Shown here one piece after another: positions 1 through 64,000 of a DNA stretch of 64,000 nt; position 1 is the first letter of the stretch; each line of letters begins with the position of its first letter. The translations under genes were made by a program, and so were the position numbers. The DNA comes from Natronobiforma cellulositropha (GTDB taxonomy: Archaea > Halobacteriota > Halobacteria > Halobacteriales > Natrialbaceae): positions 10,664 to 74,663 of the forward strand of contig NZ_JANZXN010000022.1 in assembly GCF_025629245.1 (NCBI RefSeq), given 5' to 3'. The notes beneath the pieces are model-generated. The model saw only the letters and a program-made list of their open reading frames with translations. It was not told the origin of the DNA and did not search any database.

Positions 1-44
1 GAATATAGTAACTCTCATCTACTATTATCAGAATCTTAATCAAC

Positions 45-1310
45 ATGGTACCGGATACTCGAGAAGAGTTGTTCGACGAGCAGCGTGGCGTTGACAACTT
101 CTCATTCGTGGAGAAATCAGTGATCGGTGTGTACGGAGCAATCGCGTTCGGTCGGCTCTTTCCACGGCGGTACGCCGCGTACGCGGCAGTACTCTCGGTG
201 ATCGTCGGGTGGACCGCTGGGATGAGTGGGCTCCTCTACTTCGGGTTCATCGAGAGCCTCTCGCAGCCGAATATGCTCGCCAGCCTCACTTCACTCCCTG
301 CGTTCGTCACCTTCGCAGCGGGTGTCGTTTTCGGAATCGGCGTGGGGTGCTACGTCTTTTTCGGGCTGCTGGCACCGGCTGACATCTCCTCGGCGTATCC
401 AACGTTGAAAAATCCGATCACGCACTTGTTGATGATCGGGGGGATGCTCCTCATCGCAACCGCTGCGTTCTGGCTGGTCACATTTCTGAACTCACTTTCA
501 CCGATACTGGGATTTCTCATCGCTTCCCTGATCGTCCTCTATCGATACGTTCAAGATAGTTTCTGGCTCATGCTGGGAAGCTCTCGTAGACAAGTTCACC
601 TGATCTCGTACGTACTCCTCACCATCTCGTTTCTCATTCCCGTGGTCGCGTACCTGCTCGGCTACTTGCCAAGCTGGGGGCTCGACGAGTGGGCAGTCGC
701 ACTCGTATACGGGATTGTTGCGTACGCGGGAATCAGTGCGCCAGCGTCGGCAGCTTCAGGAATGGTCGAAGACGAGGTTCGAGGGGCCGCCGCGGGAATC
801 ATGCTCGCCGAACTCTACGCAGAAGAGAAGGCGGCGTTCGTCGAACGCGCACCTGACGACGTCAGCGTCGACCTTGAGACGCCACCGTCACCGCGTTCGT
901 ACACGCACCTCTCGCAACTCTCCCGTGAGTTAGATATCGAAGCACTTGACCAGTTGGTCGAGGCCTACGGGGTATACATCGACGCTTACACCTCGCTCGA
1001 CGACCTCCTCGAGGGATCGGTCACGACGAACGCAGCCACCGCAGACGAGACAGTCGAGACGCTCCTCGCGACATTAGCACGGAACGTCCACCCTTCGAAC
1101 TATGGCTCGAGTAGCGACGCTCTCGAAGCGGCGAGAACTCTCGAGTCGCTCGTCGAGGTATACACCGGGCCAGAAGGTGCGTCACTGCTCTCCGGGCTGG
1201 TGGAAAAAGCCCCTCTCCTCGAGCAGACCGGGCCGAGCGGTGAGAGCCTCGCTACCATCACGTCGGTCGTCGAATCCACGCCGGCCACGAACCGGCCTCC
1301 GGCTGCATAG
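45..1310 (+). CDS. Polytopic membrane protein of unknown function
   Basis: A 421-residue protein I do not recognise. Residues about 40-260 hold roughly six hydrophobic segments (for example around 45-70, 85-110, 125-150, 155-170, 185-205 and 215-235). From about 260 on the protein is acidic and soluble (many Glu, Asp, Ser, Thr), which suggests a membrane domain with a cytoplasmic helical tail. The ATG follows an AT-rich leader near the window edge with a TATA-like ATATAG at about 4-9, so a short leader is plausible. The next gene is on the same strand about 110 bases on and encodes an exporter ATPase, but there is no overlap to argue for an operon. No catalytic motif is visible. Confidence 0.75.
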   Translation: MVPDTREELFDEQRGVDNFSFVEKSVIGVYGAIAFGRLFPRRYAAYAAVLSVIVGWTAGMSGLLYFGFIESLSQPNMLASLTSLPAFVTFAAGVVFGIGVGCYVFFGLLAPADISSAYPTLKNPITHLLMIGGMLLIATAAFWLVTFLNSLSPILGFLIASLIVLYRYVQDSFWLMLGSSRRQVHLISYVLLTISFLIPVVAYLLGYLPSWGLDEWAVALVYGIVAYAGISAPASAASGMVEDEVRGAAAGIMLAELYAEEKAAFVERAPDDVSVDLETPPSPRSYTHLSQLSRELDIEALDQLVEAYGVYIDAYTSLDDLLEGSVTTNAATADETVETLLATLARNVHPSNYGSSSDALEAARTLESLVEVYTGPEGASLLSGLVEKAPLLEQTGPSGESLATITSVVESTPATNRPPAA

Positions 1311-1422
1311 GTTCACACTGTCCCGACGATGTGGGCTTCCCGGCAGCGCGGAACAATGAGAGAGTGACGGCCGCCAAGGCGACCCACAAACGCTTTTCCC
1401 ACCGGCTGTAGTGGGTGAGCCA

Positions 1423-2130
1423 ATGACGAGTTCGGGTGAGCGTGCGGTCAGCCTGCGAGACGTGCGCAAGACCTACCGTGTCGGCGAGCCGGTCCACGCC
1501 CTCGACGGCGTCAGCCTCGAGATTCCCCGCGGCTCCTACACCGCCATCGTCGGTCCGAGTGGGTCGGGAAAGTCGACGCTGATGCACCTGGTGGGCTGTC
1601 TCGACACCCCCACGGAGGGGGAGATTTCCGTCGGCGGCCGCGAGGTGACGGCGCTGAGCGAGCGCGAGCGCACCAGCCTCCGGGGGAGCGAGGTCGGCTT
1701 CGTCTTCCAGACGTTCAACCTCATGCCGCGGCTCTCCGCGCTCGAGAACGTCGCCCTCCCACAGCTGTTCCAGGGCGTCTCCACCGCGGAGCGACTCGAG
1801 CGCGCGCGGACGCTGCTCGAGGAGGTCGGACTCGGTGATCGGACCGACCACCTGCCGAACGAACTCTCCGGCGGCCAGCGCCAGCGCGTCGCGGTCGCCC
1901 GCGCGCTGGTCAACGACCCCGCGCTGGTCCTCGCCGACGAACCGACGGGCAACCTCGACACCGAGACCGGCGAGCGGATCCTCGCGCTGTTCGACGACCT
2001 CCACGCCGCCGGAAACACGGTCGTGATGGTGACCCACGAGCCACACGTCGCCGCCCGCGCAGAGCGGACCGTCCACCTCCTCGACGGGCGAATCGAGCGC
2101 ATCGAACCGGCGGGCGAGGGAAGAGAGTGA
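1423..2130 (+). CDS. ABC exporter ATP-binding protein, LolD/MacB type
   Basis: A 235-residue ATPase that energises the membrane protein encoded next. Walker A is GPSGSGKST (near 40), the Q-loop is FQTFNLMP, the signature is LSGGQRQRVA, Walker B is LVLADEPTGNLD and the switch His is in VTHEP. 'DEPTGNLD' together with a downstream FtsX-type permease is typical of the MacB/LolD class, which moves lipoproteins, peptides or drugs rather than importing solutes. A GTG four codons upstream (1411) is also possible; I chose the ATG because the conserved domain starts shortly after it. The stop TGA shares its last base with the permease start, indicating translational coupling. Confidence 0.93.
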   Translation: MTSSGERAVSLRDVRKTYRVGEPVHALDGVSLEIPRGSYTAIVGPSGSGKSTLMHLVGCLDTPTEGEISVGGREVTALSERERTSLRGSEVGFVFQTFNLMPRLSALENVALPQLFQGVSTAERLERARTLLEEVGLGDRTDHLPNELSGGQRQRVAVARALVNDPALVLADEPTGNLDTETGERILALFDDLHAAGNTVVMVTHEPHVAARAERTVHLLDGRIERIEPAGEGRE

Positions 2131-3395
2131 TGCGGCCGCTCGAGTTCCTGCGGCTGTCCTGGCGCTCGATTCGGGGCCACACCCTGCGCTCGACGCTGAC
2201 CACGCTGGGTATCGTCATCGGCATCGCGGCCGTCATCGCGTTCGTCACCCTCGGGGCGAGCCTGCAGGCGGGGATCATCGGCGACATCAGCCCGGACGAC
2301 CAGCGCAATCTCTACGGCTGGGCCGCCGACGAGGGCATCGAGGGCGGGCCGCTCGCGGGCGCACAGCCGGTGTTCAGCGAGACCGACCTCGAGACGGTGA
2401 GCGATCTCGAGGGCGTCGAGGCGGCCTACGGCTACGCGTCGATTCAGACGCAGGCGGTTTCGGACGGGGACGAGCAGGTCGCCCAGGGCGACGGTCTGAT
2501 CGCTGCCGGAGCGAGCTACATCCGCGAGGGCGACCTCCGGGAGGGCAGACAGTTCGAAGACGGCGAGCGCGAGGCGGTGATCAACCCGGCGATGGCAGCG
2601 CAGTTCGAGGAGAACGTCAGCGTCGGCGACGACCTCGAACTCACCTTCCTCGGCGGGCAGACGGCGACAGTGACGGTCGTCGGCATCACGGACACTTCGG
2701 AGGGACTCAGCCCGTTCGAGGGGTTCGAGGCCGCCCCGCGGGTCTACGTCCCGACCGACCCCTACTACGGCGAGGCCGCCGGTGGCGTCGGTGGCGGCGG
2801 CGAGGACGACGGCGAGGGCGTCCGCTTCGTCGCCATCGTCGTCGAGGCCGCGTCGATGGACGCGGCGGCGATCGACCGGGCGCGAACCGCTGCGACAGAC
2901 TACCTCGAGAGTCCCGAGTCGGACGCGGGCGAGCGCCTCGGCGAGGATCAGGTCGTCACCCTCCAGACGAGTACGGAACTGCTCCAGCAACTCGAGGACA
3001 TCCTCGACCTGTTGCAGAACTTCATCGTCGGCATCGCCGCCATCTCGCTGCTGGTGGGATCGATCGGCATCGCGAACATCATGCTGGTGTCGGTCACCGA
3101 ACGCACCCGCGAGATCGGCATCATGAAAGCCGTCGGCGCACAGAACCGCGACGTACTCGGACTCTTCCTCACGGAGGCGGTCGTCCTCGGCGTCGTCGGG
3201 GCGGTGATCGGCACCGGTCTCGGCCTGGCGGCGGGCTACCTCGGCGCGTGGTACATCGACCTCCCGCCCGTCTACCCGCTCGAGTACGTCGCGCTCGCTA
3301 TCGCCGTCGGCGTCCTCGTCGGCGTCCTCTCGGGGCTGTATCCGGCCTGGCGCGCGGCGCGAACCGATCCGATCGACGCGCTGCGCTACGAGTGA
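2130..3395 (+). CDS. ABC exporter permease, MacB/FtsX family
   Basis: A 421-residue permease partnering the preceding ATPase. Topology is the family pattern: one N-terminal membrane helix (about 20-45), a large extracytoplasmic MacB-like periplasmic-core domain (about 50-290), then three C-terminal helices (about 300-325, 345-375, 385-410) forming the FtsX domain. The conserved 'TRTREIGIMKAVGA' element follows the second helix. The end 'YPAWRAARTDPIDALRYE' is the standard C-terminus of the family. ATG at 2130 overlaps the upstream stop; a GTG directly before it is an alternative. The substrate is unknown; no outer-membrane partner is expected in an archaeon. Confidence 0.92.
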   Translation: MRPLEFLRLSWRSIRGHTLRSTLTTLGIVIGIAAVIAFVTLGASLQAGIIGDISPDDQRNLYGWAADEGIEGGPLAGAQPVFSETDLETVSDLEGVEAAYGYASIQTQAVSDGDEQVAQGDGLIAAGASYIREGDLREGRQFEDGEREAVINPAMAAQFEENVSVGDDLELTFLGGQTATVTVVGITDTSEGLSPFEGFEAAPRVYVPTDPYYGEAAGGVGGGGEDDGEGVRFVAIVVEAASMDAAAIDRARTAATDYLESPESDAGERLGEDQVVTLQTSTELLQQLEDILDLLQNFIVGIAAISLLVGSIGIANIMLVSVTERTREIGIMKAVGAQNRDVLGLFLTEAVVLGVVGAVIGTGLGLAAGYLGAWYIDLPPVYPLEYVALAIAVGVLVGVLSGLYPAWRAARTDPIDALRYE

Positions 3396-3408
3396 CGACT
3401 CGAGCGCG

Positions 3409-3945
3409 TCAGCGCTCGTGGTCAGCGTCGGCGTCGTCGACGCGTTCGGTCACGTCGACGTACTCGTCTGGGTCGCCCCTCGAGTGGGGGCGCTCGCGTG
3501 CCGGGTCGTGGCGGGCCTCGGAGTGAGTAGCCGTCTGGCCGTCCGGTGGCGAGGTGCCGACGGCGTCGTAGACGGCGACTCGCTGGTCGGGGTAGTCACC
3601 GGCGAGGTACGCGCCGAGGTAGCCGCCGAGCGCCGCGAGGCCGACGGTGTAGGCGAGGGTGACGAGGGCGAAGAAGGCGAAGAACAGCAGCGCGAAGAGG
3701 AAGCCAGTGGCGGGGATTCCGCCAGCGCCGACGCCGAAGCCGAGAAAGCCGAGGACGAAGAACCCGCCGAGGGCGACCGGCACCAGCATGAACAGGCCCG
3801 AGATCGCCCCGGTGACCGTCCCCTCGCGGCCGTCGGGTCCCTCGAGAAACCCGGCGACGGCACCGCCGAGGAGCGTCGAAAAGGGGATGAACGAGAGGAG
3901 GACACCGGCGACCGCGCCGACGAGTGCATTGATGAACGTTCCCAT
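3409..3945 (-). CDS. DUF5518-like haloarchaeal membrane protein
   Basis: A 178-residue protein on the opposite strand to the exporter. The N-terminal ~115 residues contain four Gly/Ala-rich membrane segments: a first pair at about 5-25 and 45-65, then a Phe-rich pair at about 70-110. The first repeat has the form 'VGAVAGVLLSFIPFSTLLGGAVAGFLEG', shortened here to its ends VGAVAG and GFLEG. The last 60 residues are charged and probably disordered. The pattern matches the haloarchaeal DUF5518 family, whose function is unknown. The frame opens seven codons earlier, but the ATG at 3945 directly precedes the first helix. It stands alone, convergent with the exporter permease. Confidence 0.7.
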   Translation of the reverse strand: MGTFINALVGAVAGVLLSFIPFSTLLGGAVAGFLEGPDGREGTVTGAISGLFMLVPVALGGFFVLGFLGFGVGAGGIPATGFLFALLFFAFFALVTLAYTVGLAALGGYLGAYLAGDYPDQRVAVYDAVGTSPPDGQTATHSEARHDPARERPHSRGDPDEYVDVTERVDDADADHER

Positions 3946-4045
3946 ACATGTACGAGAGCGGGACACGTATTAAAAAGACGGGTGGCGGTGCGGTCGGGGG
4001 CGCCACTGGCCGATCGCTCCCCGACGGCGGGAGGGCGCTGGCCGG

Positions 4046-5197
4046 TCACGCGTCGGGGTCGAGCGCCGACTGGCTCGCCCCGGGTGCGTCCGTCTCGAGT
4101 GCGTCCGAGCCGTCGCGGTCGCCCTCACTCGAGTCGTCACCGTCACCTTCGTCGAAGGCGAGTTCGTCCTCGCGCTCGGCGTCGTGCGGGTCAGAGAGTT
4201 CCTCGAGCGGCTGGTCGGCGTTGACCTCGGCGGCGAGTAAGGAGACGGCTTCGACGAAGACGGCGACGAGCAGGGGACCGACGACGATGCCGATGGCGCC
4301 GAGAGTGAACAGACCGCCGGTGAAGCCGACGAAGTAGAGGCTGCCGGGGAGTCCGGCCGAGCGGCGGGCGAGTCGGGGTCTGACGGTTACGTCGGGGAGC
4401 CAGGCGATGAGGGCGACGCCGCCGACGCCGACGAGGAGGGCGGCGCTCACGTCGCCGAGGGCGAGCTGGTAGAGTGCGAGCGGGACGACGAGCAGACTGG
4501 GACCGATGATGGGGACGAACTGGAGGATGGCGGCGATGACCGCGAGGACGAGCGCCGATTCGTAGCCGAGCAGCCAGAAGAACGGGTACGCGAGGACGAA
4601 GGTGGCGACGCCGGTGGCGACCTGCAGGACGTAGATGGCGTAGAGCGTCTCTCGAGCACGCGTCGCGAGCGCGAAGACGATATCGCGATACTCCCGCGGG
4701 ACGGGGGCGATGGCCGCGCGCGCGGCGCTGTCGCCCTGGAGGAGGATGCCGAACAGCAGGAGGACGAACAGTGCCGCCTTCACGGCGAGCACCGGCGCAC
4801 TGGCCGCGAGCGTGGTCGCGATGCCCTGGAGCGTCGAAATCGCGAGCGACTGCACCTCGGTCGCCTCGACGGTCATCGTCGTCTCGAAGACGGTGACCGA
4901 GAACTCGTCGGGGAGACCCTCGACGAAGGCGAGGACGTCCTCGAGTCGCAAGTAGAGCGTGAGGAAGATCGGTGCGAGCACGACGAACACACAGAGGAAG
5001 CCGACGAGCGTCGCGAGCACGCCCGCGCTCCACTCGCTGATGCCGCGTCTGACCAGCCAGCGGTGGACCGGCGCGAGGACGAACGCGACGGTAATCGCGA
5101 ACATGATCGTCCCGAGGACCTCGAGTAAGATCGCCCCCGTGACGACGCCGAGGGCGACGACGACGCCCGCGAGGACGTACCGGCGATTCGCTGTCAC
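4046..5197 (-). CDS. AI-2E family transporter (PerM/UPF0118 type)
   Basis: About 383 residues with the eight-helix layout of the AI-2E/PerM superfamily: two N-terminal hydrophobic segments, a central extracytoplasmic stretch (near 95-150), then five or six further helices. The 'QFVPIIGPSLLVVP' segment followed by the 'GVGGVALIAWLPDVTVRPRL' region is typical of these proteins. Members export small molecules or act as Na+(Li+)/H+ antiporters; the substrate here cannot be told. The C-terminal 60 residues are an acidic tail (DGDGDDSSEGD), a common halophilic extension. The open frame runs to 5383, overlapping the region before thiB. I place the start at GTG 5197, just before the first helix, which is an inference. 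Confidence 0.82.
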   Translation of the reverse strand: MTANRRYVLAGVVVALGVVTGAILLEVLGTIMFAITVAFVLAPVHRWLVRRGISEWSAGVLATLVGFLCVFVVLAPIFLTLYLRLEDVLAFVEGLPDEFSVTVFETTMTVEATEVQSLAISTLQGIATTLAASAPVLAVKAALFVLLLFGILLQGDSAARAAIAPVPREYRDIVFALATRARETLYAIYVLQVATGVATFVLAYPFFWLLGYESALVLAVIAAILQFVPIIGPSLLVVPLALYQLALGDVSAALLVGVGGVALIAWLPDVTVRPRLARRSAGLPGSLYFVGFTGGLFTLGAIGIVVGPLLVAVFVEAVSLLAAEVNADQPLEELSDPHDAEREDELAFDEGDGDDSSEGDRDGSDALETDAPGASQSALDPDA

Positions 5198-5288
5198 GGC
5201 TAAGGGCTTCGTTCGGATCCACAAAACTGTTCTCTTCACCGACGCGTCAGGCACGCCGCTTAAGACCACCGAGTGAAGACACTCGGTA

Positions 5289-6449
5289 ATGGACCGACGC
5301 ACGCTGTTGCGAGCGCTCGGCGGGGTGAGTGTCGGCGTCTCCCTCGCTGGCTGTGCGACACAGGACAACGGCACGGACGACACCGACGGCCTCGAAGACG
5401 ACGGCCTCGAAGACGAGACCGACGACGCGACGAACGTGAGCGATCCCGACGGGGACGAACTCGAGGGGACACTCTGGGTCGCGACCTACAGTTCGATGCT
5501 CGAAGACGAGAACCCCGCGGGCGTCTGGATCGAGGAGGCGTTCGAGGAGGCCTATCCCGGCATCGAACTCGAGTGGACGGTGCCCGACGGCGACGTCGGC
5601 CACTACATCCAGCGCGCCCAGCAGGGCGTCGAAGTCGAGACCGACGTCTACCTCGGGCTCAACGTCGACGACCTCGTCCGGATCGACGATACGCTCGACG
5701 AACAGCTGTTCGTCAGCCTCGAGCGCGACCGGATCGAGCGAATCGACCGCGTCCGCGAGGACCCATCGGTCGAGTTCGACGACCCCCACGGCCGGGTCGT
5801 GCCCTACGATACGGGCTACATCAGCCTCGTCTACGACGAGACCGAGGTACCCGAGCCGACCTCGTTCGACGACCTCACCGAACCGGAGTTCGAGGACGCC
5901 CTCCTGATCCAGAACGCCCAGTACTCCGATCCGGGCCAGGCGTTCTTACTCTGGACGATCGCCGAGTTCGGCGAGGACGGCTACCTCGAGTACTGGGAGG
6001 CGCTGCTCGAGAACGGCGTCTCAGACCGCGACGACTGGTGGTCCTCCTACCTCGCCTACCTCGAAGAAGAGCGCCCGATGGTCGTCTCCTACTCGACCGA
6101 CCAGGTGTACGCCGTCGCCGACGGCCACGACCTCTCGCGCCACCAGGTCGGCTTCCTCGACGGCCAGGGCTACGCCAACCCCGAGGGGGTGGGCATCTTC
6201 ACCGACAGCGAAAAGGGCGACCTCGCCTACGCCTTCATCGACTTCCTGCTCTCGCGCGACGCCCAGGCCGAGATCGCGACCCGGAACGTCCAGTTCCCCG
6301 CCGTCGCCGACGAGTACGTCGACCTCGACGAGTCGTTCACCGACTACGCGTTCGAACCGGACGAGCCAGTGGCGCTCGGCTACGACGACCTCAGCGGCAA
6401 CCTCGACGAGTGGGTCGACGACTGGGCGCGGCTGCTCGCGACGCAGTGA
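5289..6449 (+). CDS. thiB: Thiamine ABC transporter substrate-binding lipoprotein
   Basis: A 386-residue extracellular binding protein. The N-terminus has a Tat-like RRTLLRALGG and a lipobox ending in LAGC at about residue 22, followed by an acidic linker. The mature part follows the E. coli ThiB pattern: 'TDVYLGLNVDDL', 'PYDTGYISLVYD', 'PGQAFLLWTIAEFG' and 'VVSYSTDQVY', which correspond to ADVVLGL, PFDYGYF, PGLGLLLW and VLSYTTS of ThiB. It should deliver thiamine or its phosphates to the permease encoded three bases later. A TATA-like TTAAG precedes it by about 20 bases, so the transcript may be nearly leaderless. No ThiQ-type ATPase gene follows. Confidence 0.85.
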   Translation: MDRRTLLRALGGVSVGVSLAGCATQDNGTDDTDGLEDDGLEDETDDATNVSDPDGDELEGTLWVATYSSMLEDENPAGVWIEEAFEEAYPGIELEWTVPDGDVGHYIQRAQQGVEVETDVYLGLNVDDLVRIDDTLDEQLFVSLERDRIERIDRVREDPSVEFDDPHGRVVPYDTGYISLVYDETEVPEPTSFDDLTEPEFEDALLIQNAQYSDPGQAFLLWTIAEFGEDGYLEYWEALLENGVSDRDDWWSSYLAYLEEERPMVVSYSTDQVYAVADGHDLSRHQVGFLDGQGYANPEGVGIFTDSEKGDLAYAFIDFLLSRDAQAEIATRNVQFPAVADEYVDLDESFTDYAFEPDEPVALGYDDLSGNLDEWVDDWARLLATQ

Positions 6450-6452
6450 GCC

Positions 6453-8309
6453 GTGGCCGACTCGAGCGGGCCTGACGCTGGGACCACCTCCCCTGCGACC
6501 AGCGTCGTCCGCACGCTCACCGGGTGGACCGGCCGCCACGCGCTCGCACTCGCCGCGCTCGCGACGGCGGCCGTCCTCGGCGTCGTCGCCTACCTCCCGA
6601 TCGGTCTGGTCTTCGCCGAGGCGTTCCTCGAGGACGGCCGGCTCACGCTCGCGGCGTTTCACGCGGTGCTCACCGACCCGTTCTACGTCGGCCCGCTCGC
6701 CGGCGTCTTCGAGGAGCCGCTCGCGCTCGGGACCCACTTCTCGGCGCTGTTCGCCTGGGTGCGCGCCGGCTTCCCCGCGGTCGGGATGGGCCTGTTCGGC
6801 TTTACGGCCTACCAGGCGGCGCTGTCGACGCTCGCGAGCCTCGCACTCGGCCTGCCCGCCGCCTACGTGCTGGCGACCTACGAGTTTCGCGGCCGGCAGA
6901 CACTGCGCTCGCTCACCATCCTCCCGTTCGTCCTCCCCGGCATCCTCGTCGCAGCGGGCTTCTACGCCATGTTCGGCCAGGCGGGGACGCTCAACACCCT
7001 GCTCGGCACCGTCGGTCTCGGTCCCTACCCGTTCCTCTCGAGGTACCCCCTCGCGGTGGTGGTCCTCGCCCACGCCTTCTACAACGCGCCGCTGGTCGCG
7101 CGCATCACCGTCGCCGCCTGGGAGTCACTCGACGTGAGCGCACTCGAGACCGCCCGCTCGCTCGGCGCGAGTCGCCGCCGGGCGTTTCTCGACGTGGTCG
7201 TCCCACAGCTGCTGCCTGCGGTGCTCACCGGCGCGCTCCTCACCTTCGTCTTCACGTTCATGACGTTCCCCATCGTGCTCGCCCTCGGCGGTCTCCAGCT
7301 CGCGACCGTCGAGGTCTGGGTCTACGACCGCGTCGGCAGGCTGGCGTTCGCCGAGGCGGCCACGCTCGCGATTCTCGAGACCGTCGTCTCGCTCTCGCTC
7401 ACCTACGCCTACCTGCGTTACGAGTCCGCACAGGCGAGCGTCGCACGGGTGGGACGGCCGCCGTCGCGCGAGGCGCTGTTCCCCGACTGGCGCCTCGAGA
7501 CGCTCTGTGCGCCGCGTCGCCTCGCCGTCGTCGGCTACGGCCTGCTCGCGCTCGTCGTCTTCGTCGGGCCGCTCGCGAGCCTCGTCCTCGGCAGTCTCAC
7601 CGACGGGAGCGGGTTCACGCTGGCACACTACCGCTTTCTCGCCGAGCGCCAGGCGACCGGCGCGAGCTACCAGACGCTGCCGTGGCCGGCGGTCCGCAAC
7701 TCGCTGCTGTTCGGTCTCGCGACGCTGGCGCTCGCGGTGCCGATGGGGGTCGTGATCGCCGTCCTGGTGGCGCGCTCGCGGTGGGGTGCCGTGATCGACA
7801 CGCTGGCGATGGTCCCCCTCGCCGTCAGCGGCATCGTCTTCGGCATCGGCTTGCTCCAGGGACTCGTCTTCGGTGTCTCGCTACCCGGCGGCACCCGCCT
7901 CCAGTTCACCGGCGTCGCCGCCATCGTCGCCGCCCACGCCGTCGCGGCCTACCCGTTCGTCGTCCGCACCGTCTCGCCGGTGCTCGGCGGACTCGACCCG
8001 GCGATGGTCGAATCGGCACGCGCGCTCGGGGCCACGCGCGCGCGGGCGTTACTCGACATCGAACTGCCGCTGGTCGCGAGCGCCGTCGTCGCCGGGGCCG
8101 CGTTCGCCTTCGCCATCTCGATCGGCGAGTTCTCCTCGACGGTGATCCTCGCGAGCGGCGGTGACACCTACACGATGCCGGTCGCCCTCGAGCGCTACCT
8201 CGGGCGGCGGAGCGGACCCGCCCTCGCGATGGGGACCGTCTTACTCGTCGTCACGGCGCTGAGTTTCGTCGTCATCGACCGGGTCGGCGGCCGGTTCGAG
8301 CACCGATGA
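6453..8309 (+). CDS. thiP: Thiamine ABC transporter permease, two-module
   Basis: A 618-residue membrane protein with two homologous permease halves (about 60-300 and 350-610). Each ends in an EAA-type loop that docks the ATPase: 'ETARSLGASRRRAFLDVVVPQLLPA' in the first (shown by its ends ETARSLGA and VVPQLLPA) and 'ESARALGATRARALLDIELPL' in the second (ESARALGA, IELPL). About twelve helices are predicted. The start is GTG three bases after thiB, and the coding sequences are certainly co-transcribed. Size and module order match ThiP/FbpB-like permeases; the ThiB-like partner decides in favour of thiamine. The missing third component must be supplied from elsewhere. Confidence 0.86.
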   Translation: MADSSGPDAGTTSPATSVVRTLTGWTGRHALALAALATAAVLGVVAYLPIGLVFAEAFLEDGRLTLAAFHAVLTDPFYVGPLAGVFEEPLALGTHFSALFAWVRAGFPAVGMGLFGFTAYQAALSTLASLALGLPAAYVLATYEFRGRQTLRSLTILPFVLPGILVAAGFYAMFGQAGTLNTLLGTVGLGPYPFLSRYPLAVVVLAHAFYNAPLVARITVAAWESLDVSALETARSLGASRRRAFLDVVVPQLLPAVLTGALLTFVFTFMTFPIVLALGGLQLATVEVWVYDRVGRLAFAEAATLAILETVVSLSLTYAYLRYESAQASVARVGRPPSREALFPDWRLETLCAPRRLAVVGYGLLALVVFVGPLASLVLGSLTDGSGFTLAHYRFLAERQATGASYQTLPWPAVRNSLLFGLATLALAVPMGVVIAVLVARSRWGAVIDTLAMVPLAVSGIVFGIGLLQGLVFGVSLPGGTRLQFTGVAAIVAAHAVAAYPFVVRTVSPVLGGLDPAMVESARALGATRARALLDIELPLVASAVVAGAAFAFAISIGEFSSTVILASGGDTYTMPVALERYLGRRSGPALAMGTVLLVVTALSFVVIDRVGGRFEHR

Positions 8310-8456
8310 CGCCTCGAGCGACCCGGAGATGTTCGATGGCCGTTCTATCGCGGTGAGAATCGCCACTGCCAGTGACTACGGCAGCGGGTGAAGATACGTC
8401 TACGGACGGCTGTCTGGACCGGCCGCGACCGACTCAACCCCACACTCGAGACACTC

Positions 8457-8765
8457 ATGAACGACTACACCACCATCATCGTCCTCGCGAGCACCGCGAC
8501 CTTCGCCACCGGCGGTCTCGTCGCCTGGTTCGCCTACCGGGCGTGCAGACGAACCGGCTCACACGCACTGCGCGCGCTCGCCATCGGCTTCACACTCGTC
8601 GTCGTCGGCTCAGCCATCGGCGGTCTCGCCCACCTCGGCGGTGACATCGCCCTCGGCGTCGCCCTCCAGAGCGGCGTCACCGCCATCGGCTTCGCCACGG
8701 TGCTCTACTCGCTGTTCGTCGGCCCACCGCCGACGACGACCACCGTCGCGAGGTGGGCCGAGTGA
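8457..8765 (+). CDS. Small three-helix membrane protein, DUF7521-like
   Basis: A 102-residue protein with three or four hydrophobic segments (about 5-25, 40-60, 62-85) separated by short loops, including '[20 protein letters not shown]'-type basic linker (shown by AYRACRRTG). Such small proteins are common next to winged-helix regulators in haloarchaea (DUF7521 family) but no regulator is adjacent here. The open frame extends 23 codons upstream; I chose the ATG directly before the first helix. Its stop overlaps the GTG start of the FAD synthase gene, so the two are probably co-translated. Function unknown. Confidence 0.68.
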
Positions 8766-9280
8766 GCGACGAGCCACCGGCACGGACGGACGCGAACACG
8801 CGAGCAACTGACGAGGGACCGACGCGCGTGCTCGCGCAGGGAACCTTCGACATCCTCCACCCCGGCCACCTCCACTACCTCCGCGAGGCGGCCGCGATGG
8901 GCGATCAGCTCCACGTCGTCGTCGCCACCCCCGAGTGTGTCACCCACAAACCCAAACCCATCCTCCCGCTCGGCCAGCGGCGCGCACTCGTCGCGGCGCT
9001 CGAGGTCGTCGACCACGCCCACTCCGGACACCCCTCTGATATCTCCGTCCCGGTACGGCTGATCGATCCCGATGTCCTCGTCCTCGGCCACGACCAGCAC
9101 CACGACGAGGCAGCGCTCGCCGACGCGCTCGAGTCCTGGGACGTCGACTGCGAGATCAGACGCGCGAGCCCGCGCGAGCCGGACGGAGACGAGCTGCTCT
9201 CGAGCAGCGCGATCCGTGCGCGTATCCGCGAGCGAACGGCAGCTGGCCGAGTCGAACCGGAGACGCTCGAGTCCTCCTGA
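8762..9280 (+). CDS. ribL: Archaeal FAD synthase (FMN adenylyltransferase)
   Basis: A 172-residue nucleotidyltransferase that transfers AMP (or CMP in related enzymes) to FMN, making FAD. It has the class motif '[10 protein letters not shown]' (residues about 25-34, HxGH), a Lys/Pro loop '[17 protein letters not shown]' and the C-terminal 'SSSAIRARI', equivalent to the ISSTxIR loop. The cysteines reported for methanogen RibL are not prominent. The start GTG at 8762 overlaps the upstream stop; an earlier GTG (8753) is possible. Riboflavin synthase, an earlier step of the same pathway, is also in this window at 51870. A glycerol-3-phosphate cytidylyltransferase is the closest alternative. Confidence 0.85.
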
Positions 9281-9407
9281 GACCGGGGTGAGGTGACAGC
9301 GGACGGTCCGTTTCGAGTGAATGCGGCCGACCCCGACGGCGCCCGCCATCTCACGGGCCACAACAGTTAGGATCCTCGAACGGTATAGTCGAACACGATC
9401 TATTATC

Positions 9408-9992
9408 ATGGATCAGGACTCACCCGCAGAACGGACGCTCGAGACGGAACTGTTCGGCAAACCGGTCAGCTTCGGCTACTCCGAAACCTGGCTCGGCTAC
9501 TCGATGGTCGGTCTGCGCCTGCTCATGGCCTGGGTCTTCCTCCAGGCGGGACTCTCGAAGCTGGCGAGCGAGGGCTGGACGAACCCCGGCGGCTGGTCAG
9601 CGGAGGGCTTCCTGGTCCACGGAGTCAACGAGACGAACCCCTTCAGCGGCCTGTTCGCGTTCTTCACTGACCACCTCTGGCTGGTCGAGCCGATGGTGAT
9701 GTACGGCCAGATCGCGATCGGGCTGGCGCTCCTCTTCGGCGTCTTCTTCCGGTTCGCCGCCCTCTGTGGCGGTCTCCAGATGCTCCTGTTCTGGCTCGGT
9801 GCCTTCGAGGGCGGGTTCGCCGCAGGTCTCCCCATCGCCCACGGCTACGTCTTCGACAGTTCGTTCGTCTACATGGTCCTGCTGTTCGGTCTGGGCGCGT
9901 GGGGCGCTGGCCGCCTGCTCGGTCTCGACGCCAGACTCGAACAGAGCGAGATCGTCCAGATGAACCCACAGCTTCGCTACCTCCTGGGCTAA
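9408..9992 (+). CDS. DoxX family membrane protein
   Basis: A 194-residue protein with four hydrophobic helices. The N-terminal cytoplasmic part reads into 'GLRLLMAWVFLQAGLSKL', the hallmark of the DoxX/TQO small subunit fold, where a helix ends in a conserved 'G..K' motif. A second conserved element is 'MVMYGQIAIGLALLFG', with further helices near 115-135 and 145-170. The family includes the quinone-interacting subunit of thiosulfate:quinone oxidoreductase and many proteins of unknown redox role. The ATG at 9408 is preceded by AT-rich 'TATTATC'. It is followed convergently, three bases on, by the helicase gene, leaving no room for a separate terminator. Confidence 0.85.
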   Translation: MDQDSPAERTLETELFGKPVSFGYSETWLGYSMVGLRLLMAWVFLQAGLSKLASEGWTNPGGWSAEGFLVHGVNETNPFSGLFAFFTDHLWLVEPMVMYGQIAIGLALLFGVFFRFAALCGGLQMLLFWLGAFEGGFAAGLPIAHGYVFDSSFVYMVLLFGLGAWGAGRLLGLDARLEQSEIVQMNPQLRYLLG

Positions 9993-9995
9993 GGT

Positions 9996-12395
9996 TCAAC
10001 GCCCCTCGAGCGTCCGCTCGAAGCGCTCGAGACCGACGCCCAACATGTCGGGACTGACCGGCTGGAACTCCGCGCGCTCGTCCTCGGGGAGGTAGCCACG
10101 GACTGAATCCCAGCTATCCCGTGCGTAGCGCTCGTCGAGCAGGAGCCGGATGCCGACGTCCGCCTCGCTACGGATCACCCGACCGACCGCCTGGCGCGCT
10201 TTTCTGACCGCTGGAACCGTCAGCGCGTACTCGAAGCCGTTTCCGAAGGCGTCGTCGTAGGCCCGCCTGACCGCCTGCGTCAGCGGACTCGCCGTGTTGA
10301 CGATGGGGACGCCACAGACGACCGCCGCCGAGAGGCGATCCCCACCGTAGTCGACCCCCTCGGTGAGCGTCCCGCGTAGACTCGTCACCAGCACCTTTCC
10401 CTCGCCGGCGAAGAAGGCGTCTTTCAGCGACTCGGTGGTCTCGTCGTCGCTCGAGGCGTCGAGCAACACCGTCTTCTCGTCTGCGAGGCGCTCCTCGAGA
10501 ACACCCGCCGCCCACGTTGCCTCGCCGTAACTCGGCATGCCGACCAGCACGTTACCGGGCAGGCGCGCGATTCGCACGAGCGCGTCGGCGTAGTGTGCTC
10601 TGGTCGGCGTCGACTCGTCGGGCCGTCCCCGGTTCTCGTAGGTGAACTTCGGCGCGGCGACCGCGAAGCTCTCGCGGTTCTCGTCGGGAAAGTGTAAGCC
10701 ATAGCGGCGCTCGAGGACGGGACGCCCCTCACCCTCGAGATACGAGAGACCGGTCACGTCGGTGAAGACGTCGATCGGTTCCAGGGTCGCGCTCATCAGA
10801 ATACCGCCGCCGAAGCGGGCCAGACGCGAGCCGATGGCGTCGCTCGGGACGCAGTTGTGCAGCGCGAGTCGCGCCGAATACGCCCGCCGCCAGGTGTCGC
10901 CGGGTTCGGTCTCGTTCCAGGTCCGCTCGAGTTCGATCTCGCGGAAGTACTCGGTGTGATTCTGGCGGTACCACTCGCCGAGGACGCGTCCGACGGCGGG
11001 CGCCGCCCGCGTGCGCTCTTCGTCTTCTGCCTCGTTGAGGATGCGGGCGACGACCGCGCCGACCGACTCGGCGCGCACCCAGCGGGCGTCGCTGAACCCC
11101 TCGCGGGTCGCCCACTCGCTGAGTTCGTCCTCGCCCGGCACCGCCGGGTCCCGGAGCGGAATCTCGTCGTCCCGGAGGTCCCGAAGCCGGGCGCGCCAGC
11201 CCGGCTGTGTGCGCTCGAGGTGAGCGCGAACCCGCCGGTCGAGTTCCTCGCGCACCGCCCGGAGGAAGCTCCGGGTCGCCTCGATCTCCTCGAGCGAGAC
11301 GTCGGTCGCGTTCAACTCGGCGCGAACCAGGTCGGCGTCGGCGGTCTTCGACCCGCCTTCTGTGCGTCTCCCCTCGCGTTCGGCGCGAACCGGCTGGAGC
11401 ACCCGCGTGAGTTCGGTCTCGGCGTCCCGGAGGGTGGCGTCTGCGACCCGCTCGCTCACCAGACTCCGCACGCGAGGCTCGAGCATGTGCGCCTCGTCGC
11501 AGACGACGAACGTCGACTCGTCGAGCAACGCGCCCGTGAAGACGGCGACGGTCGTCGGGTCGAAGGCGTGGTAGTAGTTGCCGATGACGACCTCGACGTG
11601 GCCGAGCGCCGCCCCCATCACCGAGTGCGGACAGGTGCCGTGGCGAACCGAGCGGGCGACGAGTTCGTCGGCCGTCAGCAAGCCGTGCTGGGTGAGGTCG
11701 AACGGAATCGCCTCGGCGGGGTCGCCCTCGCCCTCCTCAGGCAGGTCCGCGAGGTACTGCGCGTAGAAGGGGCAGAACTCGACCTCGCTCCCGGCCGGGC
11801 CGCCGTCGCTGTAGGCGGGCATCTCGGGCGGGTAGGCGGCCGTCTCGTCGGCGGTCTCGAGAAACCGCCCCCCGGAGCCGTCGTCGCCGCTGTCGGCCAG
11901 CCCGATCTGCTGGCTGCGCGCGCTGGCGGTCAGCGCCGCCGCGGTGGTCGGGCCGCCCTCGCCGGTCAGGTCGCGGGTTCGCTCGCGCAGCGTCTCACAG
12001 CGGTCGTAGACGGTCGCGTCGTCGAACCCGGCCAGGTGTTCGCGGTTGTACGGACAGACGTCGGCCTTCCCGACGAGCGTCAGCCCCGACACCGGCTGGT
12101 GCTCGTCGGGCAGGTTCGCGTTGATCGTCTCGAGGTCTGCTTCGAACTGGCGCAGCTGCTGTTTGACGCTCGTGAGGACGAACACCCGCTCGAAGTCCGT
12201 CTCCGGGTCACGCACGAGGTCGATGCCCGCCGTCAGGGCGATCATCGTCTTCCCCGTCCCGCAGGCCCCCTCGAGCGCGAGGAAGCCGCCGTCTCGAGCG
12301 GTTTCGATGGCCGTCTCGATGCCGTCGACCTGCTCGTCGTAAGGGGTCTCGTGGCCGAAGACGGCGCGCCAGTTCGACATTGTCTCCGTACTCAT
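9996..12395 (-). CDS. XPD/Rad3-family ATP-dependent DNA helicase
   Basis: A 799-residue superfamily 2 helicase. Visible motifs in order: Walker A GACGTGKT (near 42-49), DEAH box VVCDEAHML (near 300), motif III/IV region 'GGILMSATLEP', motif V 'TSLRGTLTEGVDYGGDRL', and motif VI 'QAVGRVIRSEADVGIRLLLD'. Cysteines at about 114 (DVCPYN), 132 (DRCETL), 206 (FCPFY) and 253 (GTCPHS) are placed as expected for the iron-sulfur domain of the XPD/DinG class. These helicases unwind 5'-3' and act in repair of damaged DNA. A second in-frame ATG (12380) might be the true start. The gene faces away from the adjacent zinc-protein gene. Confidence 0.9.
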   Translation of the reverse strand: MSTETMSNWRAVFGHETPYDEQVDGIETAIETARDGGFLALEGACGTGKTMIALTAGIDLVRDPETDFERVFVLTSVKQQLRQFEADLETINANLPDEHQPVSGLTLVGKADVCPYNREHLAGFDDATVYDRCETLRERTRDLTGEGGPTTAAALTASARSQQIGLADSGDDGSGGRFLETADETAAYPPEMPAYSDGGPAGSEVEFCPFYAQYLADLPEEGEGDPAEAIPFDLTQHGLLTADELVARSVRHGTCPHSVMGAALGHVEVVIGNYYHAFDPTTVAVFTGALLDESTFVVCDEAHMLEPRVRSLVSERVADATLRDAETELTRVLQPVRAEREGRRTEGGSKTADADLVRAELNATDVSLEEIEATRSFLRAVREELDRRVRAHLERTQPGWRARLRDLRDDEIPLRDPAVPGEDELSEWATREGFSDARWVRAESVGAVVARILNEAEDEERTRAAPAVGRVLGEWYRQNHTEYFREIELERTWNETEPGDTWRRAYSARLALHNCVPSDAIGSRLARFGGGILMSATLEPIDVFTDVTGLSYLEGEGRPVLERRYGLHFPDENRESFAVAAPKFTYENRGRPDESTPTRAHYADALVRIARLPGNVLVGMPSYGEATWAAGVLEERLADEKTVLLDASSDDETTESLKDAFFAGEGKVLVTSLRGTLTEGVDYGGDRLSAAVVCGVPIVNTASPLTQAVRRAYDDAFGNGFEYALTVPAVRKARQAVGRVIRSEADVGIRLLLDERYARDSWDSVRGYLPEDERAEFQPVSPDMLGVGLERFERTLEGR

Positions 12396-12557
12396 CGTCG
12401 CTCGCTCATAGGGTTGGCGGAGCCTGGTCCGGGATGGTATATAAATTCTCGAGCGGGTGAGAGGCTGGCGTGTCGGGGCCGACTCGAGCGGTCGTGAGCC
12501 TCCCGGCTGAGGGACCGTCGCGTAGCCGACGAGGTCCCACCCTGGTGTGAACCGTTC

Positions 12558-12722
12558 TCAGCCTCGGAGGTTCTTCGCCTCCTCCTGCGTGACGAAACAG
12601 CCACAGGACGCTTTGATCGTGTACGGTCCCGTCGCCGTCACCCCGACGACGACGCTCTCGCAGTGGGGACAGCGCGGCGGGTTCCACTCCTCGCCGCCCC
12701 AGCGGGCGTACTCCTCGCTCAT
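12558..12722 (-). CDS. 54-residue zinc-binding protein, copy A
   Basis: A small protein with 'RCPHCES' and 'SCGCF', giving a C-x2-C ... C-x-C set able to hold one zinc. It begins MSEEYARWGGEEWNPPRCPHC and ends near 'TQEEAKNLRG'. It is 41 of 54 residues identical to the protein at 58321-58485, with the cysteine core and 'VVVGVTATG' invariant. Both genes are preceded by the same conserved structured DNA element, so the pair is a duplicated locus. Function is unknown; haloarchaea encode many one-domain zinc-finger microproteins, some affecting stress and biofilm phenotypes. The high conservation and matching upstream element are the main reasons to accept this short frame. Confidence 0.85.
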   Translation of the reverse strand: MSEEYARWGGEEWNPPRCPHCESVVVGVTATGPYTIKASCGCFVTQEEAKNLRG

Positions 12723-12800
12723 CGCCGTCCTCCGCGGGTCCGAGACGGGTGGGCGGGGATGTGCGCCGCTCGAGTGAGGGCGTTGTAACTCCGAGAATCG

Positions 12801-12960
12801 GCGTTTCGCGGTCTGTACGGTGCGTTTGCGAGCGTTTTAAGGTCGCGTGGTTGGTACTGAGTCATGGCTTCAGATCCGTTGCGGATGGAAGCCACGCCTC
12901 GGGTGCTGCTACACCCGGGGTACTTCAACGCGTACCCGCATTCTGGATGACGTGGCTTCC
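12801..12960 (-). ncRNA. Conserved structured element upstream of zinc protein, copy A
   Basis: Reading the minus strand from 12960, GGAAGCCACG pairs with CGTGGCTTCC about 60 bases on. Between them lie hairpins GGGTAC/GTACCC and CGGGTG/CACCCG. Then ATCCG-CAA-CGGAT follows and a conserved GAAGCCATGACTC strand, then a TTAAAA box near 12835. Copy B (58083-58251) keeps every helix but changes paired bases together: GGGCAC/GTGCCC and AACCC/GGGTT. That is covariation, seen directly. Whether it is a free RNA, an mRNA leader element or a DNA hairpin site is inference; transcription direction is not certain because the TTTTAA box could drive either strand. Confidence 0.6.
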
Positions 12961-13053
12961 GTGAGCGTGTTGTCCACCGATTGACTTATAGCTACTGGAT
13001 ATTGTCTCGGGCGACGGTATTCGACGGTGTCGGGACCGCTCGAGAGACCGGGA

Positions 13054-13079
13054 GTTTCGACTGGAACCGGAGGGTGGCC
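13054..13079 (+). other. ORB-like site (weak)
   Basis: GTTTCGACTGGAACCGGAGG followed by GTGG resembles the origin recognition boxes found around orc1 (compare 22821). It lies in the spacer before the DUF1684 gene, 10 kb from the origin, and may be chance or a dispersed Orc1 site. Confidence 0.35.
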
Positions 13080-13150
13080 GGACGAGCAGGACTGCCTCGA
13101 GCGCGCCGACGGATCACAATACACTCGAGTCTCGCACCCGAAGCCCGACT

Positions 13151-13726
13151 ATGACAGACGCGTTCGACGCGGAGCGCTGGCGGGCGGAACTCGAGGCGAA
13201 ACGCACCGAGAAAGACGAGTTCTTCGCCGAGCACCCCCAGTCGCCGGTTCCGCCCGGGGAGCGCGAGGAGTTCGAGGGGGTGGCGTACTTCGAACCGGAC
13301 CCGGCCTACCGGGTGAGCGCGGCCGTCGACCGCGACGTCGACCCCGAGGAACCGGTGTTGATGGAGACGACCGCGGGGCGAGAGGTCCGCTACGTCAGGG
13401 CGTCGAGACTCGCCTTCGAAGTGCCCTCGAGCACCGGCGAGCGGCGCTCGCTGACGCTCACCGCCTACCACCAGGACGAGCGCGACCGCACGCTGTTCGT
13501 CCCGTTTCGCGACAAGACGACGGGCCAGCAGACCTACGCGGGCGGGCGCTACATGGAACTCACCGTCGAGGGCGACCTGACGGACGGCGCGGAACTCGTC
13601 CTCGATTTCAACCTGGCGTACACGCCCTTCTGTGCCTACAGCGAGACGTTCGACTGCCCGCTCCCGCCGGAGGAGAACTGGCTCGAAGTCGCAATTGCCG
13701 CGGGTGAACGCCTCGAGCGAGCGTGA
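13151..13726 (+). CDS. DUF1684 domain protein
   Basis: A 191-residue soluble protein. The N-terminal helix 'WRAELEAKRTEKDEFFAEHPQSP' (shown by ends WRAELEAKRTEKD and EHPQSP) and the C-terminal 'DFNLAYTPFCAYSETFDCPLPP' signature (NLAYTPFCAYS, CPLPP) identify DUF1684. The family has a conserved beta-rich core with PFRDKTTGQQTYAGGRYM, and its members often stand alone and are of unknown biochemical function; the 'NPYCAYS'-type motif is their hallmark. It has no signal peptide, so it is probably cytoplasmic. The ATG at 13151 sits shortly after an AT-poor spacer. Neighbours (a zinc-protein locus and a second zinc microprotein) do not suggest a pathway. Confidence 0.88.
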   Translation: MTDAFDAERWRAELEAKRTEKDEFFAEHPQSPVPPGEREEFEGVAYFEPDPAYRVSAAVDRDVDPEEPVLMETTAGREVRYVRASRLAFEVPSSTGERRSLTLTAYHQDERDRTLFVPFRDKTTGQQTYAGGRYMELTVEGDLTDGAELVLDFNLAYTPFCAYSETFDCPLPPEENWLEVAIAAGERLERA

Positions 13727-13863
13727 GGAGACCACGGCGCGGAGAGAGAGAGTCTGGGCGCGAAGAGAGAATCTGGGCGCAGGGTCGGGAGACACGGGGC
13801 GTGACGGCCGCGTATTAGGGATATGAGGACGTATCTAGTCTCGAGATTGTGCTGCATGCTAGC

Positions 13864-13869
13864 TTTATA
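13864..13869 (+). promoter_or_regulatory. TATA box of the 42-residue zinc protein
   Basis: TTTATA lies 24-29 bases before the ATG at 13893, the spacing that gives a leaderless haloarchaeal transcript. This supports the short downstream frame as a real gene. Confidence 0.6.
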
Positions 13870-13892
13870 CACCATCAGCGAGAGAGTTGGGT

Positions 13893-14021
13893 ATGGTTTC
13901 ACACACCAAGCGATCGGCCCAGACCTACACCTGCCCCGAGTGTACGGGGAAGCTCATCGTCTCGAGTGTCACCACAGAGTGTTCGGACTGCACGTACATC
14001 CCAGGCTACGGAGCGAGGTGA
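13893..14021 (+). CDS. 42-residue double CxxC zinc-ribbon microprotein
   Basis: The frame encodes MVSHTKRSAQTYTCPEC ... TECSDCTYIPGYGAR. Two C-x2-C pairs separated by 14 residues form a zinc ribbon that takes up most of the protein. A TATA box sits at leaderless spacing upstream. The protein has a basic start and no signal peptide, so it is probably a cytoplasmic zinc ribbon that binds nucleic acid or protein. It resembles the 'CPECxGxL..D...GE..C..CG' ribbon seen at the N-terminus of TFB, but no other domain is attached. No neighbour is co-directional and close, so its role is unknown. Confidence 0.75.
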   Translation: MVSHTKRSAQTYTCPECTGKLIVSSVTTECSDCTYIPGYGAR

Positions 14022-14141
14022 GCCTCGAGGAACGAACCCGCTCACGTCGTCGGTCCATACACCCTTTTTCGCGCAGTGTGCAGTCGGCTGTGAGTCACGG
14101 AGCCGCCGAGCCCCGAGTCGATACAGCGGCACCGAGGGGGT

Positions 14142-14165
14142 CTCGAGTGGAAATAGAGGGGTTAG
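14142..14165 (+). other. ORB-like site (weak)
   Basis: CTCGAGTGGAAATAGAGGGG matches the form of the box before orc1 (CCAGTCGAAATAGAGGGG at 23728). It lies between the stop of the 42-residue gene and the convergent methyltransferase. Confidence 0.4.
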
Positions 14166-14842
14166 CGGCTCACACCGACGGTGAGTAAGGTGCCGAGTTC
14201 GCGGTAGCGTTCGACCATCGCCTCGCGCGTCTCCCACTCGTCGGTCGGGAACGCCGCGGCGTCGGGAATCTCGGTCTCGCGGTCCGGGACGTTGTCCTGT
14301 TCGGCGACGGCGAGACCGGCGTCGCGAAACGCTTCGCGGTACTCCTCGCGGCTCCAGCGGGTCATCTCGACGGAGATGAACTCCTGCCAGCCGTGGGAGT
14401 GGACGTTCTCCTCGTAGTAGTTGACCGCACAGTAGAGGGTGCCTCCGGGGCGGAGGATACGGGCGATTTCGCGCAGCGTCCGGTGGGGGTCGCGCGCGTA
14501 GTAGAACGCTTCCATCGTCCAGACGTGGTCGACCGAGTCGGTCGCGAACGGCAGCGTATCGAAGTCGCCGACGACGTAGTCGATTCGCGGGTCGTCGGTG
14601 TAGCCCGCGGCGTTTCGCGCCATCTCGGGCGAGCCGTCGAGACCGACGACCCGCCCCGCCTCGTAAGTCTCACAGAGCGCCCGCCCGGCGTAGCCGCTGC
14701 CACAGCCCAGATCGAGGACCGTCTCACCGGCTTCGACCGGCATCCGCGCGAGCGCGTGTTTCGCCGTGTGCCAGTGGCGCGCTTCCATACCTTTGTCTCG
14801 ACCGTCGGCCGCCCAGGCGTCGAACTCCTCGCGAACGCTCAT
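14162..14842 (-). CDS. Class I SAM-dependent methyltransferase
   Basis: A 226-residue enzyme. Motif I is 'VLDLGCGSGYAGRAL' (near 50-60), the acidic end of strand 2 is 'VVGLDGSPEM', motif II region is 'YVVGDFDTLPFATDSVDHVW' and post-II is 'LRPGGTLYCAVNYYEEN', a UbiE/type-11 arrangement. The substrate cannot be told; the family includes quinone, sterol and small-molecule methylases. The open frame extends to 14917, but the ATG at 14842 (MSVREEFDAW) fits the family N-terminus. It is transcribed divergently from the iron-binding lipoprotein gene, and the intergenic region contains three iron-repressor-like palindromes, so it may be part of the same regulon. Confidence 0.85.
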   Translation of the reverse strand: MSVREEFDAWAADGRDKGMEARHWHTAKHALARMPVEAGETVLDLGCGSGYAGRALCETYEAGRVVGLDGSPEMARNAAGYTDDPRIDYVVGDFDTLPFATDSVDHVWTMEAFYYARDPHRTLREIARILRPGGTLYCAVNYYEENVHSHGWQEFISVEMTRWSREEYREAFRDAGLAVAEQDNVPDRETEIPDAAAFPTDEWETREAMVERYRELGTLLTVGVSR

Positions 14843-14936
14843 CTCGAGTGAACCGTATGCTGGGCCGAGTAAAACACCTTCGTGCGCGCCCCGGTACTCG
14901 CGCGGGACGGAGCCCACACCACGGATCGGTAGATTC

Positions 14937-14952
14937 TTTAGGGTAGCCTAAA
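14937..14952. promoter_or_regulatory. DtxR/SirR-type operator 1
   Basis: TTTAGGGTAGCCTAAA has TTTAGG/CCTAAA arms of a DtxR-family iron repressor box. It lies nearer the methyltransferase start. Confidence 0.6.
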
Positions 14953-14969
14953 TTAACTCGAGTGAAGGG

Positions 14970-14985
14970 TTTAGGTCGGCCGAAA
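14970..14985. promoter_or_regulatory. DtxR/SirR-type operator 2 (imperfect)
   Basis: TTTAGGTCGGCCGAAA keeps the left arm and half of the right arm of the operators at 14937 and 15077. Confidence 0.45.
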
Positions 14986-15076
14986 ATCCGTGGGCATCGG
15001 AGGCAGGCCGACGACGAGCGATGGCTATCTTCCCCCTTCACCCACTTCTGGCGCGTGAGATCGCAAGCTATATGTG

Positions 15077-15094
15077 TTTTAGGTCGACCTAAAA
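15077..15094. promoter_or_regulatory. DtxR/SirR-type operator 3, perfect palindrome
   Basis: TTTTAGGTCGACCTAAAA is an 18-base perfect palindrome. It lies directly after a TATA box (CTATATG, about 15069-15075) and before the ATG at 15101, so a bound repressor would block the start of a leaderless transcript. The arms match the DtxR/IdeR class. Confidence 0.72.
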
Positions 15095-15100
15095 CTAGAC

Positions 15101-16333
15101 ATGGCAACACCAGACGGGACAGACACGGACCGTTTCACAACCGACCGCCGACAGTTTCTGCTCGCCTCGAGCGCTTCGGTCGCTGGCGTGGTAGGACTGG
15201 CAGGCTGTACGAGCGGCGGCGACGACGATGACCACGGTGGCGACGATCACAGTCACGACGACGACCACAGTCACGACGACGATGACGGCTCCTCGAGCGT
15301 CACTGCCGTCGCAGACGCACAGCCGATGGCGAGTCCGGTCGGATCGACGGCAGTGAACTGGGACGACCTGGGCGACCTGGAGGGGGAGATCACCATCTAC
15401 TCGGGCCGGACGCGCGATCAGATCGATCCCGTGTTCGAGGCGCTCGAAGACCACTACGACGGACTCACGCTCAACGTCTTCTACGACGACAACGACGTCT
15501 ACGTGAACCAGCTCATCCAGGAGGGTGACGCGACGCCCGCCGACCTGATGTACTCACAGGACCCCGGCGCACTCAACGAACTGAACAACAACGGTATTCT
15601 CCAGCCGCTTCCCGAGGACGTGATCGACGCCGTCCCCAGCAGCTACCGCCACCCAGACGGTGACTGGACCGGTGTGACCGGCCGTGTCCGCTCGATTCAG
15701 TACAACAGCGAGCGGTGGGACGGCGACGCCGACGACCTCCCGACCGACATCATGGAGTTCGCCACCGACGAGCGCTTCCAGGGCATCATCTCGACGCGAC
15801 CCAACTCGGGGACGTTCCGTGGGTTCATCCAGGCGATGGTCGAACTCGAGGGCGAAGAAGCGACCCGCGAGTGGGTCCGGGCGATGGTCGAAGACCAGGA
15901 CGCACAGCTCTTTTCGGGCGGCACCAGCCAGGCTGTCGCCGTCAACCAGGGCGGTGACGACGACCCGATCGTCGGACTCGGAAACAGCTACTACGCCGCA
16001 CGAATCCTCAACGAGGACCCCGACGCACCGATCAGGACTGCCTACACGGTCAACGACGCGGGCTGTCTGTTCAGCGTCGCTGGCGTCGGCGTGATGAACG
16101 AGGTCGACGATCCGGAACTCGTCGCGGAGTTCATCAGACACCTCATCGCCGAAGAGGGCCAGGAGTTCATGATGGACGCCAACGGCGAGTACCCGGTCGT
16201 CGAAGGCATCGACTACGTCGGACCACTGCCCGACCTCGAGGACATCCAGCCGCCGGAGTTCGACCTGAGCAACTTCGACATGGATCTCCAGGACGCACAG
16301 AACCTCCTCAACGAGGAGGGAATGACCGTCTGA
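15101..16333 (+). CDS. Iron(III) ABC transporter substrate-binding lipoprotein
   Basis: A 410-residue lipoprotein. The N-terminus has a Tat motif (DRRQFLLASS) and a lipobox ending in LAGC near residue 37. It is followed by a linker in which runs of Asp alternate with His (DDHSHDDDHSHDDDD), unlike a normal acidic halophilic linker and suited to holding metal. The mature domain is of the FbpA/FutA class: 'ITIYSGRTRDQIDPVFEA', 'ADLMYSQDPGALNEL' and 'RPNSGTFRGFIQAM'. A triple set of DtxR-type palindromes controls the promoter, which supports iron (or manganese) as the ligand. The permease gene follows after 297 bases; no ATPase gene is present. Confidence 0.88.
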   Translation: MATPDGTDTDRFTTDRRQFLLASSASVAGVVGLAGCTSGGDDDDHGGDDHSHDDDHSHDDDDGSSSVTAVADAQPMASPVGSTAVNWDDLGDLEGEITIYSGRTRDQIDPVFEALEDHYDGLTLNVFYDDNDVYVNQLIQEGDATPADLMYSQDPGALNELNNNGILQPLPEDVIDAVPSSYRHPDGDWTGVTGRVRSIQYNSERWDGDADDLPTDIMEFATDERFQGIISTRPNSGTFRGFIQAMVELEGEEATREWVRAMVEDQDAQLFSGGTSQAVAVNQGGDDDPIVGLGNSYYAARILNEDPDAPIRTAYTVNDAGCLFSVAGVGVMNEVDDPELVAEFIRHLIAEEGQEFMMDANGEYPVVEGIDYVGPLPDLEDIQPPEFDLSNFDMDLQDAQNLLNEEGMTV

Positions 16334-16630
16334 GGACACCGGGAAGACACCACTCGAGTGCTCATCGCCGAGCAGACACTACTCGAGTGCTCGCCTGTGA
16401 ACTACCTGCGCGCTCGTCGCTGCGTGGATCCATCCGCACGAGCATTCAGGAGTACTTTTCGTCCTCGAGAAATAACCCACCTCGCAACGACGGGGCGGCG
16501 GAGCGGGAGACCACCGTACGCGCTGTGTGACGGCTGAGCACCAGAGTTCCAGTTCGACGGCCGACCGCGATCCGCTGGGGTCGGCCGGTCTTCCGCCACC
16601 CCTGCCAGGAAACCGTTGGGTCTCTGTCCA

Positions 16631-18253
16631 ATGAAATCTAATTCGCCACTGTCTACATCCTCGGGCCGATTCGAGACCGTCCGGGACCGACTCGAGACCG
16701 TCGACCGGCCGATGGCTGTACTCGGCGTGTTGAGTACGATCGTCGCACTCCTGGTCGTCTCGCCGATGGCGTGGCTTCTCTGGCAGGCGACGCTGATCGA
16801 GGACCCCGCCCACGCCTACGGTCTCCTGTTCTCGAGTCAGACCCTCCAGGTGACGCTCAACAGTCTGACGTTGATGGTACTGGTCACGCTCTTTTCGATC
16901 GTGCTGGGCGTCCCACTCGCCGTCCTGACGGTACGGACCGACCTCCCTTACCCACGCTTCTGGACCGTCGTCGCGGCGCTCCCGCTCGTGATTCCGAGCT
17001 ACATCGGCGCGATCACGTTCGTCGGAATGTTCGGCTCCGGCGGCGAGATAGACAGCGTTCTCGGGGCGACGATTCCCCGGATCGACGGTCTCTCCGGCGC
17101 CATCTTCATCATCACGCTCTACACCTACCCGTACGTCTTCCTGACGGCGCGAGCAGCACTCCTCTCGATGGACAGTTCGCTCGTCGACGCCGCCCGGACG
17201 CTCAACGCCGGCCCGCTCGAGGCGTTTCGCCGCGTCACCTTCCCCCAGATCAGACCCGGTATCGCCGCAGGCGCGCTCCTGGCTGCACTCTACGCCGTCA
17301 GCGACTTCGGCACGCCCGCGTTCATGGGCGCGCGCGTGTTCACGAGTACGATCTACTGGGAGTTTCGCGGCTTCGCCGTCGAGTACGCCGCGTTGCTCGC
17401 CTTGCAGTTGGTCGCACTCGTCGCCGTCGTCCTCGTCATCGAGGCGGGGATCGGCCGGGACGAAGACGCACGCACCACGGCGGGAAGCGGAACCACGATC
17501 AGACTCGGTGCCTGGAAGTGGCCCGCGATGGGGTTCGTCTCACTGCTGGGCGTACTGACACTCGTCGTTCCCGTCGCCGTCTTCACCAACTGGCTCGTTC
17601 GCAGTCAGGGCGAACCGATCCCCTCCCTCGAGTTCCAGTGGGAGTTCGCGCTCAACTCGGTCTACCTCGCACTGCTCGCCGCGCTCGTCGCGAGCCTGTT
17701 CGCCCTGCCGGTGGCCTACTACGCCGCCCGACGGAACACGTTCTTCTCGAGACTCCTCGAGCGGGCGACCTACGTCGGGTTCGCCGTCCCCGGCATCGTC
17801 ATCGCGCTCGCGCTGGTGTTCCTCGGAACGCGAACACTTCCCTCGCTCTACCGACAGGGCGTCTGGTTGCTCGTCTTCGCCTACGTCGTTCGCTTCCTGC
17901 CACAGGCGGTCGGCAGCGTTCGCTCGTCGGTCTTACAGCTCGACGAGAAGACGATCGAGGCGGCCAGAACCCTCAACGCCGGGCCGCTCGAGACGTTCCG
18001 TCGCGTGACGCTCCCCCTCATCGCTCCCGGCGTCGTCGTCGGAGCGATCCTCGTCTTCCTGACGACGATGAAAGAGCTTCCGGTGACGCTGATGCTCCAG
18101 CCGGTCGGGACGGAGACGCTCGTGATCATCGTCTGGGAAGCCCAGCGCACACTGGCGTACCGGTACGCAGCGGTCCCCGCCCTGTTGCTCATCTTCATCT
18201 CGGGACTCTCGATGCTGATCCTGTTGCGACAGGAGGGTCGGGGGATCGATTGA
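16631..18253 (+). CDS. Iron ABC transporter permease, two-module FbpB type
   Basis: A 540-residue permease with about twelve helices in two homologous halves. Each half has an EAA loop: 'DAARTLNAGPLEAFRRVTFP' and 'EAARTLNAGPLETFRRVTLP', almost identical copies that reveal the internal duplication. The N-terminal 30 residues are polar and cytoplasmic. ATG at 16631 is chosen because the frame upstream has only a few codons. It lies downstream of the iron-binding protein, and its function is to pass the released metal across the membrane. The 297-base gap before it holds no credible gene and may contain its own promoter. Confidence 0.88.
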   Translation: MKSNSPLSTSSGRFETVRDRLETVDRPMAVLGVLSTIVALLVVSPMAWLLWQATLIEDPAHAYGLLFSSQTLQVTLNSLTLMVLVTLFSIVLGVPLAVLTVRTDLPYPRFWTVVAALPLVIPSYIGAITFVGMFGSGGEIDSVLGATIPRIDGLSGAIFIITLYTYPYVFLTARAALLSMDSSLVDAARTLNAGPLEAFRRVTFPQIRPGIAAGALLAALYAVSDFGTPAFMGARVFTSTIYWEFRGFAVEYAALLALQLVALVAVVLVIEAGIGRDEDARTTAGSGTTIRLGAWKWPAMGFVSLLGVLTLVVPVAVFTNWLVRSQGEPIPSLEFQWEFALNSVYLALLAALVASLFALPVAYYAARRNTFFSRLLERATYVGFAVPGIVIALALVFLGTRTLPSLYRQGVWLLVFAYVVRFLPQAVGSVRSSVLQLDEKTIEAARTLNAGPLETFRRVTLPLIAPGVVVGAILVFLTTMKELPVTLMLQPVGTETLVIIVWEAQRTLAYRYAAVPALLLIFISGLSMLILLRQEGRGID

Positions 18254-18314
18254 AACCGAATCCCAGGCGCACACCCGCACTCTTAAGGTGATTCCGAAAG
18301 TTGTCTCCGCCAAC

Positions 18315-18893
18315 ATGGAGTACTCGCTCGAGATCGAGGACACACCGGACACCGTCCCAGGGGGGACGAGCGTACTACTGCTGCATCCGAGCACCGGTGA
18401 AACCGACCGGATGGACACCGAGTTTCTCAAAACCGACACCGACCGCTTTCTCGTCGTCTCCACGCGGACGACCGCGCGCGAAGTCAAACAGAAACTCGAG
18501 TACTACGACGTCGACGAATCCCGCGCCGACATCCTCGACACCCTGAGCATCGAACGCGGCTACTCCCGGCGATCGAGTGACAACGTCCACTACGTCGCCG
18601 CACCCGACGACGTCGACGCCATCGTCGAGCAGGTCGCCTGTTTCCTCGAGAACACCGACGGCAAACGCCGAGTCAGCTTCGACTCGATCACCGAACTCGC
18701 CTACTACGCCGGTGAAGGACCCGCACTCGAGGCCGTCGAACGCATCCTCGAGACGCTCGAGGAACACGACGCGATCGGCATCTTCCACCTCTCCGAAGAG
18801 GTCCACGACGACGCCGTCGTCGACCAGTTCCGGGCGCTGTTCGACGGCGTCGTCGACCTGAAAGAAGACGGAAGCGTCAGCGCCGAGTTCTGA
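18315..18893 (+). CDS. RecA/KaiC-fold-like protein without P-loop, DUF7090-like
   Basis: A 192-residue acidic protein. Its beginning 'VPGGTSVLLLHPSTGETDRM' occupies the place of the strand plus P-loop in KaiC/GvpD-like ATPases, but the GK(T/S) is missing. The following 'FLVVSTRTTAREVKQKLEYYDVDES' resembles the second strand region of haloarchaeal RecA-superfamily proteins. It ends 'FRALFDGVVDLKEDG', also typical. The likely role is regulatory or structural rather than ATP hydrolysis; this is inference. It follows the iron permease by about 60 bases on the same strand, with its own AT-rich CTTAAGG before it. Assignment to DUF7090 is tentative. Confidence 0.7.
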   Translation: MEYSLEIEDTPDTVPGGTSVLLLHPSTGETDRMDTEFLKTDTDRFLVVSTRTTAREVKQKLEYYDVDESRADILDTLSIERGYSRRSSDNVHYVAAPDDVDAIVEQVACFLENTDGKRRVSFDSITELAYYAGEGPALEAVERILETLEEHDAIGIFHLSEEVHDDAVVDQFRALFDGVVDLKEDGSVSAEF

Positions 18894-18968
18894 GCGCGCT
18901 CGATTCACCGTCGGACACGAGGCGTGCGACGACTGCCCACCGTATCCGACTCTGCCCGACTGTATCCG

Positions 18969-19751
18969 TCACTCGGCGAGCGCGTCGAACGTCTTCTCCG
19001 CCCAGCGAACGGCGTAGGTGGGACCGTGGTCGCGGTAGGCCTCGGTTTCGAGTGCAGCGAACGGGGCAGGCAGTTCGAGAGCGTGTTTGATCGCCGCGCA
19101 GGCGAGTTCCATCGCGTCGGCGAAGTCGGTCTCCCCGCGAGCGACCGCCCGCGGCAGCGTCTCGACACGCCCACTCAGGCGGTCACCGGCGTCCTGCCAG
19201 GCGTCGCCGAGCGCTGGCTGGCTCGAGTGCCACTCGGCGAACACCTCGCGCGTCTCGAGTCCGATCCAGCCGTCGTACAGCGCGGCCGCGATCTGATAGG
19301 TGCCAGCCGGGTCGAGCGGGACCGCCTCGTCGAGATCGCGGTACGACGTTTCGAAGAAGCCCAGAAAGTGTTCGGGAACGCCGAGACCGACCTCGACGAG
19401 CGCCTCCGCGAGTAAGAAGTCGAGAAACGCCTCCGGCGAGCCTTCGATGCGTGCCTTGACGAGGACGACCGGTGGCTCGGTCTGGTGCGTCCAGACGATA
19501 CTGCCGTCACCGGGCATGCCGATCGTGAACTCGGCGCCAGCGTAGCGCTCGAGGAGCCGCGGTGCGTCGTCGGGGAGCCACGAGTCGGGGTACGTCGCGG
19601 GCTCGAGCGCGTCGACGACGAGCGCGAGTTCCTCGGCCTGTGCGGGTGCGAGCGTCTCGAAGTCACGCGTACAGTCGAAGACGAGCGCCTCCGGAGCGTG
19701 CGCTCTCCGAACGCTTTCGACCGGCTCCGAGAGCGCTCGCGGCGAGAACAT
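18969..19751 (-). CDS. Conserved haloarchaeal protein, DUF7089-like
   Basis: A 260-residue soluble, mainly helical protein with no motif of a known enzyme. It starts MFSPRALSEPVESVRRAHAP and has Trp/Tyr-rich segments (GIETREVF-like, 'YDGWIGLETREVFAEWHSS', 'AYRDHGPTYAVRWAEKTFDAL'). I believe it belongs to the haloarchaeal DUF7089 set but cannot confirm this. Its ATG directly abuts the stop of a 29-residue membrane peptide gene, so the two form an operon. It is the last gene before the ORB/repeat region on the left side of the origin cluster. Confidence 0.72.
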   Translation of the reverse strand: MFSPRALSEPVESVRRAHAPEALVFDCTRDFETLAPAQAEELALVVDALEPATYPDSWLPDDAPRLLERYAGAEFTIGMPGDGSIVWTHQTEPPVVLVKARIEGSPEAFLDFLLAEALVEVGLGVPEHFLGFFETSYRDLDEAVPLDPAGTYQIAAALYDGWIGLETREVFAEWHSSQPALGDAWQDAGDRLSGRVETLPRAVARGETDFADAMELACAAIKHALELPAPFAALETEAYRDHGPTYAVRWAEKTFDALAE

Positions 19752-19841
19752 CTACACGAAGACGCTCTGGAAGACGAGCAAGATCGACAGCAGCGCCGAG
19801 ATGCCGACTGTGGTCAACACGATCTTGGTTGCAGTGCTCAT
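19752..19841 (-). CDS. 29-residue single-helix membrane peptide
   Basis: The frame encodes MSTATKIVLTTVG followed by ISALLSILLVFQSVFV and a stop. It is one hydrophobic helix with a short basic start, ending exactly one base before the ATG of the DUF7089-like gene on the same strand. The exact abutment and the clean helix make translation credible, and such peptides often precede a partner gene in haloarchaea. Its role is unknown; it could anchor or modulate the downstream protein. Confidence 0.62.
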   Translation of the reverse strand: MSTATKIVLTTVGISALLSILLVFQSVFV

Positions 19842-19975
19842 ACTCCGTGGTTCGAGTCCGCTCGCTTAAATCCATCCTTCCGGCTCTCACAGCGTCGAGT
19901 CCCCGCACCACCTTTCCGGTACCCACAACTCCAGCTCCGACAGTCTCGCCCGCACGGACGACCGGTTTCGTTCGC

Positions 19976-20022
19976 ACCCCCCCCCCCCACCCACCCCCCA
20001 CCCCATCGTTTCGAGTGGAACG
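19976..20022 (-). other. Origin recognition box with long G-string
   Basis: On the minus strand the site reads GTTCCACTCGAAACGATGGG then GTGGGGGG and a further G-rich run. It is a full ORB facing away from the ORB at 20058. Confidence 0.72.
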
Positions 20023-20057
20023 TGCTCAGTGAGGAGCGAGTGTACGGTGTCGGGTGG

Positions 20058-20085
20058 GTTGCACTGGAAACGAAGGGGTGGGGTG
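20058..20085 (+). other. Origin recognition box
   Basis: GCACTGGAAACGAAGGGGTG followed by GGGTG matches the ORBs at 22922 and 23238 almost base for base in the GGAAACGAAGGGGTGGGG core. It is inverted relative to the box at 19976 and runs into the 19-base repeats. Confidence 0.8.
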
Positions 20086-20215
20086 AGGCAGTGGGGGGTG
20101 GGTAAGGCGATGGAGGGCAGGTGAGGCGGTGGAAGGCAGGTGAGGCGGTGGAGGGCAGGTGAGGCGGTGGAGGGCAGGTGAGGCGGTGGAGGGTAGGTGA
20201 GGTGGCGGAAGCTGT
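20083..20215 (+). repeat. 19-base G-rich tandem repeat, seven units
   Basis: Units begin at 20083, 20102, 20121, 20140, 20159, 20178 and 20197, with consensus GTGAGGCGGTGGAGGGCAG. One strand is almost free of pyrimidines. They start directly at the end of an ORB. Confidence 0.9.
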
Positions 20216-20380
20216 GACGGTACGGTGTCAGCGAGACCAACCAGTCCCGCAGGACTCGCGGGGGCTGTGTCGAAGCCCGCAGGACTCGAGCGGTCTGTGT
20301 CGAAGCCAGCAAACCGATCGGAAAGGGTCAGCAGGTCGGTCAGGAGAGGTCAGCGGGGCACCTGGGAGGCAGAGTCGCCC

Positions 20381-20560
20381 GTCGGGGGAAGGTGGATCCG
20401 GTCAGAAGCGTTCAGACGTCCGTCGGGGGAAGGTGGATCCGGTCAGAAGCGTTCAGACGTCCGTCGGGGGAAGGTGGATCCGGTCAGAAGCGTTCAGACG
20501 CCCGTCGGGAGAAGGTGGATCCGGTCAGAAGCGTTCAGACGCCCGTCGGGAGCAGTCAGA
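20381..20560 (+). repeat. 41-base tandem repeat, four units plus partial
   Basis: Units begin at 20381, 20422, 20463 and 20504, with a partial fifth at 20545. Each starts GTCGGGGGAAGGTGGATCCG and ends GTTCAGACGYCC. Units one to three are nearly identical, so expansion is recent. 41 is not a multiple of three and no gene runs through it. Confidence 0.92.
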
Positions 20561-20604
20561 CACCGGTTGGGCGCTGATCGAGAGCAGTCAGCGTGGGACG
20601 CGTT

Positions 20605-21456
20605 TCAAGAGTCGTCCGCGCCTTCTCGCCACGAATCGGGCACGTCGATCACGTAGCGGCCGTCCTCCTGGAGGGAGACGATGTACTCCTCGCGGTCGTA
20701 CAGCTCCATCAGGTTCAACTCGTACTGACCCGGCTTGACGACCTTGATGCTCTCGAACTGGTCGTTGAGTTCCTCGCGTAACTGCTCGAGCGAGGGGCGC
20801 TCGCCGCTCGGTTCCTTGACGACGCGGCCATGGTCGGGTGGGTCCGCTTTGTCAGCGCCGTCCGCTTCCTCACCGGCGGTTCCGGAGTGTGGCGGGAGTT
20901 CGTCCGGCGAGACGACCGCGCTGCGCGCATCGGCCTGTGCGGTGTCCTCCGGGTTCTCCGTCGACCGCGAACCGGTACGAACACTGCGGTCTCGACGCGC
21001 CGACTCCGAAGCAGGGGGTGACTGCGTTGGGGAGTTCCGTCGGGCACCCCCCGCCGGTTCGTCCGTCGAAGACTCGCCCGAACGCTCCGACGGTGGGCGG
21101 GCGCTGTCGGGCCACTCGGGAAACGAGTCAGAACGCTCGCGTTCGGCCGTCTCACTCGAGTTGGACCCGCTCTCCTCGCGCTCGCGGCCGGTGGTCACCC
21201 AGTCGCGGACCGTTTCGGTGGCTCTCGATACGCGCCCGTGTGCACCACCTCGCTCGTGACCGGGAGCGCCCCGCTGGGCGCTCGAGCCAGCGGTGTCCGC
21301 CTTCGATCCCGCCTGCTGGGTGTTGTCACTCGTCCGTTCCGGCGGACGGGCGGGCGTAAACTGGAACTTGTTGCCGCCGCAATCGGGACAGCCAGACAGC
21401 ATCTCCTTCGAGCCGTCGGGAAACGTGTGGCCGCAGTTCGTACACTGGTGAGGCAT
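20605..21456 (-). CDS. oapC: Origin-associated zinc-ribbon protein OapC
   Basis: A 283-residue protein with an N-terminal zinc ribbon, 'CTNCGHTFPDGSKEMLSGCPDCGG' (Cys pairs near 5/8 and 23/26). A long acidic, Ser/Arg/Pro-rich disordered middle (about 35-215) follows, and then a conserved C-terminal domain (about 220-280) around 'SIKVVKPGQYELNLMELYDREEYIV' (ends SIKVVKPGQYELN, REEYIV). It is the third gene of the oapA-oapB-oapC cluster that haloarchaeal genomes carry beside the main origin. The name reflects location; the biochemical role is not established. The C-terminal domain binds something conserved, since the linker diverges freely. Confidence 0.85.
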   Translation of the reverse strand: MPHQCTNCGHTFPDGSKEMLSGCPDCGGNKFQFTPARPPERTSDNTQQAGSKADTAGSSAQRGAPGHERGGAHGRVSRATETVRDWVTTGREREESGSNSSETAERERSDSFPEWPDSARPPSERSGESSTDEPAGGARRNSPTQSPPASESARRDRSVRTGSRSTENPEDTAQADARSAVVSPDELPPHSGTAGEEADGADKADPPDHGRVVKEPSGERPSLEQLREELNDQFESIKVVKPGQYELNLMELYDREEYIVSLQEDGRYVIDVPDSWREGADDS

Positions 21457-21468
21457 CGCGTCTCGACC

Positions 21469-21861
21469 TCAGTTTCTCGAGACGAGTGCGCTGATGAGCG
21501 TCTCGTCTTTGTGGAGCGTTTCGATCTGGTTGGCCGGGCCGATCACGGTCAGTTTCGCGGGTGGGCCGTCGTTGCCCATGAGCCGTCCGAGTAGCGAGGA
21601 GTCTTTCGACGCCGAACGCGGGTAGGTCTCGATCTCGATGCCGTTGAACTCGTCGGGACTGATCTCCGCCATCGTCACTTCGATGAGTTTACTCTCCTCG
21701 TCGGGGGTCAGCCCCTCCTCTAAGATGACGATGTTGCCCGCGTGGACGCCATCTAAGATCATTCGGATCTTCTCCATGCTGGCCAGCTCGTCCATGCGCT
21801 GGCCGCTGATGAGATCGATCTGCACGCCGTCAGGGGTCTCTTTCTCTGTAGCTTCCGGCAT
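21469..21861 (-). CDS. oapB: Origin-associated protein OapB (DUF2073)
   Basis: A 130-residue protein matching DUF2073: 'IDLISGQRMDELASMEKIRMILDGVHAGNIVILEEGLTPDEE' in outline (IDLISGQRMDELASMEKIR, GNIVILEEGLTP), then 'LIEVTMAEISPDEFNGIEIETYP' and 'LTVIGPANQIETLHKDETLIS'. It is widespread in archaea next to a small GTPase gene, as here (OapA directly upstream), which suggests a complex. Two adjacent ATGs (21864, 21861) can start it; both come immediately after the oapA stop. OapC follows after seven bases. Function is unknown; location beside orc1 suggests a link to replication or its control. Confidence 0.87.
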   Translation of the reverse strand: MPEATEKETPDGVQIDLISGQRMDELASMEKIRMILDGVHAGNIVILEEGLTPDEESKLIEVTMAEISPDEFNGIEIETYPRSASKDSSLLGRLMGNDGPPAKLTVIGPANQIETLHKDETLISALVSRN

Positions 21862-21865
21862 CATC

Positions 21866-22504
21866 TCACCCGAAGTACTCCGCGATGTTGTCGTACACTT
21901 CGTCCATGTTTTCACCCTCCTTCGCCGATAAGGGAACGGTCTCGTGCTGGGGGAACGCCTCCGCGATGCGTTTGACACTCGACTCGTCGAGGTCGATCTT
22001 GTTCGCGAAGATGAGCACGGGCAGGTCACGAGATTCGATGATACCGATGAGCATCGTGTTCACCTGCGTGATCGGGTCTTCGGCGCTGTCGAGTACGTAG
22101 ATGACGCCGTCGACGTCCTCACGTAGCCAGTGCATCGCCTCGGCGACGCCTTCGGTCGCCTCACGAGAGCGACGGACAGCGTCGTCTTTGCTCATCTCGT
22201 CGGTGAACTCCTCGTAGTCGACTTTGGTCGTCACGCCGGGCGTGTCGACGATGTCGATCGTCACCGTCTTGCCGTTGCGTTCGATTTCGACGTTCTCTTT
22301 CCGGCGAGCGCGCCGTGTTTCGTGTGGAATGTGACTCTCCGTGCCGATGGCGTCACCGGTCCAGTCTCGAGCGATGCGGTTTGCGAGTGTCGTCTTTCCA
22401 GCGTTCGGCGGGCCGTAGATGCCGATGCGCTTCGGTTCCTGTTCCGAGAACAGGCGATCCGTTGCACGGGAGATGCTATCTTTGAGTTCTGTAAACAATC
22501 CCAT
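21866..22504 (-). CDS. oapA: Origin-associated GTPase OapA
   Basis: A 212-residue Era/Obg-like GTPase. G1 is YGPPNAGKTTLAN (near 28-40), G3 is DIVDTPGVTT (near 80), G4 is IFANKIDLDE (near 165) and G5 is PLSAKEGE (near 190). There is no KH or other RNA domain, so it is a bare G domain with a short amphipathic start (MGLFTELKDSISRATDRLF). It starts at 22504, at the edge of the origin region, and is read away from orc1, so the origin contains both promoters. It is first in the oapA-oapB-oapC operon. It is presumably a GTP-dependent switch for the DUF2073 partner. Confidence 0.9.
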   Translation of the reverse strand: MGLFTELKDSISRATDRLFSEQEPKRIGIYGPPNAGKTTLANRIARDWTGDAIGTESHIPHETRRARRKENVEIERNGKTVTIDIVDTPGVTTKVDYEEFTDEMSKDDAVRRSREATEGVAEAMHWLREDVDGVIYVLDSAEDPITQVNTMLIGIIESRDLPVLIFANKIDLDESSVKRIAEAFPQHETVPLSAKEGENMDEVYDNIAEYFG

Positions 22505-22820
22505 CCTTGGGGCCTCCGCACACCAGCGGGGGTGCGTCTGCGCGTAGTACTGCACCGGATTCACTTAAGCCTACGTCAGACGTATTAGAGTACCAACAAC
22601 AATGACCGTATCACCGTCACGAGTGACTCGGGATGGACACGTGATACGGGATGGACACCAGCAGGTGAGAGAAGGTGTCGGCCGTCTCGAGCAGCGTCCC
22701 GGGGAACGCTTCTCGACTTCGTCGACGAAACCGCCGACGTAATTCGATCGAGCGGGTCACACCTCCAACTGGCAGCGGTCGGGTCCTACGACTGGCAGCG
22801 GTCGACGGTCGGTCAGGTAG

Positions 22821-22847
22821 TTCCAGTCGAAACGGGGGGTGGCGGGG
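22821..22847 (+). other. Origin recognition box
   Basis: TTCCAGTCGAAACGGGGGGT followed by GGCGGGG: the half-site plus G-string of a haloarchaeal ORB. Confidence 0.75.
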
Positions 22848-22921
22848 TTACGGACGCAGTGTGAGTGACATACACAAGCTCGCTCGGGACAACCAGTTTA
22901 TCGTTGTAACCCCGATCGGAG

Positions 22922-22950
22922 ACCCCCACCCCTTCGTTTCCACTGGAAAA
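22922..22950 (-). other. Origin recognition box, left arm of the inverted pair
   Basis: The minus strand reads TTCCAGTGGAAACGAAGGGG then TGGGGG, the clearest ORB in the window. It points away from the AT-rich element. Confidence 0.88.
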
Positions 22951-23036
22951 GAGCGAAGAGGTGTGGCCCGAGAGCGGATTAACTGGACAACGAACTGTGA
23001 AATGAACCCGGAAAAGGGCGATGAGCGGACAGAGAG

Positions 23037-23215
23037 GACTCGAGAGAGGAGAATTCGACGAGATCAGCGTTCTAGTAATCTAGATCGCTGTGAGACGTGG
23101 TTCTAGTAGACTCTAGTAACTATTTCTCTCTCTTCTAGTAGAATCGATCTGTGTTTGATGCTACGGACCAATAACCCAACCATCTACATAAAGATTCCCA
23201 AACCAGAATCACTCG
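23037..23215. other. AT-rich duplex unwinding element with TTCTAGTA repeats
   Basis: This is the most AT-rich stretch between the inverted ORBs. TTCTAGTA occurs at about 23070, 23101 and 23133, and CTCTAGTA at 23111. Repeated CTAG in a GC-rich genome is unusual and fits an easily melted site. Confidence 0.72.
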
Positions 23216-23237
23216 CTGGGGGTCACCCTCGGAGATC

Positions 23238-23271
23238 GTTCCACCAGAAACGAAGGGGTGGGGGGTTGGGG
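23238..23271 (+). other. Origin recognition box, right arm of the inverted pair
   Basis: GTTCCACCAGAAACGAAGGG then GTGGGGGGTTGGGG. It shares AAACGAAGGGGTGGGG with the boxes at 22922 and 20058. Confidence 0.87.
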
Positions 23272-23603
23272 CAGCTCCCTCCCTCAAACCCCTCACTTAA
23301 TCAAACTCTCTCTTTGTACAGACTGTCACGAGGATCGGTTTCGATAGCTGACAGCCAACCTGGACGACCACGTACCGCTCGAGGTGAACCGACGGTCTCT
23401 CGGTCCACTCTCGTTTCGCTGAACACTCTCTTTCTCTCACACTCGTCGTCCCGGTAGGTTGCTCCGTCTCTTCACGTACACGCAAAACAAACTCTAGAAG
23501 CTCGCTAGAGGTGGGAGACGAGACGCCACACGAACCGAAGGCGGTGCCTACCTCGAGTCGGCCGTCACGAAGAACCGACCATCCCGCGAGATGAAAGGAA
23601 GAA

Positions 23604-23610
23604 TTTAATA
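23604..23610 (+). promoter_or_regulatory. Probable orc1 TATA box
   Basis: TTTAATA is about 150 bases before the orc1 ATG. It predicts a leader of roughly 125 bases that includes the ORB at 23724. Confidence 0.45.
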
Positions 23611-23723
23611 GCTAGGTCTTCCTCTGGTTCGTCTGCATCAACTGGACCCGAACGACGGATTCGTGTGTGGAATCTGCCCTCCTGAACCCTCATACGGCGT
23701 CACATCCACGACTTCGGGCCCGC

Positions 23724-23747
23724 AACTCCAGTCGAAATAGAGGGGTA
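23724..23747 (+). other. Origin recognition box in the orc1 leader
   Basis: AACTCCAGTCGAAATAGAGG then GGTAC ends 13 bases before the orc1 ATG, where bound Orc1 could repress its own gene. Confidence 0.65.
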
Positions 23748-23759
23748 CACGTACGACGA

Positions 23760-25454
23760 ATGTCAGACGATAATCCACAGATGGCCGGTTCGGGTCGAGG
23801 CGTCGACTTCGGATCCGGGGCTCGGTTCGGATCGGACGAGACGACCCTGGATCCGACTGACGACGAGTCGAACCAGGGGCTGTTCGACGACCTGCTCAGC
23901 GGCGAACCGATCTTCGAGAACAAGGAGGTCCTTCGCCCGTCGTATACGCCACACGAACTTCCCCACCGTAGCGACCAGATCAACAAGATGGCGACGATTC
24001 TCGTCGCAGCACTCAGGGGAGAGACGCCGTCTAACATCCTCATCTACGGAAAGACCGGTACCGGAAAGACCGCGAGTGCGAAGTTCGTCAGCAAGGAACT
24101 CGAGAGCACCTCGAAAAAGTACAGCGTTCCCTGCGAAGTCGAGTACATCAACTGTGAGGTGACGGACACCCAGTACCGCGTCCTCGCACAGCTCGCGAAC
24201 AAGTTCATCGAGGAGAACGAACGGCTCATCGACGAGCGACTCGATTCGCTCGACGCCCTCCTCGAGGAAGTCGACACCTACGGAGGCGATACCACACCCG
24301 ACGGAGACGTCGACGCGTCGCCTGCCGATGGTCGAACCGACGACAAACGATCTGTTCGGGTCGAAGGTAAAACCTCTTCCAAACCGAATCGTGACGCTTC
24401 GAATAGCGGATCTCCACCTGAAGTAGGGGGGTTCGAGAGTGGCGACGATCCGGGTTCGGAAACCGAACTCGAGGAGGCACCCCCTCACCCACTCACGGAG
24501 ACACCGTTCGATTCGCTCGACGAGGTCTCCGCTCGTCGCGAGCAACTCGAGGCAGACCGCGAGTCGTTCGAGGAGGTGCCGATGACGGGGTGGCCGACCG
24601 ACCGCGTCTACAGCGTCTTCTTCGAGGCGGTCGACTACTCCGAGCGGGTCGTCGTCATCATGCTCGACGAGATCGACAAACTCGTCGAGAAGTCGGGCGA
24701 CGACACGCTCTACAACCTCTCGCGGATGAACTCGGAACTGCAGAACTCGCGGGTGTCGATCATCGGGATCAGCAACGACCTGAAGTTCACCGACTTTCTC
24801 GACCCGCGCGTCAAATCGAGTCTCGGCGAGGAAGAGATCGTCTTCCCGCCGTACGACGCGAACCAGCTCCGGGACATCCTCCAGCACCGTTCCGAGGTCG
24901 CGTTCAAAGGTGACGCGCTCTCGCCGGACGTCATCCCGCTGTGTGCGGCCTTCGCCGCCCAGGAACACGGTGACGCTCGGCGCGCGCTCGACCTCCTGCG
25001 GACTGCGGGCGAACTCGCCGAACGCTCCCAGACGGAGACCATCGTCGAAGAACACGTCCGTCAGGCCCAGGACAAGATCGAACTCGACCGCGTCGTCGAG
25101 GTGGTCCGCACCCTGCCAACGCAGAGTAAACTCGTCCTCTTCGCGATCATCCTCCTCGAGAAAAACGGCGTTCACAGCATCAACACCGGCGAGGTGTTCA
25201 ACATCTACAAGCGCCTCTGTGAGGAGATCAACGCCGACATCCTGACCCAGCGGCGGGTGACGGATCTCATCAGCGAACTCGACATGCTCGGCATCGTCAA
25301 CGCCGTCGTCGTCTCGAAAGGGCGCTACGGCCGCACCAAAGAGATCAGCCTCTCGGTCCCGCTCGAGGACACCGAGGTCGTCTTACTCTCCGACTCGCGT
25401 CTCTCCGACATCGACGACATCCAGCCGTTCGTCCAGGCGCGCTTCGACAACTGA
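23760..25454 (+). CDS. orc1: Orc1/Cdc6 replication initiator
   Basis: A 564-residue AAA+ initiator that binds ORBs and loads MCM. Walker A is IYGKTGTGKTASAKF (near 100), Walker B is VVVIMLDEIDKL (near 305), sensor 1 is IIGISNDLKFTDF, sensor 2 region is 'GDARRALDLLRTAGELAE', and a winged-helix DNA-binding domain fills the C-terminus (about 450-560). Between AAA+ subelements, residues about 165-270 form a long acidic, low-complexity insertion. A piece of this (SPPEVGG) is encoded by an ORB-like DNA sequence at 24411. I chose the ATG at 23760 because the frame before it overlaps the origin box. The gene begins at the right end of the origin region. Confidence 0.96.
   Translation: MSDDNPQMAGSGRGVDFGSGARFGSDETTLDPTDDESNQGLFDDLLSGEPIFENKEVLRPSYTPHELPHRSDQINKMATILVAALRGETPSNILIYGKTGTGKTASAKFVSKELESTSKKYSVPCEVEYINCEVTDTQYRVLAQLANKFIEENERLIDERLDSLDALLEEVDTYGGDTTPDGDVDASPADGRTDDKRSVRVEGKTSSKPNRDASNSGSPPEVGGFESGDDPGSETELEEAPPHPLTETPFDSLDEVSARREQLEADRESFEEVPMTGWPTDRVYSVFFEAVDYSERVVVIMLDEIDKLVEKSGDDTLYNLSRMNSELQNSRVSIIGISNDLKFTDFLDPRVKSSLGEEEIVFPPYDANQLRDILQHRSEVAFKGDALSPDVIPLCAAFAAQEHGDARRALDLLRTAGELAERSQTETIVEEHVRQAQDKIELDRVVEVVRTLPTQSKLVLFAIILLEKNGVHSINTGEVFNIYKRLCEEINADILTQRRVTDLISELDMLGIVNAVVVSKGRYGRTKEISLSVPLEDTEVVLLSDSRLSDIDDIQPFVQARFDN
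24411..24433 (+). other. ORB-like site inside orc1
   Basis: TCTCCACCTGAAGTAGGGGG then GTT sits in the non-conserved linker of Orc1. It parallels TCTCCACCTGAAACAGGGGG at 27535 in polD1. Confidence 0.5.
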
Positions 25455-25549
25455 CCGACCCGGTCTCTCCGCGGCCACCTCCTCACCGCTCTCACCTTCC
25501 ACTCTCTCCCACCGCTCTCACCTTCCGCCCTCACCTCTCCTCTCTCCGA

Positions 25550-25574
25550 CCACCCCTCTGTTTCCCCTCGAGAC
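25550..25574 (-). other. ORB-like site downstream of orc1
   Basis: The minus strand reads CTCGAGGGGAAACAGAGGGG then TGG. It lies in the 336-base gap between convergent orc1 and sec11; the rest of the gap is pyrimidine-rich CTCTCACC repeats without a gene. Confidence 0.55.
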
Positions 25575-25790
25575 CGCCCGACTGCTCGTCAGCGAGACCG
25601 CTCGGGAACTTTCGGTGGGGGTTCGACTCGAGTGCCTGGATCTCGTCCGACCGGTCCGTCGTGGGGGTCTCGTTCCGGTCGGTCCTGTCGTCGGTCGTCT
25701 GCGTGTCTGTGCTGCCTGCCAGTGTACTGTCTGCGCTCGGCGTACCCAGTCTCTGAGATTCAGTCTTCTCTGCTGAAGGTGGCCCGGTGA

Positions 25791-26996
25791 TCAGCGCCCG
25801 TAGCGTCTCCAGCCGGCGATTGCGACGGTCCCGACCCCGACACCCCCTGCTATGCCGACGGCGGTCGTGGCGTGTTCGGACGGTGGCAGTGGCTGGCCGA
25901 CGTAGTCGGGCGTCCCAGCGGTTGGCTCGCCGTCCGGTGTCGCCGTCACGATTCCCGGTCCGGCGGAGAAGTACCGGTCGAACGTGAGTCTGACGTGGCC
26001 GAGCCACGGGACACGAAACATTCCTTTACCGGTGATCCACTCGGGGGCGACGACGTCGGTGTTTACGGCTCCTGCTTGATCGTACACCGAGTTCGTGTTG
26101 GGATTGTCCCCCTTCGTGATGAAGCCGGCGTGATTCGCCGGACAGTGTCTGATCTGATCACACGTCCGTCCGTTCGTGTACTCCGGGTCGGCGTACTTCT
26201 CGACCCAGTCTTCACCCTCTTCGACCCAGAAGTGCGCTCGGTGGATGATCGGTGTCGCCCGGTCGTTGCCGTTGGGCATGAAGATGATCACGTCCCCGGG
26301 CTCGCCGAACTTCTCGTACTCGCTGTTTCCGGCGTCGGCGAGCGGGACGACTCCCGTTCCGTCGACCGAGTTGTCGCCAGTGAAGCGGTTCTCGTCGGCG
26401 ACGAAGATCAGGTCTCCCTTGTGCATATTCGGCTCCATGCTCCCGCTCTCGACGGCGACCAGCGGCGGCCAGACGCCGCTGATACCGAACAGGAGTAAGC
26501 CGATGACGGCGACGATAGCGACGCTGCTGAGGACGTCGCGAACCGCGACCACGGTGCCGTTGTCTGTTTTGAAGAACCAGCGGACGACGCCGTCGTCTTC
26601 GATCGTGACGCCGTTCGATGTCGCCGGTTTCGGTGGACTCGAGTCGCCACCCGAATTCGTCTCACCGGTTGCCGCCCCCTCCACCGCCGTTTCCGGCATC
26701 TCCGTAGATGCCGTCTCTGTGGGCGCTGGATCCGTCCCCTGACCACCCGCCGTCTCCGCCGGCCGACCGGTCGGCTGCTCGGCCGACTGTCGGGTATCGG
26801 GCTGGTTGGTGTCGACTCGCGAGCCGTCGACTGAGTCGTCGTCCGTCTCGGTGTGTGCGGGCGTCTCGCCCCGCTCGTCGTCGGGACTGTGCCCGCTGTC
26901 GTCTGTTCCACCCCCTGTGGGCTGCTCATCCGACGGCGGATCGCTGCCATCTCGAGGCGGATCCGTGGAGGGACCATCGGAACCGGGACCGGTCAT
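25791..26996 (-). CDS. sec11: Signal peptidase I, Sec11 type
   Basis: A 401-residue membrane protease that removes Sec signal peptides. The catalytic domain begins after a helix at about 170-195. The serine motif is VESGSMEPNMHKGD (Ser near 205) and the second catalytic region includes 'ATPIIHRAHFW', with His replacing the bacterial Lys as in Sec11/archaeal enzymes. A further box is 'ITKGDNPNTNSVYDQ'. A C-terminal helix lies near 375-395. Unusually, the first ~160 residues form a very acidic, Thr/Pro/Gly-rich disordered region. Two ATGs (27002, 26996) are possible starts. It is divergent from polD1 with only about 115 bases between, matching the orc1-sec11-polD1 order in Haloferax. Confidence 0.92.
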   Translation of the reverse strand: MTGPGSDGPSTDPPRDGSDPPSDEQPTGGGTDDSGHSPDDERGETPAHTETDDDSVDGSRVDTNQPDTRQSAEQPTGRPAETAGGQGTDPAPTETASTEMPETAVEGAATGETNSGGDSSPPKPATSNGVTIEDDGVVRWFFKTDNGTVVAVRDVLSSVAIVAVIGLLLFGISGVWPPLVAVESGSMEPNMHKGDLIFVADENRFTGDNSVDGTGVVPLADAGNSEYEKFGEPGDVIIFMPNGNDRATPIIHRAHFWVEEGEDWVEKYADPEYTNGRTCDQIRHCPANHAGFITKGDNPNTNSVYDQAGAVNTDVVAPEWITGKGMFRVPWLGHVRLTFDRYFSAGPGIVTATPDGEPTAGTPDYVGQPLPPSEHATTAVGIAGGVGVGTVAIAGWRRYGR

Positions 26997-27117
26997 TGTC
27001 ATCGCTTTGCGGGGGCGCACAATCAACCTTCTGTTCAGTGTCGCCGGGCGTTCACGGCCGCTCGAGACGGAGAACCCGGCTCCAGGGGTCGGATTCGCCA
27101 CCCTTTTCTCACCGCCC

Positions 27118-28794
27118 GTGAATGCCGAAGACGTGCCACTCGAGGGGGTTGCGCGGATCGTCAGCGAACTCACCAGCCACGGCTACAATGCCGAACGCGA
27201 GGCCGTAACGCTGATCGCTGCGAGTGAGGACCCGGAGGCGCTCTTAGCGCGCGTCGTCGAGGGAGTACCCGAGGACGCACTGGTCGTCCGAACCGACCTC
27301 GTGCGTGCGGTTCGCGAGGCCGGAACCGAGCCCACGAGTGACCCCTCCTCCGTGAGTGATCCGCCTCCCGGGACCGAGACGCCCCCCGAGACCGAGACGT
27401 CCCCCGAGACCGAGATGTCGGCGACGTCTCGAGCGACCGGTAAAAACGGGAACCGGTCGGCTCACGGGAGCGACGGCTCAGACCCCTCTCCTTCGACTGG
27501 ACCCACCACTCCCACCTCCTCTGGGGCAGGCGTTTCTCCACCTGAAACAGGGGGGTCTGGTGGGTTCGAACGTTCCGGTGACAGCTCCCAGCGTGCCGTC
27601 GAAATCGTCGGCGACATGACCGGCCAGAGTACGGGGACCGGCGAGTACCGTGACTTCGTGGCGGTGTTTCGCGACCGACTCGAGCGCCTCGGCTCGAAGC
27701 TCCGCGGGCGGGTCAACCACCGTCCGGCGACGGCCATCCAGAAGATGCCCGGCGGCGGTGAGGTCGGGATGGTCGGCCTGGTCAACGACATCCGGTCGAC
27801 GGCGAGCGGCCACTGGCTGATCGAACTCGAGGACGCGACCGGGACGTTTCCGTGGCTGGTGATGAAAGATCGCGAGTTCGCGGGCTTCGTCGACGAACTG
27901 CTCTGTGACGAGGTGCTGGCGATGGAGGGGACCCTCTCTGACGACGCCGGAATCGCGTTCGTCGACTCGATGTACTTCCCGGACGTGCCGCGGACGCACA
28001 CGCCGTCGACCGCCGACAGACACGTCCAGGCGGCGCTCATCAGCGACGTCCACGTCGGCAGCCAGGAGTTCATGGGCGACGCCTGGAACACGTTCACCGA
28101 CTGGCTCCACACCGAGGCGGCCGAGCACGTCGAGTACTTGCTGATCGCCGGCGATATGGTCGAGGGCGTCGGCGTCTACCCGAACCAGGACGAGGAACTC
28201 GACATCGTCGACATCTACGAGCAGTACGAGGCGTTCAGTGAGTACCTCAAAGGCGTCCCCGGTGACATCGAGATCGTGATGATCCCCGGCAACCACGACG
28301 CCGTCCGCCTCGCCGAGCCACAGCCGGGATTCGACGAGCACCTCCGCGGTCTCATGACCGCTCACGACGCGACCATCGTGAGCAATCCGTCGATGGTCAC
28401 GCTCGAGGGCGTCTCCGTCCTGATGTACCACGGCGTCTCTCTGGACGAGGTGATCGCCGAACTCCCCGCGGAGAAGGCGAGTTACGACGAGCCACACAAG
28501 GCGATGTACCACCTCCTGAAGAAGCGCCACGTCGCCCCACAGTTCGGCGGCCACACCCGCCTCGCACCCGAAGAGAAGGACTACCTCGTCATCGACGAGG
28601 TACCCGACATCTTCCACACCGGCCACGTCCACAAACTCGGCTTCGGCAAGTACCACAACGTGCTGGCGATCAACTCCGGCTGCTGGCAGGCCCAGACCGA
28701 CTTCCAGAAGTCCGTCAACATCGACCCCGACTCGGGCTACGCGCCCATCGTCGACCTCGACACGCTCGACGTCACCGTCCAGAAGTTCAGCTAA
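27118..28794 (+). CDS. polD1: DNA polymerase D small subunit (DP1)
   Basis: A 558-residue subunit of the archaeal replicative polymerase D. The C-terminal half is an active-type calcineurin-like 3'-5' exonuclease domain: LISDVHVGSQEF, LIAGDMVEGVG, MIPGNHDAVR, LMYHGVSLDE and FHTGHVHKLG supply the metal ligands. Before it comes an OB fold (about 190-290). The first ~60 residues are a helical domain, joined by a Pro/Thr/Ser-rich linker (about 65-150) that overlaps an ORB-like DNA motif. The start is GTG (27118), judged from where the conserved helix (NAEDVPLEGVARIVSEL) begins; no ATG is suitably placed. Confidence 0.94.
   Translation: MNAEDVPLEGVARIVSELTSHGYNAEREAVTLIAASEDPEALLARVVEGVPEDALVVRTDLVRAVREAGTEPTSDPSSVSDPPPGTETPPETETSPETEMSATSRATGKNGNRSAHGSDGSDPSPSTGPTTPTSSGAGVSPPETGGSGGFERSGDSSQRAVEIVGDMTGQSTGTGEYRDFVAVFRDRLERLGSKLRGRVNHRPATAIQKMPGGGEVGMVGLVNDIRSTASGHWLIELEDATGTFPWLVMKDREFAGFVDELLCDEVLAMEGTLSDDAGIAFVDSMYFPDVPRTHTPSTADRHVQAALISDVHVGSQEFMGDAWNTFTDWLHTEAAEHVEYLLIAGDMVEGVGVYPNQDEELDIVDIYEQYEAFSEYLKGVPGDIEIVMIPGNHDAVRLAEPQPGFDEHLRGLMTAHDATIVSNPSMVTLEGVSVLMYHGVSLDEVIAELPAEKASYDEPHKAMYHLLKKRHVAPQFGGHTRLAPEEKDYLVIDEVPDIFHTGHVHKLGFGKYHNVLAINSGCWQAQTDFQKSVNIDPDSGYAPIVDLDTLDVTVQKFS
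27533..27561 (+). other. ORB-like site inside polD1
   Basis: TCTCCACCTGAAACAGGGGG then GTCTGG encodes SPPETGG in the DP1 linker. It is the closest relative of the site inside orc1. Confidence 0.55.
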
Positions 28795-28854
28795 CGGCTC
28801 CGCATACGGCCGTTCGATCGCTCACACGGTTCTCCCCGTCGTCTCCACTCTCGG

Positions 28855-29304
28855 TCACTCCTCGGGCTCGAGCCGAAACCGGACCGTCCGCTCGCCGTCG
28901 AAGCGCGGCCCGAGCCCCTGTTCGTCGAAGTCGAAGCGGCCGATCGCGTGTGAGACGGCGTCGTCGTCTCGCGGAGCCAGTACTTCGACGGCCATCGACT
29001 CACACTCGGCGAAGCGAATCGGCTCGTCGAGGAGTCGCTCGCAGGCGTCAGCCGTCCCGTTGAGCTGCGTCACGTGAACCGTCCCGCCGCTGGCGTCGAA
29101 GCTGACGAACCCGAGGAGGTCGTCCGGATCCGAGCCGTCGAACTTGCTCTCGTCGACCGAGACGGACGCGTTCTCGTCGGGGGCGTTCTCCTCGGCGACC
29201 CGAACCGTGCGGTCGTGGACGAGGTTTCGCATCACGTCCGTCGGCGACCCGGCGATCGCCGCCAGTGCGTCGGCGTCGGCCTCGAGTGCGTCCCGTACGT
29301 TCAT
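28855..29304 (-). CDS. GNAT-like conserved haloarchaeal protein
   Basis: A 149-residue acidic protein. It starts MNVRDALEADADALAAIAG, the typical first strand and helix of GNAT acetyltransferases, and includes 'LLGFVSFDASGGTVHVTQLNGT', a beta hairpin like GNAT strands 3-4. The acetyl-CoA loop (Q/RxxGxG/A) is not seen, and 'AVSHAIGRFDFDEQGLGPRFDGE' resembles the C-terminal GNAT strand. It is therefore a degenerate or non-catalytic member at best. It lies convergent with polD1, and an unrelated VOC protein gene follows upstream on the same strand. Confidence 0.7.
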   Translation of the reverse strand: MNVRDALEADADALAAIAGSPTDVMRNLVHDRTVRVAEENAPDENASVSVDESKFDGSDPDDLLGFVSFDASGGTVHVTQLNGTADACERLLDEPIRFAECESMAVEVLAPRDDDAVSHAIGRFDFDEQGLGPRFDGERTVRFRLEPEE

Positions 29305-29432
29305 CGACGTGTGGTAATGATGCGCACGGACTTAAATCTCGGTCGAACGGTCCGACAGCCGATAGGTTCCCGGCTGTCGTCACCGGGATTCGTATCGGTC
29401 GTGGGACCGAGTCTGTCCGCCGAGACGCCCGG

Positions 29433-30053
29433 TCAGTCGACGCCGGTACCGGTCGCTGCGTCGGGTAAGTCGGTGGGTTCGGCCGGGAGCCCCAGTTCCT
29501 CGAGCGCCTGTGCCATGTGTTCTTCCTCGGCGAACTGCGCGCCGGCGGCCTCACGAATCTCCTGGGTCTTCGCGAGCACCTCGCCACGGCGGTCGTCGGG
29601 AATCGCGAACTTGTCGGTGGCGAGTTCGATCACCAGTCCGTTGTTGTCGTGGGTGTAGAGCGACTGGAAGATGCCCCGGTCGAAGACGTTGTAGCTCCGG
29701 CCGTCGGCGTCTAAGGCCGCCATCACGTTCTCGAACTCCTCCGGCGGGAACGAGAACGCGAGGTGGTGGACGGCACCGACGCCGCCGCGCTGGGGACCGC
29801 GGTTCGACGGCCGGTCGTCACTGACGAAGAAGGTGATGATCCGGCCGTCTCCGGTGTCGAAAAAGAGGTGTGTCTGTGAGGGGTCGTCGAGGTTCGGCTG
29901 GCGGAGCACCAGCGGCATGCCCAGCAGGTCGCGGTAGAACGCCACCGTATCCGCCTCGTTGCTCCCCCAGATGGTGACGTGGTCGGTCCCACTCATGTGC
30001 ACGGGACTGTCCGGCTTCTCGGCCGTCACTGGATTCTCCTCGCTCATACTCAT
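29433..30053 (-). CDS. VOC family (glyoxalase/dioxygenase) protein
   Basis: A 206-residue protein with a vicinal oxygen chelate domain. 'GTDHVTIWGSNEADTVAFYRDLLGMPLV' (ends GTDHVTIWG and FYRDLLGMPLV) is the first beta-alpha-beta-beta-beta module with a metal His. 'VGAVHHLAFSFPPEEFENVM' begins the second and 'LYTHDNNGLVIELA' supplies the last Glu ligand. Metal ligands thus look present. The C-terminal 50 residues are helical and unusual (AQFAEEEHMAQALEELGL). Substrate unknown; the family covers glyoxalases, extradiol dioxygenases and resistance proteins. A second ATG two codons later is equally possible. Confidence 0.85.
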   Translation of the reverse strand: MSMSEENPVTAEKPDSPVHMSGTDHVTIWGSNEADTVAFYRDLLGMPLVLRQPNLDDPSQTHLFFDTGDGRIITFFVSDDRPSNRGPQRGGVGAVHHLAFSFPPEEFENVMAALDADGRSYNVFDRGIFQSLYTHDNNGLVIELATDKFAIPDDRRGEVLAKTQEIREAAGAQFAEEEHMAQALEELGLPAEPTDLPDAATGTGVD

Positions 30054-30125
30054 CGGTTGGGACCGGAGCCACCTAACCTCCCCAGTGACGGCGATGTCAC
30101 CGGACTCGCGCGACCGCCACCGTGG

Positions 30126-30350
30126 TCACAGCGACCGGCGGTACTCACAGCACGGACAGTACAGCGTGTCGCCGCGTGCGAGGAGTAAACTCCGCTCACA
30201 GCGAGTGCAGGGACCGGCAACCCGAACCCTCCCGTTCTCGCTCGCAACCGCAGCGAGCGTCTGCTCGAGTTGTCCGAGACGGCGCTCTACACGCTCGAGT
30301 TGGTCGCGGACGTTCGTCCGACGGTCGGCCGGGAACTCACGTGGATGCAT
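30126..30350 (-). CDS. 74-residue coiled-coil plus zinc-ribbon protein
   Basis: The first 45 residues form a charged helix with heptad character (RDQLERVERRLGQLEQTLAAVAS). The C-terminal part is a compact ribbon, 'CTRCERSLLLARGDTLYCPCCEY', shown by its pairs CTRC and CPCC. The frame is open much further upstream, but ATG 30350 gives a compact, plausible protein. It is divergent from mcm with 216 bases between that hold an ORB. The function is unknown; the architecture suggests a small dimeric nucleic-acid- or protein-binding factor. Confidence 0.7.
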   Translation of the reverse strand: MHPREFPADRRTNVRDQLERVERRLGQLEQTLAAVASENGRVRVAGPCTRCERSLLLARGDTLYCPCCEYRRSL

Positions 30351-30478
30351 GGCTCTCAGGCGTAGAGACCGCTCGAGTGGATAAAAACCTCTCTGTAGCC
30401 TCATTCGAATACGAATGTCCAGTTTCTGGGGGCGAGCGGTCTCCGATCCGGACCCGGCTCCAACGTCTGCTCGTTCGC

Positions 30479-30507
30479 CAACCCCCCCCTCGTTTCCACT
30501 CGAGACC
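30479..30507 (-). other. Origin recognition box before the mcm promoter
   Basis: The minus strand reads CTCGAGTGGAAACGAGGGGG then GGGTTGG, a strong ORB match about 30 bases before the mcm TATA box. Confidence 0.75.
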
Positions 30508-30534
30508 GACCACTTTCGCCTCGCCATGCGACTC

Positions 30535-30540
30535 TTTATA
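30535..30540 (+). promoter_or_regulatory. mcm TATA box
   Basis: TTTATA ends 26 bases before the mcm ATG, predicting a leaderless transcript. Confidence 0.65.
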
Positions 30541-30566
30541 GCCGAAGACGCACTACACCGTGAGCA

Positions 30567-33500
30567 ATGGCGCAAGCCGGAAGTACGGAACTCGTCGACG
30601 CGTTCGAGCAGTTCTTCAGGAACTACTACGACAACGACATCAAACAGCTTGCCCAGCGCTACCCGAACGAGCAGCGCTCGCTCTCGATCGAGTGGCAGGA
30701 CCTCTACCGTTTCGACCCCGATCTCGCCGACGACTTCATCAACCAGCCCGAACAGCTGACGCGCTACGCCGAGGAGGCGCTCCGTCTCTACGACCTCCCC
30801 ATCGACGTCAGCCTCGGCCAGGCACACGTCCGCATTCGCGGGCTTCCGGACGCCGAGTCACCCGAGATTCGTGACATTCGCGCGCGCTACATGAACCGTC
30901 TCGTGCAGGTTCGGGGCATCATCCGGAAGGCGACCGACGTCCGCCCGAAGATCGAAGAAGCCGCCTTCGAGTGTCAGCTCTGCGGGACGCTCACTCGCGT
31001 TCCGCAGTCGAACAGCGACTTCCAGGAACCCCACGAGTGTCAGGGCTGTGAGCGCCAGGGTCCCTTCCGGGTCAACTTCGACCAGTCCGAGTTCGTCGAC
31101 GCCCAGAAACTGCGCATCCAGGAGAGCCCCGAGGGCTTACGCGGCGGGGAGACTCCCCAGGCGCTCGACGTCCACATCGAAGACGACATCACCGGCCAGG
31201 TCACCCCCGGCGACCACGTCTCCGCCTGCGGCGTCCTCCGCCTCGAGCAACAGGGCAGTCAGCAGGAGAAATCGCCCATCTTCGACTTCTACATGGAGGG
31301 CATCTCCGTCGAGATCGACGAAGAGCAGTTCGAGGACATGAACATCACCGAGGAGGATCTCGAGGAGATTATCCGCCTCTCGGCCGAAGACGACATCTAC
31401 GAGCAGATGGTCGCCTCCATCGCCCCCGCCATCTTCGGCTACGAGGAGGAGAAACTCGCGATGATCCTCCAGCTGTTCTCCGGAGTGACCAAGGAGCTCC
31501 CCGACGGCTCGCGGATCCGCGGCGACTTACACATGCTGCTCATCGGTGACCCGGGTACCGGGAAATGTGTGAAAGGGGACACGAAGGTGGCACTTGCGGA
31601 CGGCCGAGCGGTCCCCATTCGGGAACTCGTCGAATCGAACCTCACTGACCCGAAGCCGATCGACGATGGCTGGTGGGACTCGGTCGACCTCGACGTCCCG
31701 TCGCTTCGACAGGATGGCTCGATTTCAGCCCACCGTGCGACTAAAGTCTGGAAGCGAGAAGCGCCTCCGAACATGTATCGGATTCGAACGTCGAGTGGTC
31801 GCGAACTCGAGGTGACGCCTTCACACCCGTTGTTCGTTCCGACTGAGACCGGGTATCGGGCGGTTCGCGCGGATGGATTGACCGAGGGTGATCGAATCGC
31901 TGCCACGTCGGACTCGAGCGAGGGTACGATCTCGAGCGACGGCATCGCCGCTGACGGCGGTACGACTGTCCCTGTCGTCGATGTCGACCGAATCGACTCG
32001 ATTCACACTATCCAGCCCGACTACGACTGGGTGTACGATCTCGAAGTAGCGCGTACTCACAACTACGTCTCGAACGGCATCGTTTCCCACAACTCCCAGA
32101 TGCTCGGCTACATCCAGAACATCGCTCCCCGGTCGGTCTACACGTCGGGGAAGGGGTCTTCCTCGGCGGGTCTCTGTGTCACCGGCGAGACGCTCGTCCA
32201 CACTGAGAACGGACTCGAGCCGATTCGCGACGTGGTGACTGAGCGCCTCCCAGAGCCGGTTTCCGAGGAAACCGCACTCGAGGACGCCGTCGGACTCTAC
32301 ACGTTCGACCGCGACACGGGGGCGCTCGAGGTGCGCTCGACTTCGCACGTGTGGCGGATGCCACCGAAGCCGTGTCGACGGATCGAGACCTCGTGCGGGA
32401 AAGCACTCGAAGCGTCCCGAAACACTCCAGTGTTGACCTGCAGTGAGGGTGGTCTCGAGTGGAAGCCGATTTCAGAAATCGAACCCGGAGACTACGTGGG
32501 CGTTCCGAGATACACCGACACCGTTCGATCCTCTCCGCCGGTTGCTGACTATCTCGAGTTTACCAACGAGAAGCTCAGACTCTCGGACGACTCGATCGTT
32601 TCCATACGTCGACGCCTCTGTGAGGAGTACGGAACACTGCGGGCGGCTGCACGCGAACTCGGACTGCCGGAGGATTTCGTGTACGATACGCTCCGGAATC
32701 GGTACGTCCCGCTCGAGCGCCTCCGGGTCGTTCTCGATGCAGTCGGTCTCGACCTCGCTGATCTGACGGTCGAACGAGCGATGCTCCGTCACGGGGAGAG
32801 CGTTCGCATCCCGGACGCGTTCGACGAGGATCTCTGCTATCTCATCGGTCTCGTCTTTGGTGACGGCGACCTCATGGTCTCGCGTCGGGGCAAGAACCGA
32901 GGCTGCATCCGGATCTCGAACGGTGACGAGACGATACTCGAGCGGGCGATCGAGATCATCGAGTCGACGTTCGACAAACGGCCGGAGATCGAGTATCAGG
33001 ACGAGCGAGTTCCCAGTATTCGGCTCCACAGTGCGACCGTCGCACGCTTCTTCGCGAACCTCGGGATGAAGACGCCGAAGGAGGACCTGGAACTCGATGC
33101 CAACCTGACGACTGCAGAACATGCAGACGCGTTCCTCCGAGGGCTGATGGATGCGGATGGGTCGGTTTCTGCACGGACGGACGGCGGTTCGAGTATTCAC
33201 TTCTCGACCATCAGCGAGCCGCTCGCTCGGCAGGTCCAGCTGATGTTGGAGACGTATGGTATCCGCGCCCGGGTCCGTGAGCGCGACCGACGCGGAACCT
33301 CGGTACTCGAGAACGGCTACGAGATCACGTCGAAACACGTCCAGTACGACCTCGAGTGCTACGGCCGCGACATCGAGCAGTTTGCGCGAGCGGTCGGCTT
33401 CGACTGTCCGAGGAAACGGGCCGCCCTAGACGGAATCGTCGGTGATGCTGTCCGTCGGCAGGAACGAGTTCCGATCGGCGGTGCGCTCGTGGCAGCCGAG

Positions 33501-35306
33501 GGTTCTGCGGGCGAGTACTACATGAACGTCCACCACGGTGATAACCCCGGTCGGGAGCGGGCGCGGCGGATGCTCACCGACCTCGAGTTGGGTGGTGCTG
33601 AACCACTCGTCAGGGAAGCCGTCGAGGCGGACCTCTGCTGGGATCGGGTCGTCGACACCGCCGATACCGGTGAGAAAGAAGTGTTCGATCTCACAGTTCC
33701 CCAGACGCACAACTTCGTCGCGAACGGCGTCGTCACCCACAACACTGCCGCTGCGGTTCGCGACGACTTCGGCGACGGCCAGCAGTGGACGCTCGAGGCT
33801 GGCGCACTCGTCTTGGCAGACCAGGGTATCGCTGCGGTCGACGAACTCGATAAGATGCGGTGTGTGACGGGTGAGACGCTGGTACGGACCGGTGATCGAC
33901 TCGTTCCGATCCGAGAACTCGCTCACGAATCGATCGCCGATGGAACGACCGAAGAACTCGAGAACGGGCGAACGATTCGGGGATGCCCGTTCACTGTTCG
34001 ATCGATGGACGAAACCGGCTCGCTCGTCGACCGTCACGTCCTCGCAATTCACGAGTACGACCCACCGACTGAGTTGGTCGAAGTGACGATAGAAACCGGA
34101 GACCAGCTCAGGACCACGCTCGATCACCCGTTTTTCATCGATACCGATGCAGGGGTTACTGAGCGGGCCGCCGGTGAACTCGAGGTCGGTGACAAAACGC
34201 TCATCCCTCACGTCACAGACCACGTCGCGACCGATGGCGGTGCAGCCGTAGCTTCCGATACACCCGCTGCATCGGGCCGGGATGTTCGTCCTTGTGAAAT
34301 AACTCACATCGAACGGCTCGAGAACGAGGGTGAGCGAGTCTACGACCTCACCGTCGATGGAACACACAATTTCATCGCGAACGGAATGGTCGTTCACAAC
34401 TCCGAAGACCGCTCGGCGATGCACGAGGCGCTCGAGCAACAGAAGATTTCGATCTCGAAGGCGGGGATCAACGCCACGCTCCGCTCGCGGTGTTCGCTGC
34501 TCGGGGCGGCCAACCCGAAGTACGGCCGGTTCGACCGCTACGAGCCGATCAGCGAGCAGATCGACCTCGAGCCGGCGCTCATCTCGCGGTTCGACCTGAT
34601 CTTTACGGTGACCGACCAGCCGGATCTCGAGAAGGATCGCGACCTCGCCGAGCACATTTTGAACACCAACTACGCGGGCGAGTTGACCACCCAGCGCCGG
34701 GAGATGAACGCGCTGGACGTGAGCATGGAGGAGATCGACGAGATGACCGCGAAGGTCGACCCGGAGATCGACGCGGAGATGCTCAGGAAGTACATCGCCC
34801 ACGCGAAACAGAAGTGCCACCCGCGGATGACAGAGGGGGCTCGCGAGGCGATCCGGGACTTCTACGTCGACCTCCGCTCGAAGGGCGTCGACGAGGACGC
34901 GCCGGTGCCGGTCACCGCACGCAAACTCGAGGGACTGGTCCGGCTCTCGGAGGCGAGCGCGCGGGTGCGCCTCTCGGATACGGTCGAACTCGACGACGCA
35001 GAGCGGGTGATCGAGATCGTTCGCTCGTGTATGCAGGACATCGGCGTCGACCCCGAGACGGGTGAGTTCGACGCCGATATCGTCGAGGCGGGGGCCTCGA
35101 AGTCCCAGCGCGACCGGATCAAGAACATCAAGAGCCTCATCAGCGAGATCGAAGACGAGTACGACGAGGGGGCGCCGATCGACGTCGTCCTCGAGCGGGC
35201 GAGCGACATCGGGATGGATGGCTCGAAAGCCGAACACGAGATCGAGAAACTCAAGCAGAAAGGCGAGGTGTACGAGCCGAGTACGGATCACCTGCGGACG
35301 ACCTGA
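30567..35306 (+). CDS. mcm: Replicative helicase MCM precursor with three inteins
   Basis: A 1579-residue precursor; removing three inteins (334-509, 537-1059, 1099-1278) leaves a 700-residue MCM of normal length. The N-terminal domain has the zinc site CQLCGTLTR ... CQGCERQG (near 133-160). The extein AAA+ core reads GDPGTGK|SQMLGYIQ (Walker A), SSSAGL|TAAAVRDD (pre-sensor insert), then VDELDKMR|SEDRSAMHEALEQQ (Walker B). Sensor 1 'LLGAANPKYGRFD' and the arginine finger region 'LISRFDLIF' follow, and a winged helix closes the protein. Every intein interrupts a catalytic element, so no helicase activity is possible before splicing. Transcription appears leaderless, with an ORB upstream. Confidence 0.97.
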   Translation: MAQAGSTELVDAFEQFFRNYYDNDIKQLAQRYPNEQRSLSIEWQDLYRFDPDLADDFINQPEQLTRYAEEALRLYDLPIDVSLGQAHVRIRGLPDAESPEIRDIRARYMNRLVQVRGIIRKATDVRPKIEEAAFECQLCGTLTRVPQSNSDFQEPHECQGCERQGPFRVNFDQSEFVDAQKLRIQESPEGLRGGETPQALDVHIEDDITGQVTPGDHVSACGVLRLEQQGSQQEKSPIFDFYMEGISVEIDEEQFEDMNITEEDLEEIIRLSAEDDIYEQMVASIAPAIFGYEEEKLAMILQLFSGVTKELPDGSRIRGDLHMLLIGDPGTGKCVKGDTKVALADGRAVPIRELVESNLTDPKPIDDGWWDSVDLDVPSLRQDGSISAHRATKVWKREAPPNMYRIRTSSGRELEVTPSHPLFVPTETGYRAVRADGLTEGDRIAATSDSSEGTISSDGIAADGGTTVPVVDVDRIDSIHTIQPDYDWVYDLEVARTHNYVSNGIVSHNSQMLGYIQNIAPRSVYTSGKGSSSAGLCVTGETLVHTENGLEPIRDVVTERLPEPVSEETALEDAVGLYTFDRDTGALEVRSTSHVWRMPPKPCRRIETSCGKALEASRNTPVLTCSEGGLEWKPISEIEPGDYVGVPRYTDTVRSSPPVADYLEFTNEKLRLSDDSIVSIRRRLCEEYGTLRAAARELGLPEDFVYDTLRNRYVPLERLRVVLDAVGLDLADLTVERAMLRHGESVRIPDAFDEDLCYLIGLVFGDGDLMVSRRGKNRGCIRISNGDETILERAIEIIESTFDKRPEIEYQDERVPSIRLHSATVARFFANLGMKTPKEDLELDANLTTAEHADAFLRGLMDADGSVSARTDGGSSIHFSTISEPLARQVQLMLETYGIRARVRERDRRGTSVLENGYEITSKHVQYDLECYGRDIEQFARAVGFDCPRKRAALDGIVGDAVRRQERVPIGGALVAAEGSAGEYYMNVHHGDNPGRERARRMLTDLELGGAEPLVREAVEADLCWDRVVDTADTGEKEVFDLTVPQTHNFVANGVVTHNTAAAVRDDFGDGQQWTLEAGALVLADQGIAAVDELDKMRCVTGETLVRTGDRLVPIRELAHESIADGTTEELENGRTIRGCPFTVRSMDETGSLVDRHVLAIHEYDPPTELVEVTIETGDQLRTTLDHPFFIDTDAGVTERAAGELEVGDKTLIPHVTDHVATDGGAAVASDTPAASGRDVRPCEITHIERLENEGERVYDLTVDGTHNFIANGMVVHNSEDRSAMHEALEQQKISISKAGINATLRSRCSLLGAANPKYGRFDRYEPISEQIDLEPALISRFDLIFTVTDQPDLEKDRDLAEHILNTNYAGELTTQRREMNALDVSMEEIDEMTAKVDPEIDAEMLRKYIAHAKQKCHPRMTEGAREAIRDFYVDLRSKGVDEDAPVPVTARKLEGLVRLSEASARVRLSDTVELDDAERVIEIVRSCMQDIGVDPETGEFDADIVEAGASKSQRDRIKNIKSLISEIEDEYDEGAPIDVVLERASDIGMDGSKAEHEIEKLKQKGEVYEPSTDHLRTT
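31566..32093 (+). other. Intein 1 of MCM, 176-residue mini-intein
   Basis: It starts CVKGDTKVALADG and ends NGIVSHN, followed by Ser. Block B is VTPSHPLFV with the expected His. It lies inside Walker A between GK and S. There is no LAGLIDADG motif, so it is a splicing-only element. Confidence 0.93.
32175..33743 (+). other. Intein 2 of MCM, 523 residues with LAGLIDADG endonuclease
   Basis: It starts CVTGETLVHTENG and ends NGVVTHN, followed by Thr. The endonuclease motifs are LCYLIGLVFGDGD and FLRGLMDADGSV. A helix-turn-helix-like stretch (GTLRAAARELGLPEDFVYD) precedes them. Block B reads ASRNTPVLT, with Thr where His is usual. Confidence 0.93.
33861..34400 (+). other. Intein 3 of MCM, 180-residue mini-intein
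   Basis: It starts CVTGETLVRTGDR and ends NGMVVHN, followed by Ser. Block B is TTLDHPFFI with His. It directly follows the Walker B segment DELDKMR. No endonuclease is present. Confidence 0.93.
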
Positions 35307-35372
35307 TCGGTGTGCTTCCTCGCCGGGTGCAGCGTTCGGTGGTCCGAGAGTGTCTCTGTATCGCTCGAGCGC

Positions 35373-36266
35373 TCAGTGACTCTCGCACTTGAGGTCTCTG
35401 AGCGTCTCGAACGTCGAGCGGATCGTCACGGGGGAGACGTTGCCGGTTTCGGCGGCGGCCGCCTGGGTGATCGGGTCGCTCTCTTCGACGCGCATGGCGG
35501 CGGCGTACAGACAGGCGGCGGCGACGCCGCTCGGGTTCTTGCCGTCGATGAGTCCGGCATCACGGAGGTCGGCGACGTACTGGCTGGCGCGGTGTTCGAC
35601 ACAGCGTGCTAACTCGAGTCGGGAGGCGTATCGGGGGAGGTACTCGGCGGGGTCGATGGGACCGGTCTGGATCTCGAGTTCGCGGTTGAGTGCCCGGTAG
35701 GCCGCTTTCAGTTCCGCCTCGTCGGCGTGGGCGACGGCGACGACCTCGTCGATGGTTCGCGAGATGGCGCTGGTTCGGCAGGTGGCGTAGACGGTGGCGG
35801 CGGCGAAGCCTTCGATCGACCGTCCACGCAGCAGGTCGGCGTTCTGTGCGGATTCGAAGAGGACGCAGGAGCGTTCGGTGGTCCAGACGGGAAGGGAGAG
35901 TCGGGCGACGATGCGTCGGATCTCGCTGAAGCCCGCCATCTGGTTCCGTGCGGCTTTCGACTCGAACCGGGCGCGGCTGTGTTCACGGCGCATGCGCGCC
36001 ACCTGCTGGCGTTTTCGGCCCGTGAGGCGGAGACTCGTCTCGTAGCCGATTTCCGTCGAGAGTCCCCGGTCGTGACGCGAGCGCGTCAGCGGTGCGCCGG
36101 TTCGCTTCCGGTTGGAACTGCCGTCGAACGACCGCCATTCGGGACCGCGATCGATCGCGTCCGTGTCGACGACGAGACCGCACTCTTCACAGATCAGTTC
36201 GGTATCGATCGTTCGCAACCTCCCCTCGCACTCGGGGCAGATCGCACTCTTTTCGAAGCCGGTCAT
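35373..36266 (-). CDS. tfb: Transcription initiation factor TFB
   Basis: A 297-residue archaeal TFIIB. The zinc ribbon is 'CPECEGRLRTIDTELICEECG' in outline (CPEC near 9-12, CEEC near 26-29). The B-reader/linker follows with GPEWRSFD, then 'KRTGAPLTRSRHDRGLSTEIG'-type segment (GAPLTRSRHDRGLST). Two cyclin repeats fill about 110-200 and 205-295. It recruits RNA polymerase to TBP-bound promoters. Haloarchaea have many TFBs that set gene programmes; this one has ordinary length. Start 36266 is chosen at the zinc ribbon; the upstream AT-rich spacer (GCATAAAGATATC) contains its promoter. It is divergent from hisI. Confidence 0.93.
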   Translation of the reverse strand: MTGFEKSAICPECEGRLRTIDTELICEECGLVVDTDAIDRGPEWRSFDGSSNRKRTGAPLTRSRHDRGLSTEIGYETSLRLTGRKRQQVARMRREHSRARFESKAARNQMAGFSEIRRIVARLSLPVWTTERSCVLFESAQNADLLRGRSIEGFAAATVYATCRTSAISRTIDEVVAVAHADEAELKAAYRALNRELEIQTGPIDPAEYLPRYASRLELARCVEHRASQYVADLRDAGLIDGKNPSGVAAACLYAAAMRVEESDPITQAAAAETGNVSPVTIRSTFETLRDLKCESH

Positions 36267-36469
36267 GTCTATCTCGAGTGATGTATGCTGTAGTTGATAC
36301 GAAATGTGCATAAAGATATCTCCATAGTATTTTGGAAATCGCCAATAGCTATCTCTCGGAAGGGCGTATCTACCCCCGGAAATCTGCTGGATTCCCGGCG
36401 GTGACTGCTCGAGTGTTGGCGACATCCACCGGCAAAAGACCTATCGCGCCGACGGCCGTTCTCTCGCGC

Positions 36470-36844
36470 ATGGAAGACGCCGTCACCGATGTCGAGGTCG
36501 CGTTCGACGACGACGGACTCGTCCCCGCCGTCGCCCAGGACGCGGAGACGGGCGAGGTGTTGATGCTCGCGTACGTCTCGGCCGAGGCGCTCGAGCGGAC
36601 GCGTGAGAGCGGTCTCGCCCACTATTACTCGCGCAGTCGCGACCAGCTCTGGCAGAAGGGGAAGACGAGCGGCCACGTCCAGCGCGTCGAAGAGATCCGT
36701 GTCGACTGCGACGCCGACACACTGCTGTACGTCGTCGAGCAGGAGGCCGGTGCCTGTCACACGGGCCACCGCTCGTGTTTCTACCGGACGCTCGAGGGTG
36801 AGAACGTCGGCGAGCGCGTGTTCGACCCCGACGACGTCTACTGA
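36470..36844 (+). CDS. hisI: Phosphoribosyl-AMP cyclohydrolase
   Basis: A 124-residue enzyme opening the purine ring of PR-AMP in step three of histidine synthesis. The motif '[15 protein letters not shown]' begins the fold, '[18 protein letters not shown]' contains the substrate loop, '[14 protein letters not shown]' supplies Mg ligands (D-x-D-x-D), and '[11 protein letters not shown]' has the zinc-binding Cys. Length is normal for the monofunctional archaeal form; no HisE domain is fused. The stop overlaps the ATG of the next gene (TGATG), so both are translated together although no functional link is evident. Confidence 0.94.
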
Positions 36845-37998
36845 TGGGCGAGTCGCTGCAGTACCACGACGACGACAGCGAGCACCCGCTCGAGCGTCTC
36901 GAGCGTGCTCGTGACCGTCTCGAAACGGTCGAGCGACGGATCGACGACCTCGGCGGGACGGAGCAGGTCGAACGCGGTGGCGAGACCTACGACACCGCCG
37001 CGACGCTGCTCGAGCGCTACGTCGACCGCGCCACCGGCACCGGCCGTTCGACGTTCGCTGCCTACGTCGAACTCGAGGGTCACTTCTCGACGCTGGTCGA
37101 GAACCTCCCGGCGGACCTCCCACACCGGGAGGCGTTCGAGGCGGCGTTCGACGCCATCGACAAGCGGCGGCTGAACGAGTCTGACTTCGAGCGTGCCGAA
37201 GACGCGCTCGAGCCGGCGAGCGTGTTCCGGTCCGTCCTCGACGACCGCGAGGCCGCCCGGGAGGCGATCACCGACGCACGAACCGCCGCCACCGAGCGGC
37301 TGCGCGCTCTCGAGACGGAGATTTCGGCGGCAGAACGTACCCTCAAACTGGGTGAGACCGACCTCGACGCGCCGGTCGAGCGCCTCCGCGAGCCGATCGA
37401 CCGCTACAACGCGGCGATCGAGGAGGCGTTCACCGCCTACGTCCACGAGCGCTCGGCACGTGCGCTCTTCTCGCTGCTCGAGCGGAGCCGTCTCTACCCG
37501 TTCGTGCCGTTCGAACGCCCGCCAGCGGACCTCCGCGCCTACGTCTTCGAGAACGAGGCCGGGACGAATACCGTTCCAACGCTGCTCGAGTACGCCTCGT
37601 ATTCGCACTCGAAACTCGACCACTACGTCGACGACGCCGCCGAACTCAAACGCCGGGTGGCGACCCAGCAGACCTATCTCGAGGGAATCGACGCGACGGC
37701 GCTGTCGCTCGAGTGGCCGCCGGACGACGCGGTGAGCCTTCGCATCCGCCTCCGGGAACGCCAGCCGTTCGTCGCCCGCGTCGCCGACGAGTCGACCGTC
37801 GCCCTGCTCAGGGAGATCCGTCGTCTCACCTACGACGACGAGTACGAGCGCTTACAGACGGCGGCGGCGGCGCGCTCACAGCTCACGCCCGACGAGCGCG
37901 AGCGCCTCGCCGACGGGCGGGTCGCCGCTCGACTCGAGTCGTTGCGCGCGGAACACGAGCGGCTTCGGGGGGCGCTCGAGTCCGAGACACCAAGATGA
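36844..37998 (+). CDS. Coiled-coil protein, DUF7118-like
   Basis: A 384-residue, highly charged, almost wholly helical protein. It starts with heptad-like 'PLERLERARDRLETVERRIDDL' (ends LERLERARDRLE, VERRIDDL). The central region 'AYVHERSARALFSLLERSRLYPFVPFERPP' (SARALFSLLERS, YPFVPF) is the best conserved looking part, followed by more coiled coil to the end. I associate it with the haloarchaeal DUF7118 family of unknown function. It overlaps hisI by one base upstream and uspA by four bases downstream, so it sits in a three-gene operon. Confidence 0.75.
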   Translation: MGESLQYHDDDSEHPLERLERARDRLETVERRIDDLGGTEQVERGGETYDTAATLLERYVDRATGTGRSTFAAYVELEGHFSTLVENLPADLPHREAFEAAFDAIDKRRLNESDFERAEDALEPASVFRSVLDDREAAREAITDARTAATERLRALETEISAAERTLKLGETDLDAPVERLREPIDRYNAAIEEAFTAYVHERSARALFSLLERSRLYPFVPFERPPADLRAYVFENEAGTNTVPTLLEYASYSHSKLDHYVDDAAELKRRVATQQTYLEGIDATALSLEWPPDDAVSLRIRLRERQPFVARVADESTVALLREIRRLTYDDEYERLQTAAAARSQLTPDERERLADGRVAARLESLRAEHERLRGALESETPR

Positions 37999-38408
37999 CA
38001 CGCCACGTCCTCGTCGCGATGGACGACTCCGCGCCCGCCCGCGCGGCGCTCGAGTACGCACTCGAGACCGTTCCCGACGCCCGGTTCACGGTGCTCCACG
38101 TCGTCGACGAACTCGAGAGCCACTACGGCGGCCAGGCCGACGTGAGCGACGGCTCGCCGACGGAGACCACGCCGTCGTGCTTCGAGACGGCCGAGGAACT
38201 GGCGGCCGCCCACGGCATCGGGGTCGAGACGGCCCTCACGAGCGGGCCACAGCCAGCGGCGGCGATTCTCGAGTACGCGAACGGACGGGCGGTCGACGAA
38301 CTCGTCGTGGGGAGCGCCGGCCGCGGCGGCGTCTCGCGGGTGTTACTCGGGAGCGTCGCGGAGGCGCTCGCCCGCCGTGCTTCCTGTCCGGTGACGATCG
38401 TTAGCTGA
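37995..38408 (+). CDS. Universal stress protein (UspA family)
   Basis: A 137-residue single Usp domain. 'HVLVAMDDSAPARAALEYAL' gives the first strand and helix, and 'DELVVGSAGRGGVSRVLLGSVAEAL' (ends DELVVGSAGRGG, LLGSVAEALARR) is the ATP-binding G-x2-G-x9-G-S/T loop, so nucleotide binding is likely. It ends 'SCPVTIVS' as family members do. ATG overlaps the stop of the coiled-coil gene. The role is general stress adaptation, probably as a dimer. Confidence 0.92.
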   Translation: MTRHVLVAMDDSAPARAALEYALETVPDARFTVLHVVDELESHYGGQADVSDGSPTETTPSCFETAEELAAAHGIGVETALTSGPQPAAAILEYANGRAVDELVVGSAGRGGVSRVLLGSVAEALARRASCPVTIVS

Positions 38409-38459
38409 GCGTCGCCTCGAAACCGAGGGGGTTTCTCACTCGAGTCTGTACCCGCTCCC

Positions 38460-38930
38460 ATGGACGGCAGAGTCGGAACCACGGTACACACGGGGCTGCT
38501 CGTCTCGGTCACGGCGCTCGTGGCGTGGCTCTCGGGGCTGCCGATGCTGTTTCCGAGCCTCGGTCCCTCGGCGTTCGTCCTCGCGATGTTTCCACACAGC
38601 GACGCCAGCGCGCCGCGGCGCGTGATCGGCGGCCACCTCGTCGGTGTGCTGGCGGGCCTGCTCGCCTACCACGCCCTCGCCGAGGGTATCGTCATGACGA
38701 ACGCACTCGAGCCAGCCTCGCTCGACGGGCTCAGACTGGCCGCCAGCGGCGTCCTCGCGACCGTGCTTACCGTCGCGGGGATGTTGTTCGTCCGGGTTCG
38801 CCACCCGCCAGCGTGTGCGACGACGCTGATCGTCGCGCTCGGCTTGCTCTCGACGCCGCTCGAGGGGGCACTGATCGTCGTGGCGGTCGTCGCGCTCGTC
38901 GGGACGCATCGGCTGCTCCTCCTGGGGTGA
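38460..38930 (+). CDS. HPP family membrane protein
   Basis: A 156-residue protein with four hydrophobic helices (about 8-25, 28-45, 52-72, 88-108, the last near 115-150). The family motif 'FPSLGPSAFVLAMFPHSDASAPRRVIGGH' (SLGPSAFVL, SAPRRVIGGH) and the naming 'RHPPACATTLIVALG' are present; HPP is visible at about residue 116. HPP proteins are linked to nitrite or other small-ion transport in plastids and cyanobacteria; here only a membrane role can be inferred. It follows the uspA gene by 51 bases on the same strand. Confidence 0.86.
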   Translation: MDGRVGTTVHTGLLVSVTALVAWLSGLPMLFPSLGPSAFVLAMFPHSDASAPRRVIGGHLVGVLAGLLAYHALAEGIVMTNALEPASLDGLRLAASGVLATVLTVAGMLFVRVRHPPACATTLIVALGLLSTPLEGALIVVAVVALVGTHRLLLLG

Positions 38931-39022
38931 ACGCGGCCGCTCGAGTGGCGGCCGCAACTCCTGAAAACCGGTTCCTGCTGTCTCGCCCGCGCCGATGCCG
39001 ACCTGGTGGGGTCCGATCCGTT

Positions 39023-40387
39023 TCAGGCGGCGGCCTTGGCGTCGGCGAGCGCCGCGTGCATGTCTGCGGCGAGCGTCTCCGCACGCGTCTCCTCGCGCGC
39101 TTCGGCGTAGATGCGGACGAGCGGTTCGGTGCCGGAGGGGCGCGCGAGTACCCAGGCGTCGCCGTAGTCGAGGCGGTAGCCGTCGCGGGTGTTGAGCTCG
39201 GCGTCAGCGGCCTGCGCCTGGTTGGCCGCGGCGTCTAACATCGCGTCGCGCTCGGCCGTCGACTCGTAGTGGATGTTGCGCCGGACGTTCGCGTAGCCGT
39301 CGAAGGGCGCGACGATCTCGCTCGCCCGACGCTCGGCGACGAGTTCGAGAAACCGTGCCGCCGTGTACGCCCCGTCGCGAGCGAGCCTGTAGCCGGGGAA
39401 GAAGATGCCGCCGTTGCCCTCGCCCGCGATGGGGACGCGCCGGCCGTTCGCCTCGAGTTCTTCGATGCGGGTGATGATGTTGGTCGACCCGATCGGCGTC
39501 AGTTCGAGGTTCGCGCCGACGTCGGTCGCGACGTCGACGAGGCGCTGGGAGACGTTGACCGCCGACACCGTGGTATCGCCCGCCTCGAGTTCTGCGGCGG
39601 CGAGCGCGGCGAAGGTGGCGTCGCCCTCGAGGTAGGTGCCGGTCTCGTCGAAGAAGATGGCCCGGTCGGCGTCGCCGTCGTGGGCGATCCCGACGTCGGC
39701 CCCGCTCGCACGGACGAGCCGGCCGAGGTCTTCGAGGTTCTCGGGGATCGGCTCGGGGTCCCGGCCCGGGAAGTGGCCGTCTGGCTGCCCGTTGACGGTG
39801 ACGACGCGACAGCCGAGTTCGCGCAAGAATGCGGGGCTGGTGAGCGAGCCAGCGCCGTGGCCGGGGTCGAGCGCGACGGTGAGACCGCCCTCGGCGATGG
39901 TCTCACGGTCGACGCTCGAGAGCAACTCGTCGACGTAGGTCTCGCGAACGCCCTCGATTTCGCGGACGCGGCCGGTGGCGTGCCAGGGGGCGGTGTCGAA
40001 CGCTTCGGCGAGGAGCGTCGATTCGATCTCTCTGAGGTCGGCGACGGTGAGTTCGACGCCGTCGTCGCCGACGAGTTTGACGCCGTTGTACTGCGGCGGG
40101 TTGTGCGAGGCGGTGATGACCATCACACCGACGCCCTCGCGTTCGGCGTAGAACTGCGCACCCGGCGTGGGGAGCACGCCGAGACGCTCGACGTCGACGC
40201 CGACGCTCGCCAGCCCGCTCGCGGCCGCGTCGGCGAGCATCCGTCCGGTTCGGCGCGTGTCCCTGGCGATGGCGACCCGCTCCGCTCGCCAGGCCGTTCC
40301 GACCGACTTCGCGATCCGCAACACGAACTCCGGCGTCAACTCCTCGTTCGCGACCCCGCGCGTCCCACTCGAGCCGAAGACGTTCAT
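39023..40387 (-). CDS. glmM: Phosphoglucosamine mutase / phosphohexomutase
   Basis: A 454-residue alpha-D-phosphohexomutase. The phosphoserine loop is VITASHNPPQYNG (Ser near 96), the metal loop is IAHDGDADRAIFF (near 235-240), the sugar loop is PIAGEGNGGIFFPG, and the phosphate-binding loop is RPSGTEPLVRIY. It interconverts glucosamine-6-P and glucosamine-1-P (or mannose/glucose forms) for cell-surface glycan precursors. The start MNVFGSSGTRGVAN at 40387 is the standard family N-terminus. It is convergent with the HPP gene. Confidence 0.9.
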   Translation of the reverse strand: MNVFGSSGTRGVANEELTPEFVLRIAKSVGTAWRAERVAIARDTRRTGRMLADAAASGLASVGVDVERLGVLPTPGAQFYAEREGVGVMVITASHNPPQYNGVKLVGDDGVELTVADLREIESTLLAEAFDTAPWHATGRVREIEGVRETYVDELLSSVDRETIAEGGLTVALDPGHGAGSLTSPAFLRELGCRVVTVNGQPDGHFPGRDPEPIPENLEDLGRLVRASGADVGIAHDGDADRAIFFDETGTYLEGDATFAALAAAELEAGDTTVSAVNVSQRLVDVATDVGANLELTPIGSTNIITRIEELEANGRRVPIAGEGNGGIFFPGYRLARDGAYTAARFLELVAERRASEIVAPFDGYANVRRNIHYESTAERDAMLDAAANQAQAADAELNTRDGYRLDYGDAWVLARPSGTEPLVRIYAEAREETRAETLAADMHAALADAKAAA

Positions 40388-40522
40388 CGGCTGATACTGG
40401 GGAGGCAGCGACCAAATGGATTCCGGCACGCTCACTCGCGCTGAGACGGGCGGTAGACCGGCTGGTTGTCCGACGGGCGTCTGCCGAAAGAGTGAATCCA
40501 CTCAGGTTACAACCACCTCTTC

Positions 40523-40993
40523 ATGAGTGATACGACGCGCCGCCACCTGCTCGCTTCCGGTGGCGTCGCCGCACTGGCCGCACTGGCAGGCTGTCAGAGC
40601 AGTGGCGAGACCGACGACGGCGACGGGTCGTCACCGACGGGAACGGTCCTCGGTGACGTCTCCGTCCAGAACGCCCACGGCCAGGAACACACCATCGACG
40701 TCCAGGTCGAGTTCCACGGCGGACTCACCCACTGGTCGACCCACGTCCTCGACGAGGACACCTCGAGCAGCGACCTCGAGCGCGACTGGCAGGAGGAGCC
40801 GGGTCCGTTCAGAGTGCGCGCACGCCTCGACAGTGGCTCGTTCGCGGAGGTGACGCCCGCGACCTGGAACGACCCGGCCTGTCTCAACCTGCTGGTACTC
40901 GTCGACCGCTCGGGCGAACTCTCGATTCTCGCGACGCCCGAGGGCGGTCCCTGCGCGGCGGCGGACGCCGCCGGGGTCTCGAGCGACGACTGA
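40523..40993 (+). CDS. Small Tat lipoprotein of unknown function
   Basis: A 156-residue secreted protein. 'TTRRHLLASGGVAALAALAGCQ' shows the twin arginines (TRRHLLASG) and lipobox LAGC at about residue 23. The mature part begins with an acidic linker and has a small beta-rich domain: 'LGDVSVQNAHGQEHTIDVQVEF' (VSVQNAHGQEHTIDV), then a 'CLNLLVLVDRSGELSIL' strand. Two further cysteines (near 121 and 147) may form a disulfide. The domain layout is like other haloarchaeal lipoproteins of the CARDB/Ig-like type but no family can be named. Confidence 0.78.
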   Translation: MSDTTRRHLLASGGVAALAALAGCQSSGETDDGDGSSPTGTVLGDVSVQNAHGQEHTIDVQVEFHGGLTHWSTHVLDEDTSSSDLERDWQEEPGPFRVRARLDSGSFAEVTPATWNDPACLNLLVLVDRSGELSILATPEGGPCAAADAAGVSSDD

Positions 40994-41039
40994 CGGCCAG
41001 AACGAAAACCGGTTTACCCAGCGGCCTGTGGTGTCGACC

Positions 41040-41891
41040 ATGATCGTCAGTGGCTCAACGTCGCAGGTGCTCGCCGCTTCGCTCGCGCGCGAACTCGAGC
41101 GCCCGCTCGCGCCCGTCGACTACCAGCGCTTTCCCGACGGCGAACTGCTCGCCTCGGTCCCCGATTTCGACGCCGAGGAGGCGGTGATCGTCGCCTCGAC
41201 GCTCTCGAGTGACGCCCACGTCGAACTCCTCCAGCTACAGGACGCCCTCGCCGAGGCGGGCTGTGCGGAGGTGACGACCGTCGTCCCCTACATGGGCTAC
41301 AGCCGCCAGGACGCCGCCTTCGAGGCGGGCCAGCCGATCTCCTCGCGGGCCATCGCGAAGGCCGTCTCGACGGGTACCGACCGCGTGCTCACCGTCAACC
41401 CTCACGAGCGGGCTGTCTGTGACTTTTTCGAGCCGACCGCCGAGGCGGTCGACGCCGCGGGCGTCCTCGCCGACCCGCTCCCGAGGGACCTCACCGACCC
41501 GGTGTTTCTCTCGCCCGACGCGGGCGCGATTTCGATCGCCGAGACCGTCCGTGATGCCTACGGCGAGGGCGAGGTCGACTACTTCGAGAAGACCCGCCTC
41601 TCGGGCGACGAGGTCGACATCTCGCCGAGTGACGCCGACGTGACCGGCCGGGACGTCGTCGTCACCGACGACATCATCGCGACCGGTTCGACCATGAGCG
41701 AGGCGGTCGCCATCCTCGGCGAGCGCGGCGTCGGCCGCGTCTACGTCACCTGTGTCCACCCGCTGCTGACCACGAACGCCTACACGAAACTCTCTCGAGC
41801 GGGCGTCGAGACCATCTACGGCACCGACACGGTCGAGCGGCCGGCGAGCGCCGTCTCCGTCGCCCCCGTCCTCGCGGAACGTCTCGAGTGA
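41040..41891 (+). CDS. prs: Ribose-phosphate pyrophosphokinase
   Basis: A 283-residue PRPP synthase, transferring pyrophosphate from ATP to ribose-5-phosphate for nucleotide, His and Trp synthesis. Motifs: 'YQRFPDGELLASVPD', 'TTVVPYMGYSRQDAAFEAGQPISSRAIA' (PYMGYSRQD), the PRPP loop 'DVVVTDDIIATGSTM', and 'VYVTCVHPLLT'. The length fits archaeal class III-like synthases, shorter than bacterial ones. ATG at 41040 is preferred to the open frame four codons earlier. It stands alone; the H-NOX-like gene follows after 120 bases. Confidence 0.94.
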   Translation: MIVSGSTSQVLAASLARELERPLAPVDYQRFPDGELLASVPDFDAEEAVIVASTLSSDAHVELLQLQDALAEAGCAEVTTVVPYMGYSRQDAAFEAGQPISSRAIAKAVSTGTDRVLTVNPHERAVCDFFEPTAEAVDAAGVLADPLPRDLTDPVFLSPDAGAISIAETVRDAYGEGEVDYFEKTRLSGDEVDISPSDADVTGRDVVVTDDIIATGSTMSEAVAILGERGVGRVYVTCVHPLLTTNAYTKLSRAGVETIYGTDTVERPASAVSVAPVLAERLE

Positions 41892-42013
41892 GACCGCGAG
41901 GCGTACGCGCGGACCGAAACGGACTACACACCGCTGCGCCAACTCGCCAGTAGCAATCGCTGCCGGCTGTCGCCGCCTCCAGACGGGCGACTCGGCTCCC
42001 ACTCACCATACCC

Positions 42014-42544
42014 ATGCACGGACTCGTCCACCGCACACTCAAACAGTACATCTCGGAGAAAGCTGGCGAGCGAAGCTGGGAGACCGTCCGCGAACGCGCG
42101 GGCGTCGACGCGAAACTCTACCTGCCGGTCACCCACTACGAGGACGCCGAGTTCGACGCACTCGTCGACGCGCTCGCCTCGATGTCGGGCCACGGCAGGG
42201 ACGCCATCGAGCGCGACGTCGGCTACTTCCTCGCCGAACCGTTCGTCGGGACGTTTCGCAGCTACCTCCGGACGGAGTGGGAGTTCGAGGACCTCCTCGA
42301 GTCACTCGCCGAGGTCGCTGACGCGCTCGCCACCGAACGGGGGGAGACGAAGCCGCCGACGCTCGCGTGTGAACGGCTCGAGACCGACCGCCTCCAGGTC
42401 AGCTACCGGTCCGACCGCTCGTATCCGGCGCTGGCGCACGGCCTGCTCGAGGGTGTCGCCGCCGCCTACGACGAACCGGTGACGGTCACGCGTATCTCCG
42501 AGACGGGCGACGAAGACGCCCGGTTCGAAGTTCGTCTCGAGTGA
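42014..42544 (+). CDS. H-NOX-like (heme NO-binding fold) protein lacking proximal His
   Basis: A 176-residue protein with the HNOB/H-NOX fold: it starts MHGLVHRTLKQYISE, has 'KLYLPVTHYEDAEFDALVDALA' (LYLPVTHYEDAEF) and 'GYFLAEPFVGTF', and carries the diagnostic heme-propionate motif Y-x-S-x-R as YRSDR (131-135). H-NOX domains bind heme through a proximal His about 30 residues before this motif. Here no His occurs between residues 60 and 142; the expected place reads LLESLAEVADALATE. So it may sense without heme, or use a different ligand. It is a stand-alone domain. The next gene is convergent. Confidence 0.82.
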   Translation: MHGLVHRTLKQYISEKAGERSWETVRERAGVDAKLYLPVTHYEDAEFDALVDALASMSGHGRDAIERDVGYFLAEPFVGTFRSYLRTEWEFEDLLESLAEVADALATERGETKPPTLACERLETDRLQVSYRSDRSYPALAHGLLEGVAAAYDEPVTVTRISETGDEDARFEVRLE

Positions 42545-42606
42545 CGCCACCGGTCGGGACTGTTGCTCGAGTGACGCCGTCTGTCAGGACCTTCGGAGTG
42601 ACGCCC

Positions 42607-44703
42607 TCAGTTCGTCCGTCTCGCTCGAGCGACGGCGACGAGTACGACCACTGCGCTCGCCAGGAGTACCCCAAATCCGGGGAGGGCGTCGGCTGCGTTC
42701 TCGGCGTGAGCACCGATCGACGAGCCACCGACGTCGAGGACGGCCGTGTGCTCGCCGACGGCGAGTTCGTACCGTCCCTCGGCCGGGAAGCTGACGGCCG
42801 TCTCGAGCGTCGCCGACTCACCCGGTCCGAGCGCGACCGTCCACTCGTCTGCGATGCCGTCGGGGGTTCGCACCCGTAGCGTCGCGTTCGCCGGCCGGTC
42901 GGCGTCGTTCGCGACGGTCGCGACCACCTGCGCTGGCTCGCCGGGGTCGACGCGGTCGGGCTCGACGGTGAGGTCACTCACCCGCACGTCCGCCGGCGAG
43001 CGAACGTCGACGCCGAAGCGCTCGTCGCCCACTCGGAGTTCGTACGAACCCGGGCGCGAGGGCGTCCACGCGAGCGTGGTCTCGTCTCGTTCACCGGCCG
43101 CGAGTTCCCCGCGCTGCTGGTCGGCGAGCGCACCGTCGACGACCACTCGTGCGTCGTACGTGCCGTCGCGCTCGCCGACGTTCTCGACGGTCACGGGGAG
43201 GTGAACCGTCTCCCCCGGGACGAGCGCGGCTGCGCCGGCCGCCCCGCCGTCGCCCGTCCGCTCGAGTCCGAGGGCGATCGGACCCGTCCGGTAGGGACCG
43301 GACACCGTCGGCGACGCGTCCCCGAGACCGTAGGTGAACAGCGCCCGCTCACCCTCGAAGGCGGTCCGGTGTTCGTGTGCGGACCACGTCTCCGGGACGG
43401 CGGCCGTCTCGACGTACCGCTCGGCGAACGCCCTCACCTCGGGGTTGCCGTAGCGCTCGAGCGCCGCGTAGTAGGTCTCGGCGGTCACCCGCTCGCCCGC
43501 CTGGTTCAGGTCTCTGAACACCTCGAGCGAGGAGTACTCGCCGTCGCTCGCGAGGCGAAGCTGTCGGTCGATCGCACCGTAGACCAGCGGTCCCTTCACG
43601 TAGTCGGTCGACTCGTGGTGCCAGCTCGAGCGGTCGGCGAGCACCCCGTCGGCGTACGGCGAGCGCTGGCCCCCGCTGAGGAAGCGCTCGAACTGCCGGT
43701 ACTCGATCAACCCGCTCTCGAGCGCCAGCAACGCCGCGTAGTACTCCGCCTGGGCTTCGACCAGCCAGGCCGTCTCGGCCGCCGTTGCGTGGTGAATCGC
43801 GAAGTCCTGCTGGGTGTGGACGTACTCGTGGAGCCAGACGCCGTTGGCGACGGCGAGCGGCGCGTCGTCGCGCACCCAGGCGTCGCGCTCGCCGTACTGG
43901 ATGCCTCCGGCGGCCCACTCGACCCGGGTCGGCGCGGCGACGAAGAACACCTCCTCGCCCCAGCTCACGGTTCCGAGCGCGTCACTCGCCTCCTCGAGCG
44001 CGTCCAGGACGTCTTCGGGCGACTCGCTCATCGAGGCGGTCGCGGGGACGACGAGTTCGATCGACTCGCGACTCGTCTCGCGCTCGTAGGTGGCTGCCTC
44101 CCCGAGGAAGGCGATCGAGCCGCCGGTCGCGCCGGGACCGTCCACCGTCACCGTCCGCTCGACGCCCGTCGGTGCGGTCTGCCACCACTCGAGTGAGTCA
44201 CTCGGCACCGCGACGAGCGCCCACGACCCGGCGTCGACGAAGTAGTAGCCGTCTCCCTGCTCCGGCGAGTGGTGGTGGCGCTCGAGGTGGGTCCGGTTCG
44301 CCGCGACGCGGTAGGTGAGCGCCGGGGCGGCCGTCTCGCCGTCCCACCGGTAGACGCCGCCCGCCGCCTCGAAGCCGTCGCTCGAGACCACCGTGGCCTG
44401 TGCGTCCGGCCTGAGCTCGAGTTCCGTCACCGTCTCGGGAACCGAGAGGTGGACCTCGGCTTCGAACTCGCCGGGGCTGTCGGGGAGGTGGCGCACCACC
44501 GTCTCCTTCTCGATCGTCTCGCGCTCGCCCGTATCCGTGGTGAGCGCGCCGAGCGCGTCGTCGCCACTCGAGCGGAACTCGACCCCCTCCGCGGTGTCAG
44601 ACACGCCGCCCGCATCGCCCGCGACGCCGCCGCCGCCGACGGCGATGGCTCCCAGACAACACAGACAGCAGAGGACGATCGCGAGGAGGGCCCGTCTCGT
44701 CAC
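42607..44703 (-). CDS. Secreted HEYVH metallopeptidase, PGF-CTERM anchored
   Basis: A 698-residue exported protein. A hydrophobic Cys-rich signal (ALLAIVLCCLCCLGAIAV) opens it. The peptidase core has WLHEYVHTQQ (HExxH at 292-296) and, about 20 residues on, 'WLVEAQAEYYAALLAL', fitting the third Glu ligand of gluzincins and the M61/M1-like layout. Two CARDB-type beta domains follow (about 480-560 and 570-650). It ends 'ALPGFGVLLASAVVVLVAVARARR', a PGF-CTERM signal cut by archaeosortase A and replaced with a lipid. It should therefore be a cell-surface protease. The substrate is unknown; nothing nearby is co-transcribed. Confidence 0.87.
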   Translation of the reverse strand: MTRRALLAIVLCCLCCLGAIAVGGGGVAGDAGGVSDTAEGVEFRSSGDDALGALTTDTGERETIEKETVVRHLPDSPGEFEAEVHLSVPETVTELELRPDAQATVVSSDGFEAAGGVYRWDGETAAPALTYRVAANRTHLERHHHSPEQGDGYYFVDAGSWALVAVPSDSLEWWQTAPTGVERTVTVDGPGATGGSIAFLGEAATYERETSRESIELVVPATASMSESPEDVLDALEEASDALGTVSWGEEVFFVAAPTRVEWAAGGIQYGERDAWVRDDAPLAVANGVWLHEYVHTQQDFAIHHATAAETAWLVEAQAEYYAALLALESGLIEYRQFERFLSGGQRSPYADGVLADRSSWHHESTDYVKGPLVYGAIDRQLRLASDGEYSSLEVFRDLNQAGERVTAETYYAALERYGNPEVRAFAERYVETAAVPETWSAHEHRTAFEGERALFTYGLGDASPTVSGPYRTGPIALGLERTGDGGAAGAAALVPGETVHLPVTVENVGERDGTYDARVVVDGALADQQRGELAAGERDETTLAWTPSRPGSYELRVGDERFGVDVRSPADVRVSDLTVEPDRVDPGEPAQVVATVANDADRPANATLRVRTPDGIADEWTVALGPGESATLETAVSFPAEGRYELAVGEHTAVLDVGGSSIGAHAENAADALPGFGVLLASAVVVLVAVARARRTN

Positions 44704-44838
44704 GACCTATCGTGTTGCGTGAACGAGTATGGCTCTTGTGGCAACGCGTTCTGACCGGCGGGTCGTGTGTCGGCGACGCTCGGCGGGTCGCCTGCAAAAA
44801 CCGCTCGTGCTCTCTCTCTCGAGTGCCCGATCCGCTTC

Positions 44839-47800
44839 TCAGGCCGCCGACGCCGACACCGGTGAGATGGCGAGTTCGATCTCGACGCCGTCGACGTCCC
44901 AGGTCTTGCGGTGGCTCGCGTCGCCGTCTTCGACGCCCGTCAGCGCCTCGGCGCGGACTTCGTCCGCGATCAGGTCCTCGCGTTCGGCCACGAGGTCGGC
45001 GATGCGCTCGTCGGCGACCGACACCTCGAGTGTGATCTGCTCTTCGACGTCGAGGTCGAGTTCCTTGCGCATCTCCTGGACGCGGCGGATGACCTCGCGG
45101 GCGTAGCCCTCGCTCTCGATGTCGTCGGTGAGGCTGGCGTCGACGTAGACGACGCCGCGGTCGTCGCCCTCGACGCCGAACGGGGTGCCGGCGATGTCGT
45201 CGGGCGTCTCGGTGACGAACGAGACCATCTCCGACTCGAGGCTGATCTCCTCGCCCAGCGATTCGGAGACGGCGCGCTCGAGGCTCTCGAGCGTCGGGTC
45301 GTCGATGCGGGCCTCGTTGAGTGCGTTCATGATGCGTCCGGCGTCGCCGCCGAAGGCGGGTCCGAGCAGGCTCATGTCGGCGTTGGCGCTGTAGTCGAGT
45401 TCGCCCCAGTGGTCGCCGGGGGAGACGAGTTCGACCTCGCGGGCGTTGAGCCGTTCACACAGGAGGTCGGTGTGGCGCTCGACGGCGGCCGCCACGTCGT
45501 CGTCGTCGGCGGCGACGACCACTCGCGGGACGGGCCAGCGCAGCTTTCGCCCGGCCTGCTGGCGGGCGTGGGCACCCGCCTCTTCGATCGCTCGCAGCGC
45601 GACGACGTCGGTCTCGAGTTCCTCGTCGACCCAGTACTCCTCGACGGCCGGCCACTCGCTCATGTGGACGGTGTCGTGGCCGTCCTCGCCGGTGAGCGTT
45701 CCGTAGATCTCCTCACTGACGAAGGGGGCGAACGGCGCGAGCAGCACCGTCACCCGCTCGAGGACGTGGTAGAGCGTCGCGTAGGCGGCGCGCTTGCTCG
45801 CGCTGTCGGTCTCCTCCCACATGCGTTCGCGGACCGCCTGGACGTAAAAGCGCGAGACGTCATCGACGATAAAGGAGAGCAGCGCTTCGATCGCCTGGTC
45901 CTGGCGGAAGACCTCGAGTTCGTCGGTCATCGTCTCGACCGTCGACTGGAGGCGCGCGAGCACCCACTCGTCGAGGCGCTCGAGGTCGTCGTCGACCGCC
46001 TCGAGCGTGGTCTCTGCGGGGTCGAAGCCGTCGAGGCGCATGTACGGCAGCGGGAAGCGGAAGACGTTCCAGAGCGTCCGTAAGTGGTTCTCCATGGTGC
46101 GCATGCCCTCCCAGGAGAAGCGCATGTCGTCGCCCTGTGGGTTCGCCGAGAGGAGGAACAGTCGCATGGCGTCGGCCCCGTGGCGGTCGATCGCCTCGTG
46201 GGGTTCGACGACGTTGCCGACGGATTTCGACATCTTGCGGCCGTCCTCGTCTAAGGCGTGGCCGTGCATCACGACGGTGTCGTAGGGGACCTCGCCGAGG
46301 GCGGTCGTCCCCATGCCGAGCTGGGACCAGAACCAGCCGCGGGTCTGGTCGTGGGCCTCGATGATGAGGTCGGCGGGCCAGAGTTCGTCGAAGCGCTCCT
46401 GGTCTTCGGGGAAGTCGAGCGTCCCCCAGGAGGCCACCGAGGAGTCGAGCCAGACGTCGAAGACGTCGGGGATGCGCGTGTAGGTGACGCCGTCTTCGGT
46501 GATCGTGAGGTCGTCGACGGTGTCCTTGTGGATGTCGATCGTCTCGGGGTCGATCTCCTGGTCGACGCGCTCGGCGAGTTCCTCGCGCGTGGCGACGACG
46601 ATCATGTCCTCGTCACCACGGCCGTCCGGCGTCTCCTCGGGCGTCCAGATCGGAATCGGAATCCCCCAGTAGCGCTGACGCGAGACGTTCCAGTCGGGAG
46701 CCTCCTCGACGAAGTCCCGGAAGCGGTTGTCCCGCGCCCAGTCGGGGAACCACTCGCTGTCTTCGATGTTCTCGAGTAAGTCGTCTTTGACGTCCGTCAC
46801 CGTGATGAACCACTGGTCGGTGACGATCTGGATGATACCTCTATCACAGCGCCAGCAGTGGCCGTAGCTGTGACTGACGGTTCCCGAGGCGAGCAACGCG
46901 CCGTTGGTCTCGAGGTCGTCGATGATCCGCTCGTTCGCCTCCTTGACGAACTCGCCCTCGTAGACGCCCGCCTCGGCGGTGTAGACGCCGTCGCCGTCGA
47001 CCGGACAGAAGATGGGGAAGCCGAGTTCGCGGCCGCGTTCGAAGTCCTCCTCACCGTGACCCGGCGCGGAGTGGACGAGTCCCGTCCGGTCGGTCTCGAC
47101 GTAGTCGGCCGTGTAGACCTCGAGTGCGCCCTCGTGGCTCGGGTGGTCGGGCACTTCGTCTGCGAGCGGGTGTTCGTAGGCCCAGCCGACCAGCTCCTCG
47201 CCGGTGCGCTCGTCGACGACCTCGTAGTCGTCGTAACGGCCCTCTCTGAGGACCTCCTCGAGGCAGGCTTCGGCGACGTAGAGTACCTCCGACTCGCCGT
47301 CGCGCTCGGCGCGGACGCCGACGTACTCGAGGTCGGGGGCGACCGCGACGAACGTGTTCGCGGGGATGGTCCACGGCGTCGTCGTCCAGACGACGAGCGC
47401 GCCCTCGCGGTCGACGAGGTCGAACGTCACGTAGATGGAGGGATCCTCGACGTCTGTGTACTCGACCTCGTTGTTGGCGAGCCCGGTCTCACACCGCGGA
47501 CACTGCGAGATGGAGCGTTTGCCCTGGACGACGAGACCGCGTTCGGCGGCCTTCGCGAAGCCCCACCAGGCGGCCTCCATGTACTCGGGATTCAGTGTCT
47601 TGTACGGGTCGTCCCAGTCCATCCAGACGCCGAAGGACTCGAAGTCCTCGCGCATCGCCTCGAGTTGCTCCTCGGCGTACGCCTTACACTCGTCGATGAA
47701 CGCCTCCTCGCCGAAGGCCTCGATGTCCTTCTTGTTCTCGAAGCCGAGTTTCTCCTCGACTTTCGTCTCGATTGGCAGCCCGTGCATGTCGTAGCCCGGC

Positions 47801-48051
47801 CGGTCGGTGACGTCGTAGCCCTGCATGCGGAGGTACCGGATGTAGACGTCTTTCAGCGACTTGTTCCAGGTCGTCCCCATGTGGGCCGCCCCGGAGGTGT
47901 ACGGCGGGCCGTCGACGAAGAAGTACGGCTCGCCGTCGGCCGCTCGCTCTCTGGTCTGTTCGTAGGCGTCGACCGCCTCCCAGTGCTCGAACACCCGTCG
48001 TTCGAGCGCCTGGGGGTCGTAGCCCTCGTCGACCTCGCCGAACCTGCTCAT
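44839..48051 (-). CDS. ileS: Isoleucyl-tRNA synthetase
   Basis: A 1070-residue class I synthetase. The HIGH box variant is 'PPYTSGAAHMGTTWNKSLKD' (HMGT near 62), 'DRPGYDMHGLPIETKVE' follows, the editing (CP1) domain spans about 190-400, and the KMSKS box is DGRKMSKSVGNVV. Zinc cysteines (CPRCETG, CWRCDRG) appear. The anticodon-binding and C-terminal domains (about 650-1070) are full. The sequence is of the archaeal/eukaryotic-like type (starts MSRFGEVDEGYDPQALE). Start 48051 is chosen over a codon four earlier. Essential housekeeping gene with ordinary codon use. Confidence 0.97.
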   Translation of the reverse strand: MSRFGEVDEGYDPQALERRVFEHWEAVDAYEQTRERAADGEPYFFVDGPPYTSGAAHMGTTWNKSLKDVYIRYLRMQGYDVTDRPGYDMHGLPIETKVEEKLGFENKKDIEAFGEEAFIDECKAYAEEQLEAMREDFESFGVWMDWDDPYKTLNPEYMEAAWWGFAKAAERGLVVQGKRSISQCPRCETGLANNEVEYTDVEDPSIYVTFDLVDREGALVVWTTTPWTIPANTFVAVAPDLEYVGVRAERDGESEVLYVAEACLEEVLREGRYDDYEVVDERTGEELVGWAYEHPLADEVPDHPSHEGALEVYTADYVETDRTGLVHSAPGHGEEDFERGRELGFPIFCPVDGDGVYTAEAGVYEGEFVKEANERIIDDLETNGALLASGTVSHSYGHCWRCDRGIIQIVTDQWFITVTDVKDDLLENIEDSEWFPDWARDNRFRDFVEEAPDWNVSRQRYWGIPIPIWTPEETPDGRGDEDMIVVATREELAERVDQEIDPETIDIHKDTVDDLTITEDGVTYTRIPDVFDVWLDSSVASWGTLDFPEDQERFDELWPADLIIEAHDQTRGWFWSQLGMGTTALGEVPYDTVVMHGHALDEDGRKMSKSVGNVVEPHEAIDRHGADAMRLFLLSANPQGDDMRFSWEGMRTMENHLRTLWNVFRFPLPYMRLDGFDPAETTLEAVDDDLERLDEWVLARLQSTVETMTDELEVFRQDQAIEALLSFIVDDVSRFYVQAVRERMWEETDSASKRAAYATLYHVLERVTVLLAPFAPFVSEEIYGTLTGEDGHDTVHMSEWPAVEEYWVDEELETDVVALRAIEEAGAHARQQAGRKLRWPVPRVVVAADDDDVAAAVERHTDLLCERLNAREVELVSPGDHWGELDYSANADMSLLGPAFGGDAGRIMNALNEARIDDPTLESLERAVSESLGEEISLESEMVSFVTETPDDIAGTPFGVEGDDRGVVYVDASLTDDIESEGYAREVIRRVQEMRKELDLDVEEQITLEVSVADERIADLVAEREDLIADEVRAEALTGVEDGDASHRKTWDVDGVEIELAISPVSASAA

Positions 48052-48127
48052 ACGTGGCTCCACTGGCTCCGAGGCTAAATGAGAATCGGTCCGGCAGGTA
48101 CGAGCCGAGCGTACTCAACTGGCGGCC

Positions 48128-48346
48128 TCAGACCACTCGAGCGAGCAGTTTCTGGTAGCCGATGCCGTAGACGCCGGCGTAGAGAGCGAGCGCACCGACG
48201 ACGGCGAGCCAGAGGGCGACGAAGCTCTCGCCAGCGCCGAGATACTGGAGGCTCGTATACTCGAGCAGCGCACCGGCGGCGGTCAGGAGTGTCGCGAGGA
48301 GGGCGTAGAGCAGCGTTGCGAACAGGTCGGCGGCGAGTTCTCGCAT
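48128..48346 (-). CDS. 72-residue two-helix membrane protein
   Basis: Begins MRELAADLFATLLYALL and contains two strong hydrophobic helices (about 8-28 and 42-62) joined by 'EYTSLQYLGAGESF', ending in basic 'YQKLLARVV'. The open frame continues far upstream only as an antisense shadow of the glycosylase gene, so the ATG at 48346 is the likely start. It lies just upstream of ileS on the same strand (77 bases). Such proteins are common in haloarchaea; function unknown. Confidence 0.72.
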   Translation of the reverse strand: MRELAADLFATLLYALLATLLTAAGALLEYTSLQYLGAGESFVALWLAVVGALALYAGVYGIGYQKLLARVV

Positions 48347-48407
48347 GTCAGAGGGAGGGGCGGTGGACGAACGTAAACCTGTCCCTCGACGCGCGAGCGT
48401 GAAACCC

Positions 48408-49091
48408 ATGGTCGCCCGGACCCAACGCCGTGGTGTGTCCCGTCCCGACGCCGACCCCGCCTTCCCCTCGAGTCGCCACGTCCTCGAAGCCGACTGTGAG
48501 CGCTGCCCCGCGCTGGCCGACGCCCGCGAGTGCATCTCGTGGGGAACCGGCTCGCTCGAGGCGAGCGTCTTCGTCGTCGGCGAAGCGCCCGGCGCTGGCA
48601 ACCCCGACGCCGAACGCTGGCGCGGGGGCAACTGGACCGGCATGGCCTACACCGCGCGCCACTCCGGGCGACGCATCAGGCGGACGCTCGCCGCCGTGGG
48701 CTTCGCCGACGACGCCTACTACACCAACGCGGTGAAGTGTTTCCCCGCCGATCCACAGGATCCGACGACCAACCGCGAGCCAACGGCGGCGGAGCGGACG
48801 GCCTGTCGCCCCCACCTCGAGCGCGAACTCGAGTGTGTCTCGCCGACGGTGATCCTCGCGACGGGCAGACACGCCACCCAGACGGTGCTCGAGGCCGACG
48901 GTGACTCACTCGACGGCTTCCTCGAGACCGTTCTCGAGCCCCGCCGCTCCGAGCGCTTCGACTGCTGGCTGTTACCGATGCTCCACCCCGCCTACCGCGA
49001 CGTCTGGGTCGGCCGCCTCGGCCACGACGTCGAGAGCTACCTCGCCGCCCTCGGCGAGACGCTCGCGGAACTGTGCGCCGACTCGCGGTAA
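48408..49091 (+). CDS. Uracil-DNA glycosylase, iron-sulfur type (family 4/5-like)
   Basis: A 227-residue enzyme removing uracil from DNA. 'CERCPALADAREC' gives three closely spaced cysteines of the [4Fe-4S] site. The catalytic motif A is VVGEAPGAGNPDAE, 'YYTNAVKCFP' follows with the next Cys-bearing strand, and motif B is MLHPAY (HPxx). The Trp-containing 'GGNWTGMAYTARHSGRRIRRTL' element (GGNWTGMAY) is present. ATG at 48408 follows a short AT-poor spacer. It has no partner gene nearby; it is divergent from the small membrane protein gene with 61 bases between them. Confidence 0.9.
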   Translation: MVARTQRRGVSRPDADPAFPSSRHVLEADCERCPALADARECISWGTGSLEASVFVVGEAPGAGNPDAERWRGGNWTGMAYTARHSGRRIRRTLAAVGFADDAYYTNAVKCFPADPQDPTTNREPTAAERTACRPHLERELECVSPTVILATGRHATQTVLEADGDSLDGFLETVLEPRRSERFDCWLLPMLHPAYRDVWVGRLGHDVESYLAALGETLAELCADSR

Positions 49092-49170
49092 CCTCCGCCC
49101 GTCGTCGCGCCCGAACGAAAGTTGAATTGCAATAGGAACGCATTTGTTGAACTGGCGGCACAGTGGGCGT

Positions 49171-50343
49171 ATGCGACTGCTACCGCTCGTGTTCGTGGCG
49201 CTGGTCGTCCTCGCGGGGACGGCCGGTCCCGCCGCGGCGCTGGGGGACGGAGACGGGAGTATCGAGACAGTCGAGGAGTGTGGGTTTCCGCTGACGGTCA
49301 CGGACGCGACGGGAGCCGAGCTCACGCTCGAAGAGCCACCCGAACGGGTGGTGACGCTCAACCCGAGCGCCGCTCAGACGCTGTGGGAGATCGGTGCCGA
49401 CGACCGCGTCGTCGGCGTCACGAAACACGCGACGAACCTCGAGGGCGCCGACGAGCGGACGAACATCTCGACACCCGCCGAGACCATCGAACCCGAGCGC
49501 GTCGTCGGTCTCGAACCCGACCTCGTGATCGCACCGGGATCGAACTACGTCGGCGAGGAACTCGTCGAGGTGTTGCGCGAGGCGGGGCTGACGGTCTATC
49601 ACTACCCGTCGGCGGATTCGATCGACACCGTCTACGAGCAGACCCGCCTGATCGGTGCACTCGTCGACGAGTGCGACGGTGCCGAGGCGACCACCGACTG
49701 GATGGACGAGGAACTCGCGGCCGTCGACGCCGCACTCGAGGGCGAAGACCGCCCGGCCGTCCTCTACGAGTTCTTCGAGTTCACCGCCGGTGAAGGGACG
49801 TTCGTCCACGAGATCCTCGAGCGTGCCGGCGGCGACAACATCGCTGCGGAGGCGGGAATCGAGGGCTACCAGCTCGTGAACGAGGAGACCGTCGTCGAGT
49901 ACGACCCCGAGTGGCTGGTGCTCAACACGAACTCACCCGAGGTACCAGAGAGCGAGGCGTTCGCCGCGACCAGTGCGGTCCAGTCCGACCAGGTCGTCGT
50001 CGTCGACGTCAACCTGTTGAACCGGCCCGGACCCCGGATCGTCGACGCCATCACGACGCTCGCAGCGACCTTCCACCCGGAGGCGTACGCCGAGGCACGC
50101 GCCGAGGCGAGCACAGATGCCGAGACCGAGTCGACGGCCGACGACTCGAGCGGCGCTGCCGACGCCGGTGACACCGACGCCGACGGCGAGCGAGCGGACG
50201 ATACCGACGAGGCGGACGACTCGAGCGACGCTGCCGACGCCAGCGCGGACGACGACGGCTCGCCCGGCTTCGGCACACTCCTCGCCGTCGGTGTGCTCGT
50301 CGTGGCGGCGCTCTCGATCCGCCAGCGTGATGGCGGTGCGTGA
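49171..50343 (+). CDS. PGF-CTERM-anchored metallophore/B12-type substrate-binding protein
   Basis: A 390-residue surface binding protein. A Sec signal peptide (LLPLVFVALVVLAGTAGPAAA) is followed by a class III (BtuF/FhuD-like) fold: 'VVTLNPSAAQTLWEIGADDRVVGVT' (NPSAAQTLWEIGA), 'VVGLEPDLVIAPG' and 'TVYHYPSADSIDTVYEQ'. After about residue 320 an acidic low-complexity linker leads to 'GSPGFGTLLAVGVLVVAAL' and a basic end, a PGF-CTERM anchor. It matches the known PGF-CTERM-modified ABC binding protein family. Ligands of this class are cobalamin or iron chelates. The next gene, 12 bases on, is a second protein of the same fold without a signal. Confidence 0.88.
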   Translation: MRLLPLVFVALVVLAGTAGPAAALGDGDGSIETVEECGFPLTVTDATGAELTLEEPPERVVTLNPSAAQTLWEIGADDRVVGVTKHATNLEGADERTNISTPAETIEPERVVGLEPDLVIAPGSNYVGEELVEVLREAGLTVYHYPSADSIDTVYEQTRLIGALVDECDGAEATTDWMDEELAAVDAALEGEDRPAVLYEFFEFTAGEGTFVHEILERAGGDNIAAEAGIEGYQLVNEETVVEYDPEWLVLNTNSPEVPESEAFAATSAVQSDQVVVVDVNLLNRPGPRIVDAITTLAATFHPEAYAEARAEASTDAETESTADDSSGAADAGDTDADGERADDTDEADDSSDAADASADDDGSPGFGTLLAVGVLVVAALSIRQRDGGA

Positions 50344-50355
50344 GGAGTCGACCGT

Positions 50356-51258
50356 ATGAAGGTCATCTCCACCTCACCCTCCTCGACAGAGATCCTCGCC
50401 GCCCTCGGCGTCGACCCCGTCGCAGTCTCACACGCCTGTGACTACCCGCCTCGAGTGGCTGACCTGCCGCGGATCGACGTCTCGAAGGTCGACGCCGACG
50501 CCAGCGCCGACCGCCACGAGCAGGTCCGCGCGGCGACGGCGGACGGCCACCTCTACCGGATGGACGCCGAGACCATCGACGCGCTCGACCCGGACCTGAT
50601 CGTCACCCAGGGCGTCTGCGGGGTGTGTGCGGTCGACGACGTGCTCGTCGGTGAGACGCTCGCCGGGCTCGAGACCGACCCCGCGGTGCTCGCCCTCCAG
50701 GCGCGCCGACTCGCGGACGTCTTCACCTGCATCGAGGAGGTCGGCGAGGCGACCGACACCGAGGCGGCGGCGACGGCGCTCGTCGCGGACCTCCGCGAGC
50801 GCCTCGACACCCTCGCCGAGCGCGTCCCCGACGCGCCCCGTCCGCGGCTGGCCGTCCTCGAGTGGATGGACCCGCTCCGCCCCGGCGGAAGCTGGGTTCC
50901 CGACGTGGTCGCCGCGGCTGGCGCGACCTGCGAGTTCGGCGAGCCGGGCGCGCGCTCGCGGCCGCTCGAGTGGGACGCCTTCCTGGCGGCTGACCCCGAG
51001 GTGCTGGTGGTCGCCCCCTGTGGCTTCGACGCCGAGCGGACGCTCGAGCGGCTCCACGAACTGACCGACCGGCCGGGGTGGGACGACCTCACGGCGGTCC
51101 GCGACGGTCAGGTGTTCGTCTTCGACGGGAGCGCCTACCTGACCCGGTGGACGCCGCGGCTGGTCGACGCCGCCGAGCGCCTGGCCGCGGTCTGTCACCC
51201 CGACGCGTTCGACGCACCACCGGCCGACGTCGTCCGTCTCGACCCGTCCCGGTACTGA
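50356..51258 (+). CDS. BtuF-like binding-fold protein without signal peptide
   Basis: A 300-residue class III binding-protein fold: 'VISTSPSSTEILAALGVDPVAVSHACDYP' (STSPSSTEILAALG), 'ALDPDLIVTQGVCGVCAVD' with an unusual CGVC pair, 'LEWMDPLRPGGSWVPDVVAAAG', and 'QVFVFDGSAYLTRWTPRLVDA'. No signal peptide or lipobox is present, so unlike its upstream neighbour it should stay in the cytoplasm. Homologues of this type in other prokaryotes are annotated cobalamin-binding. Close spacing to the anchored protein suggests the two handle the same ligand outside and inside the cell; no permease gene is present here. Confidence 0.84.
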   Translation: MKVISTSPSSTEILAALGVDPVAVSHACDYPPRVADLPRIDVSKVDADASADRHEQVRAATADGHLYRMDAETIDALDPDLIVTQGVCGVCAVDDVLVGETLAGLETDPAVLALQARRLADVFTCIEEVGEATDTEAAATALVADLRERLDTLAERVPDAPRPRLAVLEWMDPLRPGGSWVPDVVAAAGATCEFGEPGARSRPLEWDAFLAADPEVLVVAPCGFDAERTLERLHELTDRPGWDDLTAVRDGQVFVFDGSAYLTRWTPRLVDAAERLAAVCHPDAFDAPPADVVRLDPSRY

Positions 51259-51351
51259 CTCGTCCCGAGCCACGCTGACGACTCGAGCCGTCGCTGGCTC
51301 TCCTCGATCCGGCGGGAAACCTTCATACGGCGAGGTGTCGACTCCCCGTAC

Positions 51352-51771
51352 ATGGCTTCGATCTTCAGTCAGATCGTCGCGGGCGACATTCCCGCGCGCG
51401 TGGTGTACGAAGACGAGACGACGCTGGCGTTTCTCGACGTGAACCCGCTCGCGCCGGGGCACACGCTCGTGATCCCGAAAGAGGAGTACGAGCGGCTGAA
51501 CGACGTCCCGGCGGACGTGGCGGCCGACCTCTACGCGACGCTCCACCGGCTCGTCCCGGCCGTCGAGGCGGCCGTCGACGCCGACGCCAGCACCGTCGCG
51601 TTCAACAACGGCGAGGCCGCAGGCCAGGAGGTGCCCCACGTCCACGCCCACATCGTCCCACGCTTTACGGGAGACGGCGGCGGTCCCATCCACGCCATCG
51701 CGGGCGAGACGCCCGACCTGGAAGACGACGATCTGGATGCGATCGCCGACGAGATCGACGCACGCGTCTGA
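51352..51771 (+). CDS. HIT family nucleotide hydrolase
   Basis: A 139-residue histidine triad protein. The triad is VPHVHAHIVPR (His near 99, 101, 103), the start 'SIFSQIVAGDIPARVVYEDETTLAFLD' (FSQIVAGDIPA) is the Hint-like N-terminus, and 'HTLVIPKEEY' the conserved strand. It should cleave AMP-linked substrates such as adenosine phosphoramidates or dinucleoside polyphosphates. It has no signal or extra domain. A short leader with CATACGG precedes the ATG. Confidence 0.93.
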   Translation: MASIFSQIVAGDIPARVVYEDETTLAFLDVNPLAPGHTLVIPKEEYERLNDVPADVAADLYATLHRLVPAVEAAVDADASTVAFNNGEAAGQEVPHVHAHIVPRFTGDGGGPIHAIAGETPDLEDDDLDAIADEIDARV

Positions 51772-51869
51772 GGCGGCCGGTCGCCGCTCGAGCCTGGGAC
51801 GCCGTCCGACTCGTTCCACATCTGTGATCCATAACGAATTTGTCGAGGTAGCGAGTCGCTCGAGACGAG

Positions 51870-52469
51870 ATGTACACCGGGATCGTCGAGACGACGGGAA
51901 CCATCGCGGAGACTACACGCGTCGGCGCGGGCCGCCGACTCAGAATCGAACCCCGCCCGGCGGGGATCGGACCGGACGACAGCGTCGCCGTCAGCGGCGT
52001 CTGCCTGACCGCCGAAACCGTCGGCGAGGACTGGTTCGAGACGTTTCTCTCGGCCGAGACCCTCGCGCGGACGACGCTCGGCGACGCCACGCCGGGTGAG
52101 CGGGTCAACCTCGAGCGGCCGCTGGCCGCTTCGGGACGCTTTCACGGCCACGTCGTCGGCGGCACCGTCGAGACGACGACACGGCTGCTCGAGCGCCACC
52201 CACTCGGCGCAGAAGGCTCCGGAGGGACGGCGCTCACGTTCGCTCTGCCCGAGACCTGCGCTCCGTACGTCGTCGAGAAGGGACCGGTCGCCGTCGACGG
52301 CGTGAGCCTCTCCATCGCTGGTGTCGAGCCGGGGTCGTTCGAGGTGGTCGTGGTCCCACAGACGGCCGCCCTGACGACGTTCTCGAGTGTCGCCGTCGGC
52401 GACGAGTGTAACCTCGAAGTGGATCTGTTCGCGAAGTACGCCGCGCGCCAGCGGGCGCTCGTGGGGTGA
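51870..52469 (+). CDS. ribE: Riboflavin synthase
   Basis: A 199-residue enzyme of the two-barrel (bacterial-type) fold that dismutates lumazine to riboflavin. It starts MYTGIVETTGTI as all such enzymes do. The first barrel has 'VAVSGVCLTAETVG', the second 'VAVDGVSLSIAGV', and 'FHGHVVGGTVETT' joins them. Many archaea instead use a lumazine-synthase-like RibC, so this form is a mark of haloarchaea. FAD synthase is at 8762 in the same window. Not in an operon; a TetR gene is convergent four bases after the stop. Confidence 0.92.
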   Translation: MYTGIVETTGTIAETTRVGAGRRLRIEPRPAGIGPDDSVAVSGVCLTAETVGEDWFETFLSAETLARTTLGDATPGERVNLERPLAASGRFHGHVVGGTVETTTRLLERHPLGAEGSGGTALTFALPETCAPYVVEKGPVAVDGVSLSIAGVEPGSFEVVVVPQTAALTTFSSVAVGDECNLEVDLFAKYAARQRALVG

Positions 52470-52473
52470 GTCT

Positions 52474-53079
52474 TCAGGACGTGAGTCCGCGCGCCAGCGC
52501 CGAGACGTAGACCTCCTTGACGCGCTCGTAGTAGCCTGCCTCGTACTCCTCGTACTCCTCGCGGTAGAGGCTGAGTAAGACGACCGCGCTCATCAGGCCG
52601 AGAATGGTGATGGCGTCGAGCGCCTCGAGCGCCTCGTCGCGCTCGCGGACGGCGTCGACGATGGGGACGAACGCCGCGAGTTCCTCGCGCTGGATCTCCT
52701 CGAGTCGCTCCGCTGGCACGCCGCGAAACACCTCCCGGTAGTCGCTCCGGACGACCAGCTGCTGGACTAGCTCGTTGTCCTCGGCCCACTCGAGGTAGCT
52801 GTGAAACAACACCTCGAGTCCGTCGCGGGCGGTGTCGGTCGCGTCGAGGTCGCGCTCGACGCGCTCGAAGTACGCCTCCTGCTCGCGGCGTAAGACCTCG
52901 AGGTACAGTTCCGCCTTCGAGTCGAAAAAGCGGTAGAAGGTCCCCTTCGCGATGCCGACCGGTTCGGTCACGTCGGCGACCGTCGTCTTCTCCGGCCCGT
53001 ACCGAACCAGCAGTTCCCGACCGGTCTCGACGAGCTCCTCGCGGATCCGGTCGCGCTCGTCGTCGCTGAACCCACGCAT
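52474..53079 (-). CDS. TetR family transcriptional repressor
   Basis: A 201-residue regulator. The N-terminal helix-turn-helix is 'RYGPEKTTVADVTEPVGIAKGTFYRFFDSKAELY' (TTVADVTEPVGIAKGTFYRFF, shown here in parts TTVADVTEPVG and KGTFYRFFDSK). The rest is an all-helical ligand domain with a hydrophobic segment 'AITILGLMSAVVLLSLY'. It is divergent from the two-gene ABC exporter, and a perfect palindrome (53153-53166) lies between, so it most likely represses the exporter and itself until a ligand binds. Start 53079 is chosen because the HTH begins soon after and the frame before it overlaps the promoter. Confidence 0.92.
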   Translation of the reverse strand: MRGFSDDERDRIREELVETGRELLVRYGPEKTTVADVTEPVGIAKGTFYRFFDSKAELYLEVLRREQEAYFERVERDLDATDTARDGLEVLFHSYLEWAEDNELVQQLVVRSDYREVFRGVPAERLEEIQREELAAFVPIVDAVRERDEALEALDAITILGLMSAVVLLSLYREEYEEYEAGYYERVKEVYVSALARGLTS

Positions 53080-53152
53080 GCCCGGGCTTGGTCTGGTGAA
53101 CGAAAAAACGAATCGGTCACCGTTCGTGGCCCGGCCTTGACTACGTGACCAA

Positions 53153-53166
53153 AACAGATATCTGTT
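53153..53166. promoter_or_regulatory. Probable TetR operator
   Basis: AACAGATATCTGTT is a 14-base perfect palindrome about 20 bases before the exporter ATP-binding protein start and 74 bases from the TetR start. Its position at the core promoter fits repression. Confidence 0.68.
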
Positions 53167-53186
53167 CATAGACTCGAGTGTCGGGT

Positions 53187-54197
53187 ATGGCAGCCATCGA
53201 GGTTTCGGCGCTGACGAAGGCCTACGGCGAGGTCCTGGGGATCGACTCGCTCTCGTTCACCGTCGAGGAGGGCGAGGTGTTCGGCTTTTTAGGCCCGAAC
53301 GGCGCCGGGAAGACCACCGCGATCAGGACGCTGCTCGGCTTGCTCGCACCGACGAGCGGGAGCGCGACGGTCCTCGGCGCGGACGTACGCGACGAGACCG
53401 CCCTGATCGAGGCGAAACGCCGCATCGGCTACCTCCCGGCGGACCTCAGCTTCGACGAGAACGCCACCGGTGAGCGCGTCCTCGAGTACTTCGCGTCGAT
53501 CCGCGGAGACAGCCGTCGCGAGGAACTGCTCGAGATCTTCACCCCGCCGCTCGAGCGCCGGATTCGCGAGTACTCGACGGGCAACGCACAGATGCTCGGT
53601 CTCGTCCAGGCGTTCATGCACGACCCCGACCTCGTCATCATGGACGAGCCAACGTCGGGACTCGACCCGCTGAAACAGGAGCGTTTCAACGAGTTCGTCC
53701 GCGCAGAACGCGAGCGCGGGACGACGATCTTCTTCTCCTCACACGTCCTGAGCGAGGTGCGCCGCGTCTGTGATCGCGTCGCCATCCTCCGCGAGGGTGA
53801 ACTCGTCGCACTCGAAGACGTCGAAACGCTCCTCAGCCGCGGCGGCAAGTCCGTCCGCGTCCAGTTCGGCTCCCCGGTCGACCCCGAGGTGTTCACGCTC
53901 GAGGGAGCGAACGACGTCCGCACACTCGGCTCCGGTCTCCAGTTCACCTACACCGGCGAGTACGACGCGCTGCTCTCTCACCTCGCCACCTACGAGGTGC
54001 TCGACGTCGAGATCGGCGAACCGCCGCTCGAGGACGTGTTCATGCACTACTACGGCGACGCCGACGGGAGCGCCGAGCGTGGAGACGCCGACGGGAGCGC
54101 CGAGCGTGGAGACGCCGACGGGAGCGCCGAGCGTGGAGACGCCGACTCGAGTGCCGGGACTCGAGCGGCCGTAGAGACGGAGGCTGGCGATGCTTGA
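53187..54197 (+). CDS. ABC-2 type exporter ATP-binding protein with repeated tail
   Basis: A 336-residue ATPase. Walker A is GPNGAGKTT, Walker B is LVIMDEPTSGLDPL and the switch is SSHVLSEVRRV, all normal for drug/Nod/CcmA-type exporters. The signature is YSTGNAQ rather than LSGGQ, a known variant in this class. After about residue 290 the tail contains three perfect 9-residue repeats (GDADGSAER) plus a fourth variant, encoded by 27-base units at 54057-54140. The coding sequence overlaps the permease gene by eight bases. A GTG three codons earlier (53178) is possible. Control by the divergent TetR is likely. Confidence 0.9.
   Translation: MAAIEVSALTKAYGEVLGIDSLSFTVEEGEVFGFLGPNGAGKTTAIRTLLGLLAPTSGSATVLGADVRDETALIEAKRRIGYLPADLSFDENATGERVLEYFASIRGDSRREELLEIFTPPLERRIREYSTGNAQMLGLVQAFMHDPDLVIMDEPTSGLDPLKQERFNEFVRAERERGTTIFFSSHVLSEVRRVCDRVAILREGELVALEDVETLLSRGGKSVRVQFGSPVDPEVFTLEGANDVRTLGSGLQFTYTGEYDALLSHLATYEVLDVEIGEPPLEDVFMHYYGDADGSAERGDADGSAERGDADGSAERGDADSSAGTRAAVETEAGDA
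54057..54143 (+). repeat. 27-base tandem repeat inside exporter ATPase
   Basis: Three identical units of GAGACGCCGACGGGAGCGCC plus GAGCGTG preserve the reading frame and encode GDADGSAER. Their base identity shows recent expansion. Confidence 0.88.
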
Positions 54198-54978
54198 GAT
54201 CGCCCGCTACCAGGCCGAACGCCGCCTGAAGGGGACGCTCGCGCTCGCCGTCGGGATCAGCGCGCTCGCGCTCATGTTCATCGCGTTCTTCCCCTCGTTC
54301 GCCGACGTGGACATGGACGCCTACGTCGAGGCGTTCCCGCCCGCCTTCCAGGAGGCGTTCGGCATCGACACGATCGGCACGATCGAGGGCTTCCTCGCCG
54401 TCGAACTCTACCAGTTCGTCTGGCTCCTGTTGCTCGGTCTCTACGTCGCCTACCTCGCCGCGGGATCGATCGCCGAGGACGTCGAACGCGACCGGATGGA
54501 CCTCGTCCTCTCGCTACCGGTCTCGCGCGCCCGCGTCGTCACCGAGACGTTCGCCGCGCTCGTCGTTCCGATCGTCCTCCTCAACCTCGTCGTCCCGGTC
54601 GCCGTCTACGCGGGCGTCCTCGCCATCGGCGAGACGGTCGCCCTGGCCGACCTCGTGATGGTCCACCTCCTCTCGATACCCTACCTGCTCGCCTGCGCCG
54701 CCATCGGCCTGCTCCTCTCGACGCTGCTCGTACGCGCCGACCTCGCTCGCCGTCTCGCCATCGGACTGGTGTTCGCCCTCTTCCTGGTCGACTCGGTGAG
54801 CTCGAGCGCCGACTACACCTGGCTCGCCGCCGTCAGCCCCACCGCCCACTACGACCCGACGGCCATCCTGGTCCACGGCACCTACGATTTCACCGGCGCG
54901 GCCGTCCTCCTCCTCGCGACGCTCGCTCTCGTCCTCGCCAGCCGGGTTCAGTTTCGCCGCTCCGACATCGGCGTCTGA
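54190..54978 (+). CDS. ABC-2 type exporter permease
   Basis: A 262-residue membrane protein with six helices in the ABC-2 layout (about 18-40, 70-95, 110-135, 145-170, 175-195, 235-255). 'SIAEDVERDRMDLVLSLPVSR' after the second helix is the conserved cytoplasmic loop of NosY/multidrug-type ABC-2 permeases. The N-terminal 'YQAERRLKGTLALAVG' is the elbow helix. It pairs with the preceding ATPase, whose gene it overlaps by eight bases. The substrate is unknown; TetR control suggests a toxic compound or lipid. Confidence 0.88.
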   Translation: MLEIARYQAERRLKGTLALAVGISALALMFIAFFPSFADVDMDAYVEAFPPAFQEAFGIDTIGTIEGFLAVELYQFVWLLLLGLYVAYLAAGSIAEDVERDRMDLVLSLPVSRARVVTETFAALVVPIVLLNLVVPVAVYAGVLAIGETVALADLVMVHLLSIPYLLACAAIGLLLSTLLVRADLARRLAIGLVFALFLVDSVSSSADYTWLAAVSPTAHYDPTAILVHGTYDFTGAAVLLLATLALVLASRVQFRRSDIGV

Positions 54979-55019
54979 GCCGCCGTGAGTGTTTTGACCC
55001 TCGAGCGTGACTCGCGCTC

Positions 55020-55271
55020 ATGGCTGGAGGCTCTCTCACAACGCTGCTCGCCGAGGTGCGCGCCCACCCCATCGCCGCGACGCTCGAACTCGGCAGCGTC
55101 GTCGGCTGTGCCCTGCTGTTTCTCGCCACGCTCGCCGCACTGGCGTCGGGACCGCCGACGCTCAACGAGTGGCTCTGGGTCGCTATCGTCGCCGGCGGCG
55201 CGGTGCTCGCGGTCCTCTGGACGTTCGTCGTCCCGCTCTACGAACACTACCTCTACCCGCGGCTGTCCTGA
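55020..55271 (+). CDS. 83-residue two-helix membrane protein
   Basis: Begins MAGGSLTTLLAEVRAHP and has two strong helices (about 25-45 and 52-72), ending in 'PLYEHYLYPRLS'. It follows the exporter permease by 41 bases on the same strand and could be its third gene, but there is no overlap. The frame has good codon bias and a clear start. No family is recognised. Confidence 0.7.
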   Translation: MAGGSLTTLLAEVRAHPIAATLELGSVVGCALLFLATLAALASGPPTLNEWLWVAIVAGGAVLAVLWTFVVPLYEHYLYPRLS

Positions 55272-55317
55272 GCAGCCGTGCCGACGCGGACTCGGCGCAC
55301 TTCGCTCGAGCGCCCGT

Positions 55318-56322
55318 CTACAGGAATAGCCCGAACAGCAGGTCGCCGTAGACGAGCGCGATCACCAGCCCGACGAAGACGGGGACGAGAAACGGCGTCC
55401 CCGGCGAGACCCAGACCGTCTCCTCCCGACTCAGCACCTCGAGTCCGTCCCGGAGCGTCTCGGGTGTGGTGCCGTAGGCCGTCCCCTCGATGTCCGCGAG
55501 GAAGGCCGCCGCACCCCACGGGTCCTCGCCGTCGGTCTCGGCGTCCCGGTCGCCGTCGCTCTCGCTCCGCTGCCCGCCGTCGGTACGGGCGTCGGTGACG
55601 CCCACCGCGCCGTCGGTCGGTGGGTGTGGTTCGTCCGGCAGCGTCGCCGGGTCGCGGTAGCGCTCGGGGTCGGCGCGCACCGCCTCGAGTGTCAGCCCGC
55701 GCCAGCGCAGGTACATTCTGAGCGCGTCGAGGTCGAGACCGCCTCGAGAGAGTCCCTCGGTCGTCTGGAGGAGTTTGCCGTGGGTGTCGATCACCCGCTC
55801 CGTCTGGACCGGCCAGCCGACGAACATCACGGGGGCGATGCGCCCGGCGAGGGCGTTTCGGGCCGCGAGCGCCAGTGGGATGAGGACGCCGACGAGCACC
55901 GCGTTCGTCAGGATGGTAAAGGAGAACGCCCCCGCGTCGGTCGTCGTCAGCGGCAGCGTCTGCGAGCCGAGCGTGTAGGCCGGAAACGCCGGAAACACCA
56001 GCGCGATCACCAGCAGCGCCTTCGCGTCCGCGCCGCCGAAGCCGCCGACCCACCAGAAGAGGTAGGCGATGGGGACGACGAAGCCCAGGCTGATCGCCGC
56101 CGGGAGGAGAAACTCCCAGGCCCAGACCTGTGGGCCTGCCTCCCTCGCGAGCAGGGCGTCCCAGACGAGGGTCACCGCTCCCAGTGCGGCGAGCGGAATC
56201 CAGACCCGACTCGAGATGCGCCGCGTCTTCACGTCGCGCACCGCCGCCCAGGCGAAGACGGGGACGGCGAGCAGCCGCAGGAGGTCGGGCGTCGTCGCCA
56301 CCGAGAGCGTACTCGAGACCAT
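55318..56322 (-). CDS. Prepilin/preflagellin peptidase, A24 family
   Basis: A 334-residue membrane protease that removes class III signal peptides from pilins and archaellins. The two catalytic Asp are in 'AVRDVKTRRISSR' (near 29) and 'GGFGGADAKALL' (GxGD variant, near 97). About eight helices are predicted. Between the last helix pairs, residues 205-285 form a long cytoplasmic acidic linker (GGQRSESDGDRD), uncommon in bacterial enzymes but typical for haloarchaea. It is convergent with the small membrane protein, and its start at 56322 faces the ATPase/DUF234 gene. Confidence 0.87.
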   Translation of the reverse strand: MVSSTLSVATTPDLLRLLAVPVFAWAAVRDVKTRRISSRVWIPLAALGAVTLVWDALLAREAGPQVWAWEFLLPAAISLGFVVPIAYLFWWVGGFGGADAKALLVIALVFPAFPAYTLGSQTLPLTTTDAGAFSFTILTNAVLVGVLIPLALAARNALAGRIAPVMFVGWPVQTERVIDTHGKLLQTTEGLSRGGLDLDALRMYLRWRGLTLEAVRADPERYRDPATLPDEPHPPTDGAVGVTDARTDGGQRSESDGDRDAETDGEDPWGAAAFLADIEGTAYGTTPETLRDGLEVLSREETVWVSPGTPFLVPVFVGLVIALVYGDLLFGLFL

Positions 56323-56510
56323 CGATCAGATCACACCCCCACTCGGCGCGGAGGGGGTGTTATGGTTTCGGCCCCCGCAGAGCGACTCACCGGGTTCGTC
56401 CCGCCGTCGCCTCTTACTCCGCCGCCTCTCACGGCGGGTTTTCGACCGCGTTGATCCCCTCGGCCGTACGACAAATCTCGTCTGTCGGTTCGTTCCTCAC
56501 CCGTGATAGG

Positions 56511-56555
56511 AAATCGTGACGTTGGAAATCGTGATTTCGGAAATCGAAAATTCTA
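56511..56555 (+). repeat. GGAAATCG short direct repeats before the DUF234 gene
   Basis: GGAAATCGTGACGTT, GGAAATCGTGATTTC and GGAAATCGAAAATTC follow one another directly. The region is AT-rich relative to its surroundings. Confidence 0.7.
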
Positions 56556-56580
56556 TTCTTCCGGAGATGCTACGGACGGT

Positions 56581-57951
56581 ATGGAGCGATTCGTTGATCG
56601 AGACCTCGAACTCGATCAACTCACGGACTGCTACGAGTCCGAAACGGCGGACTTCATCGTGATCTACGGCCGCCGTCGCCTCGGCAAGAGCGAACTCGTG
56701 CGTCAGTCCATCGATGACCGGGACGACGCGATCTACTACCAGGCGGTCGAATCAACCGCCCCAAATCAGCTCGAACAGTTCGTCGAAACCGCTACTGCAC
56801 AGTACCCTTCGTTGCGGAACGTCCGCCGCGACTGGGAAGCCATCCTCGAAGCACTGGGTGCGGAAGATGCCGTCGTCGTCATCGACGAGTTCCCATTCCT
56901 CATCGAAGAGGACGAGTCGTTGCCGTCCCGAATTCAGCGCGTCTGGGATATGGCGTTACAGGAGACAGGGATGACGCTCGTGCTCGTGGGATCGTCGATC
57001 AGTGTGATGGAAGACGAGGTGCTTTCTGGAAGCGCACCGCTGTACGGTCGGCGGACGGCGACGATCGATCTCGAACCACTCGAGGTGGCCGATGCGCGCC
57101 AGTTCTTCCCGGAGTACGATCCCGAGACTGCCATCACCGCGTGGTCGATCTACGGCGGCACACCGCACTACCTGCAGACCATCGACCCCGACCAGCCGTT
57201 AGGATCGAACGTACAGCAGGCGATTTTGTCGGAGCGCGGTCTCCTGTACTCCGAGCCCGAGTTTCTGCTGCGTACCGAACTCCGACAGCCGAATACGTAC
57301 TTCAGCATCCTCCGTGCGCTCGCCCACGGGCGTCGCACTCCGAACGAGATTGCAGGTATGGCTGGTGTCGAATCCGCCTCGCTCAGCACATATCTTCAGA
57401 AACTCCGCCGACTCCGCCTCGTCGAGCGCCACATTCCCGTAACGGAATCTCCAACCTCTTCGAAACGCGGCCGGTATCGCATCTCCGCTCCACTGTTCCG
57501 GTTCTGGTTCCGGTTCGTCTACGGTACCCAGGACCAACTTCGGCTACTCGGCGACGACGCGTACGACGAACTCGTTGCGCCCGAGCTGGCGGATTACGTG
57601 AGCCCGTTGTTCGAACGCCTCTGTCAGCGCGAACTGCCACGGCTCATCGACCGTCGGTTCCGTGCCATCGGACAGTGGTGGTTCAAGGAACACGAACTCG
57701 ACGTCCTCGGACTCTCCACTGAGGGTCTCGTCGCTGGTGAGTGCAAGTTCACCTCTCGACCTGTGAGTGAGGGTGTTCTCTCCACTCTCGAACGAACAGC
57801 CTCAGAAGTACGATGGCCAGACGGGCCAGCAGACGGAGAGACACTGTACGTCCTGTTCAGCCGCTCCGGCTACACCGACGACCTCGAACGCACCGCCGAT
57901 GAGCGTGACGATGTCCTCCTCTTCGGAGTATCTGATCTGGTCTCCCGGTAG
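56581..57951 (+). CDS. Archaeal ATPase with DUF234 nuclease-like domain
   Basis: A 456-residue protein: an STAND/archaeal ATPase domain with 'VIYGRRRLGKSELV' (Walker A) and 'VVVIDEFPFLIEED' (Walker B), a winged helix ('TPNEIAGMAGVESASLSTYL'), then a C-terminal DUF234 region with 'HELDVLGLSTEGLVAGECKF', the D...ExK pattern of PD-(D/E)XK nucleases. Such proteins are abundant in archaea, with unknown cellular role, and often behave as mobile or defence-like singletons. The AT content and codon choice are less biased than those of its neighbours, and the upstream has 15-16-base GGAAATCG repeats. Start at 56581 is chosen by the family N-terminus (MERFVDRDLELDQL). Confidence 0.87.
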   Translation: MERFVDRDLELDQLTDCYESETADFIVIYGRRRLGKSELVRQSIDDRDDAIYYQAVESTAPNQLEQFVETATAQYPSLRNVRRDWEAILEALGAEDAVVVIDEFPFLIEEDESLPSRIQRVWDMALQETGMTLVLVGSSISVMEDEVLSGSAPLYGRRTATIDLEPLEVADARQFFPEYDPETAITAWSIYGGTPHYLQTIDPDQPLGSNVQQAILSERGLLYSEPEFLLRTELRQPNTYFSILRALAHGRRTPNEIAGMAGVESASLSTYLQKLRRLRLVERHIPVTESPTSSKRGRYRISAPLFRFWFRFVYGTQDQLRLLGDDAYDELVAPELADYVSPLFERLCQRELPRLIDRRFRAIGQWWFKEHELDVLGLSTEGLVAGECKFTSRPVSEGVLSTLERTASEVRWPDGPADGETLYVLFSRSGYTDDLERTADERDDVLLFGVSDLVSR

Positions 57952-58082
57952 CAACTCGTTGCCAGGGACCAGCCTCAGTCCCGTACGAAGCATCGCCAGG
58001 TAGCTCGACTCGAGCATACTCTACGAAATCACCAACACTCATCTCCAGAAATTATATGTATCTCTTCGTGAAACTCACCCGT

Positions 58083-58251
58083 GGAAGCCGCGCCCACCGC
58101 ACGCCGGTTAGGGCACGCACAGAAAGTGCCCCGGGTGTAGGAGCACCCGAGGCGTGGCTTCCAACCCTACGACGGGGTTCCGAAGCCATGACTCAGTACC
58201 AACCACGCGACCTTAAAAGGCTCGCAAACGCGCTGTACAGACCGCGAAACG
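58083..58251 (+). ncRNA. Conserved structured element upstream of zinc protein, copy B
   Basis: GGAAGCCGCGCC (58083) pairs with GGCGTGGCTTCC (58151), closing hairpins GGGCAC/GTGCCC and CGGGTG/CACCCG. AACCC/GGGTT (58163-58179) follows, then conserved GAAGCCATGACTC, TACCAACCACGCGACC, a TTAAAA box and GCGAAACG. Relative to copy A the paired bases change together at three positions. The element ends about 70 bases before the ATG of the zinc protein. It occupies most of the 369-base gap after the DUF234 gene, which has no other credible gene. Confidence 0.6.
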
Positions 58252-58320
58252 TCCGTTCTCTGAGTGACCACACTCTCACTCGAGTGTCCTGTACCCGACA
58301 CCCAGACCGGAGGCCCCTCG

Positions 58321-58485
58321 ATGAGTGAGGACGTCGGCCGCTGGGGCGGCGAGAACTGGAATCCGCCGCGGTGTCCCCACTGCGAGAGCGTCGTGGTGGG
58401 GGTGACGGCGACGGGATCGGACACCATCGTCGCCTCCTGTGGCTGTTATCTGACCCAGGCGGAGGCTCGAGACCTCCGGAGGTAG
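58321..58485 (+). CDS. 54-residue zinc-binding protein, copy B
   Basis: Paralogue of the protein at 12558-12722, 41 of 54 residues the same. It starts MSEDVGRWGGENWNPPRCPHC and keeps 'RCPHCES', 'VVVGVTATG' and 'SCGCYLTQAEA'. It holds one probable zinc (C-x2-C plus C-x-C). Differences fall at surface-type positions, mainly after the cysteine motifs, so both copies are under selection. A convergent GNAT gene ends 18 bases after it. Function is unknown; the shared upstream element suggests shared control. Confidence 0.85.
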   Translation: MSEDVGRWGGENWNPPRCPHCESVVVGVTATGSDTIVASCGCYLTQAEARDLRR

Positions 58486-58502
58486 GTGAGTGTCGACACC
58501 GG

Positions 58503-58898
58503 TCAGTCGCGCTCGAGCCAGCCGCGGTACCGCCCGGACTCGAGGCGCTCGCACTCGAAGCCGAGGGCGTCGTAGAACGGGCGGACGCTCGCGTCGAACT
58601 CCGCCGTCAGCCGTCCCTCGCGCGCGAGTGCGACGTCGACGAGTGCGGTGCCGATGCCGCGAGCGCGGTGGCGACGCCGGACGGCGATCGCCTCGAGTCG
58701 GGTCCCCGTGCCGTCTGGCAGCGGCTCGAGGACGAGAACGCCTCTGATCCGGTCGCGCTCCCCCTCGCTCGCCACGAGGATGTCGCCCGCCTCGAGCCGG
58801 GCGGTGAGACCGTCGACCTCGAGCACCGCGGCGTCGAGGATGCGTCTGGCGGTGAGCGCCTCCGCCGGGTCCGCAGGGCGAACGTCCGTCTCCCTCAT
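58503..58898 (-). CDS. GNAT family N-acetyltransferase
   Basis: A 131-residue GNAT domain. The acetyl-CoA loop is 'VRRRHRARGIGTALVDVAL' (RRxxGxG), 'LEAIAV' is the preceding strand, and 'FDASVRPFYDALGFECE' is the terminal AxxFYexLGF element, so it is probably active. The N-terminus is short and lies in ATGA overlap with the stop of the samp2 gene, so it is translated with the modifier. The acetylated target is unknown; a link to SAMP2 or its conjugates is possible but is inference from gene order alone. Confidence 0.9.
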   Translation of the reverse strand: MRETDVRPADPAEALTARRILDAAVLEVDGLTARLEAGDILVASEGERDRIRGVLVLEPLPDGTGTRLEAIAVRRRHRARGIGTALVDVALAREGRLTAEFDASVRPFYDALGFECERLESGRYRGWLERD

Positions 58899-59107
58899 CC
58901 GCCTTTGATCAGCCGGAGAACGGTGATTTGTTCGACCTCGACGGGGGCGTCTTCGGGCACCGGGCGGCCGTCGACGAGGACGCTCACCTCGTGGGGACTC
59001 AGCTCGATCCGGGCGAGGAGGTCAGCGTAGGTCGGCGACGCTGACTCGAGGCGCTCGAGGTCGATCTCGTGGACGCCTTCGCCCGTGACGTCGACGGTGA
59101 CACGCAT
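58895..59107 (-). CDS. samp2: Ubiquitin-like small archaeal modifier protein SAMP2
   Basis: A 70-residue beta-grasp protein ending LRLIKGG. The diglycine tail is the site by which SAMPs are joined to lysines, and SAMP2 also carries sulfur for tRNA thiolation. 'TYADLLARIELSPHEVSVLVDGRPVPEDAPVEV' in outline (TYADLLARIELSPHEV, VLVDGRPVPED) closely matches Haloferax SAMP2 as I recall it. The ATG at 59107 is fixed by that comparison. It overlaps the GNAT gene. rfcS is nearby at 60355, as in Haloferax where samp2 and rfcA are neighbours. Confidence 0.9.
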   Translation of the reverse strand: MRVTVDVTGEGVHEIDLERLESASPTYADLLARIELSPHEVSVLVDGRPVPEDAPVEVEQITVLRLIKGG

Positions 59108-59145
59108 GGCTGGGCTTTCGTCGCGGCCGACTTGAGCGCGTCGGC

Positions 59146-60249
59146 TCACTCACCCGGCGAGCGCTCGGGACCGTACTCCGGGCCGGGCTGGGTGTCACCC
59201 GCGGGTCGCGCCCTGCCCCGGCGGTAGTGGCCGTAGAGCGCCCCCGAGAGCGCGCCCAGCCCCAGCAGGAAGAGCACCAGGTTGAGCAGGCCGCCGACGA
59301 ACGGGACGCGCACGAGCAGTGCGCCGCCGACGAGACCGACGACCAGCGCGAGCCACCGGCTCTCGACGCCGAGACTCGAGAGGAGCCAGGCGGCGACGGC
59401 GAAGCGGCCGTAGACGACGGCGATCCAGACGACGAGGACGAACAGCAGCGCGCCGACGAGCGTGATGGGGATGCCGATGACGGTGATCGCGATGGCGACC
59501 AGGAGGATCGGGACCGCGACGAGGACGAGCAGGCCAACCAGTCCGGTTCGCACGGGATTACCTGCGACCCGGGCGGCGACGTCCGCGGAGAACCGGGGAA
59601 AGAGCGCGAGCAGCGCCGCACCGAGCAGGAGGTTCAGGACGAGCGCGTAGACGGCGAACAGCGCCTCGGAGATGGGCTGGAGCGTCGGTGCGACGTCGAA
59701 GCCGAGCGTCGAGTCGCGCGTCACGTCGCCTGCGACGCCGTCGGTCGGTCCCTCGAGGTCGCCGTCGTACCGGAGGTCGCCCGCGATGGCCGTCGACTCG
59801 GCGAGGGTGATCGAGTCCGCACCGACCGAGGCGTCACCCTCGATGGTGCCGTACAGTTCGGCGTTGCCCACACCGGCCTGGAGGCTGCCGACCGTCGCCC
59901 CATCGGCGAGCAGGAGGTTTCCAGCGCCGACGCTCACCTCGCCCGCGACGGTGCCCGTGATCTCGACGTTGCCCGCGGCGGCCGAGAGGTCACCCTCGAC
60001 GGTGCCGTGGACGTAGACGTTGCCAGCGAACGCGCTCACGTCACCGGTCACCGTCCCGCCCTCCTCGACGACGACGGTGCCCGCGACCGCGCTCACGTCG
60101 GAGACGGTTTCGCCCTCACCGACGACGACCGTGCCGCTGATTCCGGTCTGGGACTGTGCCGCGACGGCCGTCGGTCCCGCCGCGAGGACGACCACGACGA
60201 CCAGGAGGGTGAACGCGACTCGCGTCTGCAGGCGTCTCGAGCGACTCAT
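59146..60249 (-). CDS. Polymer-forming (bactofilin-like) membrane protein
   Basis: A 367-residue exported protein. After a signal helix (AFTLLVVVVVLAAGPTAVAA) comes a domain of short parallel beta turns, repeats of the form 'GTVEGDLSAAAGNVEITGTVAGEVSVGAGN' (GTVEGDLSAAAGN, GTVAGEVSVGAGN), about residues 35-165, resembling the right-handed beta-helix of polymer-forming cytoskeletal proteins. Four hydrophobic helices fill about 195-335, then a basic Pro/Gly tail. It would place the repeat domain outside the cell. Role unknown; cell-envelope structuring is plausible. Confidence 0.84.
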   Translation of the reverse strand: MSRSRRLQTRVAFTLLVVVVVLAAGPTAVAAQSQTGISGTVVVGEGETVSDVSAVAGTVVVEEGGTVTGDVSAFAGNVYVHGTVEGDLSAAAGNVEITGTVAGEVSVGAGNLLLADGATVGSLQAGVGNAELYGTIEGDASVGADSITLAESTAIAGDLRYDGDLEGPTDGVAGDVTRDSTLGFDVAPTLQPISEALFAVYALVLNLLLGAALLALFPRFSADVAARVAGNPVRTGLVGLLVLVAVPILLVAIAITVIGIPITLVGALLFVLVVWIAVVYGRFAVAAWLLSSLGVESRWLALVVGLVGGALLVRVPFVGGLLNLVLFLLGLGALSGALYGHYRRGRARPAGDTQPGPEYGPERSPGE

Positions 60250-60354
60250 ACCCGACCTACGCGCTCACGGCTCTTAAAACGATAACGGTGTGACACGTGT
60301 CGACGCGCTCGGCGCTTCGGGGTACTTATGGGCCGGCCTACCCTCTCCGCGTGT

Positions 60355-61350
60355 ATGAGCGAGGACGCCCCAGCCGACGCCGACGCGCCCGCCGCGGGCC
60401 GGGCCGACGTCTGGATCGAGAAGTACCGCCCGGAGCGGCTCGCCGACATCAAAGGCCACGGGGACATCGTCCCGCGCCTTGAGCGCTACGTCGCGACGGA
60501 CGACCTGCCGCACCTCATGTTCGCAGGGCCGGCCGGAACTGGGAAGACGACCGCAGCACAGAGCATTTCGCGCGAGATTTACGGCGAGAACTGGCGCGAC
60601 AACTTCCTCGAGTTGAACGCCTCCGACGAGCGCGGTATCGACGTGGTCCGTGACCGGATCAAGAACTTCGCCCGCGCGAGCTTCGGCGGCCACGACTACC
60701 GTATCATCTTCTTAGACGAGGCCGACGCGCTCACCAAAGACGCCCAGTCGGCGTTGCGCCGGACGATGGAGCAGTTCTCCCACAACACTCGCTTCATCCT
60801 CTCGTGTAACTACTCGAGTCAGATCATCGACCCGATCCAGTCGCGCTGTGCGGTGTTCCGGTTCACCGAACTCGAGGACGCCGCCATCGAGGCGCAGGTG
60901 AGAGAGATCGCCGAGACCGAAGGCATCGAGGTCACCGACGACGGCGTCGATGCGGTCGTCTACGCCGCCGCAGGCGACATGCGCAAGGCGATCAACGCCC
61001 TCCAGGCCGCCGCCGTCATGGGCGAGACCGTCGACGAGGAGACCGTCTTCGCGATCACCGCGACCGCCCGTCCCGAGGAGGTCGAGGCGATGGTCGGCCG
61101 CGCCATCGACGGCGACTTCACCGCCGCCCGCGCCGCCCTAGAGGACTTACTCACCGAGCGCGGGCTGGCCGGCGGCGACGTCGTCGATCAGCTCCACCGC
61201 TCGGCCTGGGCGCTCGACCTCGACGAACGCGCGACCGTCCGCCTGCTCGAGCGGTTAGGCGAGGTCGACTACCGGATCACCGAGGGAGCGAACGAACGCC
61301 TCCAGCTCGAGGCGATGCTGGCGTCGCTGGCGCTCGAGCACGAGTCCTGA
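60355..61350 (+). CDS. rfcS: Replication factor C small subunit
   Basis: A 331-residue AAA+ clamp-loader subunit that helps open PCNA. Walker A is [14 protein letters not shown], Walker B is [14 protein letters not shown] box '[14 protein letters not shown]' (arginine finger), '[13 protein letters not shown]' and sensor 2 '[13 protein letters not shown]' are present. It starts with an acidic 15-residue extension then [13 protein letters not shown]. No intein is present, unlike in some archaea. ATG at 60355 is preferred to an ATG nine codons earlier. Replication genes orc1, polD1 and mcm are in the same window. Confidence 0.95.
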
Positions 61351-61355
61351 TCCCC

Positions 61356-63860
61356 TCAGCGGTGGAGTCTCGGCCGGGGCGTCTCGAGTGCGGCCTGCTC
61401 GTGTGGCTGTGATGCCACCGAATCCCGGTCCGTTCCGTCTCCATCCGTCTCCTCCGTCTCGAGCGTGCCGTCTCCATCCGTCGCCGGCCGCTCGCCGGAG
61501 CGATGACTCTCGCCCTCGTCGGTGGCCGTCCGTTCACCCGCCAGGTCTCCGGCGGCCGTCGCTGCCGGCTCGTCGACGACGATCCGCGCGCCGCCGTGGT
61601 CGTTCTCGTCGACGGTGACCGTCCACCCGTGAGCGTCGGCGATCTCGGCGACGATCGGGAGTCCGAGTCCGGTCCCGTCGTCGCTGGTGGTGTACCCCAC
61701 CTCGAAGACGCGCTCGCGGTCGGGTTCGGGGATACCGACGCCGTCGTCGTCGACGAGGAACCCGGTGTCGGTCGCGCGCACGGTGACGGTAATCGCCTCG
61801 TCCTCACCCGACCGGCCGTGTTCGAGGGCGTTACGAAACAGGTGCTCGAGCGCCTCCCGACCCAGCACTTTGTCGATCTCGAGGATCGCGTCGTCGCCGA
61901 GGTCGAGGGTGGCGTTCGTCGTCTCGACACCGGCCCAGGCGCGCCGGGCGAGGTCACGGATCGAGACCGGTTCGGTGTCGGTGATCACGTCCTCGTAGCC
62001 GACGAGCGCGCGCATCTCCTCGAGCGTGCTCGCGAGCCGGCTGTGGGCGTCGTCGACCTCGGCGAAGTGGTCCTCGTCGCCGGTCTCCGAGGCCAGCTCG
62101 AGGAAGCCGCGGGCGACGTTCAACTGCGGCTGGAGGTCGCGCTCTGTAAGCGTCGCGAACCCCTCGAGACGCTCGCGTAACGCTCCGAGCGCGCGCTCGG
62201 TACGCACCCGTTCGGTGACGTCGGCGAACTGGACGACGCCGTGGCGGATCCGGCCCGCGTCGGTCCGCTCGAGTGCGATGGCGAACAGAACGAACGCCCT
62301 GACGCCGTCTCTGGTCTCGCGACGGCAGACGAGGTGGTCGTCGTCTCCCCGCAGGAGCGCCTCGAACTCCGCGGTGGTGCTCCCGTCGGCTGCCAGCGGC
62401 GGACCGACGAGCGCCTCGATGGGGTCGCCGACGAGCGCCTCGCCGTCACAGCCGAACAGTGCTTCGAACGCCCGGTTGACCTCGTTCACGACCGCCTCTC
62501 CCTCGTGCCACTCGTAGCGGACGAGTGGCTCGGGCCCGTGTTCGAACACCGCCTTCCCGCCGGCAGCGCGCGTCGCGGTCTCGATGGTCTCCCTGTGGGC
62601 GAGTGCGTCGCCTGCGACCTGCCCGAGCACCGCGAGCGCCTCGCGGTCGCTCGCCTCGAGCGGGCCGTCTCCCTCGGCGACCACCCCGAGGACGGCGTCG
62701 GACCCGACCGGCACACAGAGGTACGATCCGGTGGTCGGTTCGCGCTCGTCGCCCGCCTCGTCCGCTGTTCCGGCCAGGATCGCCTCGCCGCTTCGAAGCG
62801 CCCGCCGGGCGAGCTCGAGCGCCCGCTCGTCTTCGGCTCCACCCCCCTCGCTCGCTCGTTCGTCGGGTGTCGACGAGCGGACGCGGAGGTCGTCACCCTC
62901 GCGCTCGAAGAGCACGTACCGGTCGCCGTCGACCAGGTCGCTGCTCGTCTCGAGCGCCCGCTCGAGCAGGGCCGCTCGCTGCCAGCCGTCGCGCTCGTCC
63001 TCGATGCTCGGGGCGGTCTCGGTCGCGAACGCGAGCAGTGATCCGAGCCGAGAGCGCTCGTCCTCGTCGGGTGCCGTTCCGACCGCCTCGAGGTCGGCCG
63101 CCGGTCTGACGGTGACGATGGCGTCGTCGCCGCGCGACCCGGCGCGCAGTGTCAGCGGCGTCTCGCCTTCGTCGGTCGCGACCGTCACCGCGAGCGTCGC
63201 GACCTCTGCCCCCTCCTCGAGTACGCGCTCGAGTGCGTCCGAGAGCGCCTCGAAATCCTCCTCGGAGAGCGTTCCACCGGCGCTGAGTGCCGCCAGCGGG
63301 ACGTTCCGGACGTGTGCTGCGTCGACGCCGAGGAGCCGTCCGACCCACTCGTTCGCGTACGTCAGGTGCTGGCGCTCGTCGACGACGAACACGCCTTCGG
63401 GAAGCCAGCCGAAGTCCTCCTCGAGTGGCTCGCCCGTGGCGTCCGCCGTCGTTCCTTCACAGACCCAGATCACCTCGTCGAGCAGGTGCGAGACCGTCCC
63501 CTCACCCTGCCTGACGTAGCCGTCGACGCCGTCGGTCGAGCGGGCCGTTCGCGGCCCGTAGGCGCTATCTGTGTAGAGGACGAGCGGCGTCGACTGGCAG
63601 GCGTCGATCACCTCGAGTAAGTGTGCGCCCGCGGCCGTCGTCGGCGTCTCCGCGAAGACGACGCAGTCGACCGTCGGCGCGCGCTCACGGATCGTCACGA
63701 AGTCGGTCGCCCACTCCACCGTCAGTGATACCGGTCTCGCCCCCGCGATTCCTCCAGCCGTCTCCCCCATCGTGTCCGCCGCTCGCTCGAGCGCGTCCGC
63801 TCCCCGCTGGGCGGTCTCCTCGCTTGCGGCGACGTACAGGATACTCCGTGCATCGGTCAT
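61356..63860 (-). CDS. Multi-sensor histidine kinase-like protein without phosphoacceptor His
   Basis: An 834-residue protein: receiver-like N-terminus (about 5-130, starts ARSILYVAASEETAQ), PAS (about 145-255), GAF (about 270-435) with 'GSYLCVPVGSDAVLGVVAEGD', PAS (about 440-560), a HisKA-like helix pair, HATPase (about 655-765), and a disordered acidic tail. The ATPase has an N-box LFRNALEHG, G1 DDGVGIP and G2 GTGLGLPIV. The H-box, usually SHDLRNPLN, reads ERDLQPQLN, so the phosphorylatable His is absent. It may therefore act as an ATP-binding sensor or pseudo-kinase. No response regulator gene is adjacent. Confidence 0.86.
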   Translation of the reverse strand: MTDARSILYVAASEETAQRGADALERAADTMGETAGGIAGARPVSLTVEWATDFVTIRERAPTVDCVVFAETPTTAAGAHLLEVIDACQSTPLVLYTDSAYGPRTARSTDGVDGYVRQGEGTVSHLLDEVIWVCEGTTADATGEPLEEDFGWLPEGVFVVDERQHLTYANEWVGRLLGVDAAHVRNVPLAALSAGGTLSEEDFEALSDALERVLEEGAEVATLAVTVATDEGETPLTLRAGSRGDDAIVTVRPAADLEAVGTAPDEDERSRLGSLLAFATETAPSIEDERDGWQRAALLERALETSSDLVDGDRYVLFEREGDDLRVRSSTPDERASEGGGAEDERALELARRALRSGEAILAGTADEAGDEREPTTGSYLCVPVGSDAVLGVVAEGDGPLEASDREALAVLGQVAGDALAHRETIETATRAAGGKAVFEHGPEPLVRYEWHEGEAVVNEVNRAFEALFGCDGEALVGDPIEALVGPPLAADGSTTAEFEALLRGDDDHLVCRRETRDGVRAFVLFAIALERTDAGRIRHGVVQFADVTERVRTERALGALRERLEGFATLTERDLQPQLNVARGFLELASETGDEDHFAEVDDAHSRLASTLEEMRALVGYEDVITDTEPVSIRDLARRAWAGVETTNATLDLGDDAILEIDKVLGREALEHLFRNALEHGRSGEDEAITVTVRATDTGFLVDDDGVGIPEPDRERVFEVGYTTSDDGTGLGLPIVAEIADAHGWTVTVDENDHGGARIVVDEPAATAAGDLAGERTATDEGESHRSGERPATDGDGTLETEETDGDGTDRDSVASQPHEQAALETPRPRLHR

Positions 63861-64000
63861 GCGTACCTTCCCCTCGAGGCTCACCCGTCTCCCTGCGTGT
63901 GAATACCATCCTACAGAGTGTGTAGCACCATTAATAATCTGTTGGCAGCGCCGAGCGGAACGCGACTCGACGAACAGGTCGCTCGGTCTCGAGCGCGGTG

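Follow-up and report, generated by a model that had tools for sequence, protein, structure and literature searches.

A family of structured leader RNAs with a putative start-codon switch ahead of small zinc-finger genes in Halobacteriales

What is the element that stands twice in a segment of the Natronobiforma cellulositropha genome, each time ahead of a gene for a 54-residue cysteine-motif protein, and what might it do there? The window, by which we mean the whole stretch of 64,000 nucleotides (contig NZ_JANZXN010000022.1, positions 10,664 to 74,663), had been read in an initial annotation as holding a duplicated structured element with compensatory changes, one copy on the minus strand from 12960 and the other on the plus strand from 58083. 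Both positions were correct. Each copy has the closing helix and inner hairpins as well as the strand GAAGCCATGACTCAGTACC, shows the paired changes that had been quoted, and is followed by a CPHC/CGC protein of 54 residues (76% identical between the two). The element is not a duplicated pair, since the genome carries about 21 full-length copies and further partial ones (29 covariance-model matches); also left out had been the copy number, the coupled ORF, pairing at the start codon, a hypervariable loop and the changing type of downstream protein. The features of the two window copies are as follows.

Copy 1
12985–12991, minus strand: predicted TATA box CTATAAG, 30 nt 5′ of the first RNA base (sequence)
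12866–12960, minus strand: structured leader RNA (model match 87.5 bits; fold z −5.65; covariation)
12949–12960, minus strand: 5′ strand of P1, GGAAGCCACGTC, paired with 12887–12898 in the minimum-free-energy fold
12906–12911, minus strand: hypervariable apical loop of P3, TAGCAG (loop comparison among the copies of the genome)
12887–12898, minus strand: middle strand, putatively switching, GGCGTGGCTTCC (covariation of middle and 3′ strands; alternative fold)
12874–12886, minus strand: P4 hairpin ATCCG-CAA-CGGAT (fold; pairing kept despite sequence change from copy to copy)
12866–12871, minus strand: 3′ strand GAAGCC, immediately 5′ of the ATG (covariation; alternative fold)
12719–12865, minus strand: ORF1 (MTQYQPRDLKTLANAPYRPRN...), from the ATG; its stop and the zinc-protein start overlap as ATGA
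12836–12841, minus strand: AT box CTTAAA, codons 9–10 of ORF1, a candidate antisense TATA box within an inverted repeat
12558–12722, minus strand: zinc microprotein of 54 residues, CPHC...CGC (sequence)

Copy 2
58052–58057, plus strand: predicted TATA box TTATAT, 31 nt 5′ of the first RNA base (sequence)
58083–58187, plus strand: structured leader RNA (model match 90.4 bits; fold z −4.77)
58138–58143, plus strand: hypervariable apical loop of P3, TAGGAG (loop comparisons)
58151–58162, plus strand: middle strand, putatively switching, GGCGTGGCTTCC (folding with the 5′ strand blocked)
58182–58187, plus strand: 3′ strand GAAGCC, immediately 5′ of the ATG (covariation; alternative fold)
58188–58328, plus strand: ORF1 (MTQYQPRDLKRLANALYRPRN...), overlapping the zinc-protein start by 8 nt
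58212–58217, plus strand: AT box CTTAAA, codons 9–10 of ORF1, a putative antisense TATA box
58321–58485, plus strand: zinc microprotein of 54 residues (sequence)

A conserved RNA fold and its distribution

The leader forms a three-way junction of P1, P2 and P3, followed by the P4 hairpin and the 3′ strand. The folding energies of both window copies were better than those of 200 out of 200 dinucleotide shuffles (z −5.65 and −4.77). Across 106 aligned sequences from several haloarchaeal families, two-sided changes occurred at 19 of the 20 pairs, and 96.6% of the paired cells were able to pair, a percentage biased upward by the fitting of sequences to the model (A8 and A9, both prepared in this way, lean towards it; 4 of the 106 rows of A8 are doubtful). 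Cells with a double change numbered 154, compared with 29.3 ± 4.2 after shuffling and with 28 or fewer in all slid controls. Several of these changes can be picked out by eye: GGAAGCCAC/GTGGCTTCC is replaced by GGAAACCGC/GCGGTTTCC, GGAAGTCAG/CTGGCTTCC or GGAAGACCGG/CCGGTCTTCC, and CGGGTG/CACCCG by GACGTG/CACGTC. Among wobbles, G-U (62) outnumbered A-C (18), and the fold under selection is therefore that of the sense strand. A coding reading of P2–P3, in a zinc-knuckle-like frame (KCPGC..STRDVASN), was rejected because the base after TG is free, with TGA and TGG both occurring, and because a loop of either 6 or 7 nt breaks the frame. We conclude that the element is almost certainly a structured RNA.

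The home-genome copies align over a common promoter, RNA, ATG and zinc protein. When 60 other genomes were searched with a profile of the zinc protein, 14 gave weak relatives, and the RNA lay upstream at nearly all the loci inspected, even where the protein had diverged. The RNAs from these loci were used to build model R1, which detected the family in 83 of 125 Natrialbaceae genomes (24 of 29 genera), with up to 32 copies per genome, and in 107 of 392 genomes of Halobacteriales, other families included, Haladaptatus being one outlying group of carriers. The initial annotation had proposed a covariance-model search for further covarying copies ahead of the zinc protein, and such copies exist. 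In Natrialbaceae, the RNA is present on named plasmid records of Natrinema, Natribaculum, Halostagnicola, Halopiger and Halomontanus. A broader model, R2, gave zero matches outside Halobacteriales among 393 genomes of the phylum, and when named genomes were scanned with the alignment of the zinc protein, no match could be confirmed.

Neither the window nor 17 related loci matched any of the 4,227 families of Rfam 15 over the element at gathering threshold, the best sub-threshold match being Ms_IGR-2 (20 bits against a cut-off of 45 bits), and we found no description of the RNA family in the open literature; the initial annotation likewise knew of no such RNA. The family appears, from its sequence, to be a new class within a known kind, the structured regulatory leader, outside all Rfam families tested. 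Few natural archaeal regulatory RNAs are on record; a 2021 account names only the Thermococcus fluoride riboswitch as experimentally determined (PMC8241225).

A leader joined to ORF1 and zinc-finger genes

A TATA-like box precedes the first G of P1 by 30–31 nt in 108 of 113 Natrialbaceae copies, and stands at −29 to −32 in most copies from other families. Since 30–31 nt is the archaeal distance from TATA box to transcription start, the first G of P1 is the most likely start of the transcript. The RNA extends to the ATG of a short reading frame, ORF1, and in 95 of the 113 copies the ORF1 stop runs into a Cys-motif protein gene, overlapping its start (by 4 nt in 79 of these, 8 nt in 8 and 11 nt in 5). 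The proposed link between an RNA with compensatory changes, two-sided at 19 of 20 pairs, and a zinc microprotein is strongly supported. The ORF1 peptide reads MTQYQPRDLK[R/T]LANA.YRPRN in the window copies, where it runs into the zinc-protein start; it begins with MTQYQPRDLKRLANA in the home genome and with M[IF]xx[IL]LP[GR][YH]KR[PL]AR in other genera. Given this conserved frame after the ATG, the element is a non-coding leader of about 95–105 nt followed by coding sequence. The earlier remark that no frame is conserved relative to the ATG therefore holds upstream of the ATG and fails downstream, where a conserved frame opens.

The remaining 18 copies have no recognised coupled zinc ORF and belong mostly to one G022 subfamily (MIAYPLPRHKRLARHSV...; L065, L081–L083, L085–L088 and L092), in which the RNA and ORF1 are followed by a conserved GGGGGATTCCCGCGAGG stretch instead. 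In L014, ORF1 contains a 21-nt unit, AGTTACAACTCGGTCACACGG, in about five tandem repeats.

Downstream of most copies are ribbon proteins of the form CPxCG...PCGC, and in the aligned proteins the CPHC/CPRC and CGC motifs, predicted to bind zinc, are near-invariant, the second motif being CGC rather than CxxCG. Genus g12 has CxxC...CxxC proteins, and g87 a protein with CARCG...H..GCP and CWCRPCQSTECRH. Haladaptatus lacks ORF1, and its leader ATG is the start of a SWIM zinc protein; in the two plasmid records that we opened, the RefSeq SWIM genes begin at the leader end. Because the downstream zinc-finger types differ, the shared element is the leader and not one protein family. In g12 (L024, L049 and L118), two tandem zinc-ribbon proteins lie behind one leader, the first fused in frame to ORF1.

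The 54-residue proteins scored above cut-off with no family of Pfam or NCBIfam. Haloferax volcanii has C(P)XCG zinc microproteins (PMC11241148, PMC10716476), which they resemble in being small and in having two motifs broadly like C(P)XCG, and from which they differ in a second motif of (P)CGC, in the switch-like leader and in the absence of a family match above cut-off. In the ten near-identical copies of G114, the zinc gene is under purifying selection, with divergence of 0.017 at codon positions 1 and 2 compared with 0.124 at position 3. In PADLOC, neither the zinc ribbon nor the g87 protein matched a defence model, and the SWIM protein matched only part of the candidate PDC-S62 (47 of 566 positions, 21.5 bits). 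The RNA family flags many unannotated genes for zinc-finger microproteins.

The promoters of the home genome fall into two classes 5′ of the TATA box, with ATCACCGACACCCATTTCCAGAAATTATATGTA in most copies and CCARTASCTATAAGTCAA in three (L001, L003 and L004); the conservation of this long upstream stretch suggests a site for a shared regulator. In Haladaptatus, copy-specific palindromic repeats, about 60 nt before P1, flank the sense TATA box (for example CTTATTCCTTGTAAGGAATA ... GTACAAGGAATAAG; loci L147, L155, L159, L163, L167, L170 and L173) and adjoin a divergent small gene resembling a winged-helix regulator, which suggests additional, copy-specific transcriptional control in that genus.

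Alternative pairing at the start codon

The 3′-side strand of P1, GGCTTCC, is complementary both to the 5′ strand of that helix and to the GAAGCC that precedes the ATG, and in copy 1 covariation and folding point to these same two partners for the middle strand. All three strands covary. GGAAGCC/GGCTTCC/GAAGCC-ATG is matched in other copies by AGAAACC/GGTTTCT/GAAACC-ATG, in Haladaptatus by GGAAGAAC/GGTCTTCC/GAAGACC-ATG and in a fourth set by GGGAACGCC/GGGGTTCCC/AACCC-ATG. The middle and 3′ strands change type jointly (GGCTTCC with AAGCC, GTCTTCC with AAGACC, GGTTTCT with GAAACC), and the Watson–Crick helix between them has a mean length of 5.16 bp, compared with 3.06 bp when the 3′ strands are shuffled. 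In Haladaptatus (GGAAGAAC) and g87 (GGGAACGC), P1 contains a mismatch, and there the 3′ strand pairs perfectly with the middle strand. As the mismatch of the 5′ strand is absent from the 3′ strand, the latter is kept for its own pairing and is no mere copy of the former.

Of 132 folds predicted with the 5′ strand blocked, 124 paired the middle strand with the 3′ strand. In copy 2 (L005), CGTGGCTTC is then predicted to pair with GAAGCCATG, start codon included, and the alternative helix likewise spans the AUG in the other Natrialbaceae folds displayed (L104 and L060). The arrangement that defines a translational riboswitch, two mutually exclusive helices of which one lies over the start codon, is thus predicted here on the basis of sequence and folding only. 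The minimum-free-energy state is the one with P1, favoured by about 8–14 kcal mol−1; being the more stable helix, P1 probably makes an open ATG the default, so that an outside agent would have to open P1. Masking of the AUG by RNA structure is known to control translation in Haloferax volcanii, where it has been used in a synthetic riboswitch (PMC8241225).

We consider that the RNA probably acts as a cis-acting translational switch. With P1 formed, the ATG would be free; with the 5′ strand removed, the middle strand would move over to mask the ATG, shutting the coupled zinc gene as well. The leader family may in this way control how the operons of small zinc-finger proteins are translated in Halobacteriales. 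Order-wide in distribution, very abundant and not in Rfam 15, the family has a sequence that supports a switch at the start codon.

The P3 loop and what may operate the switch

Sequence comparison establishes the RNA family, its spread, its position as a leader, the coupled ORFs, the covariation of the strands and the hypervariability of one loop. This last feature is the most striking. In the ten G114 copies, the P3 loop has diverged by 0.68 per site, whereas fourfold synonymous sites reach 0.16, P1 and P2 0.03, and codons 1–14 of ORF1, silent sites included, 0.00. Six separate sets with 62 copies in all, with 0 to 20% variation in the neighbouring RNA, gave distinct loops in 20 of 20 copies of the home genome, 10 of 10 in G114, 9 of 9 in G022, 6 of 6 in g87, 5 of 5 in g8 and 10 of 12 in Haladaptatus. 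All loops are 6 or 7 nt long and closed by GUG/CAC, and loop bases 1 and 6 form covarying U-G or C-A combinations, which are isosteric (z 13.6). Inversion of the loop between its own arms was considered as the source of this symmetry and rejected, since positions 3 and 4 lack reverse-complement symmetry; a closing pair of isosteric bases is the better fit. The variability itself could reflect a mutational hot spot. To our knowledge, there is no close precedent for a leader in which tens of copies per cell carry a loop that varies from copy to copy on a frozen scaffold, and it poses the question of why each copy should have a different address.

A partner for the loop in the same locus (linker, P2, P4, ORF1, zinc gene and upstream sequence) was not found in excess over permutation, and any partner would therefore act in trans or lie on the antisense strand. 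YUNR, a motif of recognition loops in antisense systems (PMC4485353), occurs in 38 of 101 distinct loops against 15 after shuffling, an excess that disappears once the composition of each loop position is fixed; counting either strand, it occurs in 57 of 101, against 32.9 with a within-loop shuffle and 50.4 with a column shuffle.

A candidate source of antisense RNA lies within ORF1. Codons 9–10 read [TC][AT]TAAA in 103 of 113 Natrialbaceae copies, with A/T at third positions, which is unexpected in a GC-rich genome. This AT box sits inside an inverted repeat whose arms change jointly (AGA/CTC with GGA/CCC); read on the opposite strand, it has the form of a TATA box, 30 nt beyond which lies the base that precedes the ATG. 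The antisense TATA box is not clear in Haladaptatus (CTTGAA) or g87 (TGTAAY), and a good BRE was not found before it. From this promoter, a cis-encoded antisense RNA would start with GGCUUC, cover the leader exactly and take the 5′ strand away, and P3 would serve as a copy-specific kissing loop that prevents cross-talk among the roughly 30 paralogues of a cell. As a complete explanation, a cis-acting leader switch that is operated by antisense RNA, with P3 as the kissing loop, is the one we tentatively favour. Gating by antisense RNA, taken as a claim of its own, is plausible and somewhat short of probable on the sequence evidence, and a ligand or a protein could equally operate the switch. 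It is doubtful that the leaders are barcoded in the strict sense, with each of up to 32 paralogues in a genome holding a six-base address loop and answering to its own antisense RNA only.

The sequence suggests control of the hok/sok or CopA/CopT kind. Shared with those systems are a structured mRNA leader, loops that differ between paralogues and may be enriched in YUNR, and multiple copies on plasmids and chromosomes; an antisense RNA over the start codon would be a further likeness, putative in the haloarchaeal element. As in mok–hok, a small ORF overlaps and is coupled to the effector gene, here ORF1 in most copies, Haladaptatus excepted. The haloarchaeal element differs in being archaeal, in having no sequence relation to either system and in its three-way junction with a start-codon switch, and its putative effector belongs to the zinc-finger proteins instead of the hydrophobic peptides. 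Control resembling that of type I toxin–antitoxin systems has so far been reported from bacteria only (PMC12390103), and the antisense reading, if true, would extend it to archaea.

The junction might instead bind a small ligand or ion, zinc being the obvious candidate, and so stabilize P1 and free the start codon, or the reverse. This is rather unlikely as an account of the family. An aptamer-like 5′ junction, mutually exclusive helices of which one hides the start codon, and a regular position upstream of metal-binding proteins of unrelated families would all suit such a riboswitch, as would the AUG masking demonstrated in Haloferax volcanii (PMC8241225). However, a ligand sensor needs no distinct P3 loop in each genomic copy, 20–30 copies per genome ahead of paralogues are unusual (up to 32 were found), alignment A3 contains few invariant unpaired junction bases that could form a pocket, a hypervariable loop standing where an obvious pocket might be sought, and no riboswitch of Rfam 15 matched.

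Autoregulation, in which the zinc-finger protein would bind its own leader and close the start codon in the manner of ribosomal-protein leaders, with the P3 loop as a protein-specific site, fits the tight linkage of leader and protein, and small zinc-finger proteins are often nucleic-acid binding. The order also has other protein-bound leaders: S15-Halobacteria (RF03143) is likewise a cis-acting structured leader of haloarchaea, although it is a different family, with a separate match elsewhere in L025 and not on the element. Against autoregulation, a constant RNA scaffold precedes unrelated zinc-finger types (ribbon, CxxC/CxxC and SWIM), and the ten near-identical G114 proteins, with divergence of 0.007 at codon positions 1 and 2, come with ten different loops, so that we regard it as unlikely. 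Little more can be said for a trans-acting RNA, an improbable reading in which the leader, or a processed RNA of about 100 nt, pairs with other RNAs through P3, the switch reports this pairing and the proteins are partners: an exposed hypervariable loop on an invariant hairpin and a predicted stable 5′ end at P1 would suit it, whereas the predicted junction of the leader at fixed spacing to a translated ORF and the absence of a same-locus match to the loop above permutation would not.

That the copies are remnants of a mobile element, with hairpins that are DNA features of transposon or MITE ends, is very improbable and already largely refuted, for although there are many copies, some recently amplified (G114) and some on plasmids, the G-U wobbles are biased to the sense strand, covariation spans several families, the promoter spacing is fixed, the protein is under purifying selection, similarity fades at varied distances with no single boundary, no transposase occurs in the unit, one copy is syntenic in five genomes, and an IMG/VR pattern scan and blastn against phages gave no matches, all of which speaks against the decaying insertion-sequence end that had been raised at the outset.

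We also recorded the genes around the copies. The home genome has 34 matches to eCIS_core (PF13699), and divergent eCIS_core genes lie upstream on the minus strand at, for example, L004, L007, L008, L009, L011 and L013–L016; they account for nine flanking proteins at the 20 home copies inspected, and for about 12 of all copies by coordinates. eCIS_core was rejected as a general partner, with 9 of 36 flanking proteins at home compared with 2 of 99 in other genera. The copy that is syntenic across five genomes (L022, L066, L073, L109 and L131) has a gene for a SAM methyltransferase behind it and is likely to be an old, vertically inherited locus; a tRNA gene adjoins several copies, including those at L025 and L031.

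Follow-up and report, generated by a model that had tools for sequence, protein, structure and literature searches.

Main chromosomal origins (oriC1) of haloarchaea, as portrayed for Haloferax volcanii, Haloarcula hispanica, and Halobacterium NRC-1 in two papers (PMC3528665, PMC3936714), adjoin an orc1/cdc6 gene, feature inverted ORBs with a G-string around an AT-rich core, and keep a conserved set of neighbor genes; a G-rich repeat is further described for H. hispanica (PMC3936714). The same traits recur in the region studied here, which lies in a 64,000-nucleotide stretch of Natronobiforma cellulositropha DNA (the window). Unlike the window, which holds an array of CTAG sites, both papers lack the term CTAG in their texts. 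Such sites have been considered elsewhere: Blow et al. (2016, Fig. 6D) correlate CTAG clusters upstream of haloarchaeal orc1/cdc6 genes with an orphan m4C methylase and propose that these clusters have a replication-regulating role (PMC4752239), which has since been restated (PMC10609329). The window resembles these cases in that a CTAG cluster lies upstream of orc1 and that a gene for a candidate CTAG m4C methylase, with a specificity assigned by homology, accompanies it. However, the data of Blow et al., as far as their main account goes, are limited to motif density over 50 kb (with the motif printed as CATG in the body and as CTAG in the legend), whereas the array in the window adds fixed spacing, helical phase, orientation, a YAA flank, and a defined place between the ORBs (PMC4752239). 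The array is a refined variant of the published CTAG correlation, with newly visible architecture.

Two further systems invite comparison. The oriC of Escherichia coli likewise has clustered target sites of a solitary methylase within it, with a possible read-out of hemimethylation (GATC, Dam, and SeqA, as summarized in PMC6471742 and PMC5867850). The chemistry and the replication machinery differ, with GATC (m6A) in E. coli and CTAG (m4C) on an Orc1/MCM origin in the window. We know of no SeqA-like reader for a CTAG origin array, nor did the present analysis turn one up. In Sulfolobus, a short conserved motif, ucm, is located in the unwinding region, which is framed by two inverted ORBs, and a second element of the window, TRCGGWTAYKGTT, is similarly placed, although its letters differ, by eye, from the published ucm oligonucleotide; the same paper places the ubp gene in Desulfurococcales and Sulfolobales (PMC12141716). 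In the titles and abstract openings surveyed, and in passages from the closest papers, we found neither a fixed phase, orientation, and extended motif for CTAG sites nor TRCGGWTAYKGTT.

Little is known about how archaea prevent or schedule renewed firing of their origins, and two papers regard what the CTAG methylase, retained by most haloarchaea, does as an open question (PMC6471742, PMC10609329). With five sites of defined spacing, orientation, and flank, the array goes beyond a correlation of densities: it can be tested base by base, including the role of the methylase, in genera with established genetics (Natrinema, Haloferax, and Haloarcula). TRCGGWTAYKGTT in turn is relevant to whether other archaeal lineages have analogous origin factors, as asked in the UBP paper (PMC12141716).

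Anatomy and neighborhood of the predicted origin

The first-pass annotation had read the interval as the main chromosomal origin and had described inverted ORBs facing away from an AT-rich core, additional boxes on either side, and the neighbors oapA, orc1, sec11, and polD1. The corresponding features are as follows (strand given where one applies).

21866 to 22504, minus strand: small GTPase gene (oapA-like), conserved left neighbor (profile small_GTP TIGR00231)
22505 to 23759: predicted oriC1 intergenic region, GTPase gene to orc1 (1,255 bp, with 8 of the window's 14 CTAG)
22821 to 22841, plus strand: outer left ORB-like box (4 mismatches; poorly conserved)
22928 to 22948, minus strand: left core ORB (exact match to the ORB string; G-string to about 22922)
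23100 to 23149: the 50 bp of lowest stability within the intergenic region, candidate unwinding element
23239 to 23259, plus strand: right core ORB (exact match to the ORB string; G-string to 23265)
23726 to 23746, plus strand: ORB-like box (4 mismatches, CTCCAGTCGAAATAGAGGGGT), ending 13 bases short of the orc1 start codon (ATG, 23760)
23760 to 25454, plus strand: orc1 initiator gene (NF001625, 650 bits; cutoff, 501)
25791 to 27173, minus strand: signal-peptidase (Sec11-like) gene, conserved oriC1 neighbor (TIGR02228, 48.7 bits; cutoff, 51.85)
26806 to 28794, plus strand: DNA polymerase D (PolD) small subunit gene (NF003116, 955.7 bits; start codon uncertain)

For comparison, relatives of the locus were collected by using the GTPase as the scan query, which gave 80 named loci, 73 of which carry a correctly oriented orc1 beside the GTPase gene; together with the window, these form a set of 74. 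The seven loci left out either lack an orc1 match (L009, L038, L040, L042, L048, and L053) or have it on the other strand (L021). The set comprises 46 loci of a Natrialbaceae group, window included, as assigned by record names and similarity, and 28 others.

Both core ORBs match the string used for the search, TTCCASNNGAAACGAAGGGGT, and their G-strings are directed outward, away from the core, as first described. The inverted pair occurs in all 74 syntenic loci, at a separation of 179 to 425 bp. The two additional boxes were found as well, but they fared differently in relatives: a plus-strand ORB lies at most 110 bp from the orc1 start in 71 of the 74 loci, whereas an outer left plus-strand box like that at 22821 exists in only 7. 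With respect to the neighbors, the interval adjoins an orc1/cdc6 gene of the universally conserved type, and the profiles recognize the PolD small subunit in addition to orc1. The Sec11-like gene scores just under its cutoff, and the presumed oapA is identified by profile only as a small GTPase; the name oapA follows the first-pass annotation. Judged from anatomy, synteny, and conservation, the interval is very likely the main chromosomal origin, oriC1, an assignment that its anatomy and conservation make near certain. Matches to RNA families were absent from the window and from the five loci with CTAG clusters in the same genome.

Upstream of orc1, a TTTAATA box (23604 to 23610) is followed by a CATCAACTGGAC leader (the whole stretch covering 23604 to 23651), about 124 bp before the ATG. 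Leaders of the CATCAACTGG type precede orc1 in 68 of the 74 loci, and the box and leader probably represent the promoter and start of orc1. Further downstream, the MCM helicase gene (30567 to 35306, plus strand; 1,579 amino acids) contains three N-terminal and three C-terminal intein splicing regions.

The CTAG array and a second conserved core element

CTAG is rare in the window, with 14 occurrences compared to a shuffle mean of 103 (standard deviation, 9), and five of the eight in the intergenic interval lie between the core ORBs. Four of these belong to the YTCTAGTA repeats that had been reported to fall within about 75 bases; they start at 23070, 23101, 23111, and 23133 and span 71 bp. The CTAG positions of the interval, together with one that is lost in the window, are listed below without strand.

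23072 to 23075: array site 1, within TTCTAGTAA (31 bp before site 2; in 34 of 42 anchored loci)
23080 to 23083: extra CTAG, present in the window alone among anchored loci
23103 to 23106: array site 2, in TTCTAGTAG, the anchor
23113 to 23116: array site 3, in CTCTAGTAA (+10 from site 2)
23135 to 23138: array site 4, in TTCTAGTAG (+32 here; +31 or +32 in relatives)
23155 to 23158: consensus position of site 5 (+51 or +52), TTGA here and thus lost; CTAG in 35 of 42 anchored loci
23494 to 23497: CTAG outside the ORB-flanked core
23505 to 23508: CTAG outside the ORB-flanked core
23612 to 23615: CTAG between the TTTAATA box and the CATCAACTGGAC leader of orc1

The count in the window's core is by itself only moderate evidence: five CTAG compare to 1.56 expected from dinucleotide shuffles, and at least five were reached in 4 of 200 shuffles. 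The strong evidence for the array is its conservation in relatives. Across the Natrialbaceae group, we counted 291 CTAG in 13,624 bp of core, while the 611,631 bp outside have 223; the 28 other loci have 67 in 5,809 bp of core and 103 in 342,933 bp outside. Dinucleotide shuffling of the cores predicts 93.9 and 23.6 CTAG, respectively, which places CTAG in the Natrialbaceae-group cores at 3.06 times its expectation, the top rank among the 16 palindromic tetramers. At the level of single loci, the observed count was matched by at most 1 of 200 shuffles in 28 of the 46 Natrialbaceae-group loci and in 7 of the 28 others. Five of these 28 loci (L052, L054, L059, L070, and L081) have a core without any CTAG. 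That the array is under selection is strongly supported by these sequence comparisons.

The first-pass annotation had proposed alignment across relatives as a check, and both the ORB pair and the repeats came through it: position, spacing, and orientation of the array are kept in 42 of the 46 Natrialbaceae-group loci. Anchoring required two CTAG 10 bp apart and a third at +30 to +32, with sites 1 and 5 not used, and failed in L033, L046, L047, and L056. The five sites are separated by 31, 10, 21 to 22, and 20 bp. Between sites 1 and 2, the alignment is near random (columns mostly 0.1 to 0.5 bits), in contrast to 1.0 to 1.8 bits at site 1 and in the TAA that flanks it. A period of 10.4 bp fits the five conserved positions with an R of 0.99, a phase that random placements reach with P values of 0.0006 (periods of 10 to 11 bp) and 0.0055 (any period from 6 to 16 bp), although the loci are related by descent, so that the phasing is in effect that of one architecture. 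Lineage-specific extra CTAG sites (28 unique offsets) showed no phasing (R = 0.02) and were rejected as support for it; a further site at +99 to +101, found in 22 locus entries, does not fit the phase either.

Conservation extends past the tetramer. The conserved unit reads tCTAGYAA, is directional, exceeds what a CTAG methylase requires, and is unrelated to the ORB, which agrees with the earlier suggestion that the repeat might be a binding site separate from the ORB. In the Natrialbaceae group, YAA follows 132 of the 291 core CTAG in the forward direction and 34 in reverse, compared to 1 and 2 of the 223 outside. With one locus per genus, it is found at 45 (forward) and 9 (reverse) of 85 core CTAG versus 1 and 0 of 99 outside. 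At array sites 1 and 3, YAA is conserved as strongly as CTAG itself. Given that the motif is longer than CTAG, a reader with stricter sequence demands than those of the methylase seems to be called for. Among the 28 other loci, YAA accompanies only 2 (forward) and 6 (reverse) of 67 core CTAG, and the extended unit is thus a feature of the window's family and a few others. Consistent with this, the strict pattern CTAG-N6-CTAGYAA-N13-15-CTAGYAA occurs in 72 of 391 genomes of the class, as a single copy in 70 of them; by our count, 68 of these genomes belong to the family of the window, which accounts for 101 rows, and 4 are elsewhere. The reversed pattern, used as a control, had no match in the 391 genomes. 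The genome of the window itself escapes the strict pattern because its site 4 reads CTAGTAG. In two genomes of genus g66 (L087 and L088), CTAG lies both outside and inside the inverted ORB pair, unlike the Natrialbaceae array.

The core holds a second conserved element that the first-pass annotation had missed:

23162 to 23174, plus strand: core element TRCGGWTAYKGTT, degenerate here (TACGGACCAATAA), located by motif match across the 74 loci

TRCGGWTAYKGTT mostly lies 78 to 81 bp before the right ORB. It is present with at most three mismatches in 71 of the 74 loci and with at most one in 59, compared to 2 of 74 reversed cores, and loci that lack the CTAG array (e.g., L054, L070, and L081) still carry it or a degenerate version of it. 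By analogy of placement, it is possible that TRCGGWTAYKGTT is a haloarchaeal counterpart of the Sulfolobus ucm.

The candidate CTAG methylase and its distribution

The genome contains one strong N6_N4 methylase match, a protein of 353 amino acids (L082) and, by homology, a candidate CTAG-type m4C methylase. It shares 49% identity over 92% of its length with the methylase of pFZ1, whose gene adjoins one for an MjaI-family nuclease and which we take to be the plasmid-borne MthZI methylase gene of the literature. MthZI is CTAG recognizing, with a plasmid-borne methylase gene, according to a title cited by Fullmer et al. Among the open reading frames listed in the 3.7-kb locus of L082, no neighboring nuclease was recognized.

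Relatives of the methylase (E ≤ 0.001) were found in both parts of the named set, namely, in 44 of the 46 genomes of a first batch and in 28 of the other 31. Those of the first batch are full length, and the two misses are draft metagenome-assembled genomes of 2.0 to 2.3 Mb. The 28 further carriers divide into 25 with full-length proteins (56 to 76% identity), 2 with split ones (L058 and L062), and 1 with a paralogue of 40% identity (L068). Across the class, 332 of 391 genomes have a match at E ≤ 1e−60, and the misses listed (20 of the 59 methylase-lacking genomes) all belong to one family, f4. From this family, we chose 30 genomes, 15 with and 15 without the methylase, and found the core in only 16: six methylase-lacking cores hold 1 CTAG in 1,125 bp, and ten methylase-bearing cores hold 16 in 1,876 bp. 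Exceptions run both ways, as L054, L070, and L081 combine a methylase with a core devoid of CTAG, and L068 has three core CTAG with nothing but the 40% paralogue. The coupling between methylase and array is therefore a trend rather than a rule, and it is confounded by kinship. Within genus g30 of this family's comparison, a test of joint loss is uninformative because 13 of 16 genomes lack a core as defined by the ORB string and the three remaining cores, with or without methylase, lack CTAG.

Published data put CTAG modification at 97.0 and 98.7% m4C in two Natrinema strains (PMC6696651) and at 74.5% of sites detected as modified in Haloterrigena salifodinae (PMC8103870). For H. volcanii, Ouellette et al. 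(2018) describe a methylase deletion free of a growth defect and dense CTAG at only one origin (PMC5867850).

Readings of the array and other CTAG clusters in the genome

With methylation set aside, we consider it probable that this oriC1 carries a selected protein-binding array. Once methylation control by way of a hypothetical reader is included, so that binding would be methylation sensitive, the balance appears even. Weighing against this fuller reading are the methylase-bearing genomes with a core devoid of CTAG, the unphased extra sites, the normal growth of the H. volcanii deletion strain, and, in the window, the loss of site 5 and the moderate core count. By extension from its family, Orc1 bound to the two inverted ORBs would load MCM on the AT-rich core, where the duplex would first open. 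In this unwinding region, a putative protein may occupy neighboring tCTAGYAA units along a single helical face. N4-methylation of the CTAG cytosines could alter its binding, such that a hemimethylated new origin would transiently differ from a mature one. In analogy to GATC, Dam, and SeqA at the E. coli oriC, the methylation state might then tune when Orc1 and MCM reopen the core. In its complete form, this reading proposes an epigenetic array of helix-phased, one-way tCTAGYAA units that would be N4-methylated by a conserved solitary methylase, read by a hypothetical archaeal protein, and serve to mark new origins; it would be Dam/SeqA-like in logic and independently arisen on an Orc1/MCM origin, with TRCGGWTAYKGTT as a separate, ucm-like element for helicase activation. 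We put forward this full combination tentatively, as a possibility.

A rival proposal makes the array the site of a helix-phased origin protein (nucleoid associated, an initiator helper, or Orc1 itself, for which it would be a second, weaker site), with methylation of CTAG as incidental, in the manner of ucm and UBP. In its favor are a directional unit that exceeds CTAG in length, with YAA as strong as the tetramer at sites 1 and 3, and the 10.4-bp phase; a dedicated binding protein for the Sulfolobus DUE motif is on record (PMC12141716). This proposal is possible but somewhat doubtful, given that it leaves unexplained why the core of the unit is CTAG, a word strongly avoided in these genomes and the presumed target of a methylase that 332 of 391 genomes of the class retain, and that a second origin-like region with another type of ORB also features CTAG at 10-bp spacing, with YAA after none of its five sites. 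A pure unwinding or bending element, which would act through phased flexible TpA steps and need no dedicated reader, draws on the location of the least stable 50 bp, which lie within the core ORB pair in 61 of the 74 loci and coincide with sites 2 to 4 in the window, TpA being the weakest step of the nearest-neighbor table used. We regard it as unlikely: other TpA words are depleted in the cores (TTAA, 10 versus 59.7 expected; TATA, 41 versus 56.9) while CTAG reaches 3.06 times its expectation, and melting needs neither a fixed orientation nor a YAA flank.

The interval might also be mainly the promoter and leader region of orc1 and the GTPase gene, with the array as a transcription-factor operator. 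The CATCAACTGG-type leader ahead of orc1 in 68 of 74 loci fits this idea, as does the suggestion, from a study on Haloferax lucertense, that CTAG near start sites affects regulation (PMC11001535). However, the array lies 620 to 690 bp from the orc1 ATG and 565 to 635 bp from the GTPase start, far from the orc1 leader at about −124 and between the origin ORBs, which renders an operator very unlikely. Least probable of all is that CTAG clusters merely mark AT-rich noncoding DNA with relaxed avoidance and play no role in replication. While avoidance is indeed strong across the window and the genome does have origin-free CTAG clusters, we reject relaxed avoidance in AT-rich DNA because core CTAG exceed the expectation from their own dinucleotide composition threefold (291 versus 94); moreover, the exact spacing is kept across genera, and the non-origin cluster tested was not conserved.

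A whole-genome pattern search located the other CTAG clusters on contigs C9, C13, C57, and C58 and in a repeat shared by C18, C55, and C57. Only the cluster on C58 (L134) precedes an orc gene with its own repeated ORB-like boxes. There, positions 1 to 1560 form a second orc-adjacent, origin-like region with boxes of the ATACAGCGGCACTCCGGGGTGTG type and CTAG at 590, 600, 610, 620, and 635 (10, 10, 10, and 15 bp apart); YAA does not follow any of these sites. As these boxes are unrelated to the window's ORB, the CTAG feature recurs at an origin-like region with different boxes, in agreement with what Blow et al. report for multiple orc1/cdc6 genes (PMC4752239). CTAGTAA matches 16 times in the 3.76-Mb genome, twice within the core of the window; the matches inspected elsewhere (L178, L182, L186, L188, and L190) lacked origin anatomy by eye.

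Directly after the PolD large subunit gene, seven CTAG are packed into 71 bp (L127, 1501 to 1572; C57, 177386 to 177457). This cluster is not conserved, as each of 23 relatives detected by tblastn had at most a single CTAG in the corresponding 300 bp. Finally, a repeated CTAGTAAG...TTACTAG sequence, which perhaps represents the end of a mobile element, is found at contig ends in C18 and C55 and a further time in C57 (L123, L125, and L188).
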